64,000 nt of DNA, from positions 248,001 to 312,000 of the forward strand of contig NZ_OBEL01000004.1 in NCBI RefSeq assembly GCF_900215605.1. Direction: 5' to 3'. The stretch comes from Cohaesibacter gelatinilyticus (GTDB lineage Bacteria > Pseudomonadota > Alphaproteobacteria > Rhizobiales > Cohaesibacteraceae). Below, in pieces: positions 1 to 64,000 of the stretch. Below the pieces are notes generated by a model. It was given only the letters and a program-made list of their open reading frames with translations, did not search any database and was not told the origin of the DNA. How positions within the stretch are numbered: the stretch's first letter is position 1; every line of letters begins with the position of its first letter. The position numbers and the translations under genes are program-made.

Positions 1-1442
1 GCTCGCGTCTGGCCTTTGATAGTGCGATTGCGCTCGCCAACTATCTGCATAGCGAGCCAGATATGGAAGCAGCCTTCAAACGCTATCAGGAAGAGCGCCG
101 GCTGGAGGTTTTGCGCCTGCAATCCGCTGCACGTAACTCTCTGGAATGGTTTGAGGAAGTGGAACGTTATCTGGATCTCGATCCGGTGCAGTTCAACTAT
201 TCTTTGCTGACCCGCTCTCAACGCATCAGCCACGAAAATCTGCGCCTTCGAGATGCCAAATGGCTGCAATCAGCCGAAAAATGGTTCCAGACAGAGGCAG
301 GTGTTGCTGATAATGAGCCGGTTCGTGCCCCAATGTTCGCCCCATTCAAATTGCGTAATATGGAGTTGAGCAACCGCATCGTCGTTTCGCCCATGGCACA
401 GTATAAAGCAACAGATGGCACTCCCAATGACTGGCATCTGGTCCATTTGGGCGAGCGCGCCAAAGGTGGAGCAGGCCTTATATATACTGAAATGACTTGC
501 GTCTCGGATACAGGCCGTATCACGCCGGGCTGTCCTGGTCTTTATGCGCCAGAGCATGAAGCAGGTTGGAAACGCATCACCGACTTTGTCCATTCCGAGA
601 CTGACGCCAAAATCTGCTGTCAGATTGGCCATTCCGGTCGCAAAGGTTCCACCAAACTTGGCTGGGAAGGTATGGATCAGCCGTTGGATGCGGACAATTG
701 GGAGCTGATCTCAGCTTCAAGCATTCCTTGGTCGGCAAACAACGCCACCCCACGCGCCATGACCAGAGCAGATATGAACGAAGTGACGGCTCAATTCGTC
801 TCCGCAACTCAAATGGCAGATCGTGCAGGCTTCGATATGATCGAACTTCATGCTGCTCATGGCTATCTCATTTCAAGCTTCATTTCTCCGCTCTCCAACC
901 AGCGAGATGACGACTATGGGGGCAGTCTGGAAAATCGCCTGCGCTATCCTTTGGAAGTGTTCAAAGCCATGCGGCATGCCTGGCCGAGTGACAAACCATT
1001 GGCTGTTCGTATTTCTGCAAATGACTGGGTAGGGGAAGACGGCGTTACGCCGTCCGAGGCAGTGCAAATAGCCAAAGCTTTTGAAGCAGCAGGGGCTGAC
1101 ATCATCGATGTCTCTGCTGGGCAAACATCCGTCGATGCTAAGCCGGTCTATGGTCGTATGTTCCAGACCCCTTTCTCTGATCGCATTCGCAATGAAGCAG
1201 GCCTGAAAACCATGGCCGTTGGCAATATTTATGAAGCCGACCATGTCAATTCCATTCTGATGGCAGGTCGTGCTGATCTCGTCTGTCTGGCTCGCCCGCA
1301 TCTCACCGACCCATATTGGACACTGCATGCTGGCACTGGCATCGGTGATCGCCATGCCAAATGGCCATTGCCATATGAGGCTGGACGGGATCAGTCCTGG
1401 CGATTGGCGGATCGAGATGCCGAGATGGTTGGCAAAGTCTGA
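1..1442 (+). CDS. Anthraniloyl-CoA monooxygenase / salicylyl-CoA 5-hydroxylase-type, C-terminal part (5' end outside window)
   Basis: The frame is open from the left edge, so this is the C-terminal ~479 residues of a longer protein. The visible part starts with the end of a flavoprotein-monooxygenase-like region (helix around [19 protein letters not shown]). From about the residues [21 protein letters not shown] it continues as a complete old-yellow-enzyme FMN barrel with [17 protein letters not shown], the active-site-type [10 protein letters not shown] / [14 protein letters not shown] motifs and GNIYEADH. This fusion of FAD monooxygenase and OYE domains is typical of bifunctional anthraniloyl-CoA monooxygenase/reductase (about 770-790 aa). 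The kynurenine genes immediately downstream make 2-aminobenzoyl-CoA the likely substrate; salicylyl-CoA is the alternative. A CoA ligase would be expected upstream, outside the window. Confidence 0.9.
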
Positions 1443-1508
1443 TCAACGAGCAAGTGCGGGCTCGGTTAGTAAAGCGGGAAATATAGGAAGTTTTGGTGAG
1501 GACCAATT

Positions 1509-2348
1509 ATGAGCAATAAACCCTATAATCCAGGCTCGGAAGGAGCCAGGATGAATTTCAAGGACGCCATGTCTTATGGAGATTATCTGAAACTGGAGAC
1601 AATGCTGGAACTGCAGCATCCATTATCTGACGCTCATGATGAGATGTTGTTTGTCATTCAGCATCAGACCAGTGAGCTCTGGATGAAACTGGCTTTGCAT
1701 GAAATGTCTGCTGCCCGAAATGCTCTTAATTCAGGCGATATCGCCAATATGTTCAAGATGCTGGCGCGTGTCTCGCGTATCTTTGAACAACTAAACAATG
1801 CGTGGGATGTGTTGCGAACCATGACGCCAGCGGACTATACCAAATTTCGCGAAGCTCTCGGTCCGTCATCCGGTTTTCAATCCTATCAATATCGTATGAT
1901 CGAATATGTGCTGGGCAATAGAAATCCCAATATGCTCAAGCCTCATGCACATTTGCCGGATATCCATGAAATGCTGAGTGATGAGCTTGCACGTCCGAGC
2001 TTTTATGACGATGTGATCCGCCTGCTCTTCACCACAATTGACGGTCCAGATACCGATATCCCTGCGCCGCAGCTCGATTCTCCTCATAAGGCTGTGCCGG
2101 AAGTGCAGGAGAAGTGGAAGCAGGTCTATGAGAATATCGAGCAATATTGGACGCTTTACGAGCTGGGCGAGAAGCTGGTCGATTTGGAAGACTATTTTCG
2201 CCGTTGGCGGTTCAATCATGTTACCACCGTAGAACGTGTCATCGGTTTCAAGCGTGGCACTGGCGGTACGGCTGGTGTGGAATATCTGCGCCGTATGCTG
2301 AGCGTCGAACTGTTTCCAGAATTATGGCATCTGCGTGGAGATCTCTGA
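1509..2348 (+). CDS. kynA: Tryptophan 2,3-dioxygenase
   Basis: Heme dioxygenase that opens the indole ring of L-tryptophan to N-formylkynurenine, the first step of the kynurenine pathway. The 279 aa length fits the bacterial family. Recognisable blocks are the MLFVIQHQTSELWMKLALHE helix, the SGFQSYQYRMIEYVLGNRN segment (substrate loop region) and RRWRFNHVTTVERVIGFKRGTGGT near the C-terminus, which carries the conserved histidine of the heme pocket. A GAGGA ribosome site lies 7 nt before the start at 1509. A second start at 1551 with AAGGAG in front is possible and would remove 14 non-conserved residues. The stop codon is one base before kynU, so the two are surely co-transcribed. No kynurenine formamidase is seen in this stretch. 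Confidence 0.95.
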   Translation: MSNKPYNPGSEGARMNFKDAMSYGDYLKLETMLELQHPLSDAHDEMLFVIQHQTSELWMKLALHEMSAARNALNSGDIANMFKMLARVSRIFEQLNNAWDVLRTMTPADYTKFREALGPSSGFQSYQYRMIEYVLGNRNPNMLKPHAHLPDIHEMLSDELARPSFYDDVIRLLFTTIDGPDTDIPAPQLDSPHKAVPEVQEKWKQVYENIEQYWTLYELGEKLVDLEDYFRRWRFNHVTTVERVIGFKRGTGGTAGVEYLRRMLSVELFPELWHLRGDL

Positions 2349-2349
2349 T

Positions 2350-3546
2350 ATGTCGATCCAATCTGTCTATCGGAAGGAACTCTTTGATATTCCTTCCGAT
2401 ATTCTCTATCTCGATGGCAACTCCCTTGGTCCTTTGCCAAAAGGTGCTGTGGAGCGGGCCAGCCAGGTGATCAAATCTGAATGGGGTGGAGAGCTGATAA
2501 AGGCTTGGAATAGCGCCGACTGGATCTCTCTGCCAAAGAAGGTTGGAGATCAGATCGCTCCTATCATAGGTGCACCCGCTGGTTCTGTTGCGACCGGTGA
2601 TACTCTATCCATCAAAGTCTATCAGGCTTTGGCCGCGGCCCTGAAAATGCGCCCGGATCGCAAGATAATTGTCTCGGACAATGGCAACTTTCCAACCGAT
2701 CTTTATATGGCGCAAGGCCTGATAGGGACCATCGATAAAGGCTATGAATTGCGCACTCCTGCGCCGGAAGATGTTGCAGACTCTATCACGGATGATGTTG
2801 CTGTGGTGATGCTGACACAGGTCGATTACCGATCCGGACGTATGCATGACATGAGCGAGATTACCCGTAAGGCGCATGAAGCAGGTGCGGTTATGATCTG
2901 GGATCTGGCCCATAGCGCTGGTGCCGTGCCGTTGGATCTGGCTGGATGCAATGCCGAGTTTGCCGTTGGCTGTACCTATAAATATCTGAATGGTGGTCCT
3001 GGAGCCCCGGCATTCATTTATGTGCGTCCTGATATCATTGAAGATATCCAGCCTGCCCTTGCTGGCTGGATGGGGCATGATGCTCCTTTTGCCATGGAGC
3101 TTGACTATCGACCTGCCATGACCACCGAGCGTATGCGCGTCGGTACCCCGCCTATTGTTCAGCTTTCCATTTTGCAAGAAGCCTTGAAAGCATGGGAGGG
3201 CGTGGAGATGGAGGATCTGCGAGCAGCTTCCATTGCTCTGTCAGAGCTATTCATTCGCGAGGTCGAGCAGCGTTGTCCGCAGCTAAGCCTTGCCTCGCCG
3301 CGTGATCCGGATAGTCGTGGATCGCAGGTTTCCTTTGCCTTTGACCATGGGTATCCTGCGATGCAGGCATTGATTGAACGAGGTGTGATCGGGGATTTCC
3401 GAGCGCCGAATATCATGCGGTTTGGCTTCACTCCGTTATATCTGAATGAAGGCAATGTGGTTGCTGCGGCCAAAATCATTGAAGATGTGATCAATCATGA
3501 TCTGTGGCAGAATCCGAAATACCAAATCAAGTCTCGCGTAACGTAA
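2350..3546 (+). CDS. kynU: Kynureninase
   Basis: PLP-dependent hydrolase splitting kynurenine into anthranilate and alanine. The 398 aa protein has the fold-type I signature: LDGNSLGPLP near residue 21, TQVDYRSGRMHDM, WDLAHSAGAVPLDL with the PLP-contacting Asp, and CTYKYLNGGPGAPAF, in which Lys211 should form the Schiff base. The start at 2350 is chosen because GGAG sits 9 nt upstream; a start at 2335 would run into the end of the dioxygenase. The anthranilate formed feeds the anthraniloyl-CoA monooxygenase encoded upstream, so the genes form one tryptophan-degradation unit. Confidence 0.96.
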   Translation: MSIQSVYRKELFDIPSDILYLDGNSLGPLPKGAVERASQVIKSEWGGELIKAWNSADWISLPKKVGDQIAPIIGAPAGSVATGDTLSIKVYQALAAALKMRPDRKIIVSDNGNFPTDLYMAQGLIGTIDKGYELRTPAPEDVADSITDDVAVVMLTQVDYRSGRMHDMSEITRKAHEAGAVMIWDLAHSAGAVPLDLAGCNAEFAVGCTYKYLNGGPGAPAFIYVRPDIIEDIQPALAGWMGHDAPFAMELDYRPAMTTERMRVGTPPIVQLSILQEALKAWEGVEMEDLRAASIALSELFIREVEQRCPQLSLASPRDPDSRGSQVSFAFDHGYPAMQALIERGVIGDFRAPNIMRFGFTPLYLNEGNVVAAAKIIEDVINHDLWQNPKYQIKSRVT

Positions 3547-3614
3547 AAAGCCAGGTTTGGAGAGACCCCTTGATGGGTGACGTCTATCAATCGGGAAATT
3601 TTAAAAGGATAGAA

Positions 3615-4016
3615 ATGATGAACCTGAAAGATATTCAACCCGAAGGATGGGCACCGGCCCTTGGTTACGCCAATGGTATACTGGCCAAAGACGGGACGCT
3701 ACATATTGGCGGTCAGATTGGTTGGAACGAGAATAAGGAATTTATTGCCAAGGACTTTATCGGCCAGATGGAACAAACCTTGTGCAACATCGTTGCGATT
3801 GTCAACGCGGCAGGTGGCGATGTAACAGATATTGCCCGCCTTACCTGGTATGTCAAAGACAAGTCGGAATATCTCGCAAAACAAAAGGAAGTAGGCCAAG
3901 TCTATCGTAAAGTGTTTGGAAGACATTTTCCTGCTATGGCCATGTTGGTGATTAATGATCTCATCGAAGACGAAGCTTTGATCGAGATCGAAGCCACGGC
4001 CCACATTTCCAAATAA
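3615..4016 (+). CDS. RidA/YjgF-family protein, atypical active site
   Basis: A 133 aa protein of the Rid family (trimeric, chorismate-mutase-like fold) with the family blocks LHIGGQIGWNEN, QTLCNIVAIVNAAGGDVTDIARLTWYV and LIEIEATA. Canonical RidA enamine/imine deaminases carry an Arg just before the EIEA block to bind the substrate carboxylate. Here the corresponding stretch reads FPAMAMLVINDL (residues 105-116), with no Arg. It should therefore not act on free 2-aminoacrylate like classical RidA. Its place directly after kynU suggests help with enamine/imine intermediates of the anthraniloyl-CoA pathway, for example a CoA-linked amine; this is inference. The start is the first of two tandem ATGs after AAAGG. 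Confidence 0.85.
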   Translation: MMNLKDIQPEGWAPALGYANGILAKDGTLHIGGQIGWNENKEFIAKDFIGQMEQTLCNIVAIVNAAGGDVTDIARLTWYVKDKSEYLAKQKEVGQVYRKVFGRHFPAMAMLVINDLIEDEALIEIEATAHISK

Positions 4017-4039
4017 TCCGTTGATCTTCTTCTAACCAC

Positions 4040-4077
4040 CTCCGCCCAATCAGGTGTTTACAGCAAAATGGGCGGAG
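4040..4077. terminator. Candidate terminator after the kynurenine operon
   Basis: CTCCGCCCA pairs perfectly with TGGGCGGAG across a 20-nt loop. It lies 24 nt after the Rid stop codon. The tract that follows (TATATTCACT) is only weakly T-rich, so it could be a weak terminator or a 3'-end stabiliser. Confidence 0.45.
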
Positions 4078-4220
4078 TATATTCACTCCTGAAACGCCAA
4101 CTATGCGAATATAAAAAAGTTCCATAAGATATATTATAGGTGCAGCCTTTGTGGCCGGGGTGGGTTCTATTTCGAAGTGCGACTTTCAAGCGATATCAAT
4201 AAGTTGATAGTTGAAAGGAC

Positions 4221-4334
4221 ATGCGCGTATTATCGGAAATTCCCTCCCCTACATATTCTCATATCACCATAGAAGAACGCCGCAAGATTGAACGCCGGCG
4301 AGCGGCCAAGAGAAGCACAAATTCTGGCGAGTAA
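4221..4334 (+). CDS. Possible 37-aa basic peptide
   Basis: A short ORF with AAGGA just in front of an ATG (spacing only about 1-2 nt, so poor). The translated peptide is very basic in its second half (EERRKIERRRAAKR), which could form a charged helix. No family recognised. It could be chance, a decayed end of a transposase-like helix, or a real small protein. Confidence 0.2.
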   Translation: MRVLSEIPSPTYSHITIEERRKIERRRAAKRSTNSGE

Positions 4335-4406
4335 TAAACAATCCACTCGCAAATCCCCGTTGGAACGGAAAAGCATTCATCACTAGCTCACTATGTTGCA
4401 CCGAGT

Positions 4407-5495
4407 TCAAATCTTCAGCGTAAGCGAGAAAATCTGATGATTGTTATCTTCGTCCGATAATTCCAGATGCCCGGAGTGCAAATCACATAGCTGTTCCACC
4501 AATTGTTGCTCCAATTGTGCCAAGGAAATCGCGGGTAATCGAAGCTCCGGATCTGGAACAATGGCATTCAATCGGATGCAGACTTTCTGTTGCTCATCTA
4601 TATTTGGACCAATGTGAAGCTGCAAACGACTGTTTGAAGGAACCAGCTCGATTGCAGCAGACACCAGAATGGATAAAATCATATGCATGGACCGAAACTC
4701 GACTTTAAGACCCTCTAGATCTGAAAAAGCATGAGTTGATAATTCACAGTCGCGGGAAACAAGCTTTCCTCTCACTGCATCACTAATTATTTCGAGCAGA
4801 AGTGGAAGCTCAAGCCATTGTGTGCTTGCCCTCGACTGGTAATCCTTCAAGGACATGAAAGTCAGAAAGCGATTGGTTTGCTCAGATAATTCCTTAACCT
4901 TATCACAAATTGTCCTGCAATAATCGCGTACATACTCAGGTTGATGTGTATCTGAGGCCCATTGATCACTAAATTCGAGAAGAATGTGCAAGGGAGTCGC
5001 CATTTCATTCTCAAAGGAATGCAGCAATTTCTCGATCCGTTTGCGCTGATCTTTAACCCGATCATACTCATGAAGTGCTTCCAAAAGTATCTTTTCCATG
5101 TCATCAGCGCCACACGGTTTGTGTAGCAGACGAAAGACGCCACCACGATTGATCGCTTCCTGCGGTGTGTCCCTATCCTGATCTCCTGTCAGCATGATAC
5201 GAACAGTGGCCGGAAACAGATTTCGCACTTCCTTCAGGAAGGTTGCACCATCCATGTCAGGCATGCGCATATCGGAGACAACAACAGCGAACTCGCCAGT
5301 TTCCTTCATCATATCAAGTGCTTGCCGTCCTCCAAGGGCACCTTCAACTTCAAAATGCTGACGCAGGTTTCGTTTGAGACCCAATACGATCGGTATCTCA
5401 TCATCAACAAAAAGAATACGTGGTCTTTGTTTGAGGTTTTCATGCTCGAATGACTCGGTACTGGATTGCTGTATATTTTGAGCACCAATGTTCAT
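4407..5495 (-). CDS. Response regulator with degenerate histidine-kinase-like C-terminus
   Basis: Receiver domain followed by a long C-terminal region, 362 aa. The receiver is intact: paired acidic residues in FVDDE, phospho-acceptor Asp in VVSDMRMPDMDG, conserved Thr in MLTG and Lys in HKPC. The second half resembles a DHp helix plus ATPase fold, but where kinases have S-H-E-x-x-T-P-L this protein has E-N-E-M-A-T-P-L, so the phospho-accepting His is missing. No N, G1 or G2 ATP-binding box is visible. It is probably a phosphorylation-controlled pseudo-kinase, perhaps a docking or decoy protein. ATG 5495 is chosen because GGAGGTGA stands 8 nt before it; the alternative at 5513 is a TTG. It is divergent from the H-NOX gene and presumably shares its control region. 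Confidence 0.8.
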   Translation of the reverse strand: MNIGAQNIQQSSTESFEHENLKQRPRILFVDDEIPIVLGLKRNLRQHFEVEGALGGRQALDMMKETGEFAVVVSDMRMPDMDGATFLKEVRNLFPATVRIMLTGDQDRDTPQEAINRGGVFRLLHKPCGADDMEKILLEALHEYDRVKDQRKRIEKLLHSFENEMATPLHILLEFSDQWASDTHQPEYVRDYCRTICDKVKELSEQTNRFLTFMSLKDYQSRASTQWLELPLLLEIISDAVRGKLVSRDCELSTHAFSDLEGLKVEFRSMHMILSILVSAAIELVPSNSRLQLHIGPNIDEQQKVCIRLNAIVPDPELRLPAISLAQLEQQLVEQLCDLHSGHLELSDEDNNHQIFSLTLKI

Positions 5496-5650
5496 TATAG
5501 TATTCACCTCCAATTTTCAGATATTATGTTAACTCATCATAAATCATGAGATAAGTTTAAATATCTATATTTTATTTTAATAACAATTACTCAACTAGAT
5601 CATCAATATATTACCAAATATCTTATTTTTATTGGAGAGAGATTTTTGGC

Positions 5651-6196
5651 ATGAAAGGTATAGTATTTACGGAATTCATTGAGCTTATGGAAACCAAATT
5701 TGGGGCGGATCTGGCCGAGCAGGTCATTATGGACTCCAATCTGCCATCCGGTGGAGCCTATACCAGTGTGGGTACTTACTCCCATGATGAAATTGTCGCT
5801 CTTGTGATCACCTTGTCTCAAAAGACAGGTATTGAGATATCCGATCTCATTCAGGCTTTCGGCACCCACCTCTTGAAGCGTTTCTCAATCCTGTTCCCGG
5901 AATTTTTCTCCGAAGTGCCAGTCGTCACCGATTTCCTGTCCAATGTAGATGACTATATTCACGGTGAAGTGCTCAAGCTTTATCCTGATGCAACCCTTCC
6001 CGATCTTGATACCAGCATCAAGGAGAATGGCGATATCGAGTTGCTCTACAAATCAGACCGCATGATGGGAGATCTGGCAGAGGGACTGATTGTCGGAGCA
6101 ATTGATCATTTTGGGCAAACCCACACCTATCATCGCGAGGATTTGAACCAGGAGGGAGGCGCTCAATGCATTCGTTTCATCGTAACGGCCAGGTAG
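5651..6196 (+). CDS. hnoX: H-NOX heme nitric-oxide sensor
   Basis: A stand-alone 181-aa H-NOX (heme nitric oxide/oxygen binding) domain. It starts with MKGIVFTEFIELME and has the conserved LPSGGAYTSVGTY block. The heme-ligating histidine is His104 in the helix DDYIHGEVLKLYPDATLP. The heme-propionate-binding Y-x-S-x-R motif is at residues 133-137 (YKSDR). In facultative bacteria such proteins bind NO and control the autophosphorylation of a partner histidine kinase, which here overlaps the gene end by 31 nt. I see no clear distal-pocket Tyr that would suggest stable O2 binding, but this cannot be settled by eye. It is preceded by GGAGAGAG. Confidence 0.96.
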   Translation: MKGIVFTEFIELMETKFGADLAEQVIMDSNLPSGGAYTSVGTYSHDEIVALVITLSQKTGIEISDLIQAFGTHLLKRFSILFPEFFSEVPVVTDFLSNVDDYIHGEVLKLYPDATLPDLDTSIKENGDIELLYKSDRMMGDLAEGLIVGAIDHFGQTHTYHREDLNQEGGAQCIRFIVTAR

Positions 6197-7578
6197 AAGA
6201 AGATCGAAAATCAGCTGAATTGTCGTCAGAGCAGATGGCCCATCGGCTGCGCAGGGAACGTCTTGCACGGCGTGAAGCTGAAAAACTATTGGAGCAAAAG
6301 AGCAAAGAATTGTTCGAGGCCAATCAAACCTTGAAGCTCACAGCAAGTTCTTTGGAAAATCAGCGCCTGCAACTGAATACCATTCTGGATAACACGATGG
6401 CAGGAATCTGCCTGACCCAGACCGACATGACAGTCATTCGCGCCAACCCGGCTGCATTGGACATGTTTGGTCAGTCGGAAAAAAGTTTCGATGTCACGGA
6501 ACTTTTCGCCAATTGGGATGACGTCAGCCGCTTCGTCATGCTGGCTGCAGAGCCGGAATTGGAGACCAATCGTACTCTTTTTGAAGCGACCGGACGTCGT
6601 GCTGACGGGAGCGAGTTTCCGTTGGAATTCGGTATCACTTGTCTGGATCATCTGGGATGGGATCGGGCCGTCTGGATTTTCAACGATATCACCCAGCGTA
6701 AACATGAAGAAGCCAAACGTGTTGCTCTGGAGCGAGAGCTAAACCAGACCCACAAGATGGAAGCTTTGGGCACCTTGGCCAGTGGTGTTGCCCATGAGAT
6801 CAATACCCCCATCCAGTATATCTCCGATAATATGCGATTTCTGGATGAGACAATCTCGGATCTTCGCAACCTTATCGAAACATATCGTTCAAATATTGCG
6901 AACTTGGCAAACCAAGGTATCGATCCATCACTGATTGAGCAAGTTCAGTTGGCTTGCAAGGACAAGGAAGATGAATTGGATCTTTCCTATCTGCTTGAAG
7001 AAGCGCCAGAAGCTATAAACCAGTCACTCGAAGGTGCTCAACAGGTTGCTACCATCGTCAATGCGATTAAGGAATTCAGTCATCCAGGTGAGGATGAAAA
7101 AGTGGATGTCGACATCAACAAGATGATCGAAACCACTTTGGCCGTTACTCGAAATCAATGGAAATATGTTGCTGATCTGGATCTGGATCTGGAGGAAAAT
7201 TTGCCGCAAATTCCGGTCATGCCAAGTGAGATTTCGCAAGTGGTGCTCAATCTCATAGTCAATGCGGCAGATGCCATTTCAGATGCAGAAATGAGCGATC
7301 GTGGAGTTATTTCCATTCGGACCCGACAGAAAGATGAAGGCATCGAAATTCTCATCTCGGACAATGGTCCTGGCGTGCCAGTCGATATGCAGGAGCGAAT
7401 TTTTGATCCTTTCTTCACGACAAAAGATATCGGCAAAGGATCGGGTCAGGGCTTGGCAATCGCCTACTCCATCATTCATCAGAAGCATGACGGAACATTG
7501 CGTTACATTGGTGAGGAAGGAAAAGGAGCAAAATTCTCTATTTGTCTGCCACAAAAAGCAAGTATGCAGGGAGACTGA
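6166..7578 (+). CDS. hnoK: H-NOX-associated soluble histidine kinase
   Basis: Cytoplasmic kinase, 470 aa, without membrane segments. Order: charged coiled coil (about 20-70), PAS-like domain (about 70-180), DHp helix with GVAHEINTP (His210), then an HATPase domain with the N box around VLNLIVNAADAI, G1 DNGPGVP and G2 KGSGQGLAI. The start at 6166 lies inside the H-NOX gene and has a near-perfect AGGAGGGAGG site, so the two are translationally coupled. By analogy with HnoK systems, NO-bound H-NOX should inhibit phosphorylation. Likely targets are the response regulators encoded just downstream. Confidence 0.93.
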   Translation: MHSFHRNGQVEEDRKSAELSSEQMAHRLRRERLARREAEKLLEQKSKELFEANQTLKLTASSLENQRLQLNTILDNTMAGICLTQTDMTVIRANPAALDMFGQSEKSFDVTELFANWDDVSRFVMLAAEPELETNRTLFEATGRRADGSEFPLEFGITCLDHLGWDRAVWIFNDITQRKHEEAKRVALERELNQTHKMEALGTLASGVAHEINTPIQYISDNMRFLDETISDLRNLIETYRSNIANLANQGIDPSLIEQVQLACKDKEDELDLSYLLEEAPEAINQSLEGAQQVATIVNAIKEFSHPGEDEKVDVDINKMIETTLAVTRNQWKYVADLDLDLEENLPQIPVMPSEISQVVLNLIVNAADAISDAEMSDRGVISIRTRQKDEGIEILISDNGPGVPVDMQERIFDPFFTTKDIGKGSGQGLAIAYSIIHQKHDGTLRYIGEEGKGAKFSICLPQKASMQGD

Positions 7579-7580
7579 TC

Positions 7581-8591
7581 ATGGTCAAACCGCTCATTCT
7601 GTTTGTAGATGATGAACCCAATGTATTGAATGGACTGAAACGTTTCTGTCGTTCTCAGCGTCATATTTGGGAAATGCAATTCGTTGACGGCGGAGAAGCA
7701 GCTCTTGAAGCACTTGCCGAGCGAGCTGCCGATGTCGTTGTAAGCGATATGCGAATGCCGGGTGTCAATGGAGCGGATCTGTTTGAACAGATATCCCAAC
7801 GTTGGCCTGGCACCATTCGCATCATGCTATCGGGTGAAGCAGAACCAGACCAAACCATGCGCACAGTCGGACGCAGTCATCGTTTTCTGGCCAAGCCTTG
7901 CGACCCAAAGGCACTTGTAAGAGCAATCGAGGCTCCCCTTCATATGCGAGAAATGCTCGGGCTTGCAGACATGGGGCGAGAAAATTCATATCTGGAGCGC
8001 CTGCAAACACCACCACAGATCTTTGAGCAATTACGCCTGCTTTTGGAAAAAGAAGAGGTGAGCGAGCAAGATATTGCGAGCCTTGTCATGTGTGATGCAG
8101 CGCTCTCGGCTCGTATTTTGCAACTTGCCAACTCAGCCTATTTTGGAAGGCCGGTTTCTACTTGCAATATTACAAAGGCAGTTGAAACCATTGGTAGCAA
8201 CAGAATTTCAAAACTGTTGGACCTTCAAAGGCTTGGGAATCATGAGAGCACCCTGGCCAGTAATTTTACAAGTACAGAACCCTGCGAAGCACAGCAATTC
8301 AGTATCTTGTGCCATGACTATTGCTCCCAAAATAATATTCCCCAAGATCAGCAGGATCTGATTTTCGCAGCCGGTCTTTTTCAGGACCTAGGTCAGAATT
8401 CAGCTGAGGAAATATCGGCTCAATCAGTGCAATCCATACCGGCCTATATGGTCACTCTTCTCGGGCTTCCTGACCGGTTGACCGATTTGATGACCAGATT
8501 GATCGGCAAGGTCCCAGCCCAGTCGGAGCTGCAAAGTCGGTTGGACCTTATTTTTTCTGCAATACAGCAGTCAGCAACACCCGCGGAATAA
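7581..8591 (+). CDS. Response regulator with HDOD output domain
   Basis: 336 aa. The N-terminal receiver is intact (FVDDE, VVSDMRMPGVNG, MLSG, AKPC). It is followed by an HDOD domain, recognisable from LQTPPQIFEQL, then ASLVMCDAALSARILQLANSAYFG and KAVETIGSNRISKL. HDOD domains lack the metal-binding residues of HD phosphohydrolases and usually act by protein contact in signalling or stress control. The gene begins 2 nt after the kinase stop with AGGGAGA in front; a start at 7542 inside the kinase gene is unlikely. It is probably phosphorylated by the H-NOX kinase. Confidence 0.88.
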   Translation: MVKPLILFVDDEPNVLNGLKRFCRSQRHIWEMQFVDGGEAALEALAERAADVVVSDMRMPGVNGADLFEQISQRWPGTIRIMLSGEAEPDQTMRTVGRSHRFLAKPCDPKALVRAIEAPLHMREMLGLADMGRENSYLERLQTPPQIFEQLRLLLEKEEVSEQDIASLVMCDAALSARILQLANSAYFGRPVSTCNITKAVETIGSNRISKLLDLQRLGNHESTLASNFTSTEPCEAQQFSILCHDYCSQNNIPQDQQDLIFAAGLFQDLGQNSAEEISAQSVQSIPAYMVTLLGLPDRLTDLMTRLIGKVPAQSELQSRLDLIFSAIQQSATPAE

Positions 8592-8611
8592 GACGACAGG
8601 AGACACACTAT

Positions 8612-9787
8612 ATGGCGGAAAAAATCAGAGTTCTCTTTGTTGACGATGACACAAATCTATTGAAAGCGGCCAAACGTCTGCTGCGTAAGGAAATTGATCT
8701 CTATATTGCGGCGAGTGGAGAAGATGCTTTGCATTCATTGGCACAAAATGGTCCATTTGATGTGCTTGTGAGCGATCAGAATATGCCATCCATGAAGGGT
8801 GTGACACTATTGGGAGAAGCAGCCAAGAAATGGCCTTCGACTGTACGCATCATGTTGACTGGTAATGACGATCAGGACACTGCCATCTCAGCTGTCAATG
8901 ATGGCAAAGTTTATCGTTTCGTACGCAAGCCTTGCCAGCCCGCGGATCTACTTGCTGCGATAAAGGATGGTGCCCAACATCATGCTTTGTTGATGCGCGA
9001 GAAAAATCTTCTGGAGCAAACCCTTTCAGGCAGTGTGAAGGTGCTCACGGATATGCTGTCGCTGGCTAAGCCGGAGGCCTTCAAGAAGACTTCCAAGGTG
9101 CAGAAATGGGCCAAGGTGCTTGCACCCACCCTGGATATGCCCAATGGTTGGGAGATCAATCTGGCAACGATGCTTTATCCAGTTGGTGCGGTTACACTTC
9201 CCGATAGCATTGCTGCGCGACATTATTCAGGCGAACCTCTGGATCCACAGGAACAAAAGCTGGTCGAGGCCCTTCCTCTGGCTGCCAAGGAACTGATTGA
9301 TAATATACCGCGTCTTGAGGGGGTGGCACGTGCTATCTATTACAGTCGGAAATCTTACGACGGCTCCGGTTTCCCCAATGACGAGATAAAGGGCAATGAT
9401 CTGCCTGCGGTTTCTCGTTTGTTGAAAATCCTTATTGATTTGGTGGACCTGGTCAGTGACCAGGACCTGAGCCTGCAAGATGCATTCGAGGAACTCGACG
9501 GTTGTTCCCATCTTTATGACAATGGCATCCTTCAAGTGGCAAAGCGTCTTCTTCAGGACGAAGAAGGCTATGACGGCCCTAAAATTCAAGTTTTTGAACA
9601 TCTGCCCGCCACACGCCTACATGAAGGTGACATGATCATGAAACCTGTCAAGGACAAGCAAGGGCGCATCTTGCTGGCAAGTGGCGCAGAACTGACTTCC
9701 ATCCTCATCAAGCGGTTGAAGTCCATGCAAGAAGCAGGGTTGATTGATGACGCGGTGCAGATTTCCCGCTGGCAACAAGCTTCCTAA
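8612..9787 (+). CDS. Response regulator with degenerate HD-GYP domain (HnoD-like)
   Basis: 391 aa. Intact receiver (FVDDD, LVSDQNMPSMKG, MLTG, RKPC) joined to an HD-GYP-like fold that has lost its catalytic residues. The HD motif reads LYPVGA instead of H-D-x-G-K, and the H-H-E preceding DGSGFP is replaced by S-R-K. It should therefore not hydrolyse cyclic di-GMP. In Shewanella the comparable HnoD is a degenerate HD-GYP regulator that modulates an EAL phosphodiesterase. No EAL or GGDEF protein is encoded in this window, so its partner must lie elsewhere or differ. GGAGA precedes the start. Confidence 0.88.
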   Translation: MAEKIRVLFVDDDTNLLKAAKRLLRKEIDLYIAASGEDALHSLAQNGPFDVLVSDQNMPSMKGVTLLGEAAKKWPSTVRIMLTGNDDQDTAISAVNDGKVYRFVRKPCQPADLLAAIKDGAQHHALLMREKNLLEQTLSGSVKVLTDMLSLAKPEAFKKTSKVQKWAKVLAPTLDMPNGWEINLATMLYPVGAVTLPDSIAARHYSGEPLDPQEQKLVEALPLAAKELIDNIPRLEGVARAIYYSRKSYDGSGFPNDEIKGNDLPAVSRLLKILIDLVDLVSDQDLSLQDAFEELDGCSHLYDNGILQVAKRLLQDEEGYDGPKIQVFEHLPATRLHEGDMIMKPVKDKQGRILLASGAELTSILIKRLKSMQEAGLIDDAVQISRWQQAS

Positions 9788-9891
9788 AAGCCAGAACAAT
9801 CCAGACTGGTTTCCCTTTATCGAGAGCCAGGAAAATTGAGATCGAAGGAGCATCAGACGCTTTTGAGAACCATATTCCAAAGGAGATAAGA

Positions 9892-10803
9892 ATGATTACC
9901 AAGCCTAGCTATAATTCCCCTCAGATGGTGCCTTATTCAGGTCATTTGCGCCGAGCCTGTTGGATGGTCAGTCTGGCTCTTGTTTCCTGCTTCGCGACCA
10001 CTCATGGTCAGGCAAGTGAAAACAAAACATTGATCTTTGGAATTGTTCCGCAACAGTCTGCCACGCGCCTGGCTCAGGCCTGGGTTCCCATGATGAAGCA
10101 TCTGAGTGAGAGGACAGGTGTCAAAATCACGTTTGCGACTGCCAAAGATATTCCATCTTTTGAAGCCTGTCTGGCCAAAGGTGCTTACGATCTGGCTTAT
10201 ATGAACCCTTATCATTTCACTGTCTTCAACAAGGCAGACGGCTATCGCGCCTTTGCTCGTCAAGCTGACAAGAAACTGAAGGGGATCATCATCATACCCA
10301 AGTCAAGCGACTATCAATCACTTGAACAGTTGAACAAGATGGAAATTGCTTTTCCCTCGCCAGCTGCTTTTGGAGCCAGTGTCATTCCACGCGCTGAAAT
10401 GAAACAGCGAAATATGAATGTTTCTCCCGTTTATGTTCGTTCCCATGATTCTGTTTACCGCTCGGTTGCTGCCGGTCTGTTTCCCGCAGGTGGCGGGGTA
10501 ATGCGCACGTTTGGTAATATTCCCCAAGGAATAAGGGACAAGCTGCGTATCCTATATAAAACTGACGGTTATACGCCTCATGCTTTTGCGGCTCATGCAC
10601 GGATCTCCCCGGATATAGTTCAAAAGATTACTGCCACCATGGCCGACATGAACATTCAGCGGGATCCTGTATTGAAATCCTTGGGCATGAAGGCATTTTC
10701 CATCGCAAAAGATTCAGATTGGGATGATGTTCGTTCCCTAAATTTGACTGATAAGCAAACAGAAATCATCAAGGATAACAGCTTGCAATGTCATTCAGGC
10801 TAA
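9892..10803 (+). CDS. PhnD-like periplasmic binding protein
   Basis: 303 aa phosphate/phosphonate-type periplasmic binding protein. A signal peptide is visible (basic RRAC, hydrophobic stretch about 24-36, likely cleavage near GQA-SE). The family pattern follows: FGIVPQQSATRLAQAWVPMM, LAKGAYDLAYMNPYHF and DSVYRSVAAGLFPAGGGVMRTF. There is no ABC permease or ATPase beside it. Instead its last codons overlap the start of a membrane histidine kinase by 16 nt. That points to a sensory role, delivering a ligand signal to the kinase's periplasmic domain, rather than transport. The ligand is unknown. Confidence 0.85.
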   Translation: MITKPSYNSPQMVPYSGHLRRACWMVSLALVSCFATTHGQASENKTLIFGIVPQQSATRLAQAWVPMMKHLSERTGVKITFATAKDIPSFEACLAKGAYDLAYMNPYHFTVFNKADGYRAFARQADKKLKGIIIIPKSSDYQSLEQLNKMEIAFPSPAAFGASVIPRAEMKQRNMNVSPVYVRSHDSVYRSVAAGLFPAGGGVMRTFGNIPQGIRDKLRILYKTDGYTPHAFAAHARISPDIVQKITATMADMNIQRDPVLKSLGMKAFSIAKDSDWDDVRSLNLTDKQTEIIKDNSLQCHSG

Positions 10804-12719
10804 AAACAATTCTGGGTATTGCAGCGATTGAAGCTTTACTCCTGACAATCTTGATTGTCAGCGGTCTTCACTATCTGACCGTGTCAAATCAGGATCAATT
10901 GCTGCAAAGAGGTCAATCTACGGCAAAACTCGTCGCTACCATGACAGCAGATGCAGTGATTGCAGTTGATCTGGCTACTCTTGATGCCTTGATCGAACAA
11001 AGCCTCCAAAACGAAGATATTGTCTATCTTCGCATTCGCAATCAGTCGGGTCAGGTACTCAGTCAGGGAGGTGATGACAATGCGCTGGGGCAAACTTTTA
11101 GAGAAGACAATACCATTGATGCTGCGCAATCTGATCAGAGGCTTGACGTCTCCGCACCCGTGCAGATTGCTGGTACAAATTTTGGCCAAATCGAGCTGGG
11201 CCTTTCCACTGCGAAACTGGAAACCACCATTGCTGCGGCGTTCAAATGGATGGCATCCATTGCCCTTTCGGAAATGGTTCTTGTTGCCCTCGCGGGTTGG
11301 ATTCTGGGTACCTATCTTACGAGGCAACTGCGTTCTCTGAAAGCAGGAGCCAAACAGGTTGCAACTGGAGACTTTGGCCACCAGATTTCCGTTCGTGGCA
11401 AAGACGAACTTGCTGATACGGCAATCAGTTTCAACCAGATGTCGCAGTCCCTGCGACGCTATGCCGACTTGGCAGAAGAGGCGCGTCTGAAAGCAGAATC
11501 CGGACGTGAGTTTGCTGAGAATACACTGCGTGATGCATTGGACAGCATGCAGGATGGTGTAGTCATCTTTGATAAGAATGAAGACATCGTTCTGATGAAT
11601 AAGTCATATGAGGCATGTTATAATCTGACTGACAAGGTCACAAACGGGTCAATAAAATCCGCTCGAACCCTCTTTTTCGCTCAATCATCCTTCCATAAAA
11701 AAGATCAAGCCAGTTTTCTTCAGTCCGCACTGGACAAGTTGCACAACCCGGACCGCCATAGACGCTGGGAACATAACCTGAAGGATGGCCGCCATCTATT
11801 GATTGCCCAGCAGACCATGTCCAACGGTGGAATTGTTCTGGTACAGACCGATGTTACGCAATTGTATGAGACACTTGAGGAAAATCGACAATTGCAGATG
11901 GAGCTGATGCAGCGCCACAAAACCGAGGCTCTCGGTACAATGGCAGGTGGCATGGCGCACGAAATCAATACACCCGTACAATTCATATCCGATAATATTG
12001 CCTTTGTTGCATCTGGGGTGAGCGATCTCTGCAGCATGATAAATGACCTCCGGGATCGAAGCAAAAAGACCGGCTCATTAACCGAGATTCATCTGTCTCA
12101 GGCGATGGAAACAGCTGATTGGGATTTCCTTCACGAAGAGCTGCCACAGGCAGTAAACGAGATGCAAACAGGTATTCAACGTATTCGCGACCAGATTGTA
12201 ACCTTCAAACAATTTGCGTCGGCTGATAGCGGTGAAAAGGAACTTGTCAATCTCAAGGAAGCAATTCAAACGAGCCTGAAAATCTCTCAAATGGATCTTA
12301 AGTCAGATATCAAAATCGATGTGAATGCTCCATCAGATGATCGTTTGGCGAGTATTTCGTGCAACCGCACACAGATCAATCAGGTTATTCATAGCCTTGT
12401 AAGCAATGCCTTTCATGCAATTGAAGACACCCACCGTTCTGATGGCAAAATTGATATCGAGCTAAAAAATCACGGCGAGAGCATTTCAATTGCCATTCGC
12501 GATAATGGTTGCGGGATCCCGGAAGATCAGTTGCCAAAAATCTTTGATACGCTCTATACGACCAAAGAACCCGGAAGAGGGACAGGGCATGGTTTGGCGC
12601 TATGTCAGCGGATTGTCGAGCGGGATCATGGTGGTGCGTTTGACGTGTCGTCCAAACCAGATCAGGGCAGCTGCTTCACTTTTTCTCTCCCCTTCAAAAG
12701 GACATATAAAGCTGCATGA
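10788..12719 (+). CDS. Membrane sensor histidine kinase paired with the binding protein
   Basis: 643 aa. Transmembrane helix (about 8-30), periplasmic domain (31-150), second helix (155-175), HAMP linker (176-228), PAS-like domain (246-360), DHp helix with GMAHEINTP (His391) and an HATPase domain (N box SLVSNAFHAIED, G1 DNGCGIP, G2 GRGTGHGLAL). Its DHp block HKTEALGTMAGGMAHEINTP is almost the same as that of the soluble H-NOX kinase, suggesting that both kinases serve the same receivers. The overlap with the PhnD-like gene implies strict co-expression. No response regulator follows directly. Confidence 0.9.
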   Translation: MSFRLKTILGIAAIEALLLTILIVSGLHYLTVSNQDQLLQRGQSTAKLVATMTADAVIAVDLATLDALIEQSLQNEDIVYLRIRNQSGQVLSQGGDDNALGQTFREDNTIDAAQSDQRLDVSAPVQIAGTNFGQIELGLSTAKLETTIAAAFKWMASIALSEMVLVALAGWILGTYLTRQLRSLKAGAKQVATGDFGHQISVRGKDELADTAISFNQMSQSLRRYADLAEEARLKAESGREFAENTLRDALDSMQDGVVIFDKNEDIVLMNKSYEACYNLTDKVTNGSIKSARTLFFAQSSFHKKDQASFLQSALDKLHNPDRHRRWEHNLKDGRHLLIAQQTMSNGGIVLVQTDVTQLYETLEENRQLQMELMQRHKTEALGTMAGGMAHEINTPVQFISDNIAFVASGVSDLCSMINDLRDRSKKTGSLTEIHLSQAMETADWDFLHEELPQAVNEMQTGIQRIRDQIVTFKQFASADSGEKELVNLKEAIQTSLKISQMDLKSDIKIDVNAPSDDRLASISCNRTQINQVIHSLVSNAFHAIEDTHRSDGKIDIELKNHGESISIAIRDNGCGIPEDQLPKIFDTLYTTKEPGRGTGHGLALCQRIVERDHGGAFDVSSKPDQGSCFTFSLPFKRTYKAA

Positions 12720-12720
12720 T

Positions 12721-12739
12721 ATCTGGAAGATTGCCAGAT
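12721..12739 (+). terminator. Weak terminator after the signalling operon
   Basis: ATCTGG and CCAGAT form a 6-bp stem with a 7-nt loop, followed by TTTTAG. It starts 1 nt after the kinase stop codon. Short, so only a candidate. Confidence 0.35.
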
Positions 12740-12918
12740 TTTAGCGGTCTCCGAATACAGGCGATGAAGCTGATAATTATGTCACTCGCCATATGGCTTC
12801 CCAGCCGTGAAAACCGGTTCGGTTCTTTAAATCATAATCAAAAACTATATAAATATTTGAATAAAATAAGAAAACAAGATTATTAACAAAAGTTGAAAAT
12901 TCCACTCAATTTATAAAT

Positions 12919-12952
12919 ATGCAATTGCATGTTTTTGGATTTCCGATATAGT
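12919..12952 (+). promoter_or_regulatory. Palindromic operator over the promoter of the TonB-dependent receptor
   Basis: The perfect palindrome ATGCAATTGCAT (12919-12930) contains a -35-like TTGCAT (12925-12930). TATAGT follows at 12947-12952 after 16 nt. The overlap is what one expects for repression by a dimeric regulator such as the MarR-type protein encoded downstream or an iron regulator. The binding protein is not known, and the palindrome is not repeated before the ABC genes. Confidence 0.45.
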
Positions 12953-13045
12953 CCACCCTGAATAATATGAGTCCACAATTCATAAAAACTTCGCATGAAC
13001 GAAGATGAAAGCTGACGGACGGGCAGAAGGCTGAAGGGAAATCAG

Positions 13046-15064
13046 ATGGGCATGAACAAGGCGCATTGGCTATGTAGCGTTGCCACCGCAAGTTTGCTTT
13101 TGATCCACACATCAGGAGCAGGCTTAGCTCAAGAAGCAGAAGCTCCTGGTATGCAGGATCAAGTTGCAGAAGAAATTGGCTCGGAAGCACTCGAGACCAT
13201 AGTTGTTGTTGGCAACTACAATGGTGACCGTTTTGCTGAGGCCGCTGATCGTAATACCTCGATTTATATCTCGGAGACTGCTGTTCAGGCAGCAGAGACC
13301 GGCGATCTGAAAGATCTATTTGCTGAAGAAGCTTCTGTTACAGTTGGTGGCGGTATTCCAATCGCTCAAAAAATCTATGTCAATGGCGTGGATATGCTGA
13401 ACCTGAATGTTACCATCGATGGGGCAATGCAGAATAACCGGTCCTTCCATCATGTCACGGCAAACTCTATTGATCCCGGTCTCTTGAAGGCTGTTCGCGT
13501 CGATGCTGGCGTCGCAGCAGCAGACTCCGGGCCAAATGCTATTGCCGGATCTGTGGCCTTTGAAACAAAGGATGCACTTGATCTTCTTGAAGATGGCCAG
13601 ACCGCTGGTGGTAAAGTCATTCTCAGTGCGGACAGCAATTCCAAAACATTCAGTGAATCGCTCACGCTTTACGGACGCCAAGGCGGATTTGATTTTCTCG
13701 GATATGCCAAAAATGCCAAGGGCGAGGAATATACAACAGGTGATGATTGGAAAATTCCAGGAACTGCCGCAGATCTTCAAAGCTTGATGCTCAAAGCTGG
13801 CTTCACCACCGAAAGTAACAACCGTTTCGAAGCTGCTGCTCAGATATTGCGCGATTCCTCTTTGCGACCTTATCGTGCGAACTTTGGTGCTTTGCCAAGC
13901 AAGCCTACACAAACGGTTCGCCTCTATGACTCTATCCGCAAGAACTTCTCTTTTAATTTCTATACAGATGCACCGACTGATTTCTGGGATCCAGAAGTAA
14001 ACCTCGGTTTCAGTGAGAATGAAATCGCTGTGCCGGTCCCTTATGGCAGTAAAGGTGTCTCCAACACTCTTAACGGTAAGGTTGCAAACAGCTTCCACTT
14101 TGCTGATGTGAACACCGTTACCACCGGATTTGATTTCTACAAAAAGGGATCGACCTATTCCGGTCCAAGTGTTGAGAATGAAGAAGAGAGCCTCAATATT
14201 GGTGCATTTGCGCAGGTGCGCCTGCAGCCAATTGATCCTTTGAAGCTCTCTTTCGGCACTCGCTTTGATGCCCAAAAATTCGAAGGTGTTGCTGGTCAGA
14301 AGTTCGATGTTAGTGGTCTGAGTGGCAATGCATCTGCTGCCTATGAGATTGTTGATGGCCTGATCTTGAAGGCTGGTTACGCCAATGTCTTTGGCGGAAT
14401 TGCGCTGGAAGACAATTACACGTTTGAAAAAGCTTGGAACTATACAGGCTTGAAGCCTGCTAGATCTCAAAATGTCACTGCGGGATTTGAAGCAAAGAAA
14501 TGGAACTTCACGCTATCTGGTGAAGTCTATCAGACCGATGTCAAAAATGCGCGTAGCTCGGTCTATAATTACAAGACCAAAGTGATGACCCGCAACAATG
14601 TTGATTTTGTAACCCAAGGCTTCAATGTCGGTTTGGGTTACAATTGGCAAAATGGTTTTGCAAAGCTGACCTACTCGAACAACTCGGTGAAGGTCGACAA
14701 TATCAAGTCAGATTCCTATACAGCTTTGGATCTTGCTGCCCCACTTGGTCAGGTCATTGCCTTCAATATCGCGCATACTTTCCAGCCTTATAATCTGACG
14801 GTTGGTGGTAATATTGATGCCGCTCTGGATTATGATACCGGATCAACAGGCTCGTCGAAAGATCTTGAAGGCTATACCGTGGTCAATCTCTTTGCAGAAT
14901 ATGAGCCCGAGCAGGTGAAGGGCTTGTCACTTCGATTGGCGGCGAACAATATCTTCGACAAAGACTATGCAGATCGAGGAACATATGGTGGCGATTACAA
15001 CTCAGTGACCGAGTTGAGTGAGCCTGGTCGTTCTTTCCTTGCAACAGTCAAATACAAGTTCTGA
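13046..15064 (+). CDS. TonB-dependent outer-membrane receptor, heme or siderophore
   Basis: 672 aa outer-membrane receptor. A signal peptide (about 1-28, ending near GLAQ) is followed by a TonB box ETIVVVG at residues 50-56, a plug domain with NVTIDGAMQNNRSFHH and RVDAGVAAADSGPNAIAG, a 22-strand barrel region with NNIFDKDYADRGTYGGDY, and a terminal Phe (VKYKF) typical of outer-membrane proteins. The plug resembles heme/hemoglobin-type receptors, while the nearby importer is of the siderophore type, so the substrate is open. The gene sits alone between an operator-like palindrome and a strong terminator. TonB itself is not encoded here. Confidence 0.9.
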   Translation: MGMNKAHWLCSVATASLLLIHTSGAGLAQEAEAPGMQDQVAEEIGSEALETIVVVGNYNGDRFAEAADRNTSIYISETAVQAAETGDLKDLFAEEASVTVGGGIPIAQKIYVNGVDMLNLNVTIDGAMQNNRSFHHVTANSIDPGLLKAVRVDAGVAAADSGPNAIAGSVAFETKDALDLLEDGQTAGGKVILSADSNSKTFSESLTLYGRQGGFDFLGYAKNAKGEEYTTGDDWKIPGTAADLQSLMLKAGFTTESNNRFEAAAQILRDSSLRPYRANFGALPSKPTQTVRLYDSIRKNFSFNFYTDAPTDFWDPEVNLGFSENEIAVPVPYGSKGVSNTLNGKVANSFHFADVNTVTTGFDFYKKGSTYSGPSVENEEESLNIGAFAQVRLQPIDPLKLSFGTRFDAQKFEGVAGQKFDVSGLSGNASAAYEIVDGLILKAGYANVFGGIALEDNYTFEKAWNYTGLKPARSQNVTAGFEAKKWNFTLSGEVYQTDVKNARSSVYNYKTKVMTRNNVDFVTQGFNVGLGYNWQNGFAKLTYSNNSVKVDNIKSDSYTALDLAAPLGQVIAFNIAHTFQPYNLTVGGNIDAALDYDTGSTGSSKDLEGYTVVNLFAEYEPEQVKGLSLRLAANNIFDKDYADRGTYGGDYNSVTELSEPGRSFLATVKYKF

Positions 15065-15100
15065 CCTTATGCGTTCCTAATGCTGGACGGAATGCATAAA

Positions 15101-15135
15101 AAACCCCGGGAGCTGGTCTCTCGGGGTTTCTTTTT
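15101..15135. terminator. Bidirectional terminator between receptor and MarR gene
   Basis: A 12-bp stem (15101-15112 with 15118-15129, one G-T pair), a 5-nt loop, a T-run on the plus strand and an A-run in front serving the opposite strand. It separates two convergent genes. Confidence 0.85.
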
Positions 15136-15154
15136 GCTGAGCTTAAGCTCGAAC

Positions 15155-15679
15155 TTAGCGATAGAGTTTGATGAGGGTGCTGAAGAACTGAAACGCCTCT
15201 TCCTTGGTCAGCTTGTCGTTCAGCTCCTCTTGAATGATTTCCATATAGTGTGGCCAAATTTCCTTGTTGGCCTGGGTGCCATAGGGAGTGATCCTCAAAA
15301 AATGTGCACGTCGGTCCTTCTCGCAAGGCACGCGCTCGATCAGTCCCTTTTTCTCCATTCGCGATAGATGCCGGGACATATTGAACTGGGCCATATGCAA
15401 TCTTGAAAGCAGGTCGGTGGAGCGAATGCCATCTTCCCCTGCTCTTTCAATTTCAACCAGGGCCTCATGCCAAAACGGACTGTCAAATCCGTGTTTTCGG
15501 AGGTGCTTTTCCATTTTCGGATAGAGATAGCGATGGGCGCGGTACATGTGGATCCAGACACGATTGATCAGCTGTTCGTGCGGTTCTTGTTGAATCTCTT
15601 CAAGGGATTTCATGACTTTGGCCCTGTTTTTTGGTCTTGGCATATGCAGCCCGGTCGGAGCTGAAATGCTTTCTAACAT
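15155..15679 (-). CDS. MarR-family transcriptional regulator
   Basis: 174 aa winged-helix regulator. The MarR pattern is visible: LHMAQFNMSRHLSRMEKKGLIERVPCEKDRRAHFLRITPYG, meaning recognition helix plus wing with the D-x-R motif. Helical dimerisation regions lie at both ends. It is convergent with the receptor gene and divergent from the iron-type ABC operon, so it probably controls one or both. Its start is uncertain: ATG 15679 has no clear ribosome site, and ATG 15643 is an alternative. Iron-responsive MarR proteins exist in alphaproteobacteria, but the effector here is unknown. Confidence 0.85.
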   Translation of the reverse strand: MLESISAPTGLHMPRPKNRAKVMKSLEEIQQEPHEQLINRVWIHMYRAHRYLYPKMEKHLRKHGFDSPFWHEALVEIERAGEDGIRSTDLLSRLHMAQFNMSRHLSRMEKKGLIERVPCEKDRRAHFLRITPYGTQANKEIWPHYMEIIQEELNDKLTKEEAFQFFSTLIKLYR

Positions 15680-15884
15680 CTTTAGCAGAAACCGGGATTG
15701 TCTAGATCACCGTTTCCTTTGAAAAACACTCAAAATCGTTTGAAAAATTGAATTTTATCTTCCACTTTTCCAAAGATTTATTTATTGATAATGGAACTCA
15801 AGTTAACGCAAAAACGCATCACAATTCCATGGGTTACGCAACATTATCGCACATACCCACATCTTAGCTGAAAAGAGGCGCATC

Positions 15885-16802
15885 ATGTTCAACTGCATCC
15901 GGAATGCTGGCGCAGCTTCCCTTATTTTGGGCATGCTGGCGACTGCTCCAGCACATTCCGCAGATATTGAAATCAAGACACCACGTGGCATGGCAGAACT
16001 ACCTTCCACGCCGGCAAAAATCGCCGTAATGGATATTACGGCTCTGGATACGATCGATCTGCTCGGTGTCAAACCAGTTGGTGTTCCGGAGCGGCTTTAT
16101 GTCGACTATCTAAAGGATTTGGGTGACGATGCCCAGAAAACTGGAAGTTTGTTCCAACCGGACTTCGAGGCCATTCACGCGCTTCAGCCAGATCTCGTTG
16201 TCGTTGGTGGTCGGTCCTCCAAGCAATATGATGCCATGACCAAGATTGCGCCAACCATCGATATGACCGTCTGGGGTGAAGATATCATCGGTCAGGCCAA
16301 AGCACGTCTTGCTGCTTATGGTGCTTTGTTTGGCAAAGAGAAGGATGCAAAAACCCACCTTGCAGCCTTTGAAGCAAAGATTGCTGAAGCCAAAAATACC
16401 GTGAAAGACAAAGGCAATGCTTTGATCATTCTTACCAACGGTCCAAAGATTTCTGCCTATGGCGCGTCGGGTCGTTTCAGCTGGCTGCATGAAGCAATCG
16501 AGCTGCCTGAAGCCATCAAGAATGTGGAAGAAGCCACTCATGGTGAGGCTGTGTCTTTTGAATTCATCCGTGAGGCAAATCCCGATTGGCTCATCGTGAT
16601 TGATCGCTCAGCAGCAGTTGGCAACAAAGGTGTAACCGCGAAAGAAACGCTGAACAATGCGCTTATCCATGACACCAAAGCATGGGAATCCAATCAGATT
16701 GTTTATCTGGATGCAGCCAATATCTACATCGCAAGTGGTGGCATCCAATCCATGACCAATACTCTGGATGAAATCATCACCGCCTTCGGCAAAGCGCAGT
16801 AA
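15885..16802 (+). CDS. Iron-chelate ABC transporter, periplasmic binding protein (CeuE/YclQ/VctP type)
   Basis: 305 aa class III binding protein. Signal peptide about 1-25 (ending AHSA), without a lipobox Cys. Family blocks: PAKIAVMDITALDTIDLLGVKP, DFEAIHALQPDLVVVGGRSSKQYDAM, SAYGASGRFSWLHE and NPDWLIVIDRSAA. This branch binds catecholate-type ferric siderophores or their fragments; the exact ligand cannot be read from sequence. First gene of a four-gene operon. AAGAGG stands before the start. Confidence 0.9.
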   Translation: MFNCIRNAGAASLILGMLATAPAHSADIEIKTPRGMAELPSTPAKIAVMDITALDTIDLLGVKPVGVPERLYVDYLKDLGDDAQKTGSLFQPDFEAIHALQPDLVVVGGRSSKQYDAMTKIAPTIDMTVWGEDIIGQAKARLAAYGALFGKEKDAKTHLAAFEAKIAEAKNTVKDKGNALIILTNGPKISAYGASGRFSWLHEAIELPEAIKNVEEATHGEAVSFEFIREANPDWLIVIDRSAAVGNKGVTAKETLNNALIHDTKAWESNQIVYLDAANIYIASGGIQSMTNTLDEIITAFGKAQ

Positions 16803-16818
16803 AGCGAGTAACATACAC

Positions 16819-17811
16819 ATGCGCAAAGGCTGGTTTGTGGCTGTGCCACTGCTCCTTTTTGGAGTAGTGGCAAGCCTGTTCATTGGTGTGATTGATGTCA
16901 GTCCCGCTGCTCTGTTCAGTGCGGATCGCACCATGTCGGTCATGGCTATCAGTAGAATTCCGCGTACGGTGGCAATCATTCTGACAGGGTCTTCCATGGC
17001 GGTTGCGGGATTGATCATGCAAATGATCGTTGCCAATCGCTTCGTGGAGCCAATGACTGCGGGGTCGGGATCCAGTGCTGCCTTGGGTGTTCTTCTTGTC
17101 ACCTTTTTCATGCCGGCCGCTTCGATTTTTACAAAGATGCTGATTGCCTGCCTTGTTGCGCTTGCCGGAACGGCAGGCTTTCTGATGCTGGTGCGTAGAT
17201 TGCCACCCCATCAGCCTTTGCTTGTGCCTTTGGTTGGTATTGCCTATGGAGGTGTTATCGGCGCGATCGTTACATTCATCGGCTATCAGACCGATCTGCT
17301 GCAATATATCGAGGTCTGGTTCAATGGCGAGTTTTCCGGCATTTTGCAAGGCCGGTATGAATTGTTATGGTTGGCAGGAATATTGACTTTGCTGGCCTAT
17401 TTTGTGGCCGATCAGTTCGCCATCCTTGGCCTTGGCAAGAATGTCTCCATCAATCTTGGCCTGAACTATCAGCAGATTGTCCGGCTCGGACTACTTATTG
17501 TCTCTCTCATCACCGCCATGACGGTTGTAACTGTCGGCATGATCCCCTTTGTCGGATTGGTCGTGCCCAATATCATTTCTCGCTGGTTGGGAGATAATCT
17601 TCGCCAGACCCTGCCAGTAACCGCATTGATGGGAGCCTGTCTGGTTCTGGTCTCTGATTTGATCGGCAGACTGGTTCGCTATCCGTTTGAAATTCCGGTT
17701 GGAACCATATTCGGTATCGTTGGCGCTGTGATTTTCCTATGGATTCTCTATATGCCAGCAACAACGAAACGGGGTTCGAATTCTGACAAGCGCGAGGCCT
17801 CGAAATGCTGA
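16819..17811 (+). CDS. Iron-chelate ABC transporter permease 1 (FecCD family)
   Basis: 330 aa, about 8-9 hydrophobic segments. FecCD features: RIPRTVAIILTGSSMAVAGLIMQMIVANRFVEP near the N-terminus and VGMIPFVGLVVPNIISRWLGDN, the coupling region. Transfers ferric chelate through the inner membrane. The start is set at ATG 16819, after the binding-protein stop, because the longer frame would lie inside that gene. Overlaps the next permease by 7 nt. Confidence 0.92.
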   Translation: MRKGWFVAVPLLLFGVVASLFIGVIDVSPAALFSADRTMSVMAISRIPRTVAIILTGSSMAVAGLIMQMIVANRFVEPMTAGSGSSAALGVLLVTFFMPAASIFTKMLIACLVALAGTAGFLMLVRRLPPHQPLLVPLVGIAYGGVIGAIVTFIGYQTDLLQYIEVWFNGEFSGILQGRYELLWLAGILTLLAYFVADQFAILGLGKNVSINLGLNYQQIVRLGLLIVSLITAMTVVTVGMIPFVGLVVPNIISRWLGDNLRQTLPVTALMGACLVLVSDLIGRLVRYPFEIPVGTIFGIVGAVIFLWILYMPATTKRGSNSDKREASKC

Positions 17812-18761
17812 CGCGCCGTATGTCCTGTCTCGTTGGGTTATATCTGCTTTCCTGCCTGGCATTCCTGACGATCAATTCGCGGGGCAACTGGGATTTTATC
17901 CTTCAGTTTCGCGGCACCAAAGTGCTAGGGATCACTTTGGTAGCAACTGCTATTTCGGTCGCGACCCTTCTGTTTCAGACCCTAAGTCGCAATCGAATTC
18001 TGACGCCATCCATCATGGGCTTTGATGCACTTTATGTTTTGCTGCAAACATTGATGATTTTTGTACTAGGCGGGTTTGGTTTTGCCAGCTTGCCGCAAGA
18101 GATCCCCCTCTTCCTATCCTTCATCATCATGATGCTGACATCTTTGGCGCTATTTGGAACTCTACTGGGCAATTCAAGTCAAGTCAGTGGAGATGACCTG
18201 CATCGATTGCTGCTGACAGGCATCATTTTCGGTGTGTTGTTTCGCTCGATCACGTCATTCATGCAGCGTGTCATTGATCCCAACGATTTCGTCATTGCTG
18301 CCACCAGTTCCGTGGCCAATTTCAGTCACATCAATAGTGATTTGCTAATGATATCAAGTTTGCTGACAGTGGGGGCTCTCGCAGCTGCTTGGCATTATCG
18401 TCATCAATTGGATGTTATGGCCCTTGGCAAAGAAGTCGCCATCAATCTGGGTGTTCCCTATAAGCGACGGCTCTATACGATCCTGATCATTATTGCCTGC
18501 CTGGTCTCCATCTCAACTGCTTTGGTCGGCCCAATTGCTTTCTTTGGTCTTCTGGTGAGTAACCTCACCTACCAGCTTCTGCCTACTCACCGCCACGCGA
18601 TCCTTTTGCCTGCAGCCTCATTGATGTCGGCTTGCGTTCTCATTGGTGGCCAGGTTGTTCTGGAACAGGTCTTGAATTATTCGACCCCTTTGGTTGTGGT
18701 CGTTGAGTTCCTTGGTGGTTTGACTTTTCTTCTTCTTATTCTGCGGGGAGCTGCCCGATGA
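17805..18761 (+). CDS. Iron-chelate ABC transporter permease 2 (FecCD family)
   Basis: 318 aa with multiple membrane helices and the FecCD pattern: FRGTKVLGITLVATAISVATLLFQTLSRNRILTPSIMGFDALY near the N-terminus and ALVGPIAFFGLLVSNLTYQLL in the coupling region. Forms a heterodimeric channel with the preceding permease. Overlaps by 7 nt upstream and 4 nt downstream, so the operon is tightly coupled. Confidence 0.92.
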   Translation: MLTRRMSCLVGLYLLSCLAFLTINSRGNWDFILQFRGTKVLGITLVATAISVATLLFQTLSRNRILTPSIMGFDALYVLLQTLMIFVLGGFGFASLPQEIPLFLSFIIMMLTSLALFGTLLGNSSQVSGDDLHRLLLTGIIFGVLFRSITSFMQRVIDPNDFVIAATSSVANFSHINSDLLMISSLLTVGALAAAWHYRHQLDVMALGKEVAINLGVPYKRRLYTILIIIACLVSISTALVGPIAFFGLLVSNLTYQLLPTHRHAILLPAASLMSACVLIGGQVVLEQVLNYSTPLVVVVEFLGGLTFLLLILRGAAR

Positions 18762-19516
18762 TTGAAATCTCTTCCATTCAACACACGATTGGTAACGCTC
18801 CGATTTTGAAGGAGATTTCCACCCAATTGCCGAAAGGACAGATCACAGCACTGGTTGGCCCAAATGGTGCGGGCAAATCCACGCTCCTGTCTCTGATCTC
18901 TCGATTGCAGGACTTGCAAACAGGCAGCATTTCAATTGACGGGATGGATGTATCGGGAACATCCAGCACGGAACTGGCCAAGAAACTGGCCATCCTCACA
19001 CAATCAAACACAATCACCTCTCGTTTGACCTTGCAGGATCTGGTCAGCTTTGGCCGCTTCCCCCATCACAAAGGGCGGCCAACAGCAAAAGACCACAAGA
19101 AAGTTTCTGAAACACTTGATGTTTTTAAGCTGACGGATTTGGCACCGCGTTTTCTGGATGAATTATCAGGCGGCCAGCGGCAAAAGGCCTTTGTGGCTAT
19201 GACATATGCGCAGGATACTGACTATCTGTTGCTGGACGAGCCGCTGAACAACCTGGATATGGCCAGTTCTCGCGCCTTGATGCAGCAGCTTCAATCTCTG
19301 GCACACAAAACTGGCAAGACGATTATCATCGTCTTGCACGAGATCAATTATGCTGCGAGCTATGCCGATTGGATCGTTGGCTTGCGAGAAGGGCAGTTGG
19401 TTGCAAGCGGCCCTGCTGACAAGATCCTGGCTCCTCAAACTATAGAAGATATCTTTGGTATCACGGTCGATATTCATCAGATCGGCGATAGGAAAGTGGT
19501 CATGCATTATAGCTGA
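18758..19516 (+). CDS. Iron-chelate ABC transporter ATPase
   Basis: 252 aa ATPase with Walker A GPNGAGKST, signature LSGGQRQKAFVAM, Walker B YLLLDEPLNNLD and the switch His in IVLHEINYA. The Q-loop region reads LTQSNTITSRLTLQDLVSFGRFPHHKGR, as in siderophore importers of the CeuD/YclP group. Powers the two FecCD permeases. Convergent with the oxidoreductase gene, only 18 nt away. Confidence 0.94.
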   Translation: MIEISSIQHTIGNAPILKEISTQLPKGQITALVGPNGAGKSTLLSLISRLQDLQTGSISIDGMDVSGTSSTELAKKLAILTQSNTITSRLTLQDLVSFGRFPHHKGRPTAKDHKKVSETLDVFKLTDLAPRFLDELSGGQRQKAFVAMTYAQDTDYLLLDEPLNNLDMASSRALMQQLQSLAHKTGKTIIIVLHEINYAASYADWIVGLREGQLVASGPADKILAPQTIEDIFGITVDIHQIGDRKVVMHYS

Positions 19517-19534
19517 TTTAGGCCAATTATGGCG

Positions 19535-20611
19535 TCAATCCAGCAAGATGATCTCACCGCTTTTGACCGACTTGTCTGCCGCTAGCACGATGGCGAGAGA
19601 ATTGATGGCGTCCTGCATATGATCTGAAAGATCGCGATCAGAACGGATCGCATCAAGGAAGAATTGCTGCTCGCGCAGGCATAAATCATCGTGACCAGGT
19701 TCATCTTCCATATTGATGATCTCATCACCCTTGGCAAACTCCCCTGCCCCATCCAGATGGGCGGAATGGACGCGCAAGGCGCTGGTCTTGGTGTGACTAT
19801 CAATATCATCTGATGCGCGATCAGGATCCGCTTGTTCCGTCGCGACAATGGAGACGCACCCTTTGGGACCGATCACGTCCTTGATGAAAAAGGCCGTTTC
19901 ACTCATCATCGGACCCCAGCCAGCTTCATACCAGCCGACAGACCCATCATCGAATGTCACTTGCAGCTGGCCGTAATTATACTGGTCCGTTGCTACCTCA
20001 TCACTGAGCCGCGCACCAATGGCATGAACCTTGAGTGGCCGCGCACGTGTCATCAGACACATCATGTCCAGATAATGCACTCCACAATCAACTATGGGAG
20101 AGAGGGATTTCATCAGGTTCTTATGAACCGTCCAGGTATCACCGGAACTTTGCTGATTGAGATTCATCCGCATGACCAAAGGCTTGCCCAGTTTATGGGC
20201 TTCCTCGACAAAATGACTCCAGCTTGGATGATGGCGCAGGATATAACCGATGACCAGCTTACGTCCCATCTCGCTAGCCATGGCAACAACTGAGCGAGCT
20301 TCTTCCACTGTTTCCGCTATTGGTTTTTCAAGGAAAACATCAGCACCAGCAGAAAATGCTTTTCGGGCATAGTCTGCATGGGTGTCTGGGTAAGTGCAGA
20401 TGCAGACGGCATCTGGTTTGCTGGTCGCCAAAGCTTCTTCATAGTCGTTATAGCGAGGGATGCCATCATAAATGGCGTCAAGATCCATGCTGGTTGCCTT
20501 GCGGCTGCAGAGGCCGACAATTTCAAAACCGTCCATACGCAGATACGCTCTGGCATGGGACAAACCCATATTGCCAAGACCAACCACCAGAATTCGGACT
20601 TTTTCAGACAT
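19535..20611 (-). CDS. Gfo/Idh/MocA-family NAD(P)-dependent oxidoreductase
   Basis: 358 aa. Rossmann motif VVGLGNMGLSHARAY near the N-terminus, then the family motif VFLEKPIAET (E-K-P) and the C-terminal alpha/beta domain with VDCGVHYLDMMCL. Such enzymes oxidise or reduce sugars, inositols or their acids. Next to amino-sugar genes it might act on an amino-sugar or anhydro-sugar derivative, but the 215-base gap from nagA weakens the link. ATG 20611 with GGGGAAGG in front is preferred over the TTG at 20614. Confidence 0.88.
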   Translation of the reverse strand: MSEKVRILVVGLGNMGLSHARAYLRMDGFEIVGLCSRKATSMDLDAIYDGIPRYNDYEEALATSKPDAVCICTYPDTHADYARKAFSAGADVFLEKPIAETVEEARSVVAMASEMGRKLVIGYILRHHPSWSHFVEEAHKLGKPLVMRMNLNQQSSGDTWTVHKNLMKSLSPIVDCGVHYLDMMCLMTRARPLKVHAIGARLSDEVATDQYNYGQLQVTFDDGSVGWYEAGWGPMMSETAFFIKDVIGPKGCVSIVATEQADPDRASDDIDSHTKTSALRVHSAHLDGAGEFAKGDEIINMEDEPGHDDLCLREQQFFLDAIRSDRDLSDHMQDAINSLAIVLAADKSVKSGEIILLD

Positions 20612-20664
20612 CAACCTTCCCCTTCTCCCAATAGATCACTTCGAAAAAATGAAGCGAGCTAAAC

Positions 20665-20740
20665 CTAGTCACCCGAATCTAAAGTTCGTCACATTTTTCA
20701 GCGAGCACCGAACGAACTTCAGATTCGAAAGGGTGACTAG
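20665..20740. repeat. Large imperfect inverted repeat between nagA and the oxidoreductase gene
   Basis: The left arm 20665-20689 begins CTAGTCACCC; the right arm 20712-20740 ends GGGTGACTAG. 24 of 25 left-arm bases can pair, with one mismatch and a 4-nt bulge (GAAA), around a 22-nt loop. There is no T-run, so it is not a standard terminator. It may be a REP/MITE-like element or an mRNA-stabilising hairpin on the minus-strand transcript. Confidence 0.7.
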
Positions 20741-20826
20741 CAAACATATGTTTCTAGCGTGGTTTTAGGAATTGAAATAGGCAAGAGAACCTGCTGATAA
20801 ATGATACCTATTCCAATTCCACCACA

Positions 20827-21999
20827 CTAGTGCTTTTGATGTTGGCCACCAATCCAGCTATGCGCGACATTCCAGCTTTGCATATCGAATGCGACCAAAT
20901 CAGCGATTAATCCAGGGCCGACGGAACCCAGATTGGCACCCTGTTTCATGAATTGTGCTGGATAAAGTGATGCCATGCGCAAAGCTTCGGACAAAGGTAG
21001 GTTCAGCATCTCGACGCAATTGCGCACGGCACCAATCATATCGAGATCTGATCCGGCCAATGTTCCAGTTTTCGTTTGGCATTTTCCATCTACGGCAACG
21101 ATGGTCTGACCATATAGATCGAAACTTTTGTCCTTCGCCCCGACGCTGGCCATTGCATCAGTGACTAGCATCATCTTGCCTTTCGGCTTGGCTTTGATTG
21201 CGACCTCCAGTGTCGCGGGATGAACGTGATACCCATCGACAATCAGTCCGCACCAACTTTCTTCATCATGAAGTGCTGCGCCGACTACGCCGGGTTCGCG
21301 GCTATTGAGCGGTGTCATGGCATTGAAAAGATGAGTGAAACCGCGCAAGCCGTTTTTGAGAGCATTGGTGATTTCGTCAAAACTTCCAGCGGAATGACCC
21401 GCACAGGTGAGCACATTTCGCTCATTCAGAGCCGAGATGAAATCCACCCCGGCAATTTCTGGAGCCACAGTCACCAGACGAATGCCGAGAGAGGGATCGG
21501 AATAAAGTGCCAAAGCCTCTTCATCGACCCCTCGCAAGATCTCCTTTTTATGGACGCCCTTACGCTCAGGGTTCAAATATGGCCCTTCAAAATGAACACC
21601 CTTTACCGATCCAATGCTGTTGTCACCTTTCTCCTCGGCAGAAAGAGCCAATGCCTCTTTGGTCAGGACTGCCACATGACGCATGGCAGATAGCTCATCT
21701 GAGATTAAAGTCGGCAGCATTGTGGTGGTGCCATAAGCCCTGTGGGCTTCGGCCATGATTTTCAGACCATCCAAGTCAGTTTGGCCATTGATCATGACAC
21801 CGCCGCCGCCATTGACCTGAACATCAATGAAACCGGGGCAGAGAATTAGGCCGTCCAGATCATGAACTTCATCCCAATCTGACAGATTAACGGGCTCTTC
21901 CAGAATGGCATCAATCTGATCATCGATAAGACCTAAAGCCTTATTTTCGTGAAATACCTTACCATCAAAAATTCGAGCTCTTCGGAGAAGCTGCTTCAT
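20827..21999 (-). CDS. nagA: N-acetylglucosamine-6-phosphate deacetylase
   Basis: 390 aa amidohydrolase that removes acetate from GlcNAc-6-phosphate. Diagnostic blocks: CPGFIDVQVNGGGGVMIN, GVHFEGPYLNPERKGVHK (metal-binding Glu), CAGHSAGSFDEI, GFTHLFNAMTPLNSREPGVVGAAL (metal His and substrate loop) and MMLVTDAMASVG (catalytic Asp). The start ATG at 21999 overlaps the SIS-gene stop by one base (TGATG), showing coupling; the GTG one codon earlier is less likely. Confidence 0.96.
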   Translation of the reverse strand: MKQLLRRARIFDGKVFHENKALGLIDDQIDAILEEPVNLSDWDEVHDLDGLILCPGFIDVQVNGGGGVMINGQTDLDGLKIMAEAHRAYGTTTMLPTLISDELSAMRHVAVLTKEALALSAEEKGDNSIGSVKGVHFEGPYLNPERKGVHKKEILRGVDEEALALYSDPSLGIRLVTVAPEIAGVDFISALNERNVLTCAGHSAGSFDEITNALKNGLRGFTHLFNAMTPLNSREPGVVGAALHDEESWCGLIVDGYHVHPATLEVAIKAKPKGKMMLVTDAMASVGAKDKSFDLYGQTIVAVDGKCQTKTGTLAGSDLDMIGAVRNCVEMLNLPLSEALRMASLYPAQFMKQGANLGSVGPGLIADLVAFDMQSWNVAHSWIGGQHQKH

Positions 22000-23048
22000 C
22001 ACACTGTCTCCGTTACTTTTTTGAGATGTTTTGGCTTATCAGGATCATATCCGCGTAAAAATGCCACCGTGTTCGCCAGTTGATAGAAACTCGATACTGC
22101 TGCGATTGGTGCAAGGGCAGGATGTAAATCAGGTACAACTGGCAGCGCAAAAGCGTGATCATCTGCTTGATCTGCCCAGAATACCCGGGCACCGCGTTGG
22201 CGCAGGTCTGATGCCAATGTCTGCAAATCCTTGCGGCATTCGTCATTCTGGCTGAATACCAAAAACGGCATATTATCGCGCAGCAAACCAAGAGGTCCGT
22301 GTCGCACTTCGGCAGATGAAAAAGCTTCCGCATGCAGCACGGATGTCTCCTTGAATTTCAACGCGGCTTCCTGTGCCACGCCATAGGATACACCCCTGCC
22401 GATGGTTAGAAGAGACGGGCTGGCTGCGAAAATCGGGGCAAAGTCCGTCCAGTCCTTGGTTTGGCTTTGCTGCAATATCTCCGGCAGAGTTGGAAGCGCT
22501 GTAGCCAGTGTTTGATCTGGGCAATAGCTGGCAACCAACTGAGCAAAGGCTGCAAGAGATGCAATAAAGCTCTTGGTGGCGGCGACGCTTACTTCCTTGC
22601 CTGCCTCCAACGAGATCACCATATCGGCTTGTTCGGCGACTGGAGAATTTACGTCATTCACGAAAGCCAGAACAAATGCCCCATTCTCCTTGGCCCATTT
22701 TGCATTAGCAACCAGATCTGGACTGCGGCCTGATTGAGAGACAAGAATGAAAAGAACATTCTTGAGATTCATCGAGACCTGATAGAGGGAAGCGATGGAA
22801 GGTGGGGCCGATGAAACCGGGATAGCCATGCGGGTTTCGATCAGATATTTGCCATAGCTCGCAGCGTGATCGGAGCTGCCTCGGGCGCATGTCATGACAA
22901 GGCGGATTTTCTCCAATGGTATTTTTCGAGCCAGATCAGCAAACTTTTCTTGATTGGTCGAGATTTGCCGTTCCACGCAGTCGGGAGCTTGCAGGGCCTC
23001 GCAAGCCATCAGGGTTTGCGTCTGGTTGTGACCAAGGCAATCAATCAT
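21999..23048 (-). CDS. SIS-domain glucosamine-6-phosphate deaminase (NagB-II type)
   Basis: 349 aa with two SIS domains like the isomerase half of GlmS but no glutaminase domain. Motifs: TCARGSSDHAASYGKYLIE, ILVSQSGRSPDLV, GKEVSVAATKSFIA and the substrate-pocket SAEVRHGPLGLL. In proteobacterial Nag clusters this type replaces classical NagB and converts GlcN-6-P to fructose-6-P plus ammonia, taking the NagA product. The longer frame to 23147 would run into the regulator gene; ATG 23048 has AAAGGA in front and starts just after it. Confidence 0.9.
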   Translation of the reverse strand: MIDCLGHNQTQTLMACEALQAPDCVERQISTNQEKFADLARKIPLEKIRLVMTCARGSSDHAASYGKYLIETRMAIPVSSAPPSIASLYQVSMNLKNVLFILVSQSGRSPDLVANAKWAKENGAFVLAFVNDVNSPVAEQADMVISLEAGKEVSVAATKSFIASLAAFAQLVASYCPDQTLATALPTLPEILQQSQTKDWTDFAPIFAASPSLLTIGRGVSYGVAQEAALKFKETSVLHAEAFSSAEVRHGPLGLLRDNMPFLVFSQNDECRKDLQTLASDLRQRGARVFWADQADDHAFALPVVPDLHPALAPIAAVSSFYQLANTVAFLRGYDPDKPKHLKKVTETV

Positions 23049-23088
23049 AGGGGCAAGTCCTTTGCTTGGCAGTGTCTCATTTGATTTT

Positions 23089-23859
23089 TTAGAGCCGTAA
23101 TTCGGCAACAAACTCATAGGAATCGCCGCGATAATACGAGCGAACAAATTCTATTGCTTCATCATTGGGCAGGAAGGATGTTCGCTCGATATACAAGCAG
23201 GGTGAACCGGTGGGAACACCCAGCAAGTGGGCATGACTGATATCCAGAAGTCGGGCGGAAAGCTTCTGGATCGCCCGCGTGGGGCGTCTTTTCTGCTCTT
23301 CCAGATAATCATACAGGGAGGTTTCAACGACGGTTGGGTCTTCAAGATGTGTTATCGGCAAAACAGCATGTTCGATACACATGGGTTTTTCGTCTGCGAG
23401 CCGCAAACGATAGAGTCTTGAGACGGCTGTTGAGCTGTCGATATTAAGCGCCTCGCACTCTTCGGGGGTTGGCAGTCCAACGGATCGATCGAGCCATTGC
23501 ACATTCACAGCCATGCCGCGCTCGCTCATATCTTCGGTAAAACCGGTCAATTGCTTGAGAGGTTGTTCAACGCGTGAGGCTACAAAGGTTCCTGCACCAT
23601 GACGCTGTACCAACATGCCCTTGTCAACCAATGCCCGGACGGCATTGCGTACAGTAACACGGGAAACCCCCAGAGCGTTGGCAAGTTCACGTTCTGCCGG
23701 CAACGCATCATTGACTGCTATCATTCCCGCTTCAATAGCCTGCTCCAGGCCACGTTGAACGCGTAAATAGAGCGGAGTAGCGCTCTTTGCAGCAAGATTG
23801 GTTTCCTCGCGCAAAATATTGATCAGATTAGATTGATCACTCACCGGTTGCATCCTCAT
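23089..23859 (-). CDS. GntR-family (HutC/UTRA) regulator of amino-sugar genes
   Basis: 256 aa. Winged helix at about 30-95 (LPAERELANALGVSRVTVRNAVRALVDKGMLVQRHGAGTFVA) and a UTRA ligand domain (from about QLTGFTEDMSERG to the end). The same architecture occurs in NagR/NagQ/DasR proteins that sense phosphorylated amino sugars. It is flanked by nagA, the deaminase and the kinase gene, so a GlcNAc-6-P or GlcN-6-P effector is likely. Overlaps the kinase gene end by 23 nt. Candidate operators lie at 24803-24840 and 24988-25006. Confidence 0.9.
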   Translation of the reverse strand: MRMQPVSDQSNLINILREETNLAAKSATPLYLRVQRGLEQAIEAGMIAVNDALPAERELANALGVSRVTVRNAVRALVDKGMLVQRHGAGTFVASRVEQPLKQLTGFTEDMSERGMAVNVQWLDRSVGLPTPEECEALNIDSSTAVSRLYRLRLADEKPMCIEHAVLPITHLEDPTVVETSLYDYLEEQKRRPTRAIQKLSARLLDISHAHLLGVPTGSPCLYIERTSFLPNDEAIEFVRSYYRGDSYEFVAELRL

Positions 23860-24787
23860 GTTTCAACATAGATGGTTGTCCGATCACGCCTCCAGCCAAA
23901 AGGATGGCACCATCCCTGGCATCGTGAAAACGTGGCACCAGCATCTTTTTCATTTCAGATCGTAGGTAGGGTTCCACATGTTCGGCGAAACCACCCACTA
24001 GAGAGACCGCTTCAATACCTCTGGTTTTCATGGCTCCTAACATCGCCTCGGTTTGCCTGCCACATGTTCGCATCAGATCAAGGGCAGCTTCATCCCCTTC
24101 ATTGGCATGGTGCACCACCAGCTTGGTGAATTGGCCATAATCAGTTGGGCGGGCTTTATCGCTCCACAAAACCAATGTCTCGGCATCATGGGAAAAATGC
24201 TGCAAGATTTCTTCACTGAGACCCGTGGATGGATAAATCTGATCCAGAACGGCCAGTGCATGACGGACCGCCAGATATCCGGTCACAGCGCCGGATGACA
24301 TATCGGAAATCTTGAAGCCCCACCCACCAATATTGACAGGTGATCCATCCTTGAAACCATAGCCGCAGGAACCGGTTCCCAGAATAAGGATGCCTTTGCC
24401 TTCAACCTCACCATCATGTGCCCCAAGACATGCAATATGGGCATCATTGCAGGCTTCAAGGCTTGCAAACGAATGATCCCAGTTCAGAAAATCATCCAAC
24501 TGGCTTTCCAGATGAAGACCGGCAAGGCCAACGCCAAGACGGGTCTGCCCCAAGGCGACATTGACTTCATCATCATCTGGCTTGCAGTCCGATGATATAA
24601 GTGAGGCCGCTTTAAGGGTCTCTATGCAGACCATCAATACTTGCTCGTGAGCAGCAGCAACACCCAATCGAGTATTGGCAGGGCCACCCATAGCCTCACC
24701 GAGGATCTGGCCATTGGTGTCACGAAGACGGCCCCGGCAATTGGTACCACCACCATCAATTCCCAAAATGTAGCTGGCCGTTGCCAT
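23837..24787 (-). CDS. BadF/BcrA-type N-acetylglucosamine kinase
   Basis: 316 aa ASKHA-fold sugar kinase of the BadF/BadG/BcrA family (eukaryotic NAGK-like). Motifs: LGIDGGGTNCRGRL (phosphate 1), LILGTGSCGYGF with NIGGWGFKISDMSSGA (phosphate 2 region) and VSLVGGFAEHV (adenosine). It should phosphorylate cytosolic GlcNAc, or a related amino sugar such as MurNAc, imported by the ABC system. ATG 24787 with GAGGAAG in front is chosen; upstream ATGs at 24811 and 24817 lack a ribosome site. First gene of the leftward operon. Confidence 0.88.
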   Translation of the reverse strand: MATASYILGIDGGGTNCRGRLRDTNGQILGEAMGGPANTRLGVAAAHEQVLMVCIETLKAASLISSDCKPDDDEVNVALGQTRLGVGLAGLHLESQLDDFLNWDHSFASLEACNDAHIACLGAHDGEVEGKGILILGTGSCGYGFKDGSPVNIGGWGFKISDMSSGAVTGYLAVRHALAVLDQIYPSTGLSEEILQHFSHDAETLVLWSDKARPTDYGQFTKLVVHHANEGDEAALDLMRTCGRQTEAMLGAMKTRGIEAVSLVGGFAEHVEPYLRSEMKKMLVPRFHDARDGAILLAGGVIGQPSMLKHEDATGE

Positions 24788-24802
24788 GGCTTCCTCATCT
24801 TT

Positions 24803-24840
24803 TTGGTTCATCGACATTAAAGAACCAATTAAAACCAATT
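24803..24840 (-). promoter_or_regulatory. Repeated GGTT/AACC motifs before the kinase-nagA operon
   Basis: TTGGTTC (24803-24809) and GAACCAA (24822-24828) form an inverted repeat with a 12-nt spacer. AACCAATT occurs twice at a 10-nt period (24823 and 24833). This is a candidate GntR-type operator for the leftward operon; the protein-site match is inference. Confidence 0.4.
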
Positions 24841-24987
24841 TCAAGAAGAACGATGAAAATTAATGAAATATTGTCAGATTGATCAAACTGGAATTAGATT
24901 GTTTATTGTATTAGTTATTTGATATTTATATATAAAATTAAAAAGAATGCACAGCCAATAAATTTTTTTATATCCAAGCGGGTTATT

Positions 24988-25006
24988 TTGGTATTATGTT
25001 GGTATT
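24988..25006 (+). promoter_or_regulatory. Direct repeats TTGGTATT before murQ
   Basis: TTGGTATT occurs at 24988-24995 and 24999-25006, an 11-nt period or about one helical turn, just upstream of the murQ ribosome site. It resembles the AACC/GGTT motifs of the divergent operon, so both may bind the GntR regulator. Confidence 0.4.
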
Positions 25007-25024
25007 GGCAATGGAGGCTGTCAT

Positions 25025-25933
25025 ATGGTTCATACGGAAGATATTTCGCCGAGATACAAGGACTTTGATCTTTGGGACGACCAATCAATCCTGAGTGCCA
25101 TCTGGGAAGGTCAGATGGCCGCCATATCGAGTCTGCGCCCAACCTTGCCTGCTTTGGAGAATGCTGTTCAGTCCGCAACAAAGCGCCTTCAAGATATATC
25201 AACATCCAAGCCCGGACGTCTTGCCTATATTGGCGCAGGCACATCGGGCTTGTTGGCCATGCAAGATGCCATGGAATTGTCACCAACCTTTGGCTGGCCT
25301 ATGGAACGCATCCTGTTTCTCATGGCCGGAGGCGATATTGCTCGCCTGCGTCCCATCGGCGATTGTGAAGATGATCAGGAGCAGGCTCTGCGTGATGCTG
25401 ATCAGGCGCAGTTCAATGATCGTGATGTGGTGATTGCAGTCGCCGCCAGCGGATCAACGCCCTATACGATGCAAATGGCTCAAACTGCCAAAAACAAGGG
25501 CGCCCTTATCATTGGTATCGCCAACAATCGAAATGCTTCTTTGTTTGATATTGCTGATCATGCCATCCTGTTGGAAACAGGCGCGGAAGTTCTGGCAGGT
25601 TCCACGCGCATGGCTGCGGGAACCGCACAGAGGGCTGCTCTTACCAGCTTCTCTACCTTGTTGATGACCCGTCTTGGTTATGTGGTGGACGGGCGCATGG
25701 TCAATCTCATCGTCGATAATGAGAAGTTGCAAGGTCGTGCCGAGCAGATTGTTTCTGATCTGGCTCAAAGCACGACAAAGCTTGCCAATGAGGCTCTGAT
25801 CAAGGCCAACGGCGATGTCAAACTCGCTATTCTGATCGCCAGCAACATGAAACCCCAGCAGGCCGAGAGTTTGTTGCGGGAAAAGGACGGAAATTTGCGC
25901 CAAGCACTCGCAGAAGTGCAGGCCTCAAACTGA
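25025..25933 (+). CDS. murQ: N-acetylmuramic acid 6-phosphate etherase
   Basis: 302 aa SIS-domain lyase that cleaves the lactyl ether of MurNAc-6-P, giving GlcNAc-6-P and D-lactate, which then enters the NagA route. Motifs: RLAYIGAGTSGLLAMQDAMELSPTFGW, VIAVAASGSTPYTM, GIANNRNASLFDIADHAI and LAGSTRMAAGTAQRAAL. GGAGG is placed well before the ATG. Divergent from the kinase-nagA operon and upstream of the importer genes, suggesting recycling or scavenging of peptidoglycan sugars. Confidence 0.95.
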   Translation: MVHTEDISPRYKDFDLWDDQSILSAIWEGQMAAISSLRPTLPALENAVQSATKRLQDISTSKPGRLAYIGAGTSGLLAMQDAMELSPTFGWPMERILFLMAGGDIARLRPIGDCEDDQEQALRDADQAQFNDRDVVIAVAASGSTPYTMQMAQTAKNKGALIIGIANNRNASLFDIADHAILLETGAEVLAGSTRMAAGTAQRAALTSFSTLLMTRLGYVVDGRMVNLIVDNEKLQGRAEQIVSDLAQSTTKLANEALIKANGDVKLAILIASNMKPQQAESLLREKDGNLRQALAEVQASN

Positions 25934-25935
25934 CG

Positions 25936-26007
25936 CTGCTCTTTTGGAGCAGGATTACTAGCCAAAGCGCCAGGCCTAACCTGACCAGATCAGGTTGAAC
26001 TGACGCT
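25936..26007 (+). promoter_or_regulatory. Structured leader (two hairpins) before the sugar-binding protein gene
   Basis: Hairpin 1: CTGCTC/GAGCAG (25936-25952). Hairpin 2: outer AGCG/CGCT (25966, 26004), inner perfect AACCTGA/TCAGGTT (25978-25996) with a CCAGA loop. The 11-mer AACTGACGCTG occurs on both sides (near 25928 and 25998). No known riboswitch core is recognised. It could be an mRNA-processing or stability element. Confidence 0.4.
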
Positions 26008-26043
26008 GATTATTTTCATCTTACGTCTTGGGAGGACGTTCAT

Positions 26044-27318
26044 ATGACTCTATCAAAATCTTCCTTGCTCAACGGCACCTGCGCATTTGCGATTGCAGTT
26101 GGTACACTTCTCGGCGCTGCAGCATCTGCAGACGCAGCTGGCAAGCTGACGATTGACAGCTGGCGCAATGATGACATCGACATCTGGCGCAACAAGATCA
26201 TTCCAGCCTTCAATGCCAAACATCCTGACATTGAAGTTGTGTTCGAGGCCTCCCCTCCAGCTGAATATAATGCCAGCCTGAATGCCAAGCTGGCTGGCGG
26301 CACAGCTGCTGACCTCATCACCTGTCGTCCATTTGATACCTCGCTCGATCTCTACAAGAAAGGGAATCTGACTGATCTTACTGGTCTGTCTGGATTGGAA
26401 AATTTCTCTGATGTAGCCAAATCTGCCTGGCAAACTGATGATGGTAAGGCAACCTTCTGTCTCCCAATGGCTTCTGTTATTCATGGTTTCATGTATAACA
26501 AGGAAATCTTTGAAGAGCTTGGTCTTTCGGTTCCAACCACTCGCGAAGAATTCTACACCACTCTGAAAACGATCAAGGAAAAGAGCCGCTACACTCCGCT
26601 TGTGATGGGCACTGCCGATCAGTGGGAAGCAGCCACCATGGGCTTTCAGAATATCGGTCCTAACTATTGGAAAGGTGAGGAAGGTCGCAAGGCCCTGATC
26701 GCAGGTAAGGGCAAACTGACTGACAAACCTTATGTCGATACGCTGACGGAATTGGCCAGCTGGGGTGAATATTTGGGTAAGGGCTTCAAGGCCCAGAAAT
26801 ATCCTGATAGCCAGAACCTGTTCACGCTCGGTCGTGGCGCCATCTATGCGGCAGGGTCCTGGGATATCGCAACTTTCAATTCGCAAGCTGATTTCAAATT
26901 CGGTGCTTTTGGTCCTCTGCCTGCAAAAGGCGAAGAATGCTATATTTCGGACCACACTGATATCGCACTTGGCATCAATCCAAAATCCAAAAATATGGAA
27001 GCTGCCAAGACGTTCCTGAGCTGGATGGCAACTGCTGAATTCGCCGAAATCTATTCCAACTCACTGCCGGGTTTCTTCTCTCTGTCCAATCATGATGTGA
27101 AGTTGTCTGACCCGGTTGCTCAGGAATTTGTTTCCCTGCGTGGGAAATGCAAATCTACCATCCGCAACTCCTACCAGATTCTATCTCGTGGCAAGCCAAA
27201 CCTTGAAAACGAGCTCTGGAATGCATCCGTTCAGGTGATCAATGGCACCATGAGCCCACAGGATGCGGCCAAGAAACTGCAGGATGGTCTGGATAGCTGG
27301 TACAAGCCAGGCATGTAA
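26044..27318 (+). CDS. Sugar ABC transporter, periplasmic binding protein
   Basis: 424 aa class I extracellular sugar-binding protein. Signal peptide about 1-32 (cleavage near ADAAG). It reads KLTIDSWRNDDIDIWRNKIIPAFNAKHPDIEVVFE, then GTAADLITCRPF, LPMASVIHGFMYNKEIFEELGLSVP and FLSWMATAEFAEIYSN, as in oligosaccharide-binding proteins. GGGAGGA stands just upstream. Position between murQ and two permeases suggests an amino sugar, chito-oligosaccharide or muropeptide sugar as substrate. Confidence 0.9.
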   Translation: MTLSKSSLLNGTCAFAIAVGTLLGAAASADAAGKLTIDSWRNDDIDIWRNKIIPAFNAKHPDIEVVFEASPPAEYNASLNAKLAGGTAADLITCRPFDTSLDLYKKGNLTDLTGLSGLENFSDVAKSAWQTDDGKATFCLPMASVIHGFMYNKEIFEELGLSVPTTREEFYTTLKTIKEKSRYTPLVMGTADQWEAATMGFQNIGPNYWKGEEGRKALIAGKGKLTDKPYVDTLTELASWGEYLGKGFKAQKYPDSQNLFTLGRGAIYAAGSWDIATFNSQADFKFGAFGPLPAKGEECYISDHTDIALGINPKSKNMEAAKTFLSWMATAEFAEIYSNSLPGFFSLSNHDVKLSDPVAQEFVSLRGKCKSTIRNSYQILSRGKPNLENELWNASVQVINGTMSPQDAAKKLQDGLDSWYKPGM

Positions 27319-27334
27319 GCCAAGAGCCAAGTAT

Positions 27335-27408
27335 GCTGGAAGGTTTGATGTAAATCCCTTCCAGCTTTCGAGCAGGCGAGCCTTTCACGTCCCCAAAAGG
27401 CTCGCCTG
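27335..27408 (+). promoter_or_regulatory. Tandem intercistronic stem-loops between binding protein and permease genes
   Basis: Stem 1: GCTGGAAGG (27335-27343) with CCTTCCAGC (27357-27365), 13-nt loop. Stem 2: a perfect 13-bp stem (27373-27385 with 27396-27408), 10-nt loop. There is no long T-run. Such hairpins after binding-protein genes usually protect the upstream mRNA and reduce downstream expression. Confidence 0.75.
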
Positions 27409-27445
27409 ATCTCAAAGAAAACAACAACAGATCCAAAGGGATATC

Positions 27446-28357
27446 ATGACACACAACCGAAGTCATATATGGGTCTTTCTGGCCCCGGCCGTCCTCATTT
27501 ATTCGGTCTTCATGATCTACCCATTGCTGGATTCCATTCGCTTGTCTTTCTATGATCAAAGCGAGTCCGGTGAGCTCTCTTTTGCCGGACTTGTCAATTA
27601 TATTGCGCTGTTTGGCGACCCCAACTGGTCGGGTCCTTTCTGGAATGCACTGGTCAACAATCTCAAATTCTTCGCCATCCATATGTTGGTACAGAATCCG
27701 ATCGGACTGATGTTGGCAGCCATTCTGAGCCTGCCAAAACTCACCGCACGTGGTTCCTATCGCACTCTGATCTTCATGCCGACCATGTTGTCTGTCGTGA
27801 TCATCGGTTTCATTTGGCAATTGATCCTCTCGCCGCTTTGGGGTGTTGCAGAAGGTCTGATGTGGAATGTAGGGCTTGGCGATTATTATGATGCCTGGCT
27901 CGGTGAGGAAGGCTCCGCACTGATCACTCTCTCCCTGATTTCGGTCTGGCAGTTTGTCGGAATTCCCATGATGTTGATCTATGCAGCCCTTCTTAATGTC
28001 CCTGAAGATCTGACCGAGGCTGCTCTGATTGATGGTGCCAATCACTGGAAGATCTTCTGGCGGATCAAGTTTCCTTTGATCCTGCCCACCATCGCTATGG
28101 TTTCGATTTTGACTTTTGTTGCCAACTTCAACGCATTCGATCTGATCTATGCTGTGAAGGGTGCCTTGGCAGGGCCGAATTTCTCAACCGATATCATGGG
28201 ATCCTTCTTCTATCGCACCTTCTTTGGCTTCCAGTTGCAATTGGGTAGCCCGACAATGGGTGCAACGGTCGCGACCATGATGTTCCTTGTCATCCTTGTT
28301 GGCGTGATGGGCTATTTGCTGCTCATTCAGCGACGCCTGACACGCTATGCAATGTAG
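27446..28357 (+). CDS. Sugar ABC transporter permease 1
   Basis: 303 aa, six membrane segments, MalF/UgpA-type. The EAA loop reads EAALIDGANHWKIFWRIKFPLILP, the contact point for the ATPase. N-terminal FLAPAVLIYSVFMIYPLLDSIRLSFYD is typical of the family. AAAGGGATATC precedes the start. Pairs with the next permease, 12 nt downstream. Confidence 0.93.
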   Translation: MTHNRSHIWVFLAPAVLIYSVFMIYPLLDSIRLSFYDQSESGELSFAGLVNYIALFGDPNWSGPFWNALVNNLKFFAIHMLVQNPIGLMLAAILSLPKLTARGSYRTLIFMPTMLSVVIIGFIWQLILSPLWGVAEGLMWNVGLGDYYDAWLGEEGSALITLSLISVWQFVGIPMMLIYAALLNVPEDLTEAALIDGANHWKIFWRIKFPLILPTIAMVSILTFVANFNAFDLIYAVKGALAGPNFSTDIMGSFFYRTFFGFQLQLGSPTMGATVATMMFLVILVGVMGYLLLIQRRLTRYAM

Positions 28358-28369
28358 AGAGGCAAGATC

Positions 28370-29215
28370 ATGAGTTTGCAACATCGCGCCAAACGCGGCC
28401 TTTCAGCAGGTATGATCCATACCATTCTGTTGTCCTATACCCTGCTGGCACTCTGGCCTATTTTTCTGGTCATCATAAACAGCTTCAAAAGCCGTAAAGC
28501 CATCTTCCGTGATCCGTTGGGTCTGCCCGATGAAAAGAGCTTTTCTCTGATCGGTTTTGAAAAAGTTTTGATCAATTCGGACTTTTTGCTCTATTTCTCC
28601 AATTCCCTGATCGTGACGGTGACAGCGTTGGTCATTTCCATTGTCATCGGTGCCATGGCGGCTTGGGCATTGTCCGAATATCGCTTCAAGGGTAATACTT
28701 TATTGGGACTTTATCTTGCCATCGGCATCATGATCCCGATACGTCTCGGCTCGGTTTCCATTCTCAACTTGATGGTGGCGATGGATCTGGCCAATACATT
28801 GACTGCACTGATCCTTGTCTATATTGCGCAAGCCTTGCCACTGATCATCTTTATCCTCTCGGAATTCATGCGCCAGATCCCAAATGATCTGAAGGAAGCA
28901 GCCCGCTGTGATGGTGTGAGTGAGTACAAGATCTTTTTCCAGATCATCTTGCCGCTCAGTCGTCCTGCTCTCGGTACGGTTGCTGTCTTTTCCATGGTTC
29001 CTATCTGGAACGATCTGTGGTTTCCGCTCATTCTGGCACCGGGTGAAGAAACCCGCACCATCACGTTGGGCGTTCAGCAATTCATTGGCCAATATGTGAC
29101 GGACTGGAACTCGGTTTTGGCATCGTTGACGCTGGCAATTCTTCCGATCCTGCTGCTTTATCTGCTTTTCTCCCGCCAGCTTATCCGTGGTATCACGGCA
29201 GGAGCGGTTAAATGA
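28370..29215 (+). CDS. Sugar ABC transporter permease 2
   Basis: 281 aa MalG/UgpE-type permease. EAA loop: EAARCDGVSEYKIFFQIILPLSRPALG. Membrane segments are visible at about 15-37, 80-105, 110-135, 145-165, 190-215 and 245-270. Completes the channel with permease 1. Confidence 0.93.
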   Translation: MSLQHRAKRGLSAGMIHTILLSYTLLALWPIFLVIINSFKSRKAIFRDPLGLPDEKSFSLIGFEKVLINSDFLLYFSNSLIVTVTALVISIVIGAMAAWALSEYRFKGNTLLGLYLAIGIMIPIRLGSVSILNLMVAMDLANTLTALILVYIAQALPLIIFILSEFMRQIPNDLKEAARCDGVSEYKIFFQIILPLSRPALGTVAVFSMVPIWNDLWFPLILAPGEETRTITLGVQQFIGQYVTDWNSVLASLTLAILPILLLYLLFSRQLIRGITAGAVK

Positions 29216-29285
29216 CACAATCAAGGCCAGCCTGCAATCTACTGACCATTCGACCCTTTGACCATTCATACAGGCAAACAGACCC

Positions 29286-30407
29286 ATGGCTTCTATTCAA
29301 CTAAACAAAATCAAGAAATCATTTGGCCCTGTCGAAGTTCTCAAGGGCATTGATATCGATATCAAGGATGGCGAATTTGTTGCCTTTGTAGGTCCGTCCG
29401 GTTGCGGTAAATCCACGCTTTTGCGGACCATCGCGGGCTTGGAGACCATCACCGATGGAGAGCTCTATATTGGTGACAAGCTGATGAACGATCTCTCGCC
29501 AAAGGATCGCGGCATTGCCATGGTCTTTCAGTCCTATGCCCTCTATCCGCATATGAATGTTTACAAGAATATGGCCTTTGGACTTTCCGTTTCCAAGGAA
29601 GACAAATCCACAACCAACGATCGGGTGATGGAGGCGGCCCGCATTCTTCAACTGGAAGATTATCTCGACCGTTATCCTCGCCAATTGTCCGGTGGTCAGC
29701 GCCAACGAGTAGCGATTGGCCGGGCGATCGTGCGCAATCCGCAAGTCTTTTTGTTCGATGAACCGCTTTCCAATCTTGATGCAGCATTGCGCGCTGACAT
29801 GCGTGTCGAGTTGGCGCGTCTGCACGGGGATCTCAAAGCCACCATGATCTATGTGACGCATGATCAGGTGGAAGCCATGACATTGGCTGACAAGATCGTG
29901 GTGCTCTATAACGGTACGCTGCAACAAGTTGGCACTCCACTGGAACTCTATCACCAGCCAGCCAACTTGTTTGTTGCCGGTTTCATCGGTTCTCCCAAGA
30001 TGAATCTGATCAAAGGCAAAGTCGCCTCGATTGATGACGAGGGCATACAGCTGGATGTTCCCAATCTCACATTGGGCAAAATAAAGTTCAAGGGTTCCGA
30101 GCGCCTTTCGCAAGGCGATGACGTCACTCTTGGCCTGCGCCCCAGTGATTTCAGCGATATTGGTGAGGGGTCTGGTTCCTTGGATGGCACGGTTGTGCTG
30201 ACGGAGCGCCTTGGTAACGAAACAGTGGTGAGCATTGCTGCAGGAGACCAGACCTGGACCGCTACCATTGGTGGCCTCAACCCGGTTCGGCGAGGGGAAG
30301 AGCTGACGGTGACATTTGATCCTGCCAACGTCCATCTCTTCGATAAAGATGACTTGGCTCTGGAAAGACTTAGCCTTCCGGATGTCATCCATCAGAGCTT
30401 GAAATAG
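29286..30407 (+). CDS. Sugar ABC transporter ATPase (MalK/UgpC type)
   Basis: 373 aa: nucleotide-binding domain with Walker A GPSGCGKST, Q-loop MVFQSYALYPHMNVYKNM, signature LSGGQRQRVAIGRAI, Walker B VFLFDEPLSNLD and switch VTHDQVEAMT, then a regulatory TOBE-like domain (about 240-360). Gives energy for the two sugar permeases, 70 nt after the last permease. Confidence 0.95.
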   Translation: MASIQLNKIKKSFGPVEVLKGIDIDIKDGEFVAFVGPSGCGKSTLLRTIAGLETITDGELYIGDKLMNDLSPKDRGIAMVFQSYALYPHMNVYKNMAFGLSVSKEDKSTTNDRVMEAARILQLEDYLDRYPRQLSGGQRQRVAIGRAIVRNPQVFLFDEPLSNLDAALRADMRVELARLHGDLKATMIYVTHDQVEAMTLADKIVVLYNGTLQQVGTPLELYHQPANLFVAGFIGSPKMNLIKGKVASIDDEGIQLDVPNLTLGKIKFKGSERLSQGDDVTLGLRPSDFSDIGEGSGSLDGTVVLTERLGNETVVSIAAGDQTWTATIGGLNPVRRGEELTVTFDPANVHLFDKDDLALERLSLPDVIHQSLK

Positions 30408-30459
30408 ATCACTTATTCGGAGCAATAATCAAAAGCTAGAGCAGACCTCCCCATATGAT

Positions 30460-30490
30460 GGCTTACCCGTATATCAGGAGTGGGTAAGCC
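30460..30490. terminator. Hairpin between convergent ATPase and molybdoenzyme genes
   Basis: A 9-bp stem GGCTTACCC/GGGTAAGCC with a 13-nt loop, 52 nt after the ATPase stop and 16 nt before the end of the minus-strand gene. No good T-run on either side, so a weak bidirectional terminator or stabiliser. Confidence 0.5.
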
Positions 30491-30505
30491 GATCTATTCC
30501 TGTTT

Positions 30506-33500
30506 TCAGCTATCAATGGTGATGTTGGTTATGGGAACTGCCTGACAGGCAAGGCAATGATTCTGTTCATCAAAAGCAAGTTCTGTGTAATGCATTGCTG
30601 ATCCTTCCACGATTTTGATACGGCAGCTTTCACATTGACCGGCACGACAGCCATGGGCCAACGTAAGACCATGATTTTCAGCCAAATCCAATAGGCTACC
30701 CGAAGATTTGGTCCATTCGATTGTCCTTCCGGTTTTTGCGAAAGTCACCTGAAATGGTCCGTCCGGAATTGATTTGTCAGAGGTCAACGATGCAAATGCT
30801 TCTCTGTGAATGCGCTCAGGTGGATACCCTGCTTGAACAAGTGCATTTTCAACTTCTGCCATCATTGGCGGTGGACCGCACTGATAAACCTCCGGCATAG
30901 CATTTTGCCAGTCTCGCAGAATATCGTGTGTATCAACAAATCCAGTTTTATCGTGCGAAGATCCCAAAACATCCGATTCTAGTGGATCACTATAAATATT
31001 CATAACCTGCAGGTTGGGCAACAGATCTTGAAGGAAGGAAATGCGCTCGCGATAGGCGTGACCCGAGCCGTTACGATTTGCGTAGATCAACCTGACTGGA
31101 TGAGAGAGATCAAGTTCTGCCAAAGTTTCCAGGTAACTCAAAAAAGGTGTAACCCCAATGCCACCCGCAACCATTACAATTGGTCTGTCTGTCTTGATTG
31201 GAAGGATGAAACGACCGGATGGTGCTCTTAATTCAACATGTCTTCCGGGATATAACTCGTTGTTGAGAAAGCTCGACATTAGTCCATCCCGCACCCCATT
31301 TGCATTGGTCGGAGCAGGCACAAATCGAACCATAATCTGATACACCTGTCGATCCGGATCAACAGCACTGCCAATCAGTGAATAGCAACGCACGATCGGC
31401 TTATCACTGCTGGGTATGTTGGCTTTGAGAGTAATGTGCTGACCAGGCAGAAAATCAGGAAGTGTATCCATCTCCGCCACTGAAAATGCGATGCGTGTAC
31501 AATCGTGGGCAACCTGTTCGAGCTCCTGTACAAAAGCAGATCTGAAGCCTTGCCACGCAGGTTTTGCGAACTCACGCCCTGGTAGCGGTTTGATAGAGCA
31601 GCGAGTAGAGCGATGTGGAACTGAGCCGCTGATCGGGTCGTGCGTTTCGCCCGAGATCAGCCTGTTATAATTTGATCCCTTTTTCGAAAAGGGATCATAA
31701 CTTGGCATACTTAAGGTCGTATTGCCTTGCCACCAGCCGTAACTACCGACAACGACGGTTGGATGAAGATTGGGGTCCAACACAACATACATTCTGGCTG
31801 TACCATGTGGAGAGGACAGTTCGGCCCAATCGCCATCTTCAAGCCCCTGTGCCCGCGCTGTATCAGGATGAATTCGCACCTGTGGTTTCGACATTCTTTT
31901 GCGCAAGGAAACGATATTACGGTGCTGTGAATGGCAATAATATCCGCTTTTGGCGGTTGTAAGACACAGAGGAAATTCATCCGTTCTATCTGTAGAGACC
32001 TGATCTTCAAACCTCGGAACAGGTTCATAACAGTGGTTCAATAGTTGTTCGGAAAAAATCTCAACCAGACCAGTCGGAGTGGTAAAGCCACGCATACCGT
32101 TTTTGGTTGCCTCGGCAAATTTTCTTTCACGGAAAGAAAGTGGGCGACAGATACCTTTCGGTTGCGCGCGCAGGTCGCCAAGTGTCAATTTGCTAGGCAG
32201 CAACTGCCATGCGCGCGCTGCGTCGATGTTTCCATCGAAAAAGGCGTCACCCATCCCAAGTCGCACTGCGAGGTCGAAGACAATCTCGACATCCGAGCGT
32301 GTTTCTCCTTTTGATGCCACCACAGCGGGGCGAAGTTGAATCAGGCTTTCTGCCTCTTGACTGACCTCGAACCCATTACGTAATGCTTCTCGTTCCCAAG
32401 GAGTATTTGCTGGGAGGAGATAGTCTGCAAACCGTGCTGTAGGTGTTTCAACACTGTCAATCTGAACATGAAAATCCAGTGCTTCCAATGCCGTTACAGC
32501 CATTTCGGTGTCCCCATGCGAAACCGACATATTGGAACCGAAACCAATCAAGGCGCGAATTTTATAAGGCTTTTCTTCAAGAATGGCCCGATAAAGATCT
32601 CGTGCGGCAATCCAGCCTTGGGATGGTGGTCCAAGCGGTCTTTCCTCATATCCCAATGCCTTTTCAATTTGACCATCGGGAAACAGATCAAAGCCAGAAA
32701 CATTGTTCATCGGGTGTTTTGAATAGGCGACATTTCCCCCAAATCTATCATATCCTCCCTTGAGGGCCATTAACAAAGCAATCGCACGGTCGGTCTGGGT
32801 TGCATCGACATGCTGCCCTACCCCGGACCAGCAATAATAGGCAACTCGGTCGGCTCTGATTAGCGTTTCGCTTGCATTGAGAATGTCTTGTACCGGTATG
32901 GTCGTTTCTTCGGACACACGTTCAACAGGCCATTGTGCGCAGGCGTCCATGTAATGTAAAAATGCAGAGCGGCAGGATATACAACCGGAGTTGGTTTCAA
33001 CTTTGATTTTAGCGTGTAGATCGAGCGAATCATGAGGGGTGTCAAAGGTCTTGCTAATTGGATCATAGAATACGAAGCCACCATCATTGCTGACAGCAAC
33101 ATAACGTTTGGCATCGGCGATATCTGACAGATCCTTCTCGCGCAAAAACTCTCCGGTATCATCTCTGACCAAAAGACTGGCGTTGCTCCACCGAGCAAGA
33201 AAATCAGCATCGTATGCGCCGCGTTCAATCAATAAGTTACCAAGTCCTAAAGCAAGCGGTCCATCCCGACCCGGCATCACACGCAGCCAGTGATCGGCTG
33301 CCAATGCATAACCAGCTTTGCGGGGATCAACCGAAATGATTTTGGTACCTTGTGCTCTGGCTTCTGCAATCTGAGTTGCCTGATCCAACCAGACTGCGCT
33401 AGGGTTGAAGCCCCACAAAAGAATTGCATCAGCGTTCTTATAGTCCGGATAGAGGATGCCTGATCCGTATGTGAATCTATGTGCATGGTCCTTGTGCCAA

Positions 33501-33940
33501 TTGCATATCTCTGTGCCATAGACAGTATTGGGGCTTCCGAACAGGCGAATGAACCGTTCAATCCACTCGATAGAGTCACTTATCGGGGTGCCGCTTGGTG
33601 TGGTTACGCCAAAACCGACCGCTTCTGCTCCATGATTAGACCTGATCTCGTCAAGCTGTGCTGCTATGTCGGCAAGGGCGGTTTCCCATGAAACGCGTTC
33701 CCAACCTGGATCGAATTCAGATTTTGGATTGGTTCTGCGAAGGGGATAAAGTAGACGGTCGGAATTGTCCCAGATTTCGGGAGCTGCTTTCCCTTTCAGG
33801 CAAAGGGCTTTGCCGGTGGGGTGATCCGGAGCGGGTATCGCAGCGATCAGCTTTCCATCCAAAACCTTGAACTTTGCGCCGCAACGTGAACGGCACAGGC
33901 AGCAGAAACCGTCAATCTCATCTTTCGTAGATAATGGCAT
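30506..33940 (-). CDS. Molybdopterin oxidoreductase fused to ferredoxin-NAD(P) reductase and 2Fe-2S domain
   Basis: 1144 aa fusion. The N-terminal 4Fe-4S site has Cys13, Cys16, Cys20 and Cys47 (C-x2-C-x3-C). A DMSO-reductase-family body follows; Cys146 in TEICNWHKDHAHRF is a possible Mo ligand. The dinucleotide-binding domain lies around 640-770 (CLTTAKSGYYCHSQ). From about residue 800 there is an FNR-like FAD/NAD reductase (RCYSLIG, VMVAGGIGVTPFLSYL, YQCGPPPMM), then a plant-type ferredoxin with Cys1098, 1103, 1106 and 1132. Nitrate reductases and formate dehydrogenases use separate or shorter reductase parts, so this is a self-contained NAD(P)H-linked molybdoenzyme of unknown substrate. No signal peptide or Tat motif, hence cytoplasmic. 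GGAGGA before the start. Neighbouring BCCT transporter and LysR gene hint at a quaternary-amine or osmolyte compound. Confidence 0.85.
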   Translation of the reverse strand: MPLSTKDEIDGFCCLCRSRCGAKFKVLDGKLIAAIPAPDHPTGKALCLKGKAAPEIWDNSDRLLYPLRRTNPKSEFDPGWERVSWETALADIAAQLDEIRSNHGAEAVGFGVTTPSGTPISDSIEWIERFIRLFGSPNTVYGTEICNWHKDHAHRFTYGSGILYPDYKNADAILLWGFNPSAVWLDQATQIAEARAQGTKIISVDPRKAGYALAADHWLRVMPGRDGPLALGLGNLLIERGAYDADFLARWSNASLLVRDDTGEFLREKDLSDIADAKRYVAVSNDGGFVFYDPISKTFDTPHDSLDLHAKIKVETNSGCISCRSAFLHYMDACAQWPVERVSEETTIPVQDILNASETLIRADRVAYYCWSGVGQHVDATQTDRAIALLMALKGGYDRFGGNVAYSKHPMNNVSGFDLFPDGQIEKALGYEERPLGPPSQGWIAARDLYRAILEEKPYKIRALIGFGSNMSVSHGDTEMAVTALEALDFHVQIDSVETPTARFADYLLPANTPWEREALRNGFEVSQEAESLIQLRPAVVASKGETRSDVEIVFDLAVRLGMGDAFFDGNIDAARAWQLLPSKLTLGDLRAQPKGICRPLSFRERKFAEATKNGMRGFTTPTGLVEIFSEQLLNHCYEPVPRFEDQVSTDRTDEFPLCLTTAKSGYYCHSQHRNIVSLRKRMSKPQVRIHPDTARAQGLEDGDWAELSSPHGTARMYVVLDPNLHPTVVVGSYGWWQGNTTLSMPSYDPFSKKGSNYNRLISGETHDPISGSVPHRSTRCSIKPLPGREFAKPAWQGFRSAFVQELEQVAHDCTRIAFSVAEMDTLPDFLPGQHITLKANIPSSDKPIVRCYSLIGSAVDPDRQVYQIMVRFVPAPTNANGVRDGLMSSFLNNELYPGRHVELRAPSGRFILPIKTDRPIVMVAGGIGVTPFLSYLETLAELDLSHPVRLIYANRNGSGHAYRERISFLQDLLPNLQVMNIYSDPLESDVLGSSHDKTGFVDTHDILRDWQNAMPEVYQCGPPPMMAEVENALVQAGYPPERIHREAFASLTSDKSIPDGPFQVTFAKTGRTIEWTKSSGSLLDLAENHGLTLAHGCRAGQCESCRIKIVEGSAMHYTELAFDEQNHCLACQAVPITNITIDS

Positions 33941-34023
33941 TTGGTATCCTCCGCGACCAATATTGATGTGGTGACAGAGGAATAGCTAGTTTTTATATTT
34001 TATTAGTGATATTGATTAAATTT

Positions 34024-34917
34024 ATGCTTCCTACAATTCGTCAGCTTGAATTTTTTGTTGCCACCGCTGAAGCCGGGCAAATTTCCCGTGCTGCAGCGCT
34101 CATCAATGTGACGCAGTCCTCGATTACCATTGCTATTCGGCGGTTAGAAAGCCTGCTGGGATATAGGTTGTTCAACCGAAAGTCTCATGGCATGGAATTG
34201 ACCCCGCAAGGAGAAGATTTTCTGCGCCATGCAAATGCCATATTGGCTTCGTTGCATGAAGCAATAGAAGCGCCAAAAGAAATAGCATCCGATATCTCGG
34301 GAACGGTACGTCTAGCGGTAACAGATACTATCTCCGGTTATTTTCTGCCTGTTGTCTGGCAGAGAGTAGCTCATGACCATCCCGGATTACGACTATCGGT
34401 GACCGAAGCTAGCCGCCCGCAAATTGAAGAAGGATTGTTTGCAGGCACTTATGATCTGGGTTTGGCGCTGACGTCAAACCTGCCGAACCCGGAACGCTAT
34501 CAGCTTCGCCAAGTCCTTTCATCTCCTCGGAACCTCTGGGTAGCGGCCAATCATTCTCTTGCTGATCGTGAAACCGTAAGTTTTGCCGAGTTAAACAACG
34601 AAAACTATATTCTTCTCACAATGGACGAACATGAGAACACAATGCGGCAGATTTGGGAAAAATACGATTTTGTTCCGCGGATTCTATATAAAAGCAAGTC
34701 CATGGAAGCACTACGTAGTATGGTTGCGCAGGGAATGGGTGTCAGTATTCTTTCTGACATGGTTTACAGGTCATGGTCGCTGGATGGGCAACGCATCGTT
34801 CGAAAACACTTGAGTGATACTGTTCCAAATATGGACACGGGTGTATTTTGGCCGAAGGAAAACTCGACCACCACAGTAACGCGAGCGCTGATAAAGTGTA
34901 TTTGCCGTGGCAAGTGA
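34024..34917 (+). CDS. LysR-family regulator
   Basis: 297 aa. N-terminal helix-turn-helix (RQLEFFVATAEAGQISRAAALINVTQSSITIAIRRLESLLGYRLFNRKSHGMELTPQG) and a substrate domain. Divergent from the molybdoenzyme gene across about 83 bases, the classical layout for a LysR activator and its target. ATG 34024 is preferred to GTG 34006; neither has a clear ribosome site. Confidence 0.9.
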   Translation: MLPTIRQLEFFVATAEAGQISRAAALINVTQSSITIAIRRLESLLGYRLFNRKSHGMELTPQGEDFLRHANAILASLHEAIEAPKEIASDISGTVRLAVTDTISGYFLPVVWQRVAHDHPGLRLSVTEASRPQIEEGLFAGTYDLGLALTSNLPNPERYQLRQVLSSPRNLWVAANHSLADRETVSFAELNNENYILLTMDEHENTMRQIWEKYDFVPRILYKSKSMEALRSMVAQGMGVSILSDMVYRSWSLDGQRIVRKHLSDTVPNMDTGVFWPKENSTTTVTRALIKCICRGK

Positions 34918-35021
34918 CTAGCAAATGTATTTCTGTATTTTCAGAACTATGATCCAATCTTCTTATACATCCCATACATGAATTTACCCAGACTGTAAGA
35001 AATCCGAGGAAGTTGGTACTC

Positions 35022-35062
35022 AAAACAATGCCCGGAAGAAACAGTCGTCCGGGCATTGTTTT
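35022..35062. terminator. Strong bidirectional terminator
   Basis: A perfect 15-bp stem (35022-35036 with 35048-35062), 11-nt loop, A-run before and T-run after. It ends both the LysR gene (+) and the BCCT gene (-). Confidence 0.92.
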
Positions 35063-35097
35063 TGTTCAGCTTTTCACCAGTCAGATTGGCAAAAAAT

Positions 35098-36705
35098 TTA
35101 GCTGTACATTTTGTACTCTTTTCGCAATCCCATAAAGATCGCGACCATCATGCCAAGAAGCACGAAAGTGAACGGGACGCCTGTTGCGACTGCAGCCGCC
35201 TGCAAGGCACCCAACCCGCCGCCAAGCAGCAATGCAATTGCAATCAGACCCTCGAAGATGGCCCAGAAAACACGTTGGACCACCGGAGCATCAATCTTGC
35301 CACCAGCTGTGATGCCGTCGATGACCAATGATCCGGAATCAGACGAGGTGACGAAGAAGACGATGACCAGAACGATGCCGACAAAGGACAGAACCTCAGT
35401 AAGAGGGAAAGCCTTGACCATTTCAAACAGCTTGACCGGTTGAGCAGCACTGGAAACAGCTTCGTTGCCCATGGTTACGACTTGATCGATTGCGGCACCA
35501 CCAAAGGTGGACATCCAAAAGATACTGACAACTGTTGGGATGATCAGAACGCAAGTGATGAATTCCCGCACAGTCCGGCCTTTGGAAACGCGAGCAATGA
35601 ACATACCCACGAAAGGTGCCCAGGAAATCCACCAAGCCCAATAAAAGGCAGTCCAACCTTGCATGAAGTTCTGGTCTTCACGACCGAACGGATTGGAGAG
35701 CGGAACAATTTCACGCAGGTATGCACCGATATTTTCAAAGAAACCTGAAACAATGAAACCAGTTGGGCCAAGCAGGAAGATGAAGGCCAGCAATCCGATT
35801 GCCAGGACCATGTTGATCTCGGACAGTCGCTTGACCCCGGCTTCCAGACCGGCAACCACGGAAATCAAGGCGACACCCGTAATGCCAAGAATGAGAACCA
35901 CCTTCATGGTGCCAGTTACCGGAACACCGAACAGGAAATTCAGTCCGGCAAGAGCCTGTTCTGCACCAAGGCCCAGTGATGTTGCCAAACCAAACAATGT
36001 CGCAAAGACACCCAGAATGTCGATGACATGCCCAGGCCAGCCCCAGACTCGGTCTCCCAGAATGGGTTGAAATGCCGAGCGAAGCGTTAACGGAAGTCCG
36101 CGATTATAGCTGAAGAAGGCAAGCGCCAAAGCCACAATCGCATAGATTGCCCATGGATGCAGACCCCAATGGAAAATGGTTGCTGCCATGGCAAGCTGAC
36201 GCGCGTCATCAACATTGCCAGCAGCGCCGCCCAAAGGTGCCCAGTCTGTCCTTACGCCATTTTCCATAGCTGTTCCACCAAAGGAACTGCCATAATGAGA
36301 CAATGGTTCGGATACACCGAAGAACATCAGGCCGATGCCCATGCCGGCTGCGAAAAGCATCGCAAACCAGCCAGCATAGGAATAGTCCGGTCGTGCTTCC
36401 TTGCCGCCCAAACGTACTTTGCCCAAAGGTGTGACAATCAACAACAACGAGAAAAGGACAAATAGATTGGCTGATGATAGCAACACCCAGTCAAAGGTAT
36501 TGGTCATGGTAGGGCGTAACCAACCAAAAAATGCACCTGCACTTTCCTGAAACAGAAGTGAGATAACAACAAAGGCCACAATGACCACAGCCGAGATTGC
36601 GAAAACGGGGTTGTGAATATCCAACCCCATGACTTGAACATTGTCTTGCCCAAGTTGGTAATGAGTATCGTTTTCCTGATCATTCGTAGTTTCTGAATCG
36701 ACCAT
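35098..36705 (-). CDS. BCCT-family betaine/choline/carnitine transporter
   Basis: 535 aa, 12 membrane segments. The BCCT signature region FYWAWWISWAPFVGMFIARVSKGRTVREF is clear, with the Trp-rich substrate box, plus GMGIGLMFFGVSEPLSHY. Sodium- or proton-coupled uptake of quaternary ammonium compounds. Termini are short, without the long osmosensory C-tail of BetP, which favours a nutritional rather than an osmotic role. Upstream lie the GlxA-type regulator and the corrinoid methyltransferase genes, so glycine betaine is a good candidate substrate. Confidence 0.93.
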   Translation of the reverse strand: MVDSETTNDQENDTHYQLGQDNVQVMGLDIHNPVFAISAVVIVAFVVISLLFQESAGAFFGWLRPTMTNTFDWVLLSSANLFVLFSLLLIVTPLGKVRLGGKEARPDYSYAGWFAMLFAAGMGIGLMFFGVSEPLSHYGSSFGGTAMENGVRTDWAPLGGAAGNVDDARQLAMAATIFHWGLHPWAIYAIVALALAFFSYNRGLPLTLRSAFQPILGDRVWGWPGHVIDILGVFATLFGLATSLGLGAEQALAGLNFLFGVPVTGTMKVVLILGITGVALISVVAGLEAGVKRLSEINMVLAIGLLAFIFLLGPTGFIVSGFFENIGAYLREIVPLSNPFGREDQNFMQGWTAFYWAWWISWAPFVGMFIARVSKGRTVREFITCVLIIPTVVSIFWMSTFGGAAIDQVVTMGNEAVSSAAQPVKLFEMVKAFPLTEVLSFVGIVLVIVFFVTSSDSGSLVIDGITAGGKIDAPVVQRVFWAIFEGLIAIALLLGGGLGALQAAAVATGVPFTFVLLGMMVAIFMGLRKEYKMYS

Positions 36706-37131
36706 TAACTCCTCCCCACAGTGAATTTATGATTATACCCATGTCGGATAACACAGGGCCTTCCAGTTAGGATCACGCCGTGCCCTTGCTCTCGGTGGTC
36801 AAAAAGCGACATCAATCCTTCTAAATCCGCCGAAAAAGGGTCAAATGCTGTTCACCATCCATCTTCGCAATAGTTGTGAACAAAATTCTCTCTGCTCAGC
36901 CGTGTCATTATGATCATCTGATTTGGTCTTCAAAAATGGCAAAAACCGCTGGTTTTTCCCGTCAGGAAATCTGCGTATCTGAAGAAAATCTAGATATGGT
37001 CAGATCATAAAATGCGAGGGGGGTCACAAAAAATTTGCTTGCGCATAATCAATTTTTCAAACAGGGTTCGGATCGGAGGACCTGCATATAATGCAGCAAA
37101 AGGAGAATCCCTAATATAGAGAGAGCCAGCC
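36706..37131. promoter_or_regulatory. Divergent control region of the BCCT and GlxA/AraC-type regulator genes
   Basis: This 426-base gap separates the two divergent genes. It contains single half-sites like those before the methyltransferase operons (ATGTCGG at 36741-36747, AGCGACAT at 36805-36812) and an inverted GTTCAC/GTGAAC pair near 36850-36885. No ORF of note is seen. Confidence 0.4.
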
Positions 37132-38169
37132 ATGGCGGTAGGTGAAACACGGTTTAAAACCTGTAGTGATATTGACGACAAGCCACAAAAAGTGGCCTTC
37201 ATCGTTTTGGAACGTTTTTCCATGATTGCCCTCGCTGCGGCGATAGATCCCTTGCGACTTGCCAACCGCATTTTGGAACGGGATCTGTTTGAATGGACCA
37301 TTTACAGTTTGGACGGACAGCCGGTACGTTCTTCCAATCACATCGATATTGCTGCTGATGCCTCACTTGATCAGCTGGATAGCGCCGATATCGTATTGGT
37401 TGTAACTGGTATAGATGTAGAACGGGTTCAACCCTCACCTCTTTTGGGACAGAAGTTACGGATGCTGAATGCCCGTGGAGCCATTCTCGGCTCCCTGTGC
37501 ACCGCAGCTTATTTGCTGGCTCAATACAATCTGCTGGATGGCTATCGTTGCACCATTCATTGGGAGAATTTACGCAGTTTTCGCGAAGAATTCCCTGATA
37601 TAGATGTCTCCAATGATATATTTGAAATTGATCGCAAACGCATGACATGTGCAGGCGGAACCGCAGCGCTTGACATGATGCTGATGTATATCGCCACTTT
37701 CCAATCGGTTTCCCTTGCACAGGAGGTGGCCGAGGTTACCTTGCATCAGCAAATTCGTACTGGTGAAGAGACCCAGCGCTATGATCTGGAGAATCGCCTT
37801 GGTATCAACAACCGAAATGTTCTGGCTGCGGTTGCCGCCATGAATGATCATGTCGAAGACCCCCTCAGTTGCCAGCAACTGGCTATGATGATGAATATCT
37901 CATCCCGACAGTTGGAAAGGTTGTTTCGGAAATACTTCGATTCCACACCAGGTCAGTATTACCTGAAGCTCCGTTTGGAAGCCGCTCGGGATCTTTTGCG
38001 CCGGACCAATCGACCAATTCTTGATGTAGCCGTTGCCTGTGGCTTTACCTCCACCTCGCATTTTACCAAATGCTATAGAGAGCATTTTGGCCCGACACCC
38101 ACCAAGGAACGGCAAAATATGTTCTGGGCAGCAGGCAACAAGAACCATGATATAGCTCGCAAGCCTTAA
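37132..38169 (+). CDS. GlxA/GbdR-type AraC-family regulator
   Basis: 345 aa. The N-terminal DJ-1/PfpI-like domain (about 18-205, VAFIVLERFSMIALAAAIDPLRLANR, GAILGSLCTAAYLLA) is without a hydrolase triad role. A C-terminal AraC DNA-binding domain (about 230-335) has two helix-turn-helix units (SCQQLAMMMNISSRQLERLF and RPILDVAVACGFTSTSHFTKCYREHFG). The same layout is found in GbdR, the glycine betaine/dimethylglycine sensor of pseudomonads, and in GlxA. It heads the corrinoid methyl-transfer cluster and probably activates it; candidate sites are at 38261, 40232 and 45892. Confidence 0.9.
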   Translation: MAVGETRFKTCSDIDDKPQKVAFIVLERFSMIALAAAIDPLRLANRILERDLFEWTIYSLDGQPVRSSNHIDIAADASLDQLDSADIVLVVTGIDVERVQPSPLLGQKLRMLNARGAILGSLCTAAYLLAQYNLLDGYRCTIHWENLRSFREEFPDIDVSNDIFEIDRKRMTCAGGTAALDMMLMYIATFQSVSLAQEVAEVTLHQQIRTGEETQRYDLENRLGINNRNVLAAVAAMNDHVEDPLSCQQLAMMMNISSRQLERLFRKYFDSTPGQYYLKLRLEAARDLLRRTNRPILDVAVACGFTSTSHFTKCYREHFGPTPTKERQNMFWAAGNKNHDIARKP

Positions 38170-38260
38170 GTGCTTGGCGAAACAAATTCCTGTTGCATAA
38201 CCATTTTTGCCTCTTTCTCCTGCTTCGTGGCAAGACAGTTTTATCACTTTAGTTCTTTAA

Positions 38261-38289
38261 ATGTCGGTCTGACAGAAATCAGATGTCGG
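38261..38289 (+). promoter_or_regulatory. Direct-repeat operator candidate before the corrinoid protein operon
   Basis: ATGTCGG occurs at 38261-38267 and 38283-38289, a 22-nt period or two helical turns, 78 nt before the corrinoid protein gene. AraC-type activators bind such direct half-sites. The motif also occurs near other genes of the pathway. Confidence 0.5.
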
Positions 38290-38366
38290 ATTACGAACAG
38301 TCCTTACTCGTAAAAACACGGTACCCTTTTGTGAATGGACTTCGCATTCGGCAACTGGAGGACTGC

Positions 38367-39065
38367 ATGTCTGATGAAGAAATGATTGATCTGGCGTCCC
38401 TTGGTGATGAAGATCTCGTAGCCCAAATGCACGACGATTTGTATGACGGACTGGCCGAGGAAATTGAAGAAGGTGTACGCATTCTCCTTGATCGGAAATG
38501 GGAGGCATACAGGGTTCTGACCGATGCTCTCGTTGAAGGCATGCGAATTGTGGGCGTTGATTTCCGTGATGGAATTCTGTTCGTGCCGGAAGTTTTGATG
38601 TCTGCCAATGCCATGAAAGCCGGTATGGCCATTTTGCGGCCACTCTTGGCTGAAGCTGGTGCTCCGCGCATGGGTAAAATGGTCATTGGTACCGTCAAGG
38701 GCGATATCCATGACATTGGCAAGAATCTTGTCTCCATGATGATGGAAGGTGCCGGATTTGATGTCATTGATATTGGCATCAACAACCCGGTTGAAAACTA
38801 TCTTGAAGCATTGGAAGAGCATCAGCCTGACATCCTGGGCATGTCAGCTCTGCTGACCACAACCATGCCTTATATGAAGGTTGTGATCGATACGCTGGAG
38901 GAAAAAGGTCTCCGTGACAAGTATATCGTCATGGTTGGTGGGGCTCCGTTGAATGAGGAGTTCGGTGAGGCTATCGGTGCCGATGCTTATTGCCGTGACG
39001 CTGCTGTCGCTGTCGAAATGGCCAAGGATCTGATTGCTCGCAAGCATAACCAGTTGGGAGCCTGA
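38367..39065 (+). CDS. Methyltransferase corrinoid protein (MtbC/MtgC type)
   Basis: 232 aa cobalamin-binding protein. N-terminal helical cap (about 5-95; MSDEEMIDLASLGDEDL, LTDALVEGMRIVGVDFRDGILFVPEVLMSANAM) and a Rossmann-like B12 domain with the D-x-H-x-x-G motif GDIHDIGKN, in which His115 should be the lower cobalt ligand. It carries the methyl group between the MttB-like enzyme and the THF methyltransferase. ATG 38367 with TGGAGGA is clear; the longer frame from 38283 would cover the operator-like repeat. Confidence 0.93.
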   Translation: MSDEEMIDLASLGDEDLVAQMHDDLYDGLAEEIEEGVRILLDRKWEAYRVLTDALVEGMRIVGVDFRDGILFVPEVLMSANAMKAGMAILRPLLAEAGAPRMGKMVIGTVKGDIHDIGKNLVSMMMEGAGFDVIDIGINNPVENYLEALEEHQPDILGMSALLTTTMPYMKVVIDTLEEKGLRDKYIVMVGGAPLNEEFGEAIGADAYCRDAAVAVEMAKDLIARKHNQLGA

Positions 39066-39069
39066 TGCC

Positions 39070-39735
39070 ATGAAGCAGGATGATATCTCCATCATTGAGG
39101 CAGGGAGTAAAGCCCTGCCGATAATCGGGACATCATTCGCAACGGTTGGAGAAAAAGCTTCGGTACTGGTCATCGCCTGTGGTGCATTGGCTCGGGAAAT
39201 TCTGGCCGTCAAGGAACAGTTGGGTCTGGATCACCTGACCCTGACCTGTTTGCCTGCGAATTTGCATAATCGCCCCGAGGATATTCCGCAGGCAGTGCGC
39301 GATGCAATTCACAAACATCGCGCCAATTATGGAAAAATTCTGATCGGTTTTGGCGATTGCGGTACCGGTGGTTTGCTGGATCGAGTATTGCAAGAAGAAG
39401 GCGTAGAGCGGTTGGAAGGTGCTCATTGCTATGCTTTCTTCAGCGGTTCCAAGGCCTTCGAGACCCGAGCTGATGAAGAATTTACCAGCTTTTATCTGAC
39501 TGATTTCCTGGTCCGGAATTTCGAAACCATGGTCATTCGTCCCTTGGGGCTCGATCGATTCCCGCAACTGCGTGACACTTATTTCCAGCATTATGAAAAA
39601 CTGGTCTATATAGTGCAGCATGCTGAAGACGGCATGATCGACAAAGCAAAAAAAGCCGCGGAGCGTCTTCAACTGCCGCTGGAAATTCGCCAGACTGGTT
39701 ATGGCGACTTGGAAGCTTTTTTGGCAAGGGCGTGA
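39070..39735 (+). CDS. DUF1638-family protein
   Basis: 221 aa conserved protein of unknown function. Features: VIACGALAREILAVKEQLGLDHLTLTCLPANLHNRPE, GFGDCGTGGLLDRVLQEEGVERLEGAHCYAFFSG and LGLDRFPQLRDTYFQHY. Several conserved Cys and Gly residues could hold a cofactor. DUF1638 genes often sit beside corrinoid methyltransferases; here the ATG lies 5 nt after the corrinoid protein gene, so a role in corrinoid or methyl-transfer chemistry is likely but unproved. Confidence 0.85.
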   Translation: MKQDDISIIEAGSKALPIIGTSFATVGEKASVLVIACGALAREILAVKEQLGLDHLTLTCLPANLHNRPEDIPQAVRDAIHKHRANYGKILIGFGDCGTGGLLDRVLQEEGVERLEGAHCYAFFSGSKAFETRADEEFTSFYLTDFLVRNFETMVIRPLGLDRFPQLRDTYFQHYEKLVYIVQHAEDGMIDKAKKAAERLQLPLEIRQTGYGDLEAFLARA

Positions 39736-39754
39736 GCCTGGTTTCCCAATCAAA

Positions 39755-40132
39755 TTATGATGTCTTTTCTGCCGATAACACAGGCAGAGAATAATAATCT
39801 CCCTTATCCTCGCAATAAATCTGCTGTTCAATGGCAAGGCCGGTATTGCCGTCGAGGGTACCGGCCATGACAGAGGTCACATCTTTGTCTCGTGGTTGCC
39901 AAAAAAGCTGGCTGCCACAGGTGCTGCAAAAGCCGCGCCGGGCTTGGTCAGAAGATTGATACCAGCAAATGGCGTCGCTTCCCTCAATTTCAAGATTGGC
40001 CGTTTTTACTTGTGTGGCTGCAACATAATGCCCGCTGGTCTTGCGACATTGAATGCAATGGCACGCGATAACTGGTCGGATTGAACCGTGGAGCCGATAT
40101 TGTACTGCGCCACATAAACATTGTCCTCTCAT
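39755..40132 (-). CDS. GFA/CENP-V-family zinc protein
   Basis: 125 aa, glutathione-dependent formaldehyde-activating (GFA) family. Zinc Cys pattern: GQCLCGAVQY, ACHCIQCRKTSG and GFCSTCGSQLFW. The family fold is sure; formaldehyde-glutathione chemistry is not proved for most members. Being placed inside a demethylation cluster, where formaldehyde may arise when THF is short, makes a detoxifying role plausible. GAGGAG is found 8 nt before the ATG. Confidence 0.85.
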   Translation of the reverse strand: MRGQCLCGAVQYRLHGSIRPVIACHCIQCRKTSGHYVAATQVKTANLEIEGSDAICWYQSSDQARRGFCSTCGSQLFWQPRDKDVTSVMAGTLDGNTGLAIEQQIYCEDKGDYYSLPVLSAEKTS

Positions 40133-40231
40133 ATGATCTACTCCTCGTGGTTGATGTCAACAGACGACGAAGGTGCTCCGCCACGTCATATGATATGCAA
40201 TACCTTTCTCGATAATTATCCGCAAAACGAC

Positions 40232-40259
40232 ATGTCGCTTTCAGAACGATTTTAGTCGC
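40232..40259 (+). promoter_or_regulatory. Direct-repeat operator candidate before the PF13769-metF operon
   Basis: ATGTCGCT at 40232-40239 and TAGTCGCC at 40253-40260 share GTCGC at a 21-nt period. The first copy also lies in the palindrome CGACATGTCG (40228-40237). It matches the half-site arrangement at 38261 and 45892. Confidence 0.4.
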
Positions 40260-40421
40260 CGTGGTTACAGACGGAAGAATTCCCATATTTCTGCCATTCT
40301 TGAAGGATGAAAGCGCCGTTTTTTCGAGCGCGGATGTCGCCTTCAGGATAGCTCCATATCCGAATGAGAGAAAGAATATCGGATATACGAGGCGATTGGA
40401 GCGCCTTGATGGGAGGATATA

Positions 40422-40727
40422 TTGGCTCAGAAAATCATTGTCTATTGGAGGGATATTCCGGCTCAGGTGATCGTCAAAAAGGGACGAATAAACGCCAAAC
40501 GAGAATTACCGGACATCTTCATCAAAGCAATCGACAAATGCGCCATGATTGACGGTGCCAAGGATAGCGACGCCTACCTGGCAGACTGGCGTCGTGAGGT
40601 GCCGATTACCGTTTCCGACAATCTGGATGACGAAGCTGCGATGGCACATGACATCCTGGTTGAAGCTTATCCAACTTCCCGTCTCGCTCAATTGGTTTCC
40701 CGCAAAGGCTTTGAACAGAAGGACTGA
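40422..40727 (+). CDS. Small PF13769-type protein (so-called virulence factor family)
   Basis: 101 aa soluble protein, MAQKIIVYWRDIPAQVIVKKG... with IDGAKDSDAYLADWRREVP, matching what I know of the small family found next to MetF-like and methyl-THF methyltransferase genes in marine alphaproteobacteria. Function unknown; the family name virulence factor has little meaning here. It uses a TTG start, supported by GGAGGA 4-5 nt upstream. It is 4 nt before the metF-like start. Confidence 0.75.
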   Translation: MAQKIIVYWRDIPAQVIVKKGRINAKRELPDIFIKAIDKCAMIDGAKDSDAYLADWRREVPITVSDNLDDEAAMAHDILVEAYPTSRLAQLVSRKGFEQKD

Positions 40728-40731
40728 GGCT

Positions 40732-41634
40732 ATGATGCGACCAACTTTGAATGCGGCAGGCAGACTCCCCGCTTCTATTGAAGTATCGCCAAAGCAAGCC
40801 GTGGAACGAGACGATATTTATGATCTCATTCCAAAAGGCTGTCGTGTCTATGTGACCGATCTAGGCAATGCGCCCGAAGACATGATTATCGCTGCCAATG
40901 CCCGTTTGGCACGGGCGGGATATTGCCCCGTTCCTCATTTTGCTGCTCGCCGTTTCGCAAGTGTCGAGCATTTTGAAAAGCGTCTGGAAAGGCTGGCAGG
41001 TGAAGCTGGTATCACGGATGTTTTGACCATTGCTGGTGAAGCAGTTCAACCAGGCCCTATTGCCTCCTCGCTGGATATGATGCGCACCGGCGCATTTGAC
41101 CGGCATGGTATCAGGCATATAGCGGTTGCTGGGCATCCAACCGGAGCACCTGATATTCCAACTCCGACCATCCGATCCTTCCTGATGCAAAAGCATGAAT
41201 ATGCCCAGACCAGTGATGCAGATTATCGGATCGTCACCCAGTTTGGATTTGATCCAGGTCGCATTCTGGAATGGTTTGATGAGTTGAAAAGCTGGGGCAA
41301 TGAATTTCCTGTCCATGTCGGAATTGCTGGTCCTGCCAAGACGACCACCTTGATGAAATATGCCGCAATGGTCGGGTTGGGAAATTCAGTTCAGTTTCTG
41401 AAGAAAAAAGGTTCCTCTTTGATGCCATTGCTCACCGGTTATAACCCCGATGTTGTGGTGGGGCCATTGGAAGAAGCAGTGAACCGAGATGCTGCCAAAC
41501 AATTGGCTCAAATTCACGTTTATCCATTTGGTGGCGTTGCCAAGGCAGCAGAATGGTTGAATAACCGGCAGAGTTGGCCCGGCTTGACCCAAGACAATAC
41601 CCCATCCCCTTTTAGAGCAGAGGCCGTATCATGA
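40732..41634 (+). CDS. Methylenetetrahydrofolate reductase-like protein
   Basis: 300 aa MetF-family barrel: ASIEVSPKQAVERDD, VYVTDLGNAPEDMIIAANARLARAGYCPVPHFAARRF, IAGEAVQPGPIASSLDMM, HPTGAPDIPTPT and VTQFGFDPGRILEW. The spacing of motifs follows MetF (FAD-binding barrel). In this cluster it would run in the oxidising direction, from methyl-THF to methylene-THF. Overlaps the methyltransferase gene by 4 nt (ATGA). Confidence 0.88.
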   Translation: MMRPTLNAAGRLPASIEVSPKQAVERDDIYDLIPKGCRVYVTDLGNAPEDMIIAANARLARAGYCPVPHFAARRFASVEHFEKRLERLAGEAGITDVLTIAGEAVQPGPIASSLDMMRTGAFDRHGIRHIAVAGHPTGAPDIPTPTIRSFLMQKHEYAQTSDADYRIVTQFGFDPGRILEWFDELKSWGNEFPVHVGIAGPAKTTTLMKYAAMVGLGNSVQFLKKKGSSLMPLLTGYNPDVVVGPLEEAVNRDAAKQLAQIHVYPFGGVAKAAEWLNNRQSWPGLTQDNTPSPFRAEAVS

Positions 41635-42551
41635 CTAGAACCATTGTCAGCTCCCATAAGCAGGAAGTCGTGATCGGCTTTGATCAACCCTTCTGTATCA
41701 TTGGTGAGCGTATCAACCCGACAGGCCGCAAGAAGCTTGCCGCTGAAATGAAAGAGGGTAACTACGAGACCGTGAAGGCTGATGCACTCGCGCAGGTGGC
41801 AGCTGGCGCTCATATGTTGGATGTGAATGCTGGTATTCCTCTTGCCGATGAGCCCGCCATTCTGGCAGAGACGATCCAGCTCGTTCAGTCTCTGGTGGAT
41901 GTACCAATTTCCATCGACAGTTCTATCATCGACGCTCTGGAAGCAGGTCTTTCTGTTTATCAGGGAAAGGCATTGGTCAATTCCGTAACAGGAGAAGAGG
42001 AAAGCCTTGAGCGCGTCCTACCATTGGTCAAGAAATATGGTGCAGCCGTCGTTGCCATTTCCAATGATGAAACAGGCATTTCAACCGACCCCGATGTGCG
42101 TTTTGCTGTTGCCAAGAAGATTGTCGAACGCGCTCAGGATCATGGCATTCCAGCTGCAGATGTCGTTGTCGATCCTCTTGTCATGCCAATCGGTGCCATG
42201 AATGATGCAGGACGTCAGGTCTTTCATTTGCTGCGTCGGTTGAAGGAAGAGCTGAAAGTCAACAGCACCTGCGGAGCCTCCAACATTTCCTTTGGCATTC
42301 CCAACCGTCATGTGATGAATGCCCATTTCCTTGCCATGGCATCGGTCGCCGGCATGACATCTGCTATCATGAACCCTCTCCATAAGGAAGAGCTGGATGG
42401 CATTCGCGCTGCCGATACTCTGAATGGCGTGGATCCGGATTGCATGGCATGGATCAAGGCCAATCGTGATCCGGCTGCAGCTGGAGGAGAAGATGCTGCT
42501 GGTGGTCGCCGTCGTCGCGGTGGTCGTCGGGCACGCAGCAGCGCTGCATAA
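41631..42551 (+). CDS. Methyl-THF:corrinoid methyltransferase (pterin-binding barrel) with Arg-rich tail
   Basis: 306 aa of the dihydropteroate synthase-like fold: IIGERINPTGRKKLAAEM, GAHMLDVNAGIPLADEPAILAETI, ISIDSSIIDALEAGL, NSVTGEEE and STCGASNISFGIPNRHVMNAHFL. As in AcsE/MtvA-type proteins it moves a methyl group between the corrinoid protein and THF. The last 16 residues (GGRRRRGGRRARSSAA) are an Arg/Gly tail outside the usual fold, similar to tails on three other proteins of this cluster. Confidence 0.9.
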   Translation: MTRTIVSSHKQEVVIGFDQPFCIIGERINPTGRKKLAAEMKEGNYETVKADALAQVAAGAHMLDVNAGIPLADEPAILAETIQLVQSLVDVPISIDSSIIDALEAGLSVYQGKALVNSVTGEEESLERVLPLVKKYGAAVVAISNDETGISTDPDVRFAVAKKIVERAQDHGIPAADVVVDPLVMPIGAMNDAGRQVFHLLRRLKEELKVNSTCGASNISFGIPNRHVMNAHFLAMASVAGMTSAIMNPLHKEELDGIRAADTLNGVDPDCMAWIKANRDPAAAGGEDAAGGRRRRGGRRARSSAA

Positions 42552-42632
42552 TGCGATCAGGCCCGGCCAACTAGTTCAGACCAAATCTACCCGAGGGGGC
42601 TATTTCGCACTCTCGGGCTCGTGCATTTGAAG

Positions 42633-44720
42633 ATGAGGCAAATCGTGCAGGACCCAATCACTTCTGATATTCCGAACAAAGAGCAAAAAGAAGCATTGGT
42701 CGTGTTTCAACCAAGTGGCAAGCGCGGCCGGTTTGCTCATGGAACCAACGTTCTGGATGCTGCACGATCACTGGGTGTTTATATTGAGTCTGTGTGTGGC
42801 GGACGGGGAATCTGCGGGCGTTGCCAGATTGAGATAGCTGAAGGGTCCTTTGCAAAAGACGGAATTCAATCGCACCAGGACCACCTCACTGCTTTTTCCG
42901 AAAAAGAAAAACGCTATTCTGAATTGCGAGATCTGAAGGATGGGCGCCGTCTTTCCTGTTCGGCTCAAGTTCAGGGCGATCTGATGGTGGATGTACCTCA
43001 GGATGTTCAGATCAATGCCCAAGTGGTTCGCAAGCGTGCAGAAGTCCTGCATATCAAGCCGGATCCCTCCACCCGTCTGATTACCGTATCCGTTGAGGAG
43101 CCGGATATGCATAAAGGGGAAAGTGACGCCAGTCGTCTGTTGCAAGCGCTTCGCCAACAGGCGGATCTGAGGCATTTGACGCTCGATCCATCTCTTTTTG
43201 CCAAATTGCAGACTTGTCTTCGAGAAGGAAAATGGCAGGTCACTGCAGCCATTCATCAGGACCGAGAAACTGATCCTGCCAGTGTGATTGCCTTATGGCC
43301 TGGTAAGCGACCACGTGGTTATGGCATTGCCATTGATATCGGCTCGACAACCATTGCGGCTCACTTGTGCGACTTGAGTAATGGGCGCGCCGTTGCTTCA
43401 TCAGGAACTGCCAATCCTCAAATCCGCTTTGGCGAAGATTTGATGTCGCGCGTCTCTTATATCCAGATGAATCCCGGCCGCCTACCGGATCTGGTCAAGG
43501 CTGTGCGGGATGCCGTCAATGTTCTGATCACAAAGCTGGCAGGACAAATTGGACTTGCACCACAAGATATTCTGGAAGCAGTGATCGTCGCCAATCCGGT
43601 TATGCATCACATTTTTCTTGGCATAGACCCAGTTGAACTGGGTGGCGCTCCCTTTGCCCTATCCATCTCCGAAGCCCAGAATATTGCAGCACGAGATCTT
43701 TCTCTATCTCTGCATCCAGCGGGACGTGTTTATGTCTTGCCGTGTATCGCCGGGCATGTCGGTGCGGATGCAGCTGCCGTGGCATTGACTGAAGTCCCCT
43801 ACCAATCGGATGAAACCCAACTGATCATCGATGTGGGAACCAATGCCGAAATTCTGCTTGGCAACAAAGATCGGTTGCTGGCGGCTTCTTCGCCTACGGG
43901 TCCTGCCTTTGAGGGGGCGGAGATTTCTTGCGGGCAACGTGCTGCGCCGGGTGCGATAGAGCGGGTCCGTATCGATCGTCAAACCCTGGAACCGCGCATC
44001 AAGGTGATCGGCATTGATCACTGGTCGGATGAACCTGAATTTCTTGAAGAAATTGATAAGGTTGGGGTAACTGGTATTTGCGGTTCCGGTATTGTGGAGG
44101 TTATTGCCGAGATGTATCTGAGCGGCATTCTTTCCAGCGATGGTGTTATCCAGCCGCATATGGCAGAGCGTAGTGATCGAATCGAGGCGGATGGACGGAC
44201 CCATCAATATTGTCTCTGGGATGGAGCAGTGCCGCTGACAATCAAGCAAACCGATGTTCGGGCCATCCAGTTGGCCAAAGCAGCTCTTTATGCAGGGGCA
44301 AAATTGCTGATGGAAAAACTTGGCGTCACCCAGCTTGATCGCATCAAACTGGCAGGTGCCTTTGGTTCCTTCATAGATCCTGATTATGCCATGATCCTGG
44401 GCCTCATTCCCGATTGTTCACTGCAAGTGGTATCAGGCGTTGGCAATGCTGCAGGGACAGGCGCGCACAAGGCTTTGATCAGTCGAACTGCCAGACGGGA
44501 AATTGAGCAGGCGGTTCATGACATTGAAAAGGTGGAGACCGCAGTGGAAGCCAAGTTCCAGGAACATTTCATTGATGCAATGGCCTTCCCTAACAAGGTC
44601 GATCCATTTCCTCTGCTCAGATCTCAAAGAGAATTACCTGCTTTCGAAGCTATGACGCAGGAAAACAGCAACAAGCCCCGCCGCCGGGGTGGCAGAAGGG
44701 CTCGTGGTCGTGCTTCTTAA
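42633..44720 (+). CDS. RACo-type ATP-dependent reductive activator of corrinoid proteins, with Arg-rich tail
   Basis: 695 aa. An N-terminal 2Fe-2S ferredoxin domain (SVCGGRGICGRC, C-x5-C-x2-C, later RLSCSAQ) is followed by linker and DUF4445/ASKHA-type ATPase domains (GIAIDIGSTTIAAHLCDL, IIDVGTNAEILLGN, SPTGPAFEGAEISCGQRAAPGAIE and KLAGAFGSFIDPDYAM). It should return inactive Co(II) corrinoid to Co(I) using an electron donor and ATP. The C-terminus KPRRRGGRRARGRAS repeats the Arg/Gly tail of the preceding gene product. ATG 42633 is chosen over GTG 42621; the ribosome site is weak. Convergent with bmt. Confidence 0.92.
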   Translation: MRQIVQDPITSDIPNKEQKEALVVFQPSGKRGRFAHGTNVLDAARSLGVYIESVCGGRGICGRCQIEIAEGSFAKDGIQSHQDHLTAFSEKEKRYSELRDLKDGRRLSCSAQVQGDLMVDVPQDVQINAQVVRKRAEVLHIKPDPSTRLITVSVEEPDMHKGESDASRLLQALRQQADLRHLTLDPSLFAKLQTCLREGKWQVTAAIHQDRETDPASVIALWPGKRPRGYGIAIDIGSTTIAAHLCDLSNGRAVASSGTANPQIRFGEDLMSRVSYIQMNPGRLPDLVKAVRDAVNVLITKLAGQIGLAPQDILEAVIVANPVMHHIFLGIDPVELGGAPFALSISEAQNIAARDLSLSLHPAGRVYVLPCIAGHVGADAAAVALTEVPYQSDETQLIIDVGTNAEILLGNKDRLLAASSPTGPAFEGAEISCGQRAAPGAIERVRIDRQTLEPRIKVIGIDHWSDEPEFLEEIDKVGVTGICGSGIVEVIAEMYLSGILSSDGVIQPHMAERSDRIEADGRTHQYCLWDGAVPLTIKQTDVRAIQLAKAALYAGAKLLMEKLGVTQLDRIKLAGAFGSFIDPDYAMILGLIPDCSLQVVSGVGNAAGTGAHKALISRTARREIEQAVHDIEKVETAVEAKFQEHFIDAMAFPNKVDPFPLLRSQRELPAFEAMTQENSNKPRRRGGRRARGRAS

Positions 44721-44754
44721 TTCATTGGGCGTGCGCAACATTTGGTGCCTGATT

Positions 44755-44777
44755 AAAAGTCTCTAAATGAGACTTTT
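44755..44777. terminator. Bidirectional terminator overlapping the bmt stop codon
   Basis: A perfect 9-bp stem AAAAGTCTC/GAGACTTTT with TAAAT loop. On the minus strand it begins at the bmt stop codon (TAA at 44778-44776); on the plus strand it ends the RACo transcript, with TTTTAG following the stem. Confidence 0.75.
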
Positions 44778-45819
44778 AGCTGCGGCGTCTGCGTCCGCCA
44801 CGACGGTTTCGTGCAATATCTTCATCGTCGCGTGGTGGCGATACAAGGTGGCCGATTTCACTTTCAATCGCTTCGCGCGTTGGACGTTCGCCCCGCACAT
44901 GGCTATCCATGGCCTCACGCATTGCTGCCAGATGATGCGGAGATGTGCCGCAGCAGCCGCCGACGATTGAGGCCCCAGCATCCAGCGCCATATGCATATA
45001 TTTGCCCATCAGATCTGGCGTGCCGGTATAAACGACCTTATCGCCCTGAATCTCGGGAATACCGCAATTGGCTTTGGCAATGACAATAGCTTCTGGATAA
45101 GCCTCGGTGAGTGAGAGGATCGCTACCAGCAAATCGGATGCGCCAACACCGCAATTTGAGCCAATGGCTGCAGGCTTATGGCCAATTTCCTCTTCGATCT
45201 TATCCGCAAGGTCACCAAGACCTTTAGGCGGCAAACCCATCATGGTTTTGCCCGCGCTGTCGAAACTCGCGGTGACAGTGAAAGGAAGGCCGACACCGGC
45301 GCAAGCTTCAGCCGCCGCTCTGATTTCATCAGGTGACGACATTGTTTCGATCCAGAGCAGATCAACGTCGGCATCTTTCAATGCCTGTGCTTGTTCGCGG
45401 AAACTATCAACCGCGTCTTCATGGGTGAGATCACCCATTGGTTGGAACAATTCTCCGGTTGGGCCAATGGAACCCGCAACAAGAACGTCTCGATCTTTAA
45501 CGCTCTGGGCAACCTCGCGGGCGAGCTCGACAGCCAACTTGTTCCACTTGCTCACATTGCCCTGAAAGTGATGCAGCTTTAGCCGATGGCGATTGCAGCC
45601 AAATGTATTGGTCAGGATGATATCGGAGCCCGCATCCACAAAACTCTGATGCAGAGCTCGGATTTTATCCGGCTGGGTTTCATTCCATTCTTCTGGTGGC
45701 CATCCGGATTCCAGCCCTACGGGGAAGAGATTGGTGCCGGTTGCCCCATCCGCCAGCAACGCTCCTTTTTGGGAAATCAGCTCTTTAAGCCTATTCAGCT
45801 TGGCATTATCAACCGCCAT
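44776..45819 (-). CDS. bmt: Homocysteine/betaine S-methyltransferase (Bmt type) with Arg-rich tail
   Basis: 347 aa zinc-dependent homocysteine S-methyltransferase barrel: LLADGATGTNLFPVGLESG, ILTNTFGCNRHRL, VAGSIGPTGE, GSNCGVGASDLL and the zinc pair GGCCGTSPHHLAAM. Together with the N-C-G Cys these bind Zn. Bmt enzymes transfer a methyl from glycine betaine to homocysteine, giving dimethylglycine and methionine, a parallel route to the corrinoid one. The C-terminus NRRGGRRRRS matches the Arg/Gly tails of its neighbours. ATG 45819 with GGAAGGA is used; the TTG at 45843 has no site. It is transcribed apart from the dehydrogenase gene, because a terminator stands between. Confidence 0.9.
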   Translation of the reverse strand: MAVDNAKLNRLKELISQKGALLADGATGTNLFPVGLESGWPPEEWNETQPDKIRALHQSFVDAGSDIILTNTFGCNRHRLKLHHFQGNVSKWNKLAVELAREVAQSVKDRDVLVAGSIGPTGELFQPMGDLTHEDAVDSFREQAQALKDADVDLLWIETMSSPDEIRAAAEACAGVGLPFTVTASFDSAGKTMMGLPPKGLGDLADKIEEEIGHKPAAIGSNCGVGASDLLVAILSLTEAYPEAIVIAKANCGIPEIQGDKVVYTGTPDLMGKYMHMALDAGASIVGGCCGTSPHHLAAMREAMDSHVRGERPTREAIESEIGHLVSPPRDDEDIARNRRGGRRRRS

Positions 45820-45891
45820 GGGGACAGTCCTTCCTTCAGTCAAATCCAGTCTGTAGCTAATAGGGATGGGGCCGGTAATAACGATATCAAT

Positions 45892-45920
45892 TGCGACATG
45901 CTCTGGAGCAAATGCGACAT
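45892..45920 (-). promoter_or_regulatory. Direct-repeat operator candidate before bmt
   Basis: TGCGACAT occurs at 45892-45899 and 45913-45920, exactly 21 nt apart. Read on the minus strand this is ATGTCGCA-N13-ATGTCGCA, the same half-site and spacing type as at 38261 and 40232. Confidence 0.5.
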
Positions 45921-45961
45921 CGGTAATTCATTTGCCCTGTCAGCATCTGATACAAAAGAAA

Positions 45962-45984
45962 AAGACCCTGCTATACAGGGCCTT
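45962..45984 (-). terminator. Terminator after the dimethylglycine-dehydrogenase-type gene
   Basis: On the minus strand, AAGGCCCTG pairs with CAGGGTCTT (one G-T pair), 5-nt loop, followed by a T-rich tract (TTTCTTTTG). It lies 43 nt after the dehydrogenase stop and separates that gene from bmt. Confidence 0.8.
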
Positions 45985-46026
45985 CATCCAGCTTGCTCAC
46001 CATTTATTCAAAGCATCAACGCTCTA

Positions 46027-48537
46027 TCAGCTCCGCAATCTTTCGTTGGTTGGATCGAACGGAGAATCTCCGATGATGGTGGCACGATGGCGATTGCCGA
46101 GAATTTCAATCTCGAATTCTTCTCCTTCACCAGACATTGCAGGAGGAACCATAGCCAATGCCAGGCTTTTTTCGAGACGCCAGCCATAGCCGCCAGATGT
46201 GGCACGGCCGATCATTTCACCATCTTTATAAATGGCTTCGGAACCACGCGCATCCGCATCGGTGACATCATGAACTTCCATCGTGACCAGCTGCCATTTG
46301 CGTCCCGCATCTTCGCGAGCCTGTAGACCTGCCTTGCCACGATAATCATTTTTCTTGTTATTGATGAAGCGATCCAGACCACTCTCCAACGCGCTATATT
46401 CAATGGACAATTCTCGTGCGATGAATTTGTAGGTCTTCTCAAGACGCATGGAATCCATGGCACGAATGCCATATGGCTTCAGACCATGCTCGGCACCCGC
46501 TTCCATCAATGCATCAAAGATTGCATTCTGTTGTTCGATTGGGTGATGCAGCTCCCAACCAAGTTCACCGACAAAGTTTACCCGGACCGCCATTGCAGAA
46601 GCACGTGCAATGCTGATCGGCTGGCCGGTGAGCCAAGGGAAGGTCTCATTTGAGAGATCTGTATCAGTTACCTTCTGCAAGATTTGACGGGCTTTCGGAC
46701 CGGTCAGAACTAGCACACCATATTTGGTCGTGACCAGTTCCATTGAAACCGAACCGTCATTTGGTAGCAGTTTCTGTAGATAGTCATAATCATGGCGCTC
46801 CAGTGCACCAGCAAAGACCAGATAATAGCTCTGATCGCCAGTTTTCAGAACCGAGAATTCCGACAATACACCACCGCTCTCACTGAGCAGATAGGACAGG
46901 ATGATACGGCCGGACTTCAAAGGCATCTTGTTGGTGGTGATGGCGTTTAGCCATGTTTCAGCACCGGGGCCTTTCACTTCAACCTTTGCAAAGGCAGTCA
47001 GATCCAGAAGACCTGCATTCTGCGTGGTATTTTTGACTTCATTGCCGACATGCTCGAAGTAATTGGAGCGGCGGAACGAGTATTTCTCGACAATCCGGCC
47101 ATCTTCAAATGCAGGAGAGTGGTTTTCTTTCAAAAGAACGTCTGGCAGGTTCAAATCCGCTTCGCTCAGCTCATAGCCTTCTGGCGCAAACCAGTTCGGA
47201 CGCTCCCAGCCATAGACAGATCCGAAGACGGCGCCAAGAGCCTTCATGCGGCTATAACAAGGAGAGGTTTTAAGAGGGCGAGCCGCAGCGCGCTCTTCAT
47301 CAGGATAGTGAACTGTGAAGACAGCTGCATAAGCCTCTTCGCACTTTTCCTTCAGATATCCACGACTTGCATAAGGGCCAAACCGACGTGGGTCTACGCC
47401 CATCATATCAATGGAAGGCTCGCCTTCGACCATCCATTCAGCCAACTGCCAGCCAGCGCCACCGGCCGCGGTGATGCCGAAGGAATGACCTTCATTCAGC
47501 CATACATTCTTCTTGTTCCAAGCCGGGCCGATGATTGGGCTGCCATCAGGGGTGTAGGCAATTGCACCATTATAAACCTGCTTGATGCCCACTTCACCGA
47601 AGGCTGGAACGCGCTCGATAGCGGTCTCGATATATGGCATCAAACGATCGAGATCTTCCTGGAAGAGCTCATATTCTGATTCATCCGATGGGCCATCAAC
47701 ATAACAAGCAGGCGCACCAATTTCGTAAGGGCCAAGCAGAAGGCCACCATTTTCTTCGCGCATATACCATGAACTGTCAGATTCACGCAGGACGCCCATT
47801 TCTGGCAGACCTTTTTCGCGCAACTCACGAATGGCGTCATGAGGCTCGGTAACAATATATTGGTGCTCAACAGGCAGAACCGGAATGTCGAGGCCTAGCA
47901 TCGCACCGGTTTTGCGAGCGAAGGAACCGGTACAGCAGACAATATGCTCACAAGTGATATCACCCTTGTCTGTCTTGACCACATATTCGCCATTTGGTTT
48001 TTCATCGACACCAAGTACACTGGTATAGCGATAGATTTCCGCTCCGCCAGCACGCGCGCCTTTGGCGAAAGCCTGGGTTAGATCGGCAGGCTGCACATAA
48101 CCATCATCAGGATGCTGAATAGCACCGATAATACCTTCCGGATTGTAAAGTGGCCAGATATCGGAGACTTCTTCGGGTGTGAGGAAATTCACGTCAACAC
48201 CGATGGTCTTAGCGACGCCGGCATAATACTTATACTCATCCAGACGATCTTGCGTGCGGGCAAGGCGGATATTGGAGACCTTGCGCAAGCCAACATTCTG
48301 ACCAGTCTCGGCTTCAATGGAATTGTACAAATCAACAGAATAACGATGGATTTGGCCGACAGAATAACTGAGATTGAACAGCGGCAATAGCCCGGCAGCA
48401 TGCCAGGTTGAACCTGATGTCAGCTCCTTGCGTTCGATCAGAACGACATCATCCCAACCTTTTTTGACCAGATGATAGAGTGTGGAAGCGCCAACAACGC
48501 CTCCACCAATGACGACTACACGTGCGTGCGATTTCAT
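46027..48537 (-). CDS. Dimethylglycine/sarcosine dehydrogenase-type FAD protein with GcvT domain
   Basis: 836 aa. N-terminal FAD oxidoreductase of the DAO family (VVVIGGGVVGASTLYHLVKKG) with SGSTWHAAGLLP, in which His46 fits the covalent-FAD histidine of dimethylglycine dehydrogenase. A FAO middle domain follows, then a GcvT-like THF domain (about 430-835; GLLDLTAFAKVEVKGPGAETWLN, FVGELGWELHHP). It would oxidise dimethylglycine or sarcosine and load the C1 unit on THF. Product of the adjacent MttB-like enzyme or Bmt would be its substrate. Divergent from the methyltransferase gene across 421 bases. Confidence 0.9.
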   Translation of the reverse strand: MKSHARVVVIGGGVVGASTLYHLVKKGWDDVVLIERKELTSGSTWHAAGLLPLFNLSYSVGQIHRYSVDLYNSIEAETGQNVGLRKVSNIRLARTQDRLDEYKYYAGVAKTIGVDVNFLTPEEVSDIWPLYNPEGIIGAIQHPDDGYVQPADLTQAFAKGARAGGAEIYRYTSVLGVDEKPNGEYVVKTDKGDITCEHIVCCTGSFARKTGAMLGLDIPVLPVEHQYIVTEPHDAIRELREKGLPEMGVLRESDSSWYMREENGGLLLGPYEIGAPACYVDGPSDESEYELFQEDLDRLMPYIETAIERVPAFGEVGIKQVYNGAIAYTPDGSPIIGPAWNKKNVWLNEGHSFGITAAGGAGWQLAEWMVEGEPSIDMMGVDPRRFGPYASRGYLKEKCEEAYAAVFTVHYPDEERAAARPLKTSPCYSRMKALGAVFGSVYGWERPNWFAPEGYELSEADLNLPDVLLKENHSPAFEDGRIVEKYSFRRSNYFEHVGNEVKNTTQNAGLLDLTAFAKVEVKGPGAETWLNAITTNKMPLKSGRIILSYLLSESGGVLSEFSVLKTGDQSYYLVFAGALERHDYDYLQKLLPNDGSVSMELVTTKYGVLVLTGPKARQILQKVTDTDLSNETFPWLTGQPISIARASAMAVRVNFVGELGWELHHPIEQQNAIFDALMEAGAEHGLKPYGIRAMDSMRLEKTYKFIARELSIEYSALESGLDRFINNKKNDYRGKAGLQAREDAGRKWQLVTMEVHDVTDADARGSEAIYKDGEMIGRATSGGYGWRLEKSLALAMVPPAMSGEGEEFEIEILGNRHRATIIGDSPFDPTNERLRS

Positions 48538-48958
48538 GCCAATCCTCCCGCATGATCAAGGCACCCTGTTCTCGCCATTCCTTCTGAGCAAGTCCGAATG
48601 AAAAAAGGGGCCTGTTCTGTCTTTCTTTTCAAGATTAGAAATCTTTCATCCAAACAAGAGGTTTTGGAGCGACAGGAAATATCGTGATATCGCCATAGAG
48701 CAGATAAATCATGCATAATTTGGGAAATGCCATGGCCTTGTTTTTGTTTGATCCAAAGAAGAGATCTCTCCGTTTCGACCCAAATGTCGTTTTTGAACCG
48801 ATTGAAGACGCAAACAAGGCGTGATCAAAAAGCACAGAACGGCAGAGTGGATAGACAGCTTGTTTTTGCCACCCTTGCATAATCAACAAATTGACAGCGA
48901 TGGTGCGCAAAGATCGAAACATGCCAGATGACAAGATAAGTAAGAATGGGAGAGAGCT
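48538..48958. promoter_or_regulatory. Divergent control region of the dehydrogenase and MttB-like genes
   Basis: A 421-base gap. It must hold promoters for both genes. One ATGTCG half-site is at 48784-48789, without a convincing partner 21-22 nt away. No ORF, terminator or repeat beyond this was recognised. Confidence 0.35.
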
Positions 48959-50518
48959 ATGGCCGATGGGGATGCCCGTGGAGCAAGACGGAGTGCTCGA
49001 GGAGGAGGACGTGCCGCAAGAAGACAGGCACGGGGTGCTTCTGTTTCCAGCGTTGCAGCGCCAAGTTATCTGAAGCGGCAGATTCCTCTGGTCGAATATC
49101 TTACCGAGGAAGGCCTGAATAAAATCGAGGCTCAAGCCGATCGCATGCTGGCGGAAATAGGTCTGGAATTTCGTGAAGATCCGGAGGTGTTGGAGATCTG
49201 GCGCACTGCAGGAGCAGAAGTAGAAGGAGAGCGGGTTCGTTTTCCAAAAGGAATGCTTCGTGAATTGATCAAGACTGCTCCGTCCGAATTCACGCAATAT
49301 GCTCGCAATCGCGAGCGTTCGGTTCAGATTGGTGGCAACAATACTGTCTTTGCTCCGGTTTATGGCCCCCCTTTTGTTATAGATCTGGATAAGGGCCGCC
49401 GCTATGGCACCATTGAAGATTTCCAGAATTTCGTAAAACTGGCCTACCAGTCTCCGCACCTGCATCATTCAGGTGGCACAGTTTGCGAACCGGTAGATAT
49501 TGCGGTCAATAAACGCCATTTTGATATGGTTTATGCGCACCTGAAATATTCAGACAAACCATTCATGGGATCAGTCACAGCTCCGGAACGGGCCGAGGAT
49601 TCCGTGGCGATGGCTCGATTGGCCTTTGGTGAGGAATTTGTCGATCAGAACTGTGTCATGATCCAGCTGATCAACGCCAATTCTCCGCTTGTCTTTGATG
49701 CGACCATGCTGGGTGCTTTGAAAGTTTATGCTCGCGCCAATCAGGCCTGTATCGTATCACCTTTCATTCTGGCAGGAGCCATGAGCCCGGTTACCGTGGC
49801 TGGTACCTTGTCCCAAGTCTATTGTGAAGGGCTTGCTGCTGCTGCATTGACCCAGCTGATCCGCCCCGGTGCGCCAGTTGTTTTTGGTGCTTTTGTGTCT
49901 TCCATCTCCATGCAATCCGGCGCACCGACTTTCGGATCTCCAGAGGGCTCATTGTTGCTTTCTGGCGCCGCTCAAATTGCCCGTCGTCTTGGTTTGCCAT
50001 TCCGCTCCGGTGGGTCTTTCACAGCCTCAAAAGTGCCTGACGCACAAGCGGCTCAGGAAAGCGCCCATACCATTTTGGCCACCGTGCAATCTGGTGTTAA
50101 CTTCTGCCTGCACTCTGCTGGTTGGCTGGAAGGTGGACTTTGCTCCTCTTATGAGAAGCTGGTCATGGATGCAGATCAACTGGGCATGATGCATGTACTT
50201 GCAAAGGGCATCGATCTCAGTGATGAGGCCCTTGCATGGGATGCTTTCAATGAAGTGGGACCAGGCGGCCATTTCCTGGGCGCAGAACACACTCAGCGCA
50301 ACTTTGAGACCGCTTTCTATCGTTCAACTATTGCTGACAACAATTCGTTCGAGCAATGGGAAAGTGACGGCAAGCTGGATGCTGCCTCGCGCGCAAACAA
50401 GCAATGGAAAGAAATGTTGGCCAATTACCAGCCACCTGAGCTTGATGTGGCAATTGATGATGCTCTGCAGGATTTCATTACCCGACGTAAATCGGAATTT
50501 CCGGACAGCAATGTCTAA
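48959..50518 (+). CDS. MttB-superfamily methyltransferase without pyrrolysine (MtgB-like) with Arg-rich N-terminus
   Basis: 519 aa of the trimethylamine methyltransferase family (YLTEEGLNKIEAQADRMLAEIGLEF, NRERSVQIGGNNTVFAPVYGPPFVIDL, GGTVCEPVDIAVNKRHFDM, GAFVSSISMQSGAPTFGSPEGSLLLSGAAQIARRLGLPFRSGG). There is no in-frame TAG, so it is a non-pyrrolysine member; characterised relatives demethylate glycine betaine (MtgB), proline betaine or carnitine. The first ~33 residues (GARRSARGGGRAARRQARGA) are Arg/Gly-rich and precede the conserved fold, like the C-terminal tails of its partner proteins. GGGAGAGAG stands before the ATG. Confidence 0.9.
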   Translation: MADGDARGARRSARGGGRAARRQARGASVSSVAAPSYLKRQIPLVEYLTEEGLNKIEAQADRMLAEIGLEFREDPEVLEIWRTAGAEVEGERVRFPKGMLRELIKTAPSEFTQYARNRERSVQIGGNNTVFAPVYGPPFVIDLDKGRRYGTIEDFQNFVKLAYQSPHLHHSGGTVCEPVDIAVNKRHFDMVYAHLKYSDKPFMGSVTAPERAEDSVAMARLAFGEEFVDQNCVMIQLINANSPLVFDATMLGALKVYARANQACIVSPFILAGAMSPVTVAGTLSQVYCEGLAAAALTQLIRPGAPVVFGAFVSSISMQSGAPTFGSPEGSLLLSGAAQIARRLGLPFRSGGSFTASKVPDAQAAQESAHTILATVQSGVNFCLHSAGWLEGGLCSSYEKLVMDADQLGMMHVLAKGIDLSDEALAWDAFNEVGPGGHFLGAEHTQRNFETAFYRSTIADNNSFEQWESDGKLDAASRANKQWKEMLANYQPPELDVAIDDALQDFITRRKSEFPDSNV

Positions 50519-50535
50519 AGCATGTTCCCGCAAAT

Positions 50536-50563
50536 ATCAGGGCAGTTGTACAACTGCCCTGAT
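50536..50563. terminator. Perfect 28-nt palindromic terminator
   Basis: ATCAGGGCAGTT pairs with AACTGCCCTGAT around GTAC (12-bp stem). It sits 17 nt after the MttB-like stop, before the convergent MFS gene, with T-rich bases on both sides, so it probably ends both transcripts. Confidence 0.8.
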
Positions 50564-50576
50564 TTGATCTTGTGGT

Positions 50577-51932
50577 TCATTCTTCCGGATTCACGATGTT
50601 GGAGGTAGACTCTGGCTCCTCGTCCAGTTTGCCCTCTTCCTGTACTTCTTCATCTTGAGGTTCCGCTTCCCATTCATTGGGTACAACCACATATTTGTCT
50701 TCTTCGCTCAACAATTCAGGCGTCACGATACCGCCAACCGCAGCAGAGGTTGCCGCCAGATCGAAGCCTTCCTTGTCTTCGATCTGGATTGCATCCTTGC
50801 GAACAATACGTTGGACCAGATAGAGGCAAAGCAATGCGAGCATGACGGCAGGGAAGAGAAACAGGGCGTCCGGCCCGAAATAACTCATCATGATTGAAGT
50901 AATGAAAGGGCCCAATGTTGAGCCAATACCAAAGGCGACCAGCAGGCCAGCAGCCATTTTTACATATCCTTCGGTCTCGGCATGGTCATATCCATGAGCT
51001 GCAGCCAGAGAATAGGCGGGCTGTACCATCGCACCAATGAACCCACCCATCAGCAACAAAAGCATGAAGGGAGCTTTATCAAAGCTTGAAATCAGCAATG
51101 ACCCCAGAATACCAAAGATGCTGATGATAAGCAGGACTATACGGCGATCAAAACGATCGGAAATTCTGCCGATGGGCCATTGACCGATCATTCCGCCAAT
51201 CACAAAAACAGCAGCAAAAACCGGAGCCTGCGATAAAGTTTCGTAGCCCTTGTCGACCGCATAGATCGCAGCAAATGAAATATGCGAGCCTTGCACGCTC
51301 CCAACAAGAAGCGCGGCGACAATGGCAGCGGGAGCTGTGCGAAAAACCTTGAACAGTTCCAGTTTGACCACAGCAATGGGTGCTGGTTGTGCCGCCTTTG
51401 TCATGGCAACGGGCATTACGGCAACCGAGATAATGATGGAAGCGATGGCAAACAGGAAGAAATTTTCGGGATCACTCAGCGTGGCCAGCAGCTGACCTGT
51501 CGTGAAGGCCGCATAATTGACCACGATATAGATCGACATGATCAAGCCACGATTGGTATTGTCGGCAAATTCATTCAACCAGCTTTCGATGATCAGATAA
51601 AGTCCGGCAACGCAAAAGCCTGTTGTGAAACGAAACAGGATCCAGGCATATTGATCTGCGAGAAGTGGATGCAAGAGAGCCGCCGCTGACATGGATGATA
51701 CCATGACTGCAAATCCGCGAATATGGCCTGCTCGCACAACCAGATGAGGTGAGATAATTCCGCCCATGACGAAACCGGCAAAATAGGCCGAGGCAGCCAA
51801 GCCAATGGACAGATCAGGAAATTCCATGACCTTTGAGGCCAGAGGAATGATGGTGGATTGCAGTCCGTGTCCGATCAGCAAAAGGACAACAGAGAAGAGC
51901 AATGAGGCAACGGGCGCGACAGCTTGAACCAT
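50577..51932 (-). CDS. MFS transporter with acidic C-terminal tail
   Basis: 451 aa, 12 membrane segments in two halves: LLFSVVLLLIGHGLQSTIIPLASKVM, GFVMGGIISPHLVVRAGHIRGFAV, GQWPIGRISDRFDRRIVLL (the MFS loop motif). Looks like the YcaD-type group; substrate unknown. The last ~60 residues are strongly acidic (Glu/Asp-rich, EDKYVVVPNEWEAEPQDEE), a cytoplasmic tail unusual for this size class. Lies downstream of the methyltransferase gene in opposite sense. Confidence 0.85.
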   Translation of the reverse strand: MVQAVAPVASLLFSVVLLLIGHGLQSTIIPLASKVMEFPDLSIGLAASAYFAGFVMGGIISPHLVVRAGHIRGFAVMVSSMSAAALLHPLLADQYAWILFRFTTGFCVAGLYLIIESWLNEFADNTNRGLIMSIYIVVNYAAFTTGQLLATLSDPENFFLFAIASIIISVAVMPVAMTKAAQPAPIAVVKLELFKVFRTAPAAIVAALLVGSVQGSHISFAAIYAVDKGYETLSQAPVFAAVFVIGGMIGQWPIGRISDRFDRRIVLLIISIFGILGSLLISSFDKAPFMLLLLMGGFIGAMVQPAYSLAAAHGYDHAETEGYVKMAAGLLVAFGIGSTLGPFITSIMMSYFGPDALFLFPAVMLALLCLYLVQRIVRKDAIQIEDKEGFDLAATSAAVGGIVTPELLSEEDKYVVVPNEWEAEPQDEEVQEEGKLDEEPESTSNIVNPEE

Positions 51933-52187
51933 GGCGACGACTCATGAAAATGGCACATCAATCAGAGGTGCGAAAACCGAAAAAATAGAGTGAGCGGATC
52001 AAGGTGAGATCTGTCACATAGCCAAATATACAAGGATATGGACGCACGACATCACATTGCCGAACCTTCAATCTAGCGACAGATCATCCAAAAGATCATT
52101 CTGATCCCGACACCAAATATTGGGATTAAGACGCAAGTCCAGATCCCGGGTTGCCAATGATCCTTTCGCCAGCCAGGAAATTTGAAG

Positions 52188-53930
52188 TCACATCCAATCT
52201 GGTTTGAGATTTGGCAGCTTGCCTGATATTGCCGCCTCTACACATTTGATCAGGCTGGCAAGTTTGAAAGCACGTCCGGTGAGTCCGGGACCATAGTGAG
52301 CGTATTTGGCGGAGTTGGTCAGAATGGTGTGTGCAGATGGGGGGATGACAGGTTCACCAATCATGCACCAGCAGGTATCGGTCACGATCTTTGCTCCAAA
52401 AGCCTCAATCTTGGCCAGATGGCCTGCATCTGCCGCTTTCTTTACCATCACGCGACTGGATGTGATAACCATCTCCACCGCTTCAGCCTTGCTTTTACCC
52501 TCGCAAAGACTGGCAAGTCTTGCGAACTCGCTCAAGGAAAAATGGGGATTACCGAGGGAGACAAAATCCACTGTCTCATTTTCAGCTTTATTGAGCACTT
52601 GCCAACTTTCGATCAGATCTTCTGTTCCAAGTACACAATGCTCAATTTCTTCGTGTAAACTCATGGCGCTTGCAAGGTCGGGTGCATCAGGCGTTACGCC
52701 AACGATATGAAACATGGGTGCGCTGGAGATTGTTGCAAATGCAGCGCCAAACGCTTTCAGATCATCATGGTCGGGTGACAAATGCGCCATTCCCTCTACA
52801 GCCGCTACCCGGTTTCCAGCCAGTTTGCCAACCTGATATCCAAGCAAGGGATAGAGATCATCATCAATAGTTTTGGAAACCGCTTTAAAGCTCACATGCA
52901 ATGTGGCTTTGCGATTATGCTCAATATGAGCACCCGCAGCGGGGGCACGACCAGTCAGCGCGATACAAACATCCAGAAAGTCCGGATATTTCATTGTACG
53001 AGCGCCAAGCACACTATTGGCGAATACCACGGCGTTCGATTCCGCCCAGGCAATCTGATCTCCCTGTTTTGGAGCACTATCCAGTAAATAAGGAGCACAA
53101 GTATAACTTGGTTGAGCTCCCATATCAGTATAGGCATCGGCCAGGGCGCTGGCTTGTTCCCCAAATTCGCTTGGCACGCCTTGATCACGCCAACGGCGAT
53201 AATCGACGGAAATGGAATTCAGAGTTGTCGGAACAGCGACTTTCCCTCCCATTCGCCGCAACTCCTGAGCAAAAACCAGGGACGCCTCACCCGTATAGAC
53301 GCAGCCGTCAATATGAACCTGTTTTACATCCATCAGCTTTGTAGCCCCAACCAACTGCGCCATCTGCAGGGTGATTTTCATGGCCACTTGTGCCGCCTGT
53401 CCGTGTTCTCCATCCAATATGGCCTGATCCAGATCGCTGAGTTCCATGGAAACCAGTTTTGGTTGGGGAGCCGTATCCGCTATCACATTATCATCCAAAG
53501 CCTGGTCACCAATGATGACCTGACCATCTGCAACAAGCGCGTGTTTTTTTTGCAAGGCGTGTTGGAAATCAGGACCATCCAGCATTACAACAGGAATGGA
53601 TCGATTGAATATCTCACGCGCAATCAAAACACCCAGTGTGATTATATCATCCGGTCTGGACACCAGAATTGCTTCAGGTCCCTTGCCATTCACCAGCATT
53701 TGCAAGATCACACCGCTGCCAGAGCAGGACCCACGGCCACCTGGCAATGCCAGAACCCTGCCTTCAAGCAATTGACCACTTAACGGATGATGGCGATCGA
53801 TTACCTCACCCTTGATCGGATCCACACCTCCCCAAAAGCTCAATTCTGTATCTGTCGCAAGGATTTCTCCCGTTGATGTTCCAGACACGAATGGCTGTCC
53901 AAATAGTGTTTGAATTGGAGAATTGGTCAT
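52188..53930 (-). CDS. Aconitase X, probable cis-3-hydroxy-L-proline dehydratase
   Basis: 580 aa. N-terminal swivelling domain (DUF126; about 5-140, with LALPGGRGSCSGSGVILQML) fused to the aconitase-X catalytic domain (about 155-575; LVGATKLMDVKQVHIDGCVYTGEAS, NAVVFANSVLGARTMKYPDFLDVC). Single-chain AcnX of this form dehydrates cis-3-hydroxy-L-proline to pyrroline-2-carboxylate in several proteobacteria; other hydroxyproline or mevalonate-type roles are possible for the family. ATG 53930 with GGAAAG in front is used; the longer frame to 53954 lacks support. Divergent from the DDAH gene. Confidence 0.88.
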   Translation of the reverse strand: MTNSPIQTLFGQPFVSGTSTGEILATDTELSFWGGVDPIKGEVIDRHHPLSGQLLEGRVLALPGGRGSCSGSGVILQMLVNGKGPEAILVSRPDDIITLGVLIAREIFNRSIPVVMLDGPDFQHALQKKHALVADGQVIIGDQALDDNVIADTAPQPKLVSMELSDLDQAILDGEHGQAAQVAMKITLQMAQLVGATKLMDVKQVHIDGCVYTGEASLVFAQELRRMGGKVAVPTTLNSISVDYRRWRDQGVPSEFGEQASALADAYTDMGAQPSYTCAPYLLDSAPKQGDQIAWAESNAVVFANSVLGARTMKYPDFLDVCIALTGRAPAAGAHIEHNRKATLHVSFKAVSKTIDDDLYPLLGYQVGKLAGNRVAAVEGMAHLSPDHDDLKAFGAAFATISSAPMFHIVGVTPDAPDLASAMSLHEEIEHCVLGTEDLIESWQVLNKAENETVDFVSLGNPHFSLSEFARLASLCEGKSKAEAVEMVITSSRVMVKKAADAGHLAKIEAFGAKIVTDTCWCMIGEPVIPPSAHTILTNSAKYAHYGPGLTGRAFKLASLIKCVEAAISGKLPNLKPDWM

Positions 53931-54042
53931 GGTCACTTTCCAAAGCAAGGTCAAGATTTGAAGGATCGCGCTATCCGGGTTTGATTAAATATCGATACCT
54001 CGCCCAGGTCAAAAAAAGCTTGTCACTTCTTCAATTAAAATT

Positions 54043-54078
54043 ATGCACTTGTATAAATTTATGCGTTTGTATAATTTA
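54043..54078. promoter_or_regulatory. Tandem 18-nt repeat in the AcnX/DDAH divergent promoter
   Basis: ATGCACTTGTATAAATTT (54043-54060) is followed at once by ATGCGTTTGTATAATTTA (54061-54078): 14 of 18 bases identical. Both contain TTGTATAA. It may hold -10 boxes and a repeated regulator site; the regulator could be the TetR or LysR protein nearby. Confidence 0.4.
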
Positions 54079-54122
54079 CTGATCATGAAATACTATTTTT
54101 TGCCTGTCAATGGAGAGATCCC

Positions 54123-54917
54123 ATGAGCAGACGCTCCTACACCTTCACCCATGCGATAACCCGCAAACCCGGGTCATCCATCACAGATGGCCTCAGAGCA
54201 GTTGATACAGGTAGTCCAAGCCTGCAAATTTTCCTGCAACATCACGCTGAGTATGTAGCCGCACTGAAATCAACCGGTGCCTGTGTCACCGAATTGGAAG
54301 CTCATGAAGATTTTCCGGATTCGGTATTTGTTGAGGATGCTGCGCTTTGCTTGCCAGAGGGTGCTATTGCCATGCGGCCAGGCACCCCCAGCCGACTTGG
54401 CGAAGCTGCTGAAATGAAGCCAATTCTCAAAGAATTCTATGGCAGAGTGCTTTCCATTGAAGGGCCTGGTTTTATCGATGGTGGCGATATTCTGACCACC
54501 GAGAGGGAAATTCTGGTTGGCACATCGGCAAGGACTGATTGTCGAGGAATTGAAGAACTGCGTGATCTGGTAAAAACCTGGGGCTACAGCGTACGCGAAG
54601 TAAAAACGCCGAAAGGGGTTCTGCATTTCAAAACCGACTGCTCTCTGCTGGATGAGGAAACAATCCTGTCTACAAAACGTCTTGATGCATCAGGTTGTTT
54701 TGAAGGCTACAGAATATTGCATACCGCAGAAGGTGAAGAAGCCTGTGCCAATGCCATTCGCTTCAATGACCTGGTTCTGATGCCGGATGGCTTCCCAAAA
54801 ACCGCAAAACTTCTGGAAGATGCTGGCTACAACCTTCGCCAAATTGGCAATAGTGAAGCTGCAAAGCTGGATGGTGGCATGTCCTGTCTATCCTTGCGTT
54901 TTACACCCTCCAGATAA
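54123..54917 (+). CDS. ddaH: Dimethylargininase (DDAH)
   Basis: 264 aa amidinotransferase-fold hydrolase that splits N-omega-methylated arginine to citrulline and (di)methylamine. Expected active-site blocks are all present: SVFVEDAALCLPEGA (substrate acidic residues), GPGFIDGGDIL, VLHFKTDCSLLDEE (catalytic His) and LDGGMSCLSLRF (nucleophile Cys near the C-terminus). Length fits. The methylamine it frees would be further C1/N substrate, but no methylamine enzyme is seen nearby. GGAGAGATCCC before the ATG. Confidence 0.93.
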   Translation: MSRRSYTFTHAITRKPGSSITDGLRAVDTGSPSLQIFLQHHAEYVAALKSTGACVTELEAHEDFPDSVFVEDAALCLPEGAIAMRPGTPSRLGEAAEMKPILKEFYGRVLSIEGPGFIDGGDILTTEREILVGTSARTDCRGIEELRDLVKTWGYSVREVKTPKGVLHFKTDCSLLDEETILSTKRLDASGCFEGYRILHTAEGEEACANAIRFNDLVLMPDGFPKTAKLLEDAGYNLRQIGNSEAAKLDGGMSCLSLRFTPSR

Positions 54918-55004
54918 TCGACCGACCTACAAATCAAGACATCAAAAAGGTTCGTTCATGATCTGGACGAGCCTTGTCTTTGCAAATATGCGCTTGCCAA
55001 GCGC

Positions 55005-55631
55005 TCACAACGGAAACAATTTCTCTTTTGGAAGCTCTAACAATGCTGCAGCAGAGGAAAAACCGATCTCAACCAGCTGTTTCTGACAGAGTTCGGAATC
55101 CGGCATACCGCCATTAATCCAGATGCCATCAATCAGACTATTCAAAGCGAATGCTTTTTGCGAGATCTGCTCCTTGGTAGGCGAAAGATCGCATTCCTTG
55201 TAAGCATCTGAAATCAAGGTCTCGAAAGCCTGAACGGTGTCCTTGTTGAATTTGCGGCGGATCTCTGCCATGACCGGGTCATTCTGCGCCAGTGGCAGAA
55301 AACTTGCCCAAAGAGAGACCATATCAGGGCTGATAATCGAGCTGGAAAGATTGGCTCGGATAAAACTACCAAGGCGTTCACATCCTTTCAGATCAGATCC
55401 TTCCATATCGTTAAACGCAGTCCTGAAAATAACATTGAGAAGCCGAATATAGGCAGCCTGAATAATCTTGTCCTTGGAGGTAAAATAGAAGCGGATCAGA
55501 CCATTGGTTACCCCTGCTGTCTCTGCAATCTTGCGCACTGTGGTCTTGCCCAGACCGTGTGTGGCAATGCATTTCAGCGTGGCTTCAACCAGTTCTTCCT
55601 CGCGAGTATTGGATTCTCTATGGGTTACCAT
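55005..55631 (-). CDS. TetR-family regulator (BetI-like)
   Basis: 208 aa. N-terminal helix-turn-helix (LVEATLKCIATHGLGKTTVRKIAETAGVTNGLIRFYFTSKDKIIQAAY) and helical ligand domain ending SLIDGIWINGG. The pattern IDGIW and the LIRFYF helix resemble BetI, the choline-responsive repressor, but no choline oxidation genes lie beside it. Probably controls DDAH or the AcnX gene. Its effector is unknown. Confidence 0.85.
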   Translation of the reverse strand: MVTHRESNTREEELVEATLKCIATHGLGKTTVRKIAETAGVTNGLIRFYFTSKDKIIQAAYIRLLNVIFRTAFNDMEGSDLKGCERLGSFIRANLSSSIISPDMVSLWASFLPLAQNDPVMAEIRRKFNKDTVQAFETLISDAYKECDLSPTKEQISQKAFALNSLIDGIWINGGMPDSELCQKQLVEIGFSSAAALLELPKEKLFPL

Positions 55632-55708
55632 CGATTCAGGCCAGGCCCTCTATGAATTCATATTGCCAATTTTCGGTCAGCTTTGCACATCATTGATCGT
55701 GCCGTCAC

Positions 55709-56653
55709 CTACAAAGCAGAATTTTTGACATTAGTTTCTGGTTCAGATGGGGTTGAAGAAATTTCCGTCTGCAAACTTTCTTTCAGGAGATCCAAAAATG
55801 TGATGGCAATTTGTGAGCGAACGCGAATTGAGGGTAGTAAAACCTGATATTGATAATAAACAAGGGGGGTAAAGGGACGGATCTGAATATTCAATGTTTG
55901 GGCAAAGCTATGTGCTGTTATGGGATCGATAATCGATAGTCCGGCGCCTTGCGCAACCATTTGGCAAACTGCAAAGGACAGCTGGGTTTCTATCTGCATC
56001 TTGCGCTCGATATTGGCTGCGGTAAAAATCGCATCAATCCGGGTACGAGTTGGATAATTACTGCCAAAAGAAATATAGTTCTGATTTGCAAAATCCTCCG
56101 GTCCAAGATGTTCTTTATAACAAAGTGGATGGCCATCGGGCAAAATGGCGACCATCGGGGCTTCCCATAAGGGCTCGGTAATGACCCCATTATGATTTGT
56201 TTTGATTTCGGCAAACCCCAGATCAAATTGCTGGGAAGCAACATATTGTAGAACTTTTTGCGAAGAATGGATCTGTAGAGACACAGAAATATCGGGGCGT
56301 TCCGCACAGAATTGTGCAATCACTTTGGGCAAAAAACCCAAAGACAGAGCGGGCATGCCACAAATATGCAAAGCTCCACGTCGATAGGAACCAATCTCGC
56401 GCGCAGCTTCACCGATTTGATCCAGACCGATGAAAGATTTTTCAACTTCCTCAAATAAAGCAAGGGCTTCCGGGGTGGGTGTCAGGCGCTTTTTTTCGCG
56501 CACGAACAGAGCAAATCCCACATTGTGCTCCAGATCAGCGAGTAGCCGACTGGCTGCTGGTTGGGTAACCGCAATACGGTTGGCAGCCTCGGTGACGCTG
56601 CCCGTTTCGATCATGGCCCGGAAAGCTTCCAATTGTCGGTGGTTGAGTTTCAT
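55709..56653 (-). CDS. LysR-family regulator
   Basis: 314 aa. N-terminal DNA-binding domain (KLNHRQLEAFRAMIETGSVTEAANRIAVTQPAASRLLADLEHNVGFALFVREKKRLTPTPEALAL) and a periplasmic-binding-like effector domain. Divergent from the ABC importer genes at 56795, so likely their regulator. ATG 56653 is chosen; GTG 56671 would add six residues. TTCATAA occurs twice (56684 and 56697) in the intergenic region. Confidence 0.9.
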   Translation of the reverse strand: MKLNHRQLEAFRAMIETGSVTEAANRIAVTQPAASRLLADLEHNVGFALFVREKKRLTPTPEALALFEEVEKSFIGLDQIGEAAREIGSYRRGALHICGMPALSLGFLPKVIAQFCAERPDISVSLQIHSSQKVLQYVASQQFDLGFAEIKTNHNGVITEPLWEAPMVAILPDGHPLCYKEHLGPEDFANQNYISFGSNYPTRTRIDAIFTAANIERKMQIETQLSFAVCQMVAQGAGLSIIDPITAHSFAQTLNIQIRPFTPLVYYQYQVLLPSIRVRSQIAITFLDLLKESLQTEISSTPSEPETNVKNSAL

Positions 56654-56794
56654 TGAGAACCAGTTGCTCACTTATTGCAAATTTTCATAACTATACTTCA
56701 TAATATTTTGGAATGTTTTTGTCAAAAATATTAATTTGATTTATGAAATGGATAGGGTCTTTCTAAAGTCAGCAACACCCCAACGGAGGATCCT

Positions 56795-57823
56795 ATGCGT
56801 TCACTCATTCTAGGAACATCGCTTTTGGCTCTTGGCCTGAGCTCGACCCTTGCAGCTGATAAAACCGTCTATCTGGCAGCTTATGGTGGTTCAACCGAGA
56901 CTTTGTTCAAGGAAGTCATCATCCCGAAATGGGAGGCCAAAACCGGTGCCAAAGTGGTCTATGTCTCTGGCAATTCAACCGACACACTTGCCAAGTTACG
57001 CGCCCAGAAGGGTGCCCAGGAAATTGACATTGCCTTTATCGATGATGGTCCGATGACGCAGGCCATCCAGTTCGGTTTCTGCGACACCGTCAAGGAAGAA
57101 ACCTATGCTGACCTTTATGACAATGCCCGTATGAAAGATAACAAGGCTGTTGGCATTGGCATTGTCGCGACCGGGCTCGCCTACAATGCCAGGATGTTCA
57201 AGGAAAAGGGTTGGGAGGCCCCTACATCCTGGAACGATCTGGCGGACCCGAAATTCAAGGGTAAGATTGCCATTCCGCCCATCACCAATGGCTATGGTTT
57301 GCATGCATTGATCGTGAGCGCTCAGCTCAATGGTGGCGGCGAAGATAACATCGAGCCTGGCTTCAAGGCATTTGAGGACAAAATTGATCGGAATGTATTG
57401 GTTTATGAACCATCCTCGGGCAAAATGTCCGAATTGTTCCAAAATGGTGAGATCGCAATGTCTGTCTGGGGCAGTGGTCGTTTGAAATCCCTGGCCGATC
57501 AAGGCTTTCCCGGTGAATTTGCCTATCCGAAAGAAGGTGCAGTCAATCTTCTGATTGCTGCATGCCCGGTTGTTGGTTCAGATGTACCGGAACTGGCCCA
57601 GGATTTCCTGAAATTCATGACCACACCTGAAATGCAATCATATTTTGCCATCCAGAAAGGTTGGGGTCCGGTCAATAGGAATGTGACATTGACCAGTGAA
57701 CAAATTGGTGCATTGCCGGTGGGGCCAGACCGCGTCGATAAGCTGATCAATATCGACTATACTTTGGTCAATCCTGCTCGTGGGGAGTGGACCAAACAAT
57801 GGACACGTCGCATCGAGCGTTAA
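56795..57823 (+). CDS. ABC transporter periplasmic binding protein (spermidine/putrescine/iron class)
   Basis: 342 aa. Signal peptide 1-20 (ending STLAA). Class II binding protein of the PotD/AfuA group: KTVYLAAYGGSTETLFKEVIIPKWEAKTGAKVVYVSGNSTDTLAKL, EIDIAFIDDGPMTQA and NEIAMSVWGSGR-like segment (GEIAMSVWGSGRL). The ligand is most likely a polyamine, amino acid derivative or opine; the catabolic dehydrogenase genes downstream suggest it is an imino/amine acid. Clear CGGAGGA site. Confidence 0.9.
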   Translation: MRSLILGTSLLALGLSSTLAADKTVYLAAYGGSTETLFKEVIIPKWEAKTGAKVVYVSGNSTDTLAKLRAQKGAQEIDIAFIDDGPMTQAIQFGFCDTVKEETYADLYDNARMKDNKAVGIGIVATGLAYNARMFKEKGWEAPTSWNDLADPKFKGKIAIPPITNGYGLHALIVSAQLNGGGEDNIEPGFKAFEDKIDRNVLVYEPSSGKMSELFQNGEIAMSVWGSGRLKSLADQGFPGEFAYPKEGAVNLLIAACPVVGSDVPELAQDFLKFMTTPEMQSYFAIQKGWGPVNRNVTLTSEQIGALPVGPDRVDKLINIDYTLVNPARGEWTKQWTRRIER

Positions 57824-57857
57824 TCATCGCGTATTCGACTGTTCACATGTGACACGG

Positions 57858-57893
57858 TGGCCCGGTATTCCCTGCTGAGACCGGGCCATTTTT
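57858..57893 (+). terminator. Intercistronic attenuator after the binding-protein gene
   Basis: TGGCCCGGT (57858-57866) pairs perfectly with ACCGGGCCA (57880-57888), 13-nt loop, followed by TTTTT. It may stop most transcripts before the ATPase gene, keeping the binding protein in excess. Confidence 0.75.
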
Positions 57894-57944
57894 CCCTGTA
57901 TTGACAGGCAGTCTCCTTCCGACCAAAGAAAAGCATATCCCGTC

Positions 57945-59000
57945 ATGTCCTTTCTCACCCTTGAATCTCTTAGTAAACAATTTGGTGATTTCACTGCTGT
58001 CAAAGGCCTTGATCTTTCCATCGAAAAAGGGGAGTTCATCTCCCTGCTTGGGCCATCTGGTTGCGGCAAGACCACAACCTTGCAAATGATTGGTGGATTG
58101 TTGACGCCAACCAGCGGTCGTATCCTTCTTGATGGAAAGGATATCTCTCATACTCCGCCAAACAAGCGTGGTCTTGGAATTGTGTTCCAGTCCTATGCGT
58201 TGTTTCCACATATGACCGCAACGGAGAATGTTGCCTTTGGTCTGGAAATGCGTGGAATGAATAAAGTAGAAAGACTGGAGCGCGCTCATATTGCCTTGAA
58301 ACAGGTAAAGCTCGATCAATTTGCAGATCGTCATCCCAAGCAGATGTCGGGGGGGCAGCGCCAGCGAGTTGCTTTGGCTCGTGCTCTGGTGATTGAGCCG
58401 CCTGTTCTGTTGCTTGATGAGCCTTTGTCAAATCTGGATGCCAAATTACGCGAAGACATGCGTATGGAGTTGCGCTTGTTGCAACAGGATATTGGTGTAA
58501 CCACCATTCTTGTAACTCATGACCAGGAAGAAGCCTTGTCAATGAGTGATCGCATCGTGGTGATGAAAGAAGGGCAGATGGAACAGTTGGCCAGTCCATT
58601 GCAGCTGTATGAACATCCCCGCAACACTTTTGTTTCTGATTTCGTAGGTAAAACCAACCTGATCCCCGCCACGGCACAAGGCCAGACCGAAGAAGGGGCA
58701 CAAGTGTTGATTGACGACGAAATGGTTACCCTCCCTGGCCAAACCCTGGAGCAAGGCAGCGAATTGACGATTTCAATTCGACCCGAAAAATTCCAGATGT
58801 CTGATGATTCATCGGATCATGAGGTAGAGGTGCGAGCAGCTGTTTTCCTGGGTTCCAGCTGGCTCTATCGAGTATCGAGCAAAATGGGAGATCTGTTCAT
58901 CACGCAGCCCAATGACGGGTGCGCGGGATATAAAAAGGGCCAGACGGCCTATGTGCGGTGGTCACAGGACGCCATCACTTTGTTTTCGGAGGGCAACTGA
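57945..59000 (+). CDS. ABC transporter ATPase (PotA-like)
   Basis: 351 aa. Walker A LLGPSGCGKTTT, Q-loop IVFQSYALFPHMTATENVAFGL, signature MSGGQRQRVALARAL, Walker B LLLDEPLSNLD, switch VTHDQEEALSM, and a C-terminal TOBE domain. Powers the two following permeases; the stop overlaps the next start by one base (TGATG). Confidence 0.95.
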   Translation: MSFLTLESLSKQFGDFTAVKGLDLSIEKGEFISLLGPSGCGKTTTLQMIGGLLTPTSGRILLDGKDISHTPPNKRGLGIVFQSYALFPHMTATENVAFGLEMRGMNKVERLERAHIALKQVKLDQFADRHPKQMSGGQRQRVALARALVIEPPVLLLDEPLSNLDAKLREDMRMELRLLQQDIGVTTILVTHDQEEALSMSDRIVVMKEGQMEQLASPLQLYEHPRNTFVSDFVGKTNLIPATAQGQTEEGAQVLIDDEMVTLPGQTLEQGSELTISIRPEKFQMSDDSSDHEVEVRAAVFLGSSWLYRVSSKMGDLFITQPNDGCAGYKKGQTAYVRWSQDAITLFSEGN

Positions 59001-59878
59001 TGTCTGATGTTGCTCACGCGGGTCCAGGTAGCAAAAGCGCCCCATATTGGATGACAGGCCCCGGTGTCATTTTCTTCATCGCCCTGCTTGGGGCACCAAT
59101 GATCATGACCTTATTGCTCAGTTTGCATTCCTATGATTTCACCCTTGGAATTCAGAATGACTGGACATTGACCAATTATATTGAGGTGCTGGGTGATCCC
59201 TATTTTCATAAAATCTTTGGACGCACCTTTGGTCTTGCCCTGCTGGTAACCGTGATCTGCATTGCCATCGGTGCACCGGAGGCTTATGTGCTCTCGCGAT
59301 TGTCCAATCCCTGGAAATCCATTTTTCTGCTGGTTGTTTTGGGACCATTGCTGATTTCAGTTGTTGTGCGAACTCTGGGCTGGGCTTTGTTCTTTGGCGG
59401 AAATGGTGTTTTGACCATGACCGCACAAGCACTGGGGTTTGGTGAAGAACCGGTCAGCCTGATGTTCACATTTTCAGGGATGACCATTGCTCTGGTGCAT
59501 GTGCTGGTTCCCTTCATGGTAATTTCGGTTTGGGCGGCCTTGCAAAAGATAGATCCGCAGACTGAAGATGCAGCTCTTTCACTTGGAGCTTCCAAATTTA
59601 CCACTTTGCGACGGGTTACCTTGCCACAAGCCATGCCGGGAATTCTGTCGGGGAGCATAATTGTCTTTGCTCTGACCGCAAGTGCCTTTGCGACGCCCGC
59701 AATCATTGGTGGTCGCAGGATGAAAGTGGTCGCTACGGCTGCTTATGATGAATATCTCAGTACCTTGAATTGGCCGCTGGGGGCCACCATCGCCATTGTG
59801 CTGCTTGCCGCCAATATCGCAATCATTATCAGTTACAACCAGTTGGTCGAGCGTCGCTTTGCCAAGGTCTTTGAATAG
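59000..59878 (+). CDS. ABC transporter permease 1 (PotB-like)
   Basis: 292 aa with six membrane helices. EAA loop: EDAALSLGASKFTTLRRVTLPQAMPGILSG. The start at 59000 is preferred to 58958, which would lie inside the ATPase gene. Partner of the PotC-like permease. Confidence 0.92.
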   Translation: MSDVAHAGPGSKSAPYWMTGPGVIFFIALLGAPMIMTLLLSLHSYDFTLGIQNDWTLTNYIEVLGDPYFHKIFGRTFGLALLVTVICIAIGAPEAYVLSRLSNPWKSIFLLVVLGPLLISVVVRTLGWALFFGGNGVLTMTAQALGFGEEPVSLMFTFSGMTIALVHVLVPFMVISVWAALQKIDPQTEDAALSLGASKFTTLRRVTLPQAMPGILSGSIIVFALTASAFATPAIIGGRRMKVVATAAYDEYLSTLNWPLGATIAIVLLAANIAIIISYNQLVERRFAKVFE

Positions 59879-59890
59879 GAGCTCAAGAAT

Positions 59891-60685
59891 ATGCAACGTC
59901 TTGGACCCATTGCTCTGATTTTTCATGCCTTGTTTGTGCTATTCATCATGGCGCCCCTCCTGATGGTGATTGCCGTCTCCTTCACTGACAAAGGCTATCT
60001 ATCCTTACCAACGGATGGCTTGTCGCTGCGTTGGTTTTACGCCATTGCTGATAATCCCGATTTTATCGATGCCTTTTGGGTGTCTGTCTGGTTGGCGTTT
60101 CTCTCGGCAACTCTGGCAACGACGATTGCTGTTCCGGCATCTCTGGCCATTGCGCGCAAGCGGTTTTGGGGTCGAGATATCATTGCTGCTTTCTTGCTGT
60201 CACCGTTGATGATACCGCATCTGGTGCTTGGTGTCGCTTTCCTGCAATTTTATAGCAAGATCGGTCTTGGCGGTTCCTTTGTCGGTCTTACGGCAGCGCA
60301 CGTCATCCTGGTCACGCCCTATGCCTTACGTTTGTCCCTTGCCTCTGCAACTGGTCTACCTCGTGATGCAGAAGATGCGGCCCTGACATTGGGCGCTTCT
60401 CGCTGGGTGACATTCCGGCGCATTACCTTGCCCTTGATCCTGCCTGGTGTTGCAGGTGGATGGCTCTTATCCTTCATCACCAGTTTTGATGAATTGACCA
60501 TGAGCGTTTTTGTTGCCTCTCCTGCGACACAAACCCTGCCCGTGCGTATGTATCACCATATTACCCAGACGATTGATCCGCTGATTGCATCCATTTCAAC
60601 CGTTTTGATTGTCCTGACTTTTCTGGTCATGTTGTTGCTGGATCGTTTCTATGGGTTGGACAAGGTCTTTGTCGGAAAGGGGTGA
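59891..60685 (+). CDS. ABC transporter permease 2 (PotC-like)
   Basis: 264 aa, six membrane helices. EAA loop: EDAALTLGASRWVTFRRITLPLILPGVAGG, followed by LLSFITSFDELTMSVFVASP, typical of PotC. AGGAGCTC before the start. Two bases separate its stop from the dehydrogenase start. Confidence 0.93.
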   Translation: MQRLGPIALIFHALFVLFIMAPLLMVIAVSFTDKGYLSLPTDGLSLRWFYAIADNPDFIDAFWVSVWLAFLSATLATTIAVPASLAIARKRFWGRDIIAAFLLSPLMIPHLVLGVAFLQFYSKIGLGGSFVGLTAAHVILVTPYALRLSLASATGLPRDAEDAALTLGASRWVTFRRITLPLILPGVAGGWLLSFITSFDELTMSVFVASPATQTLPVRMYHHITQTIDPLIASISTVLIVLTFLVMLLLDRFYGLDKVFVGKG

Positions 60686-60687
60686 TC

Positions 60688-61776
60688 ATGCGCACAATTG
60701 TTGTTGGCGGTGGGGTGGTCGGTCTCTCTCTTGCCTATGGCTTGCTCAAGGCGGGCCAACCAGTGCTTGTACTGGATGGATCAGATGGTGACTTTCGCGC
60801 TTCACGAGGCAATTTCGGACTTGTTTGGGTGCAAGGAAAGGGAGCGGATTTTCCTCCCTATGCTCGCTGGACTCGCACATCAGCCAAGCTTTGGTCCGGT
60901 TTTGCAAAAGAGCTGGAAGAACTCACGAATCTGAAGCTTTCTTATGAGAATAAGGGTGGCGTGGAATATTGTTTCAGCGCGCAAGAAATGAAGGAGCGTA
61001 AAGCCGAATTGTCAGCTTTACGAGACAAACTGGATGGTGATTATCCTTTTGAAATGCTCAGTGCTGAGCAATTGAAAAAGAAAATTCCGCAAATAGGTCC
61101 GAAAGTTTATGGAGCCAGCTATTGCCCGGAAGACAGTCATGTCAATCCATTGTCATTGTTGCGTGCACTTTCCCAAGCAGTGCGTATGCTGGGTGGCGAT
61201 ATTCGTACCAATATTCGGGTGATGGAGATCATTCCTGGTGAGAATCAGGCGGAACTGATCACTGAGAATAGCGAGCGATTTGTTGCCGATCGGCTGGTGC
61301 TGGCTGCTGGATTGGGTGCGCAAGCTCTGGGGCCACAATTGGGCTTCAAGGCCCTGGTGCGGCCACAGCAGGGACAGGTTCTGATCACTGAGAAAATGCC
61401 ACATTTCCTTGATCACCCGTCCGGTACTCTGCGTCAGGTCAATGAAGGAGGTGTCCAGATTGGTGCATCAAAGGCTGAAGTCGGACTGAACGATCATGAA
61501 GATGTCTTGACCACTGCATCACTTGCAGCCCATGCGGCAGATGTTTTTCCGATGTTGGCCAATGCTCAAATCGTACGAAGCTGGGCGGCCTTGCGGGTCA
61601 TGTCCCCAGATGGGTATCCCATCTATCAACGTTCAGACAAACATCATTATGCCTGGTTTGTTACCTGTCACAGTGGCATTACTTTGGCAGCTGCCCATTG
61701 TGAGTTGTTGCCACGCTGGATAATGAGCAAAAATGATGCACCGGATCTTTCTCCTTTCAGTGAGGCGCGTTTTTGA
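60688..61776 (+). CDS. FAD-dependent oxidoreductase, DAO family (dehydrogenase beta subunit)
   Basis: 362 aa DAO/glycine-oxidase-type flavoprotein: IVVGGGVVGLSLAYGLLKAGQPVLVLD (FAD Rossmann), YCPEDSHVNPLSLLRALSQAV, VLAAGLGAQALG, and C-terminal WAALRVMSPDGYPIY with FVTCHSGITLAAAHCELLP. Beta-type catalytic subunit of three-part amine/imino-acid dehydrogenases. ATG 60688 preceded by GGAAAGGGG is preferred to GTG 60682. In the same operon as the ABC importer, so it probably oxidises the imported compound; D-hydroxyproline, an opine or another N-substituted amino acid are candidates. Confidence 0.88.
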   Translation: MRTIVVGGGVVGLSLAYGLLKAGQPVLVLDGSDGDFRASRGNFGLVWVQGKGADFPPYARWTRTSAKLWSGFAKELEELTNLKLSYENKGGVEYCFSAQEMKERKAELSALRDKLDGDYPFEMLSAEQLKKKIPQIGPKVYGASYCPEDSHVNPLSLLRALSQAVRMLGGDIRTNIRVMEIIPGENQAELITENSERFVADRLVLAAGLGAQALGPQLGFKALVRPQQGQVLITEKMPHFLDHPSGTLRQVNEGGVQIGASKAEVGLNDHEDVLTTASLAAHAADVFPMLANAQIVRSWAALRVMSPDGYPIYQRSDKHHYAWFVTCHSGITLAAAHCELLPRWIMSKNDAPDLSPFSEARF

Positions 61777-62120
61777 TGTTCCAGCCTTTGACAAAACAAT
61801 CAGATAACGAAGAGATTACAGTTCATTTCAATGGTGAACCCTTACGTGTCGCGTCGAATATCAGTGTGGCGGCGGCTTTGTTATCTCATGATATCCAATC
61901 CTTGCGCCAGACCCTGCAAAACCAAAGCCCAAGAGGGCCCTTTTGCATGATGGGTGCTTGTTTTGAATGTCTTGTTCAAATTGACGGGGTAACCCGGCAA
62001 GCCTGCATGACCATTGTTGAGGAGGGATTGAAGATTACATCCATGCCCCAGAACCAACCCGTCTATGAAGATTTGAACCAAAGCCAGCATGAAAAAGGGA
62101 CAGATATAGATGACCTTTGA
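61776..62120 (+). CDS. 2Fe-2S ferredoxin-like subunit (gamma)
   Basis: 114 aa Fer2-type protein, like the N-terminal part of sarcosine oxidase alpha and HcnA-type subunits. Cys ligands are seen in GPFCMMGACFECLVQI and RQACMTIVEEG (C-x4-C-x2-C ... C). Starts with a one-base overlap (TGATG) and ends in an 11-nt overlap with the next gene. It should carry electrons between the two flavin subunits. Confidence 0.88.
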   Translation: MFQPLTKQSDNEEITVHFNGEPLRVASNISVAAALLSHDIQSLRQTLQNQSPRGPFCMMGACFECLVQIDGVTRQACMTIVEEGLKITSMPQNQPVYEDLNQSQHEKGTDIDDL

Positions 62121-63504
62121 TCTTGTGATCGTCGGATCTGGACCGGCTGGCATGCAGGCTGCGCGCCAAGCAGCCGATTTTGGATTGAAAGTTGCCATCA
62201 TTGATGAGCAGCATCAGGCAGGCGGACAAATATATCGTAATATTTCCAAGGCTTCTGCACGACAGCTTGATGTTTTGGGCCCGGATTATAGTGCTGGACA
62301 AAAATTGGTTGATGATCTGGCCGATGAACTGATTACGCATATTACGGTAGCAACGGTTTGGAAGGTACAGAAAACTGGCTTGGTCTACTTCACCCGGAAC
62401 GGCAAGGCGGACCATGTGCAAGGTAGACATCTCTTGCTCGCCACTGGAGCACTGGAGCGAGCCTGCCCCCTGCCCGGTTGGACCAGACCTGGTGTGATGA
62501 CTGTTGGCGCTGCTCAGATCCTGATGAAATCGGGGGGATTGGTTCCGAACAATGCTATTCTGGTTGGCTCGGGTCCACTGCTTTATCTCATGGCTGTTCA
62601 AATGCTGGCGGCAGGCTGTAAGCCAAAAGCCATGCTGGAAACACAAAGCTTGTCGTCGCTCCGCTCTGCTCTGCCTTTATTGCCCAAAGGATTTGCGGGC
62701 TGGTCCATGTTGATGAAAGGTGCGAGCTATCTGACCAAGCTTCAATGGGCGGGCGTAAAGCGTTATAAAGCGGTGGAGGAGATCAGCCTGCATGGAGAGG
62801 AACAAGATGGCGCAAACGGAATTGCAAAACATGTTTGCTTCACACATAAAGGGCAGCGCAAAAAACTGAAAGCTGATATCTTTTTGCTCCATCAAGGTGT
62901 GGTTCCCAATACGCAGATTAGCCGTTCACTTGGCCTGACCCATGACTGGCAGAATGATCAGGTTTGTTTCACACCTCATATTGACGAATTTGGGCGCACT
63001 TCTTGCTTTAATATCCATAACGCCGGGGACGGGGCAGGCATTGGCGGTGCCTATGTTGCGGCTCTTGAAGGAGCATTGGCAGTACTTGATATTGCCCATG
63101 ATCTGGGGAAAATCGATCAGACAGAGCGAGATGCGAAAGCAAAATCCCTTTTCAGGAAACGTCGGGATGCTTTGGCGGCACGGCCATTTCTTGATCGACT
63201 TTATGCGCCGCCACTTGGCTGGCGATTGCCGCAAGACAAGACAATTGTCTGCCGTTGCGAGGAGGTAACCGCCGGAGATATCCGTTCCTATGTCGCTCTT
63301 GGCTGCACCGGTCCCAATCAAACCAAAGCTTTTGGCCGTTCTGGTATGGGTCCTTGCCAGGGACGCTATTGTGGACTTGTGGTGAGTGACATTCTTGCTC
63401 ATGAAACCGGTCAGAGCCAGCAAGAAGTGGGATCATATCGTATCCGTGCGCCTATCAAGCCAGTCACAATCGCAGAATTGGCCTCTCTTGATCCGGGGGA
63501 ATGA
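62110..63504 (+). CDS. FAD/NAD-binding oxidoreductase with BFD-like 2Fe-2S motif (alpha subunit)
   Basis: 464 aa. N-terminal FAD motif VIVGSGPAGMQAARQAADFGLKVAIIDE, then GGQIYRN, LLLATGALERACPLPGWTRPGVMTVGA (as in sarcosine oxidase alpha / opine oxidase / HcnB), a second nucleotide site AILVGSGPLLYLMAVQML, and a C-terminal BFD-like 2Fe-2S region (VCRCEEVTAGDI, GMGPCQGRYCG). Together with the two preceding products it makes a heterotrimeric dehydrogenase; the set fits D-hydroxyproline or opine-type dehydrogenases. With aconitase X nearby, a 3/4-hydroxyproline pathway is a reasonable guess. Confidence 0.9.
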   Translation: MTFDLVIVGSGPAGMQAARQAADFGLKVAIIDEQHQAGGQIYRNISKASARQLDVLGPDYSAGQKLVDDLADELITHITVATVWKVQKTGLVYFTRNGKADHVQGRHLLLATGALERACPLPGWTRPGVMTVGAAQILMKSGGLVPNNAILVGSGPLLYLMAVQMLAAGCKPKAMLETQSLSSLRSALPLLPKGFAGWSMLMKGASYLTKLQWAGVKRYKAVEEISLHGEEQDGANGIAKHVCFTHKGQRKKLKADIFLLHQGVVPNTQISRSLGLTHDWQNDQVCFTPHIDEFGRTSCFNIHNAGDGAGIGGAYVAALEGALAVLDIAHDLGKIDQTERDAKAKSLFRKRRDALAARPFLDRLYAPPLGWRLPQDKTIVCRCEEVTAGDIRSYVALGCTGPNQTKAFGRSGMGPCQGRYCGLVVSDILAHETGQSQQEVGSYRIRAPIKPVTIAELASLDPGE

Positions 63505-63532
63505 ATTCCTTCAATTTTCTCATATATAAAAC

Positions 63533-63559
63533 TGAGGGATGGCAATATCCCTCAATTTT
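63533..63559. terminator. Terminator between convergent operon ends
   Basis: TGAGGGAT (63533-63540) pairs perfectly with ATCCCTCA (63547-63554), 6-nt loop, followed by ATTTTC. Serves the dehydrogenase operon and perhaps the opposite gene. Confidence 0.65.
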
Positions 63560-63595
63560 CATGTCTGGCTGAAAGATCACTCCAAAGCAAATATC

Positions 63596-64000
63596 TTACA
63601 AACGTACCCGCTCAGACTTGGGATCGAAAGCCGGTCTCATGTGCAATGTTGCGGATACAACCTGTCCTGCGATATCAATTGTCCAGTCTCCTGACACCAG
63701 CCAGTCCTTCGGTAGTCCATCATCATCGTGGATATGAGCCAGACACACTGCAGCCCCGACGCTGTGTCCATAGGCTGCTGAGCGGACTTCCCCAATGGGA
63801 ATGCCATTCCGCAAAACCAGCTCGCCACTCCATAGCATGATCTCCGGATCATCCAAGGTTAGTTGAATAATGCGGTTCTTCAACAGTCCGGTTTCCTTGG
63901 CTGCGCGCACTGCGTCCTGACCTATGAAACCTGATGGTTTATCCAAGTCTACGGCAAAGCCCAATCCCGCCTCATAAGGATTGATATCCGGAGTCAACTC
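63596..64000 (-). CDS. GcvT-domain FAD oxidoreductase, C-terminal part (5' end outside window)
   Basis: The frame stays open to the right edge. The 134 visible residues are the C-terminal half of a GcvT/THF domain as found in dimethylglycine or sarcosine dehydrogenases: NPYEAGLGFAVDLDKPSGFIGQDAVRAAKETG, IPIGEVRSAAYGHSVGAAVCLAHI and ATLHMRPAFDPKSERVRL. Different in sequence from the dehydrogenase at 46027-48537, so a second family member rather than a recent copy. Whole-protein function cannot be read from this piece. Confidence 0.85.
   Translation of the reverse strand, partial: ELTPDINPYEAGLGFAVDLDKPSGFIGQDAVRAAKETGLLKNRIIQLTLDDPEIMLWSGELVLRNGIPIGEVRSAAYGHSVGAAVCLAHIHDDDGLPKDWLVSGDWTIDIAGQVVSATLHMRPAFDPKSERVRL

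Follow-up and report, generated by a model that had tools for sequence, protein, structure and literature searches.

Conserved arginine-rich terminal tails on four enzymes of the MtgBCDE methyltransferase system: a putative docking tag for the corrinoid protein MtgC

The MtgBCDE system and its counterparts

The closest described relatives of the locus studied here are the MtgBCDE systems of Ruegeria pomeroyi and Phaeobacter inhibens. In the parts of the source available to us, MtgBCDE is presented as a widely expressed ocean route of glycine-betaine turnover and methionine synthesis, mutants of R. pomeroyi show that MtgC and MtgD act in methionine synthesis as well as in glycine-betaine demethylation, and a multimeric enzyme built around MtgC as its core is proposed by its authors (PMC12478193).

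Corrinoid methyltransferases of anaerobes and archaea have the same folds and, as separate proteins, must likewise meet a corrinoid protein. Solved examples, which we take to be from such sources, include 2qne and 9yce (MtgB), 7xcn (MttB-MttC), 3zyy (RACo) and 2yck (AcsE-like). Unlike the proteins of the window, the MtgD-like 2yck and 4o0q and the activase 3zyy end no more than about 10 residues past the domain. In 9yce only two residues precede the match at window residue 42, too few for an N-terminal tail. For 2qne and 7xcl the initial 15 and 21 residues, respectively, are not shown, and these structures are hence uninformative on this point. The N-terminus of 4yyc is Arg-rich and resembles that of the window MtgB.

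The window, a stretch of 64,000 nucleotides from Cohaesibacter gelatinilyticus, holds the same enzyme set as that reported for R. pomeroyi and P. inhibens in the consulted parts of PMC12478193 and PMC5764234. It is a member of the known MtgBCDE split methionine synthase and glycine-betaine demethylase system as characterized there (PMC12478193): separate genes for MtgB, MtgC, MtgD and MtgE are all present according to Pfam and NCBIfam, as are, according to Pfam, a RamA/RACo-like activase and DUF1638, and the set is completed by a MetF2-like frame, a small PF13769 protein and a dehydrogenase-like protein. MtgC, the corrinoid-binding hub protein with B12-binding and B12-binding_2 domains, lies on the plus strand at 38367..39065. 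Its start is corrected here, as relatives suggest that translation probably begins at 38367 and not at 38283, where the long frame opens. It is followed on the same strand by DUF1638 (PF07796, 39052..39735), by MtgD, the methyl-THF:corrinoid methyltransferase (41631..42551; Pterin_bind, NF005719 over cut-off), and by the RACo/RamA-like corrinoid activase (42621..44720; RACo_C_ter, Raco_middle, RACo_linker and Fer2). On the minus strand are MtgE/Bmt, the homocysteine S-methyltransferase (44776..45843; S-methyl_trans, and NF005718 over cut-off with the model matched to its last residues), and a dimethylglycine/sarcosine dehydrogenase-like protein (46027..48537; DAO and GCV_T domains). MtgB, on the plus strand at 48959..50518 (PF06253, E 1e-234), is the sole MttB-family member that this genome was found to hold. 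At the threshold used, neither Pfam nor NCBIfam matched the MetF2-like frame, whose name derives from its position and from the papers.

Arg-rich tails and their conservation

The original prediction was that four of these enzymes, with unrelated folds, carry almost the same basic tail outside the conserved domain, and both parts of it hold in the translations and in the Pfam assignments (Pterin_bind in MtgD, RACo/Fer2 in the activase, S-methyl_trans in MtgE and MTTB in MtgB). The tail is C-terminal in three of them. MtgD ends in GGRRRRGGRRARSSAA, its tail GGEDAAGGRRRRGGRRARSSAA being encoded at 42483..42548 (plus strand); the activase ends in KPRRRGGRRARGRAS (44673..44717, plus strand) and MtgE in NRRGGRRRRS (44779..44808, minus strand). 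In MtgB the tail is N-terminal, the protein beginning with MADGDARGARRSARGGGRAARRQARGA (48959..49039, plus strand). When the 5.2 Mb genome was searched at the DNA level with the pattern [RS][RS]GG[RS][RS]x[RS], the three matches were the MtgD, RACo and MtgE tails; the reversed pattern, used as control, had six matches in the same genome, so that it is where the matches fall, and not how many there are, that is telling. The Arg codons differ from tail to tail, which argues for selection on the peptide; a copied DNA repeat as the origin of the tails was rejected on the same ground. The MtgD domain is modelled by AlphaFold2 with high confidence, and residues 284-306, which form its tail, have pLDDT < 50, a prediction of disorder. 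No RNA-binding domain was found among the Pfam matches of the tailed enzymes.

Conservation of the C-terminal tails was examined in the best 80 loci from a set of at least 593 MtgD relatives, requiring at least four Arg in 12 residues past the domain and excluding ends that were cut by the contig or poorly aligned. Among these named relatives, every complete end was tailed (77/77 MtgD, 64/64 RACo and 9/9 MtgE), in Alphaproteobacteria, Gammaproteobacteria, Actinomycetota and a few rows without stated class. One branch of the MtgD tree divides Pseudomonadota from Actinomycetota. With a stricter cut (five Arg in 12 within the last 25 residues; loci L006-L114 and the window), 175 of 182 MtgD, RACo and MtgE ends passed, compared to 8 of 627 other conserved ends of the same stretches, three of these eight being DUF1638 frames that are apparently frame-shifted. 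The seven misses comprise two MtgD proteins (L082 and L114) in which the Arg-rich stretch is followed by a Gly-rich extension, two MtgE with four Arg, and three frames that are apparently truncated or frame-shifted. Close MtgD homologues (at least 62% identity) were present in 35 of 190 genomes drawn from the class, all of them among the 40 with an MttB-family gene. In stretches mostly from those genomes, window copies included, tails were found on 29 of 31 MtgE, 34 of 35 RACo and 32 of 32 MtgD, the named and unnamed sets possibly sharing some species.

At the other terminus, 25 of 27 MtgB N-termini had four Arg in 12 residues, compared to 36 of 338 unassigned conserved ORFs, or 52 of 751 background N-termini when other assigned families are included. 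Both misses do have the stretch, one behind a start set too far upstream and the other with three Arg and a Lys. The class and phylum draws together supplied 96 MttB-family proteins whose start was usable (a redundant set, in which a single genus accounts for seven rows and at least one gene is present twice). Of these, 85 had four Arg in 12, nine had three and two had fewer. The tail of one of these last two (L132) lies behind another start; the other (L276) is truly tail-less. Eight further proteins were set aside, three for having no start and five because the domain match begins too late; by eye, four of these five are tailed and the fifth is a fragment. Several distant MttB subfamilies carry the tail. 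Annotated MttB-family proteins with an Arg-rich start, as in the window MtgB, include plasmid-encoded ones of R. pomeroyi and P. inhibens as well as those of Sinorhizobium meliloti pSymA, Paracoccus aminovorans and Alisedimentitalea. The unannotated MttB-like frame on pSymB of S. meliloti (L348) has no N-terminal Arg-rich stretch.

Of the outcomes named in advance as arguing against a docking tag, tail-less versions in most full clusters were not found, and random occurrence on other proteins amounted to the 8 of 627 ends given above. There is no tie to a contiguous cluster. MtgE genes without linkage to it and many MttB paralogues at other sites are tailed, and the idea that the tail marks contiguous clusters alone had to be rejected.

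Chance or GC-driven composition was also rejected as an explanation, since tails are still present at 37% GC, the Arg count is uncorrelated with GC over 77 loci (rho 0.17, p 0.14) and so few other ends qualify. At the 13 loci below 50% GC, 148 Arg and 17 Lys were counted in the MtgD and RACo tails, compared to 195 Arg and 163 Lys in the MtgD cores. This preference for Arg over Lys suggests that the guanidinium group makes specific contacts, be it with carboxylates, phosphates or aromatic groups; it exceeds what simple charge attraction would need, a point against docking on MtgC. A less strict pattern (five Arg codons followed by one residue and a stop) was tried as a finder of further tagged proteins, over the matches listed for 33 of the 40 genomes, and discarded as unspecific for its high background. 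It gave two matches and two control matches in this genome, and in the relative G185 only one of the 32 matches listed was a known tail.

As originally described, MtgC, DUF1638, MetF2 and the dehydrogenase have no tail, and this is also the case in relatives, with the exception of 3 of 66 DUF1638 frames whose long ends are apparently frame-shifted. According to the accessible parts of PMC12478193, MetF2 and the dehydrogenase need not contact the B12 protein, their roles being assigned partly by homology. The tag is absent from proteins without need of the hub, at the level of the 8 of 627 other conserved ends. DUF1638, which is linked to reactivation, is tail-less as well, an observation that does not sit easily with docking on MtgC.

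In the consulted parts of PMC12478193 (terms "tail" and "arginine"), PMC5764234 and PMC12366255 ("tail" and "arginine-rich") the tails are not mentioned, and no report of them was found in the open-access literature, subscription papers and preprints lying outside this coverage. The tails are a real, conserved feature of a known system and, as far as our literature search reaches, an undescribed one.

MtgC as candidate hub

MtgC is the most acidic product of the cluster per residue, with a charge of -9.9 per 100 residues; MtgE is next with -3.9, and DUF1638, at -3.6, is mildly acidic. The acidity extends to the N-terminal region (38367..38474, plus strand), a candidate docking site for the tails in view of its charge, invariant residues and predicted helix. 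Its first 36 residues have a net charge of -14 here and are acidic in 57 of 57 relatives (mean -12.6, range -16 to -3, the value of -3 belonging to a doubtful start). Q20, D23, D24, L25, Y26, G28, E32 and E35 are invariant in relatives, and AlphaFold2 predicts a helix at 14-26 with high confidence. The NCBIfam models for anaerobe MtgC match the long frame of MtgC only from residue 43 or 44, and 1y80 from 51. Alignments to MtaC and MetH reach further (MtaC 2i2x from 25, and the MtaC and MetH models from 24 and 36), so that the acidic region may not be peculiar to this system.

In the 40 genomes with an MttB-family gene, a single close MtgC was found in 34, two copies in one and none in five, and counts of MttB-family genes reached seven in a genome, the highest number that was scored. 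Many tagged clients thus appear to share one MtgC hub. One of the genomes, G176 (93% complete), has a tailed MttB and no close MtgC that we could find.

Attempts to link MtgC and tails more closely gave mixed or null results. The raw correlation of MtgC charge with tail charge (rho -0.37, n 55; rho -0.41, n 46) was gone with independent contrasts (r -0.05, p 0.73; r -0.10, p 0.52), so that co-evolution of the two charges shows in the raw data only. Three MttB proteins encoded beside private corrinoid proteins that have no acidic region served as natural controls for docking on MtgC, and one of the three was as predicted: L276 is tail-less, its adjoining corrinoid protein being differently built, and L274 and L275 have Arg-rich N-termini. 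Natural fusions of MtgC to a client, in which loss of the tail would be expected, were absent among the frames of the first loci.

Readings of the tail and their meaning

One conserved tag is found on four unrelated Pfam domains whose common partner is known from the pathway. As only those proteins bear the tag for which contact with the corrinoid protein is a necessity, and MtgC is strongly acidic, docking on MtgC is the best reading of the tails. We infer from the set of proteins that carry the tag that MtgC is the tail partner and that the tails have a tethering role, and consider a shared docking tag for MtgC the likeliest single reading, with the chances for and against it about balanced. 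The original idea of a common docking tag on an acidic partner is in this respect kept, in the conservation of the tail on proteins contacting the corrinoid protein and in the strong acidity of MtgC, and loses its link to contiguous clusters. The methyl-transfer metabolon that was proposed along with it is no more than a possibility, the charge correlation having gone after phylogenetic correction. Two further reports count against docking on MtgC by way of the tails. In the accessible part of PMC12366255, Bmt is active alone in vitro. The methanogen MttB-MttC complex forms with no such tail reported in the part of PMC9842639 consulted, which indicates that docking is possible by other means.

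The tails may instead bind a common polyanion other than MtgC, which could be RNA, polyphosphate or anionic membrane lipid, and the enzymes would then collect on it, perhaps in the form of a condensate. The RG/RGG tails of RNA-binding proteins are likewise Arg/Gly-rich, disordered and terminal and act in this way. The RG-rich composition of the tails studied here, the predicted disorder of the MtgD tail and the prevalence of Arg over Lys even at low-GC loci would all fit a polyanion. However, these tails are short and are carried by metabolic enzymes in which no RNA-binding domain was found, and the tag is present only on partners of the corrinoid protein, whereas MetF2 and the dehydrogenase, which could also gain from co-localization, do not have it. 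We regard binding to such a polyanion as unlikely, although it deserves serious consideration.

It is quite improbable, in our opinion, that the docking site of the tails is a different scaffold protein, acidic or dedicated (DUF1638, for example, or a protein encoded elsewhere), where MtgC would be gathered too. DUF1638 is a conserved neighbor, present in 68 of 115 stretches, many of them short, and is described in the available part of PMC5764234 as required for methionine synthesis in P. inhibens with no role assigned to it. Nevertheless, it is far less acidic than MtgC, and within the up to about 20 kb covered per locus no other conserved family stood out. Improbable, too, is that each tail acts within its own protein, on solubility or stability or to close the active site, or arises as a side effect of composition, its likeness to the others being coincidental. 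Such a coincidence could be suspected from the loose pattern of Arg codons before a stop, common in GC-rich genomes, and from the tails of MtgD and RACo at one locus, whose resemblance is weak (permutation 0.017) and non-significant after phylogenetic correction (r 0.19, p 0.13). It is difficult to reconcile with near-total conservation on these families and rarity on other ends, with an Arg count independent of GC, and with tails placed at opposite termini of unrelated folds.

If the tails do form a common and exchangeable tag for docking on the corrinoid protein, the acidic hub MtgC would meet in turn MtgB on the methyl donor side, MtgD with methyl-THF, MtgE with homocysteine, and the activase for reductive reactivation. 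Each client would bring a disordered Arg-rich tail at one end, in contrast to the modules of fused MetH, which are tethered on one chain. Contact of the tail with the acidic N-terminal region of MtgC would raise the encounter rate or the affinity, and the folded domains would supply specificity and chemistry. Short terminal peptides that link unrelated partners to a hub are familiar from the C-terminal tips of SSB, encapsulin cargo peptides and PKS docking domains; here, by contrast, the tag is Arg-rich and may occupy either terminus, and the putative hub is a carrier of a metabolic cofactor.

Extending this reading, and with somewhat less than even confidence, we suggest from the sequence comparisons that an Arg-rich, interchangeable tag stands in for the covalent tethers of MetH and turns one acidic corrinoid protein into a plug-in hub. 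Any methyltransferase gaining the tag at either end could then join, and the expanded MttB paralogues, acting on different methylated compounds, might share a single B12 protein in Pseudomonadota and Actinomycetota. The conserved tag on these subunits makes the question of how they find one B12 protein directly testable. It also provides a signature by which other MtgC-dependent methyltransferases can be sought in sequence data, and could serve to plug new enzymes into the B12 hub.

The MtgC start and the neighbours of the cluster

The longest reading frame of MtgC, the corrinoid protein, carries 28 additional codons (window 38283-38366) upstream of the start found in relatives. Judging from this comparison of sequences, translation of MtgC probably begins at 38367.

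The MetF2-like product (window 40549-41634) had no match in Pfam or NCBIfam at E 0.001, and yet its gene adjoins MtgD in a conserved position. A small protein of Pfam family PF13769 (window 40422-40727) is also common among the neighbours within the mtg cluster, being found in 67 of 115 stretches at E 1e-10, many of these stretches being short. The name of this family, "Virulence_fact," is a poor guide to its role in the mtg cluster.

MttB-family loci, one exception, and a probably mislabelled bin

As a rule, MttB-family proteins begin with an Arg-rich stretch. The MttB-like frame of locus L348, on pSymB of Sinorhizobium meliloti 2011, is an exception, lacking such an N-terminus. At three other loci (L274, L275, and L276) the MttB-family gene is directly followed by a private corrinoid protein unlike MtgC; the genomes concerned possess the tagged system as well.

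The MtgD and RACo tails of locus L074, from a bin titled Bifidobacterium breve, are almost identical to those of Acidimicrobiia loci. This title is probably a mislabel.

A presumed full-length MetH

On the minus strand of contig C1 in genome G000, at approximately 2136455-2138005, lies a 1239-residue frame in which the pterin part of the query set finds a match, as does the B12 part. It is presumably a full-length MetH, which would stand alongside the split system in the same genome.
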